DNA of 11,661 bases from an uncultured Mycoplasmataceae bacterium (GTDB taxonomy: Bacteria; Bacillota_I; Bacilli_A; Mycoplasmatales; Mycoplasmoidaceae): the NCBI GenBank assembly GCA_949290035.1, contig CASEQO010000038.1, positions 1 to 11,661 of the forward strand, given 5' to 3'. This document shows, in pieces, positions 1-11,661 of this stretch (positions are counted from its first letter, which is position 1; each line of letters starts with the position of its first letter). The position numbers and the translations under genes were made by a program. Under the pieces are notes generated by a model, which saw nothing but the letters and a program-made list of their open reading frames with translations, was not told the origin of the DNA and searched no databases.

Positions 1-1143
1 AATAATAAACAAGAAAATTTCCTTAATGAAGCACTAGAAAAAAATAATTTATCAAGAGAAGAAGTTCAAGATTTAATTTTAAAAAATTTTGAAAAATTAA
101 TCACATCTGACACAATTAAAAAAATAGAAGATCTTTCACAAAAATCTTATGAAGAAATAAAAATGTTTTCAAGCTATGCAATAATTAATGCAATGGAAGA
201 AACAGCTACTGAAATTATTAACAAAACAAAAAATGACATATCTATTCCAGATGATTTAATTGGAAGATTTATAGGTAAAGATGGTATTAATATAAAAACT
301 ATAGAAAAACTAACTGAATGTCAAATTATAGTTAACGGAAATCTAATAACTATAAGCTCATTTAATTCATTTAGAAAAGAAAAAGCTATTAGATTAATAA
401 ATAAATTAATAAATATGAAAAGTTTTGACATTAATAGAATTGAAAAAAACTTTGAAGCTATTGAAAAAGAATTTGAACAAGAATTAATATCTATAGGAAA
501 AAAGACATTATTAGATCTTAATATTAATGGAATAAATGAAAAAATTTATCAATTTATAGGAAGATTAAAATATAGATACTCTTATTCGCAAAATATTCTT
601 GAACATTCAATAGAATGTGCAAAATTAGCTTCTGAAATTGCAAAAGAATTAGAATTAGATAGTGACATTGCAAAACAAGCTGCTTTTTTTCATGATATAG
701 GTAAGTCAATAGACTTTGAACAAGATAATAACCATGTTAAATCTGGTCTATTTATTGCTAAACAATGTGATCTAAATAAATATATTATAGATGCAATAGC
801 TTCACACCACGAAGATGAAAATACAAAATATATTTATTCTGATATAACTAAAATTGCAGATAAACTTTCATCTATCAGACCTGGTTCTAGAATAGAAAAT
901 TCTGAAATACTACCTTTTAGAATAAATGAAATTGAAACTCAATGCAAAAGCATAAAATATGTTACAAAAGCTTATGTTATAAGAGGAAGTAAAGAAGTTA
1001 TAGTCATAGTAGATCCAAATACTCCAGACAAGGAGTTTAAAGCAATTGGATTAAAAATAAAAACAATTTTAAGAGAAAATGAAAATATTAATTATATGGA
1101 TATAAAAGTAACTGTTAAAAAAGAACAAAACTATTCTATTTAA
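1..1143 (+). CDS. rny: Ribonuclease Y, 5'-truncated by the window edge
   Basis: RNase Y is a membrane-anchored endoribonuclease that starts bulk mRNA decay. The frame is open from base 1, giving 380 visible residues and a TAA stop at 1141-1143. The ATG at 163 is internal, because the same frame continues upstream with a Lys/Glu-rich coiled-coil-like stretch. A KH domain is visible around visible residues 80-130, with its GxxG loop as GKDG (residues 92-95). The HD phosphohydrolase domain follows: EHSIE, then FHDIGKSID with the catalytic His-Asp codons at 691-696, then ASHHED, then KIADKLSSIRPGSR. The ending IKVTVKKE matches the usual RNase Y tail. Compared with the roughly 520-residue Bacillus subtilis enzyme, about 130-140 N-terminal residues (the membrane anchor and part of the coiled coil) lie outside the window. 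The gene is convergent with everything else here and ends at a bidirectional hairpin. Confidence 0.97.
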   Translation, partial: NNKQENFLNEALEKNNLSREEVQDLILKNFEKLITSDTIKKIEDLSQKSYEEIKMFSSYAIINAMEETATEIINKTKNDISIPDDLIGRFIGKDGINIKTIEKLTECQIIVNGNLITISSFNSFRKEKAIRLINKLINMKSFDINRIEKNFEAIEKEFEQELISIGKKTLLDLNINGINEKIYQFIGRLKYRYSYSQNILEHSIECAKLASEIAKELELDSDIAKQAAFFHDIGKSIDFEQDNNHVKSGLFIAKQCDLNKYIIDAIASHHEDENTKYIYSDITKIADKLSSIRPGSRIENSEILPFRINEIETQCKSIKYVTKAYVIRGSKEVIVIVDPNTPDKEFKAIGLKIKTILRENENINYMDIKVTVKKEQNYSI

Positions 1144-1157
1144 TATAAATAATATTT

Positions 1158-1195
1158 AAAAACCTATTTAGATAGATAAACCTAAATAGGTTTTT
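1158..1195. terminator. Bidirectional intrinsic terminator between convergent genes
   Basis: A perfect 14-bp stem (1158-1171 with 1182-1195) closes a 10-nt loop. The core arms are AACCTATTTAG and CTAAATAGGTT. The plus strand ends in a T run after the stem, and the A run at the other side gives a T run on the minus strand. The hairpin lies 15 nt after the rny stop and 6 nt after the stop of the minus-strand gene at 1201, so it can terminate both. Confidence 0.9.
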
Positions 1196-1200
1196 TATAA

Positions 1201-1938
1201 TTATTTATTGCTATCTTTGTTATTAGCGTTTTTATCTAACTTAACTTCCTCTAAAGTTAGATTTGATTCATCTTCTTTTTTAGATAAACCATTTCTAATT
1301 TTTAATAATTTAATTAAATAAAAAATATTTATGAATGTTATTACAAAGAAAATTGAAAATAAAATTGAACCTGACACCATCATATCATATGCTTGAATAG
1401 ACTTATTTAGTGTTTTAATATTATCATTCATTCTTTTTAGATCTTCATTTGATAAATCATTAGATGTTTTTACTAAATATTTATAATATTTCTTAGATGC
1501 TTTAACAGTATCCATATAATCATTGTATGAGATAATATCATGACATAAATCATTATATTCTTCATTTATTCTTATTCTTTGATATATTTTTTGATCTATA
1601 TTAGAAATATCATATGAACCATTTGAACTAATACTAATAACGCTATACTTTACATCATTTATTTTAGTATTTAAAAAATTTGTTGATCCAATGCCTTGTT
1701 TAACATTATATGTAAATTTATATTCAGTATATTTTTGATAATAACTAGATGATGAATCACTATTTTTATATATGAATTCTAAATTTTTTTGATTAATAGT
1801 TCTTGTTGATCCTATAGGGAATAAAATAAGTCCTGTAATAGTTATTGAAGAATTAAATAACAAAAATAATTTAATTACTCTAGTTGATTTTAAAAATTTT
1901 CTTGTATTATTGTAAATTTTAATTACTCTTTCTTTCAT
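1201..1938 (-). CDS. Hypothetical two-helix membrane protein, 245 aa
   Basis: I do not recognise this protein. I chose the ATG at 1938 because an AGGA ribosome binding site (1944-1947) lies 5 nt upstream and a TATAAT promoter box just before that. A longer frame up to 2034 would have to translate the homopolymer and the preceding terminator. The N-terminus is basic, followed by a hydrophobic segment at about residues 21-42. A polar region of about 140 residues follows, rich in Ser, Asn, Tyr and Lys. A second strong hydrophobic segment lies at about 187-211, and the C-terminal tail is charged (Lys/Asp/Asn). The likely topology puts the central region outside the cell and both ends inside, which would make it a surface-exposed protein. 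There is no lipobox cysteine. It is a separate transcription unit with its own promoter and terminator. The promoter contains an 18-nt homopolymer. Confidence 0.8.
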   Translation of the reverse strand: MKERVIKIYNNTRKFLKSTRVIKLFLLFNSSITITGLILFPIGSTRTINQKNLEFIYKNSDSSSSYYQKYTEYKFTYNVKQGIGSTNFLNTKINDVKYSVISISSNGSYDISNIDQKIYQRIRINEEYNDLCHDIISYNDYMDTVKASKKYYKYLVKTSNDLSNEDLKRMNDNIKTLNKSIQAYDMMVSGSILFSIFFVITFINIFYLIKLLKIRNGLSKKEDESNLTLEEVKLDKNANNKDSNK

Positions 1939-1962
1939 ATAAATCCTATAAATAACATAAGA

Positions 1963-1996
1963 ATTATATACTAATTTCAAAAAAAAAAAAAAAAAA
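1963..1996 (-). promoter_or_regulatory. Promoter with homopolymer tract for the 245-aa membrane protein
   Basis: On the minus strand a perfect -10 box TATAAT lies at 1968-1963, about 25 nt upstream of the chosen ATG. The position expected for a -35 box (17-nt spacer) falls inside an uninterrupted run of 18 T (1996-1979). No ordinary -35 hexamer is present at normal distance. A weak TTGCGT lies at the far side of the tract (2001-1996), 27 nt from the -10. The start site is inferred, not seen. Confidence 0.6.
1979..1996. repeat. Homopolymer A/T tract, 18 nt
   Basis: Eighteen consecutive A on the plus strand (T on the minus strand). It lies between the terminator of the 121-aa gene and the -10 box of the 245-aa gene. 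It is the longest single-base run I noticed in the window and is of a length prone to slippage. Confidence 0.95.
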
Positions 1997-2011
1997 CGCA
2001 AATTAGAATAA

Positions 2012-2043
2012 AAATGATATTTGATTAGTATCAAATATCATTT
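2012..2043 (-). terminator. Intrinsic terminator of the 121-aa membrane protein gene
   Basis: A perfect 14-bp inverted repeat (2012-2025 with 2030-2043) closes a 4-nt loop. On the minus strand it is followed by a T-rich stretch. It begins 12 nt after the stop codon of the gene at 2056-2421. The stem is almost pure A/T, so stability rests on its length and perfect pairing. Confidence 0.85.
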
Positions 2044-2055
2044 CAATTTTATAAA

Positions 2056-2421
2056 TTATTTATTTTCTTTTTTGTCTTTTTTAGAAAGAAGACTAAAGAT
2101 TCCACCAAGAATTAATGATCCAACAAATATTGAAACTATAACTACTGCAGCTATAAACATTGGTTCTCCAATTTCTGGTAGTTTTTCTCTAACATCAGAA
2201 ACCATTTCAGTTACTGATTCAAAATCTAAAACACCTTGTGCTTGATCAGATGCGCTATTAAGAGCACTAACTATTTGTCCTAAAGCATCATCTATAATAT
2301 CTGTTTTTCAAGAAATATATCCAAATGCACCTACTGCACCTGTTAATAATATTCCTATTAGCGAGAAAACAACAAAATATATGTTTCTAACAAATTTAAA
2401 AAACTTAGATAAAAATTTCAT
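2056..2421 (-). CDS. Hypothetical small membrane protein, 121 aa
   Basis: The start is well supported: AAGGAG (2431-2436) lies 9 nt before the ATG. The frame contains one TGA codon (2308-2310) that must be read as Trp, which hides the gene from a standard-code ORF search. A basic N-terminus (MKFLSKFFKF) leads into a hydrophobic segment at about residues 13-36. A soluble region of about 50 residues, likely helical and acidic, follows. A second hydrophobic segment (about 87-112) with a Gly-containing end leads to a Lys-rich tail (KKDKKENK). The design, two helices with an outside loop and a charged tail, resembles the 245-aa neighbour on a smaller scale, but I see no clear sequence similarity. 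It forms its own unit with promoter and terminator. Function unknown. Confidence 0.85.
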
Positions 2422-2430
2422 CTTTCTTTA

Positions 2431-2436
2431 CTCCTT
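2431..2436 (-). promoter_or_regulatory. Ribosome binding site AAGGAG
   Basis: Strong Shine-Dalgarno sequence 9 nt upstream of the ATG at 2421. It fixes the start of the 121-aa membrane protein gene, which has an in-frame TGA. Confidence 0.85.
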
Positions 2437-2450
2437 ATTGATATATTTTA

Positions 2451-2478
2451 ATTATACCATTATTTTTACTTTAGTCTA
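2451..2478 (-). promoter_or_regulatory. Promoter of the 121-aa membrane protein gene
   Basis: The -10 box TATAAT lies at 2456-2451, preceded by TGG in an extended -10-like arrangement. A weak -35 (TAGACT, 2478-2473) lies 16 nt upstream. The -35 abuts the first copy of the 29-bp direct repeat, which could therefore hold an operator. Confidence 0.6.
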
Positions 2479-2506
2479 AATCATAGCTAATAAGCGTATA
2501 TATTGT
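2478..2506. repeat. 29-bp direct repeat, copy 1
   Basis: This copy begins AAATCATAGCTAATAAGCG and ends TATATATTGT. It is identical over 29 bp to the second copy 41 bp downstream. It lies immediately upstream of the promoter of the 121-aa gene. The centre GCTAATAAGC has weak dyad symmetry (GCT/AGC). Confidence 0.95.
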
Positions 2507-2518
2507 TTAAAATTTAAC

Positions 2519-2547
2519 AAATCATAGCTAATAAGCGTATATATTGT
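2519..2547. repeat. 29-bp direct repeat, copy 2
   Basis: An exact second copy of the repeat at 2478-2506, separated from it by 12 unrelated A/T bases. It lies between the opp operon terminator and copy 1. The 41-bp period is close to four helical turns, so two bound proteins would face the same side of the DNA. Confidence 0.95.
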
Positions 2548-2556
2548 AAAGAATAT

Positions 2557-2601
2557 AAAATGAGGTGTAATTAATCTAATATAGATCTAACACCTCATTT
2601 T
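2557..2601 (-). terminator. Intrinsic terminator at the end of the opp operon
   Basis: A 12-bp stem (AAAATGAGGTGT at 2557-2568 with its complement at 2590-2601) encloses a second small hairpin (ATCTA 2574-2578 with TAGAT 2582-2586). On the minus strand a short T run follows. The stem starts 1 nt after the stop of the 78-aa gene. The plus-strand side also ends in a T run, so it may work in both directions. Confidence 0.8.
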
Positions 2602-2602
2602 T

Positions 2603-2839
2603 TTAAATCATTATTTTTTTAAAATCATCATCACTCAAGGATGTAGAAGGATTTGTGTTTGGTAAAGTTTTTAATGTTCAATATGTTTTATCTATTTTAT
2701 GTAATTCATCACAAAAATCATATAACTTATGATTTTTATTTATAATTTTTTGAAATACATTTTCACTAGATAAAAAATATATAGTATATTTTTCATTTGA
2801 TGTCTTTAATAATTCAACATTTCATATAACTTCATTCAT
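2603..2839 (-). CDS. Hypothetical small soluble protein, 78 aa, last gene of the opp operon
   Basis: I do not recognise it. The frame contains two TGA codons read as Trp (residues 6 and 54), so it is missed under the standard code. A strong AAGGAG (2849-2854) lies 9 nt upstream of the ATG and overlaps the stop codon of the preceding gene, leaving a 13-nt gap between the two. The product starts MNEVIWNVELLKTSNEKYTI, which reads like beta strands. It contains a helix-like middle and a Pro/Asn/Thr/Ser stretch, and it ends in the acidic-basic tail SDDDFKKIMI. No signal peptide or membrane segment is present. Position and coupling suggest co-expression with the transporter and the 176-aa membrane protein. 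Function unknown. Confidence 0.8.
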
Positions 2840-2848
2840 TATAATTTT

Positions 2849-2854
2849 CTCCTT
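2849..2854 (-). promoter_or_regulatory. Ribosome binding site AAGGAG overlapping a stop codon
   Basis: The Shine-Dalgarno sequence shares bases with the TAA stop of the upstream 176-aa gene (2853-2855) and precedes the ATG at 2839 by 9 nt. It fixes the start of the 78-aa gene. Confidence 0.85.
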
Positions 2855-3383
2855 ATTTAAAGTGATAAACCAATACGCAAATTAATGAAGACACTAAAGT
2901 TATAATACTAAAAATTCAAGAAACTATATACATTATTTTAGTTGAAGATATTTTTTCTTTTATAAAATCTTTAAAATCATCATATGTACTAAAGTTTTTT
3001 ATAATTCTAGTATTTTTATAATCTACAACTTCTTTTAGCTTATTAAGTTTAATTCTTAATGATACTTGATGAATCATATATCTAACTCTTGATAAAAATT
3101 CTTTTCTACCCATTCATCAAAAAATATTATAAGCTAAAGAAAAAACTGATGCTATTAATCATATATCATATCATTTTAATTTATATAATGTTCCTTTATA
3201 TCAATCATCATATACATCTCAAATTAATATACCAATGATTAAAATTAATGAAAAAATTATCAAATTAAAAATAAATGCAATTATTCCTTTTGGATATGTA
3301 TTATTTTTAACATCAGAATAATCAACATCGCTAATTTGTTGATTATTTCTTCTAATATGATAGCCTGATTTTATTTCATTCAT
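2853..3383 (-). CDS. Hypothetical three-helix membrane protein, 176 aa, coupled to oppF
   Basis: The frame is continuous only if seven TGA codons are read as Trp, five of them in or beside membrane segments. The ATG at 3383 lies inside the end of oppF (13-nt overlap, different frame) and lacks a clear Shine-Dalgarno, so translation is probably coupled to oppF. The N-terminus is polar for 30 residues. Helices follow at about 33-56 and 72-91; the second ends in IFWWMGRKEF. A long basic amphipathic middle covers about 92-148. A third helix lies at about 150-173 and the protein ends LVYHFK. I do not recognise a family. The tight link to oppF suggests a role near the peptide transporter, but that rests only on context. 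The start is the least certain part; a shorter form from the ATG at 3113 would lose two helices and is unlikely. Confidence 0.8.
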
Positions 3384-5632
3384 AACTTAAATTGTGATTC
3401 ACTTGCTAAAACTTCATGACCTTCACTAACTTCATAAAATTTAGGGACATTCGAAATTGAATATTCTTTTGCATATTCTGAATTATCGTTAAATGATGCT
3501 AAATCTACATCCATTTTATTCAATTCAGGAACAGCCATAAATAATGATTTAGTATATGGGTGAATAGGATTTTTAAATACTTTTTCAACTAATCCTTTTT
3601 CAACTATTGAACCATTATGCATAATAATAACTTTATTACAAATATGTTGCACCATTGAAAGATCGTGAGCTATAAATAAGAAAGTCATACCTTTTTTATC
3701 ACAAAGATCTTTCATAATATTTATAACTTGAGCTTGAACAGATACATCTAATGCTGATATAGCTTCATCAGCTATTATTAATTTAGGATCAGTTATTAAT
3801 GCTCTAGCAATCACTATTCTTTGTCTTTGTCCACCTGAAAATTCATGAGGATATCTAAAAGCATGCTCTCTTTTTAAACCTACAGATTCTAATAATTCAT
3901 ATACTTTATTTAATGTTTTTATTTTAATAAGTTCACTTTTATATAAAAATAAAACTAATTTAGATTTTGAACATAATTTAATGTTTATTAGATGAATGTT
4001 TAAAATATTTTTATATTCTCAATTTATTGATGATAATGTTTTATTTTTTGTAGATATTTGAATTTGAAAAGATTTTTTATTTTTATTAATTATTTCTTTT
4101 TGTTCTTTTTTAGAGAATTTTTCAAGTGCAGATGGTCTTAATTTATATAATTGTGAACAATGTGAGTTAAATAATTTCTTCATGATTTTTGTTTGTAATT
4201 TTATCTCTTTTAAAAGATTAGAAATTTTGTTTTCAAATTCACTATAAATATCTTTTTTATTATTTAGATATTGTTGTTTGTAGTCATTATAAAATTTTGA
4301 AGTATCTAAATTATTTTCATTATTAGCATTATTTCCTTTTTTAAATTTATTTAATGAATCTAATTTTTCTTTAACAATATCTTCTAGATCTTTTAATTTT
4401 TGTTGATCTTCATTATAATTTTTATCATTTGTGTCTTTTAATGATGAAATTATATTATTTGAATTTTCATTAATCATTTTTTTCAATGAAGATGTAGATA
4501 ATTTTTCTTTAATGATTTGGATACTATCATTAAATTCGTTTTCAGAATTTATTGAAAATAATTGATTATTAATTTCTTTAAAATATTCATTAGATATTTT
4601 TAATAATGGATTAAGGAATTCATTTATTTGCTCATCAGAAATACTTTTAAATTGAATCATTAATTTACAAAAATAAATATCAACCAAAGCTTTTTGAGAA
4701 ATTATTTTTTCATTTCAATATGAAATTTTATTATTTGTTATCTTGGCATTATCAATGCTAAATTTTCTCTGAAGTTTTAAATCATTAATTTTTATTTTTA
4801 ATAATTTTTTTTGTTCTTTTTCTTTTAATAAAATTTTAAACTTAGAAAGTTCATTTTTAGAGTTTTCATATTCTTTTTTTACTTGAATTAACTCAGATGA
4901 TTCATCACTATTATTTAAATATTTTCTTAGACTAAAGTCAATTTCTTCATTATTTAATACATTATTAATTATTTCATTTTCTGAATCTATTAAATTAGAT
5001 AAGTCATTAATATTAATTTTCATTTCAGTTATAAAATCATTATATTGATCATCTATTTGATTAAAAGATTCAATTCAATCATCTTGATTTATAAAAGAAA
5101 AATTATTTAAATCATCAATTTTATTTTTTATAGTTAATAAATATTTTTCATAAAAATCAATAATTTTTGGATAATATATTTCATTAATTTTGTTCATTAA
5201 ATAATATTGAAGTGAACTATTAATTTTTTGTTTTATTTTTATATCTTTTTTAACTTCATTTTTGATTGTTTTATTAATAACTAACGGTTCAGAAACTAAT
5301 TTTAAAATATTCATTTTCGGATTCAATGATGACATTGGATCTTGAAAAACCATTTGTATATTATTAGTTATATAATTAAAATCATTTTTATTAACTTTTT
5401 TAGAAGATATTAATTTGTCATAAAAATAAACATTACCTCCTGAAATAGGATACAATCTTATAATTGATTTTCCTAATGTAGTTTTTCCAGAACCTGATTC
5501 ACCAATAATTCCATAAAAATCACCTTCTTCAACATCAAAATTAATATTTTTTAAGGCATGTTTTAAAGATCCACGTTTTTTAAAAAATTTATTAACATTA
5601 TTTACAGATAATATTTTATTTTTTTCTTCCAT
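3371..5632 (-). CDS. oppF: Oligopeptide ABC transporter ATP-binding protein OppF with a very large insertion, 753 aa
   Basis: This is one of the two ATPases that drive peptide import. The frame is single and in phase throughout when TGA is Trp. Visible motifs are Walker A GESGSGKT (residues 44-51), the Q-loop in [11 protein letters not shown] (Gln97), the ABC signature SGGQRQR (599-605), Walker B LIIADE (618-623) and the switch His in FIAHD (His656). Some 500 residues separate the Q-loop from the signature, where about 55-60 are usual. The extra part is Lys/Asn/Glu/Ile-rich and mostly helical, with a likely coiled coil around the region starting [15 protein letters not shown]. Overlong OppF proteins are known in other mycoplasmas. 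The C-terminus ends QFKLWMK after a TGA; under the standard code it would stop 3 codons early. The start overlaps the oppD end by 17 nt. The C-terminal region lacks the cysteines of many OppF proteins. Confidence 0.96.
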
Positions 5633-7199
5633 CTTTTTCTTCCATTCCTTTCTTATTTGCGATTGCTTTTGATGCTGATTTAATTTTATTCATTACATCT
5701 TTTGGTATAGGTATATTTGGGGCGTCAGGGTGTAATAATCATGTTGCAGCTTTATGAGAATCAGTGATTTTAAATAATGGTGGTTGCTCTTCAAAATCTA
5801 ATTTTATAGCATATTTATTTCTTGGAGCAAAAGCATCACCTTTTGGAGGCATCACCATATTTGGAGGTGATCCTGGAATGCTTTCAAGTTTTTCATTTGA
5901 TCCAGATTCTGGAATTGATGAAATAAGTGCTCATGTATATGGATGTCTAGGATTTGAAAAAAGCTCATATGTTTTTGCTTGTTCTACAATTTTTCCTGCA
6001 TACATAACATATATATAATCACAAAGATTAGCTACTAAACCAATGTTATGTGAAATAAATATAATTGCTACATTAAATTCTTTACAAACTTTTTTAATTA
6101 AATCTATAACTTTTGCTTGAACTGTTACATCTAATGCAGTTGTTGGTTCATCAGCTATTATTAATTGTGGTTCAGCTAATAAAGTCATTGCAATAACAAT
6201 TCTTTGTCTCATACCACCTGAAAATTCATGTGGAAATAATTTTCATTTTGTTTCTGGATCACTAATACCAATATATTCAAGTGTTCCTAATATTCTTTTA
6301 TTAATATTTGAACTTCTTAATCTATATTGATATTTAAATTTAATTTTTTTTATTGAAATTTTATATCATAGTTTTAATGCTTGATTAGATAAATGTTTGT
6401 ATTCATTTAAATAATATATGTTTGCATCGAATTCAGATTTTTTAAATGAATACAATAATTCATTATATTCATTTAAAAATAATTTATCATTTGAATTTAT
6501 GTCATTTACTTTTTTATCTAGAAATTCTAGTTTTTGACTATAAACTTCTTTTATATTACTTTCTGTATTATTTAAATTTGATATTTTTTTATATCAAGTT
6601 TCTAATGCAGTTTTTGATCTATTTGATTGTTCTTCTAAGAATTTTAATTCTTTTTCATTATTTATTTTTTTAAGATTATCAATATCATCATTAATTTTTG
6701 ATGCATCAAAATTATTTGAGCTATCAAAACTATTTGCATTAATTATGTTTTGATATTCTTCTTTTAATTTTATTAAATCTCATTTTTGTTTTCTTTTTTG
6801 AGCAATTTTGTAAGCTTCTACTAATTGCTTTTTAATAGTCATTGTAGGATTTAATGACATTAAAGGATCTTGAGGTATATAACCTATTTGAGTACCTCTA
6901 ATATAGATTCAATCATTTTTAGATATTTTTGAAAGATCTATATTTAAAAATTGCATTTTATTAACTTCAGTTATACTATTTTCATTGAATCCAGTTAATG
7001 CTTTTAAAGTAACTGATTTACCTGATCCAGATTCACCTACTAGACCTATAAGTTGTCCTTTATTTACACTAATAGATACATCTCTAACAGCTCTAACTAA
7101 TCCCAATTTATTCTTAAAATAAACTGATAAATTTTTAACCTCAAGTATTCTATTTTCTTTTAATTTGTGCTCATCACTTAAAAATAAATTTCTATTCAT
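5616..7199 (-). CDS. oppD: Oligopeptide ABC transporter ATP-binding protein OppD with an insertion, 527 aa
   Basis: Partner ATPase of OppF at the cytoplasmic face of the permease. Motifs are Walker A GESGSGKS (55-62), the Q-loop in GYIPQDPLMSLNP (Gln110), the signature SGGMRQR (327-333, the usual OppD form), Walker B LIIADEP (346-352) and the switch His in FISHN (His384). The Q-loop to signature distance is about 217 residues instead of about 55, caused by a helical Lys/Asn/Glu-rich insertion at roughly residues 135-300. The C-terminal substrate-specificity region (HPYTWAL, then PGSPPN, then PPKGDAFAPRNKYA, then HKAATWLLHPDAP) is typical in layout, but its normal cysteines are replaced. An AGGAG (7211-7215), inside the end of the permease gene, serves the ATG at 7199 with 11-nt spacing. 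The gap to the upstream gene is 3 nt. The end overlaps oppF by 17 nt. Confidence 0.96.
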
Positions 7200-7202
7200 A
7201 AA

Positions 7203-9464
7203 TTATTGTTCTCCTGAAACTTTTGGATCTAGTGCATCATTAAATGCATTAGCTATAATTTGAGCACATAAAGTAATTAAAACAATTATTAATGTTGGTC
7301 CAATTAATAAGTAGAAGTATCCTGATTGTCTTGCAGTTTCAATCATAGATCCTAAACCAATTTCAGTTGGTAAAACCAATCCTAAAAAAACTAGTGATGT
7401 TTCAAAGAAAATTGTTCTAGGTATTTGATTTACAAATCTAACCATTAATTTCCCTGAAATGTTTGGAAGTAAGTGAACAAATATTAATCTTGCATTAGAT
7501 GCACCTAATGTTCTAGAAGCTTGAATATATTCAGCATCTTTATATTTCATTACAAAAACTCTTGTAGACATTGCAGGTCATATTCACCCTACCACTACTA
7601 ATGAAATTGCAACAGTAATAGGATCTAATAATCCTCCTGCAAATACCAATGAAATTACTAGAATTCATACTATTGTAGGAACACCAGAAAGTATTTCAAC
7701 TATTCTCATCATTATTGTATCTATTGGTTTTCCTGCATTATAACCTGCTATTGCTCCATATATAGCACCAATTATTGTAGAAAATGCTGAAACTATAATA
7801 GCTATCAACAATGATCTTGAAGTACTAATTCACATTACATTTCATCAATCTCTTCCACTAGAATCTGTACCAAAAATTGGATAAAAATCTTTTAATGCAT
7901 CAACATAATATGGATTATATGTAGCTTGTCATAATCCTGTACTTATTTCTTCAGCTTTAATGATTGCACCTGCATCTTTTAAAGCGTTGTATAATTCGTC
8001 ACTAATTATTCCACTAACTTCTCCATTTAATCCTAATCAAGGAATTCTTGGAGGTAAATAAATACCTAGTGTAGTAACTTTATCTGTTATAGATGCTTGA
8101 ACTGGTTGACCAAATGCTGGTATAAAAATTGATAACAATAATATTATTAAAAATAATATTGAGAATACTAAGGCTCATTTATTTTTAATAAATCTTCTTA
8201 ATATATCCATTCATTGACTTGTAGGTTTTCCAGATACATTATCAAATAAATTTAATTTTTCGATATCAACAAAATTAAATTTTTCAGAAGAATAAGAATT
8301 TAAATTAGAATTATAGACTTGAGGTTTATTTTCGTTAAATGTTATTGATGATGATTGAACATTAATTTGACTAATACTAGAATCATTGTTAGTTTCTAAA
8401 TAAGATTGATTTAGATTTAATTGTTCATCAATAATGTTTGGTACTTTAATTTTTAAACCTAAGTTTTTACGAATTGCAATTTTAGATTTAATTTGTTTTA
8501 AGAAAGATTTACTTGATGCTTCGCTTAATTGAATTCTTGGATCAATTATTGTACTAATAACATCAAATGCAATTTGCATTAAGAAATAAATTCCTGTATA
8601 AAATAATGCAGAGAACATTATTATGTATACATTTTTCTTTTGCACTGCATTAACTATTAAATTAGCTGTACCTGGAACATTAAAGAATTGTTCTATAATT
8701 ATTGATCCAGAAATAACTGCAAGTAATGATGGTAATAACGAATATAAAATAGGTATTAATCCATTTCTTAATCCATGTTTAAATACAACTGTTCTGAATT
8801 TCATACCTTTAGCTAGAGCAGTTCTAATATATTCTTGTCTAAATACTTCCACCATTTCGTTTCTTGTGAAATATACAACTGTTGAAGTAGAAGTCATAAC
8901 CATAGAAAGAATAGGGATAATAAGAGAAAGGAATAATTTTCCTATAGTGTAATCTTCACTACCTGGAACAATAAAGTTTGTAGGTAAATTTATTAATCCA
9001 GCTAATTGAACTAAATAAAGAGCCATTACAAACGATGGAATAGAAACAAATATTACTGAAACAGTATTTATCAATGTATCTTGTCATCTACCCCTAAAAT
9101 ATGCTGATACTATACCCAATATAATTCCTAACAATGAAGAAATTATAAATGCAGGTAAAGCTATCATCATTGTATAAGCAACAGGTTTCATAAAAGTCTC
9201 TATAACAGGGGTACTAACTTTTTCATAGTCTATACCAAAATTACCTGTTGTAAATAAATCTTTTCAAAACACTAAATATTGTGTAAAAGGGTCTTTATCT
9301 AATCCAAGTGAAACTAATCTATTAAAAAAATCAGCATCACTTTCTTTCACATCTTTTTCAATAGGATAACCAGGTATTAATTGCATTAGGAAAAATAACA
9401 ATGTTAATAATATAAACATTGCTAGTAAAGCAAAACCTATCCTCTTTAATATATATTTAAGCAT
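7203..9464 (-). CDS. Fused oligopeptide permease OppB-OppC, 753 aa
   Basis: Both membrane subunits of the peptide channel lie in one uninterrupted frame if TGA is Trp. Residues 1-311 are OppB: an N-terminal helix (9-29), the IPGYP motif, the EAA loop (about 211-240, EYIRTALAKGMKF) and the terminal DPRI (308-311). Residues 312-395 are an Asn/Ser-rich linker. OppC follows: FNFVDIEKLNLFDNVSGKPTSQW, first helix at about 429-449, GTDSSGRD near 530, an EAA loop near 645-667 (EYIQASRTLGASNAR) and the ending NDALDPKVSGEQ. The only stop candidate at the junction is TGA (8211-8213), directly followed by ATG (8210). Many other TGA codons in the same frame clearly encode Trp, so it should not stop. The alternative is separate oppB and oppC genes, with oppC starting at a non-ATG codon in the linker. 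An AGGA (9471-9474) 6 nt upstream supports the start at 9464. Sure of both subunits, less of the fusion. Confidence 0.85.
8280..8531 (-). other. Linker-coding segment joining OppB and OppC
   Basis: About 84 residues lie between the conserved end of OppB (DPRI) and the start of recognisable OppC (FNFVDIEK). The first part is basic (SFLKQIKSKIAIRKNLGLKI). The rest is Asn/Ser/Gln-rich and probably disordered. It contains no in-frame ATG and no TAA, TAG or TGA. I see no AGGAG-like site in it. OppB C-termini and OppC N-termini are both cytoplasmic in the family, so a cytoplasmic linker fits the topology. Confidence 0.75.
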
Positions 9465-9470
9465 TTTTTA

Positions 9471-9474
9471 TCCT
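9471..9474 (-). promoter_or_regulatory. Ribosome binding site of the fused permease gene
   Basis: AGGA lies 6 nt upstream of the ATG at 9464, in the 18-nt gap after oppA. It supports that start. Confidence 0.7.
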
Positions 9475-9482
9475 ATTTTTTA

Positions 9483-11661
9483 TTAATCAAATTGTTTTAG
9501 TCAATTATTTTTATAATTTAAGATAACTCAAATATCTCTTCTCATTAATGCATAATTAAGTTCATTTGATGCTAATTCATAATAAGTAGTAAAGCCATTT
9601 TTATTTATTGGCATATTACCATAAGGAATTACAGATATTTGAAAGTTTGGATTATCTTCTGGAATCGCTAGTGCTGCTAAAGAATATCAATCTATAGAAT
9701 TTATAATAGCTTTTCTTATTTTCATACTATTACCATTTTCTACACTAAAGTCTTTTACAATAGCATTATAATATTCTTTTGAAACTAAACTTTTTAAAAC
9801 TCTTTTGTTTTCATTTATATCTTCTACAACTCTTGATGAGTCTACACCATCAGCAGATTTATATCCAATGTTATTATCATCTCTTTCTAATACATTAATA
9901 TTAAATGAAACGATATCAGTTTTAGAAACATTAGATACACCTTCTGTTCTAAAAGAACTTTTCATTGTTCTTGCAGCTTGATCGATTCTTGAAATTGGAA
10001 TATTAGATCTATCAATTTCATTATTTTGAAATTGAGTATATGTTAATTGATCTGAAAAAGCTCCTCCATATTTCATTACTACAGTTCCAATTTTTTGATT
10101 TTTATTTGTAAACATATCACTTGGAAATTGATTAAAGTAATTATCATTTAATTTGAAAGTAATATCTTGTTCAGTTGCTTTTGTAACATAATATGATCCA
10201 GCACTTCATCAATTTTGATAATTTTCAAATCTATTACCTGAACCATATAAATTGTTAAAATCAGATTTTTTAACATCATAAGATGCTTTTCCTTGACTAT
10301 TAACAGTGTAATATAAACCTTTACTTGATTCTTTTCCTTGAAAAATATTTTGTACTAATGTATTTTTAATTGGAAGGGGTTGAAAATATTGTTTAGCTAT
10401 AATATCTAAAAAGTTTACATTTGGTCTTTTTAATACCATAGTAAATTTATTAATACTATTTGATAAGTCATTACTTGATTGTAAATTATTTTTAATTTTT
10501 ATATTTCAAGAGCTATACTTTTGATTTTCTGGTAAATTTGTATCTATTAAATCAAAAAATTGTGTATTAGCTTTTATTGTTTCATCAACATCTAGTCCCA
10601 TTAAATCAATAAAATAACTATTAGTATTTACATTTATATCACAAGATAGTATATATCCTAAAAATCCAAAAAAGAAATCTGCAGCTGTTAATGGAACGTT
10701 TGTATTTCCATCAATACTATATCAATTAAATCTTTGTGGATCAATGATAAATTCGTATTTTAAAGCACTTTTAGCTTTATTTCTAACATCTTCTTCTTGA
10801 CCTGCTTTATAAATAGTAAAATCATCTACTGATGATGAACTTGTTGCATTACCTGAACTAGGGAAAGTTTTTATTTCACTTCCATTGCTATCTTTCATTA
10901 TTATTTTTGTTGGCGCACCTAATGTTAATTCTGCTTCAGGTTTTTTTCAAGTTCCATCATCATTCATTTCTCAATCACCATTAATTTTTCAATCAGTTAA
11001 TCCATTAAATGTTGATTGAAAAAATTGACTATTTGCAGCATCATTAAAAGATGGGTTGTAAGGAGTTTTGTTAGTTTCAAACGGATCGTTTGCTAATCAT
11101 ATTGTAAATTTTTTAGAAATAGCATCATTTCCATCATAATATCAATCTCTAAATGTTTCTTCACTATAAGTATTTTTTGGTGTATGGAAATTTTCTCTAA
11201 CTAATAATTTTTTAGTAGTTGTTGGCCCATCTGAAATTCACGGAATCATTTGATATTGACTATTCATTCAAGATACAAAACTAATTGCATTTTCTTGATC
11301 TGCAGTATCTGCTCATTCACCTATTGTATTACTAATATTAGTACTTTTAAAATTAGTACTTTGCCCATTAGTTTTAGCTACTAAATCAATTTCTAATAAT
11401 GAATCATAAGATTGGAATAAATTATTTGTAAATCCTTTATCTATAAATCATTGTGGTTCTTGAGCAAATAATTTTTCATTTTCTAAAAATGATTTCAAAT
11501 CATCTTCTCATACTTGATTATCACCATCACTTAATTCATTATATAAATTAGGTCATAGATCAGGAACTACATATGTATCACAAAATCAAAAACTTAATCA
11601 TGTTCCTATATTATGATAATCTGGTGATCAAAACATTGATACCATTTCTCCATTTTTTTGT
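9483..11661 (-). CDS. oppA: Oligopeptide-binding protein OppA-like, N-terminus beyond the window
   Basis: This is the likely extracellular peptide-binding lipoprotein of the transporter. The frame is open from the right edge to TAA (9483-9485) with TGA as Trp, giving about 725 visible residues. Signal peptide and lipobox are not visible. Family 5 solute-binding features can be seen: ANDPFETNKTPYNPSF followed by a FQSTFNGL segment near 11000-11100, then NTNVPLTAADFFFGFLGY near 10690, then VLKRPNVNFLDIIAKQYFQPLP, then SAGSYYV, YGGAFSDQLTYTQFQNNEIDR and KIRKAIINSID. These match the N-lobe order of OppA/DppA. Upstream of them, near the right edge, is FWSPDYHNIGTWLSFWF, which resembles the ADY-type motif normally found late in the C-lobe. 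At least 320 residues precede the LTAAD motif, against about 100 in usual OppA. It is first in the visible operon; the promoter lies outside. The assignment to oppA rests on motifs plus position. Confidence 0.85.

Follow-up and report, generated by a model that had tools for sequence, protein, structure and literature searches.

Peptide importers are as a rule built from different subunits, and bacteria with very reduced genomes probably obtain a main part of their amino acids through them. Single-chain permeases occur among other importers, and FhuB of E. coli, which has 20 helices per chain, belongs to an importer class different from that of Opp. Each FhuB chain comprises two permease halves that form a pseudo two-fold complex, as described in PMC3654945 and PMC8660799. 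FutB-like iron permeases hold two permease units in one chain (PMC3654945, section 9), and permeases with 12 TMSs are taken there as internal duplications. In the solved peptide importers OppBCDF, OppABCD, and DppABCDF (PDB 8z21, 8j5q, and 8z1v), OppB and OppC are separate chains. The window analyzed here, which is the whole stretch of 11,661 nucleotides from an uncultured Mycoplasmataceae bacterium, has the oppA-like, oppD, and oppF neighbors in common with these systems, together with permease halves that match OppB or OppC in sequence and fold, whereas the two halves lie in one frame and are connected by an 89-residue linker. FbpB of Thermus thermophilus (9j4r_A) and FutB are also single-chain permeases; however, they are iron importers whose two units are ascribed to internal duplication (PMC3654945), whereas the permease of the window is of the peptide-importer type and joins two partners that were already different. 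Its identity to 9j4r_A is 14% over aligned residues, and a PDB sequence search with the fused protein returned 9 sequences, all of them peptide-importer permeases, which would speak against rather than for a descent from iron permeases. No description of an OppB-OppC fusion was found among the literature matches listed, including PMC4607517, PMC3654945, and PMC8660799, and an exact-phrase search gave 0 hits, within a coverage that mostly excludes subscription journals.

The fused oppBC gene occupies 7203..9464 on the minus strand, where neither TAA nor TAG interrupts a single code-4 open reading frame of 753 codons (753 aa, calculated mass 84.2 kDa), which confirms the observation of the sequence-only reading that one frame runs from OppB through a linker into OppC. 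Twelve TGA codons are contained in this frame, one of which (8211..8213, minus strand) corresponds to Trp418, a position that is W in 15, I in 12, and L in 11 of the 47 aligned sequences. Four TGA codons at other positions fall on invariant or nearly invariant Trp columns (W627, Trp in 47/47; W540, W545, and W600, Trp in at least 90% of the 47), and TGA is therefore read as Trp in oppBC, as had been proposed for the apparent stop at the junction. The OppB half is a six-helix permease domain (residues 1-315; 8520..9464, minus strand), which is matched by NCBIfam Opp3B over residues 1-315 and by 8z21_A and 8j5q_B in Foldseek. It is followed by a low-complexity linker (residues 316-404; 8253..8519, minus strand) in which N, S, Q, and K make up 49% of the residues and no in-frame ATG, GTG, TTG, TAA, or TAG occurs, and by the OppC half (residues 405-753; 7206..8252, minus strand) with an OppC_N domain (416-454) and the second BPD_transp_1 stretch. 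PF00528 (BPD_transp_1) scores 172 bits (cut-off 26.4) in two stretches and OppC_N (PF12911) scores 35.4 bits against a cut-off of 23.9, while PF19300 is slightly below its cut-off (22.5 against 23.8 bits). The presence of BPD_transp_1 in each half and of OppC_N at the start of the OppC half is the domain arrangement of the Opp/Dpp family. Since the OppB half reaches only 201.5 bits with Opp3B (cut-off 480) and the OppC half only 232.6 bits with Opp3C (residues 407-749, cut-off 450), the protein is placed at the level of the Opp/Dpp family and in no named Opp subtype. Separate OppB and OppC chains are the usual arrangement and not a defining requirement of this family, and one open frame is found here instead. 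In the predicted structure, the fold of each half agrees with solved OppB and OppC by Foldseek, and the two halves are docked as a pseudo-dimer, like a natural single-chain permease, in a model whose input alignment contained fused sequences only; the superposition that Foldseek itself gives on 9j4r_A is loose (TMt 0.57, rmsd 15.0). Linker residues 337-385 have pLDDT values below 50.

The neighboring genes, all on the minus strand, follow the order of an Opp operon, with an oppA-like gene upstream of oppBC and the oppD and oppF ATPase genes downstream. The oppA-like gene (9483..11645) is so labeled from its position and its match to PF17374 (DUF5396, a family of unknown function), with counterparts in relatives that include the fused loci L031, L054, L055, and L058; it extends on the 5' side up to the end of the contig, so that its true start is uncertain. 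The oppD gene (5616..7199) has a Shine-Dalgarno (SD) sequence just upstream, at the end of oppBC, and, like oppF (3371..5632), was identified by Pfam and NCBIfam. To judge from the match ranges, long inserts of roughly 400 and 150 residues separate the halves of the ATPase domains of OppF and OppD, respectively, and the OppD of the relative L031 is shorter (447 aa). A 176-aa open reading frame without a Pfam match lies after oppF (2853-3383) and may belong to the operon because counterparts occur after oppF in L031, L054, L055, and L056; L057 and L058 gave no hit. The oppBC of the window, with its single frame, is a variant of the Opp/Dpp peptide-importer permease, for which peptide transport is predicted.

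A match to the fused gene was found in 44 of the 95 genomes of the family that were searched, and the junction was read in all 44. The two genes are fused in 10 of them (G000, G001, G002, G067-G072, of which G072 is cut by a contig end, and G090) and separate in 34, counts that leave aside additional copies in G077 and in four g6 genomes. Further loci, also separate, comprise a second distant locus in 5 of the 34 genomes and two loci in G086. G078, whose OppB frame is broken by a TAG, was classed as separate, as were G023, G024, G082, G076, and G077, for which the listed open-frame length had suggested fusions and a stop was found between the genes. G090 (L006) of genus g11 is fused, while four other matching g11 genomes have only distant separate pairs, and this gene may reflect transfer or a contaminated bin. 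Across the order, 240 of 320 genomes gave a match, including the 44 of the family; outside the family, 22 genomes of one other family were read, picked partly for long open frames, with 174 matching genomes left unread. One of these 22 is fused (G146), and a protein search assigns its product to Mycoplasma miroungirhinis under the name ABC transporter permease subunit (P0069, 788 aa); this protein also has OppB and OppC in one frame and appears to be of separate origin, whereas two separate genes are present in all six other sampled genomes of its genus code.

A protein search with the window gene, in which the best 7998 candidates were scored, gave 68 proteins, of which the first 47, window included, were aligned and 21 partial or distant ones were omitted. 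All 47 aligned proteins carry both halves at 45-72% identity to the window, a count that overlaps with the genome count (e.g., P0003 and P0036 come from counted genomes). Most named fused relatives are metagenome bins, and the database names for these proteins are only 'ABC transporter permease subunit'. Distant similarity alone connects the window to P0071 (696 aa), which has two BPD_transp_1 stretches and scores above the cut-offs for an OppB-type N-terminus and OppC_N, and to P0052, P0054, P0058, and P0072 (1160-1225 aa), which have two BPD_transp_1 stretches and an extra C-terminal part. In that part, P0052 and P0072 have an M28 peptidase match above the cut-off and P0054 has a weak one, whereas P0058 gave none; one of these four proteins is named Anaerolineales. 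Read under code 4, the open junction is common to the fused relatives, and relatives with separate genes do not have this junction sequence: theirs contains a stop with an ATG close by. The premise that known peptide importers encode OppB and OppC as two proteins did not hold throughout, as M. miroungirhinis and some environmental proteins are also single-chain.

The linker frame of the window contains 0 stops in 89 codons, while the shifted frames have 8 and 14, and the chance of this by base composition is 0.0006. In 11 fused loci (10 in the family and G146), in-frame linker stops number 0 in 1160 codons, which is a consequence of classing the loci as fused, so that the informative part is the shifted frames, in which 88 and 142 stops occur; base composition therefore does not account for the open linker frames. 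The dN/dS values of the linker in two close relative pairs are 0.33 and 0.25, which indicates that the linker is read as protein, under purifying selection, in those two pairs. The linker pair of the window itself with G002 (L001/L002) gives a dN/dS of 0.95 with 16 gapped residues and is too diverged, and coding constraint is accordingly established for the linkers of relatives only. The dN/dS rows of L036/L037 and L039/L038 are irrelevant to the fused linker because L036, L037, and L038 are separate OppB genes.

On these grounds, the favored interpretation, to which we assign a probability of roughly 0.88, is that oppBC encodes one polypeptide in which OppB and OppC are joined by a linker through an ancient in-frame fusion and which has an ordinary peptide-import role. 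In the separate loci measured (n = 40, L023 dropped), oppB and oppC are adjacent in 40/40, the first in-frame ATG of oppC lies between 32 nt upstream and 21 nt downstream of the oppB stop, and the two genes are already in the same frame in 16/40, in a sample enriched for that arrangement. In such touching same-frame genes, stop loss can fuse oppB and oppC, and the fusion may have arisen when the stop and the start between them were lost in frame. A quick tree of 73 rows, which combined 51 loci with 22 fused proteins from among the 46 relatives and from which L023 and the duplicate L031 were dropped, requires 3 changes between the fused and separate states, and 3 changes were again required once 12 long or distant rows had been removed for a second tree. 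Grouping the fused rows of the family together without g5 was disfavored (AU p 0.021), for a group named after the first tree had been seen. One of the changes is a fusion in M. miroungirhinis; within the family, the others correspond either to one fusion followed by a split in g5 or to two fusions. The fusion could thus go far back, to an ancestor that this genus shared with its sister groups, or have occurred twice there, and again in M. miroungirhinis.

The alternative that survives best concerns the reason for the fusion and not its existence, and its probability therefore overlaps with that of the interpretation above. The fusion could be real and selectively neutral, in that stop loss became fixed by drift and brought no advantage for assembly or stoichiometry, and we would give even odds to this account. 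The adjacency of oppB and oppC in 40/40 separate loci and their shared frame in 16/40 of that enriched sample favor it, as does the reappearance or persistence of separate genes in the g5 genomes, which lie inside the fused clade and indicate that the fusion is not indispensable; against it, lineages that have diverged deeply, to as little as 45% identity, retain the fused state. A near-neutral stop loss between touching genes suffices to explain the fusion without the role in fixing a 1:1 stoichiometry that the sequence-only reading proposed and that goes further than the evidence, and a stoichiometric benefit is no more likely than a neutral origin.

It is quite improbable that the whole chain is made and a protease then cuts the linker to yield two subunits again. 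The linker is long, is predicted to be disordered (pLDDT <50), and is poorly conserved (about 30% identity of the window to its nearest relatives), as would be expected of a protease-sensitive loop; however, no shared cleavage motif was seen by eye in the linker columns (24 of the 47 rows), and nothing positive for cutting was found. Very improbable, too, is the production of two proteins from one frame, with OppC also made alone from an internal re-start such as M419. The sequence-only reading that the linker has no in-frame ATG holds for residues 316-404, but it left undiscussed the first in-frame ATG just past the linker (M419; 8208..8210, minus strand), directly after the TGA, and the Pfam OppC_N match starts at 416, near this codon. 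The SD duplex energy at M419 is 0.0 kcal/mol, compared with -4.0 for oppB, -7.4 for oppD, and -6.5 for oppF, values calculated with the anti-SD sequence. However, the background along the gene is wide (mean -0.97, 5th percentile -5.74) and the oppB start falls within it, so that SD strength alone is weak evidence, and some junction ATT codons pair modestly (residue 339, -3.6; residue 426, -3.1). The start of the 176-aa frame downstream of oppF has an energy of only -2.3. More telling, M419 is Met in only 3 of the 47 sequences, window included, 13 of the 47 linkers are free of Met, and a start at M419 would lose F396 and P414, which lie upstream of it and are invariant in 47/47. In family relatives with separate genes, the OppC-frame ATG is upstream of the F396 counterpart; moreover, OppB would remain without a stop. 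M419 was thus judged an unlikely OppC start. That an assembly or sequencing error deleted a stop or frameshifted two genes together is next to inconceivable, since the same open junction occurs in 10 family genomes and 46 other clusters at 45-72% identity to the window. This junction, common to independent genomes, marks the fusion as real and old and not as a product of faulty sequencing, although the source assembly is 78% complete in 159 contigs. That assembly contains 1 match only to the fused gene, and a second contig also falls in the protein cluster of the window.

The single-chain OppB-linker-OppC interpretation is supported by sequence comparison and modeling, namely by the open frame, its conservation, the linker constraint in relatives, and the predicted docking. 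The protein is presumably made whole and stays whole, such that OppB and OppC, with six membrane helices each, would be connected on the cytoplasmic side through a flexible linker of some 90 residues and would associate intramolecularly into the usual OppB-OppC translocation path. Each half could then expose a separate coupling loop in the cytoplasm to OppD and OppF, while OppA would deliver the peptides; most likely, the system functions like any Opp importer, except that its permease is tethered.

Longer linkers, of 206-216 residues, are present in five clusters (P0016, P0017, P0022, P0024, and P0028), and that of G070 (L012) has 217 residues. An origin of these from the C-terminal tail of unfused OppB (g6/g10) found no support, as hhalign matched only the first 26-29 columns, beside the OppB core. 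When the G070 protein was modeled from a 31-row alignment (pLDDT 75.8, pTM 0.63), its linker showed a small, confidently predicted domain at about residues 354-440 with pLDDT 74-89 and the order helix-strand-helix-helix-strand-strand in the one protein modeled, and this predicted domain may be called winged-helix-like from the order of its secondary-structure elements alone. With Pfam, the sole hit on three long linkers was PRD_Mga (E 0.15), far below the cut-off. P0023 and P0037, in the same tree group as G070, have shorter chains, and the linker of the window itself has no winged-helix-like domain.

The fusion also bears on annotation, where the names found for these proteins go no further than 'ABC transporter permease subunit'. 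In a natural single-chain OppBC, the pairing of the halves is predetermined, and their tolerance of a covalent tether is suggested; such a protein could also provide a template for structural work on the Opp permease as one chain. The repeated fusion of touching genes would be a clear case of gene order becoming protein architecture. More speculatively, and on present evidence doubtfully, single-chain OppBC may be a lasting architecture of this mycoplasma-like group in which the linker is turning into a regulatory module; if so, the linker domain between the halves could act as a sensor of peptide or of the nucleotide state, or as a binding site for another protein, thereby gating import.
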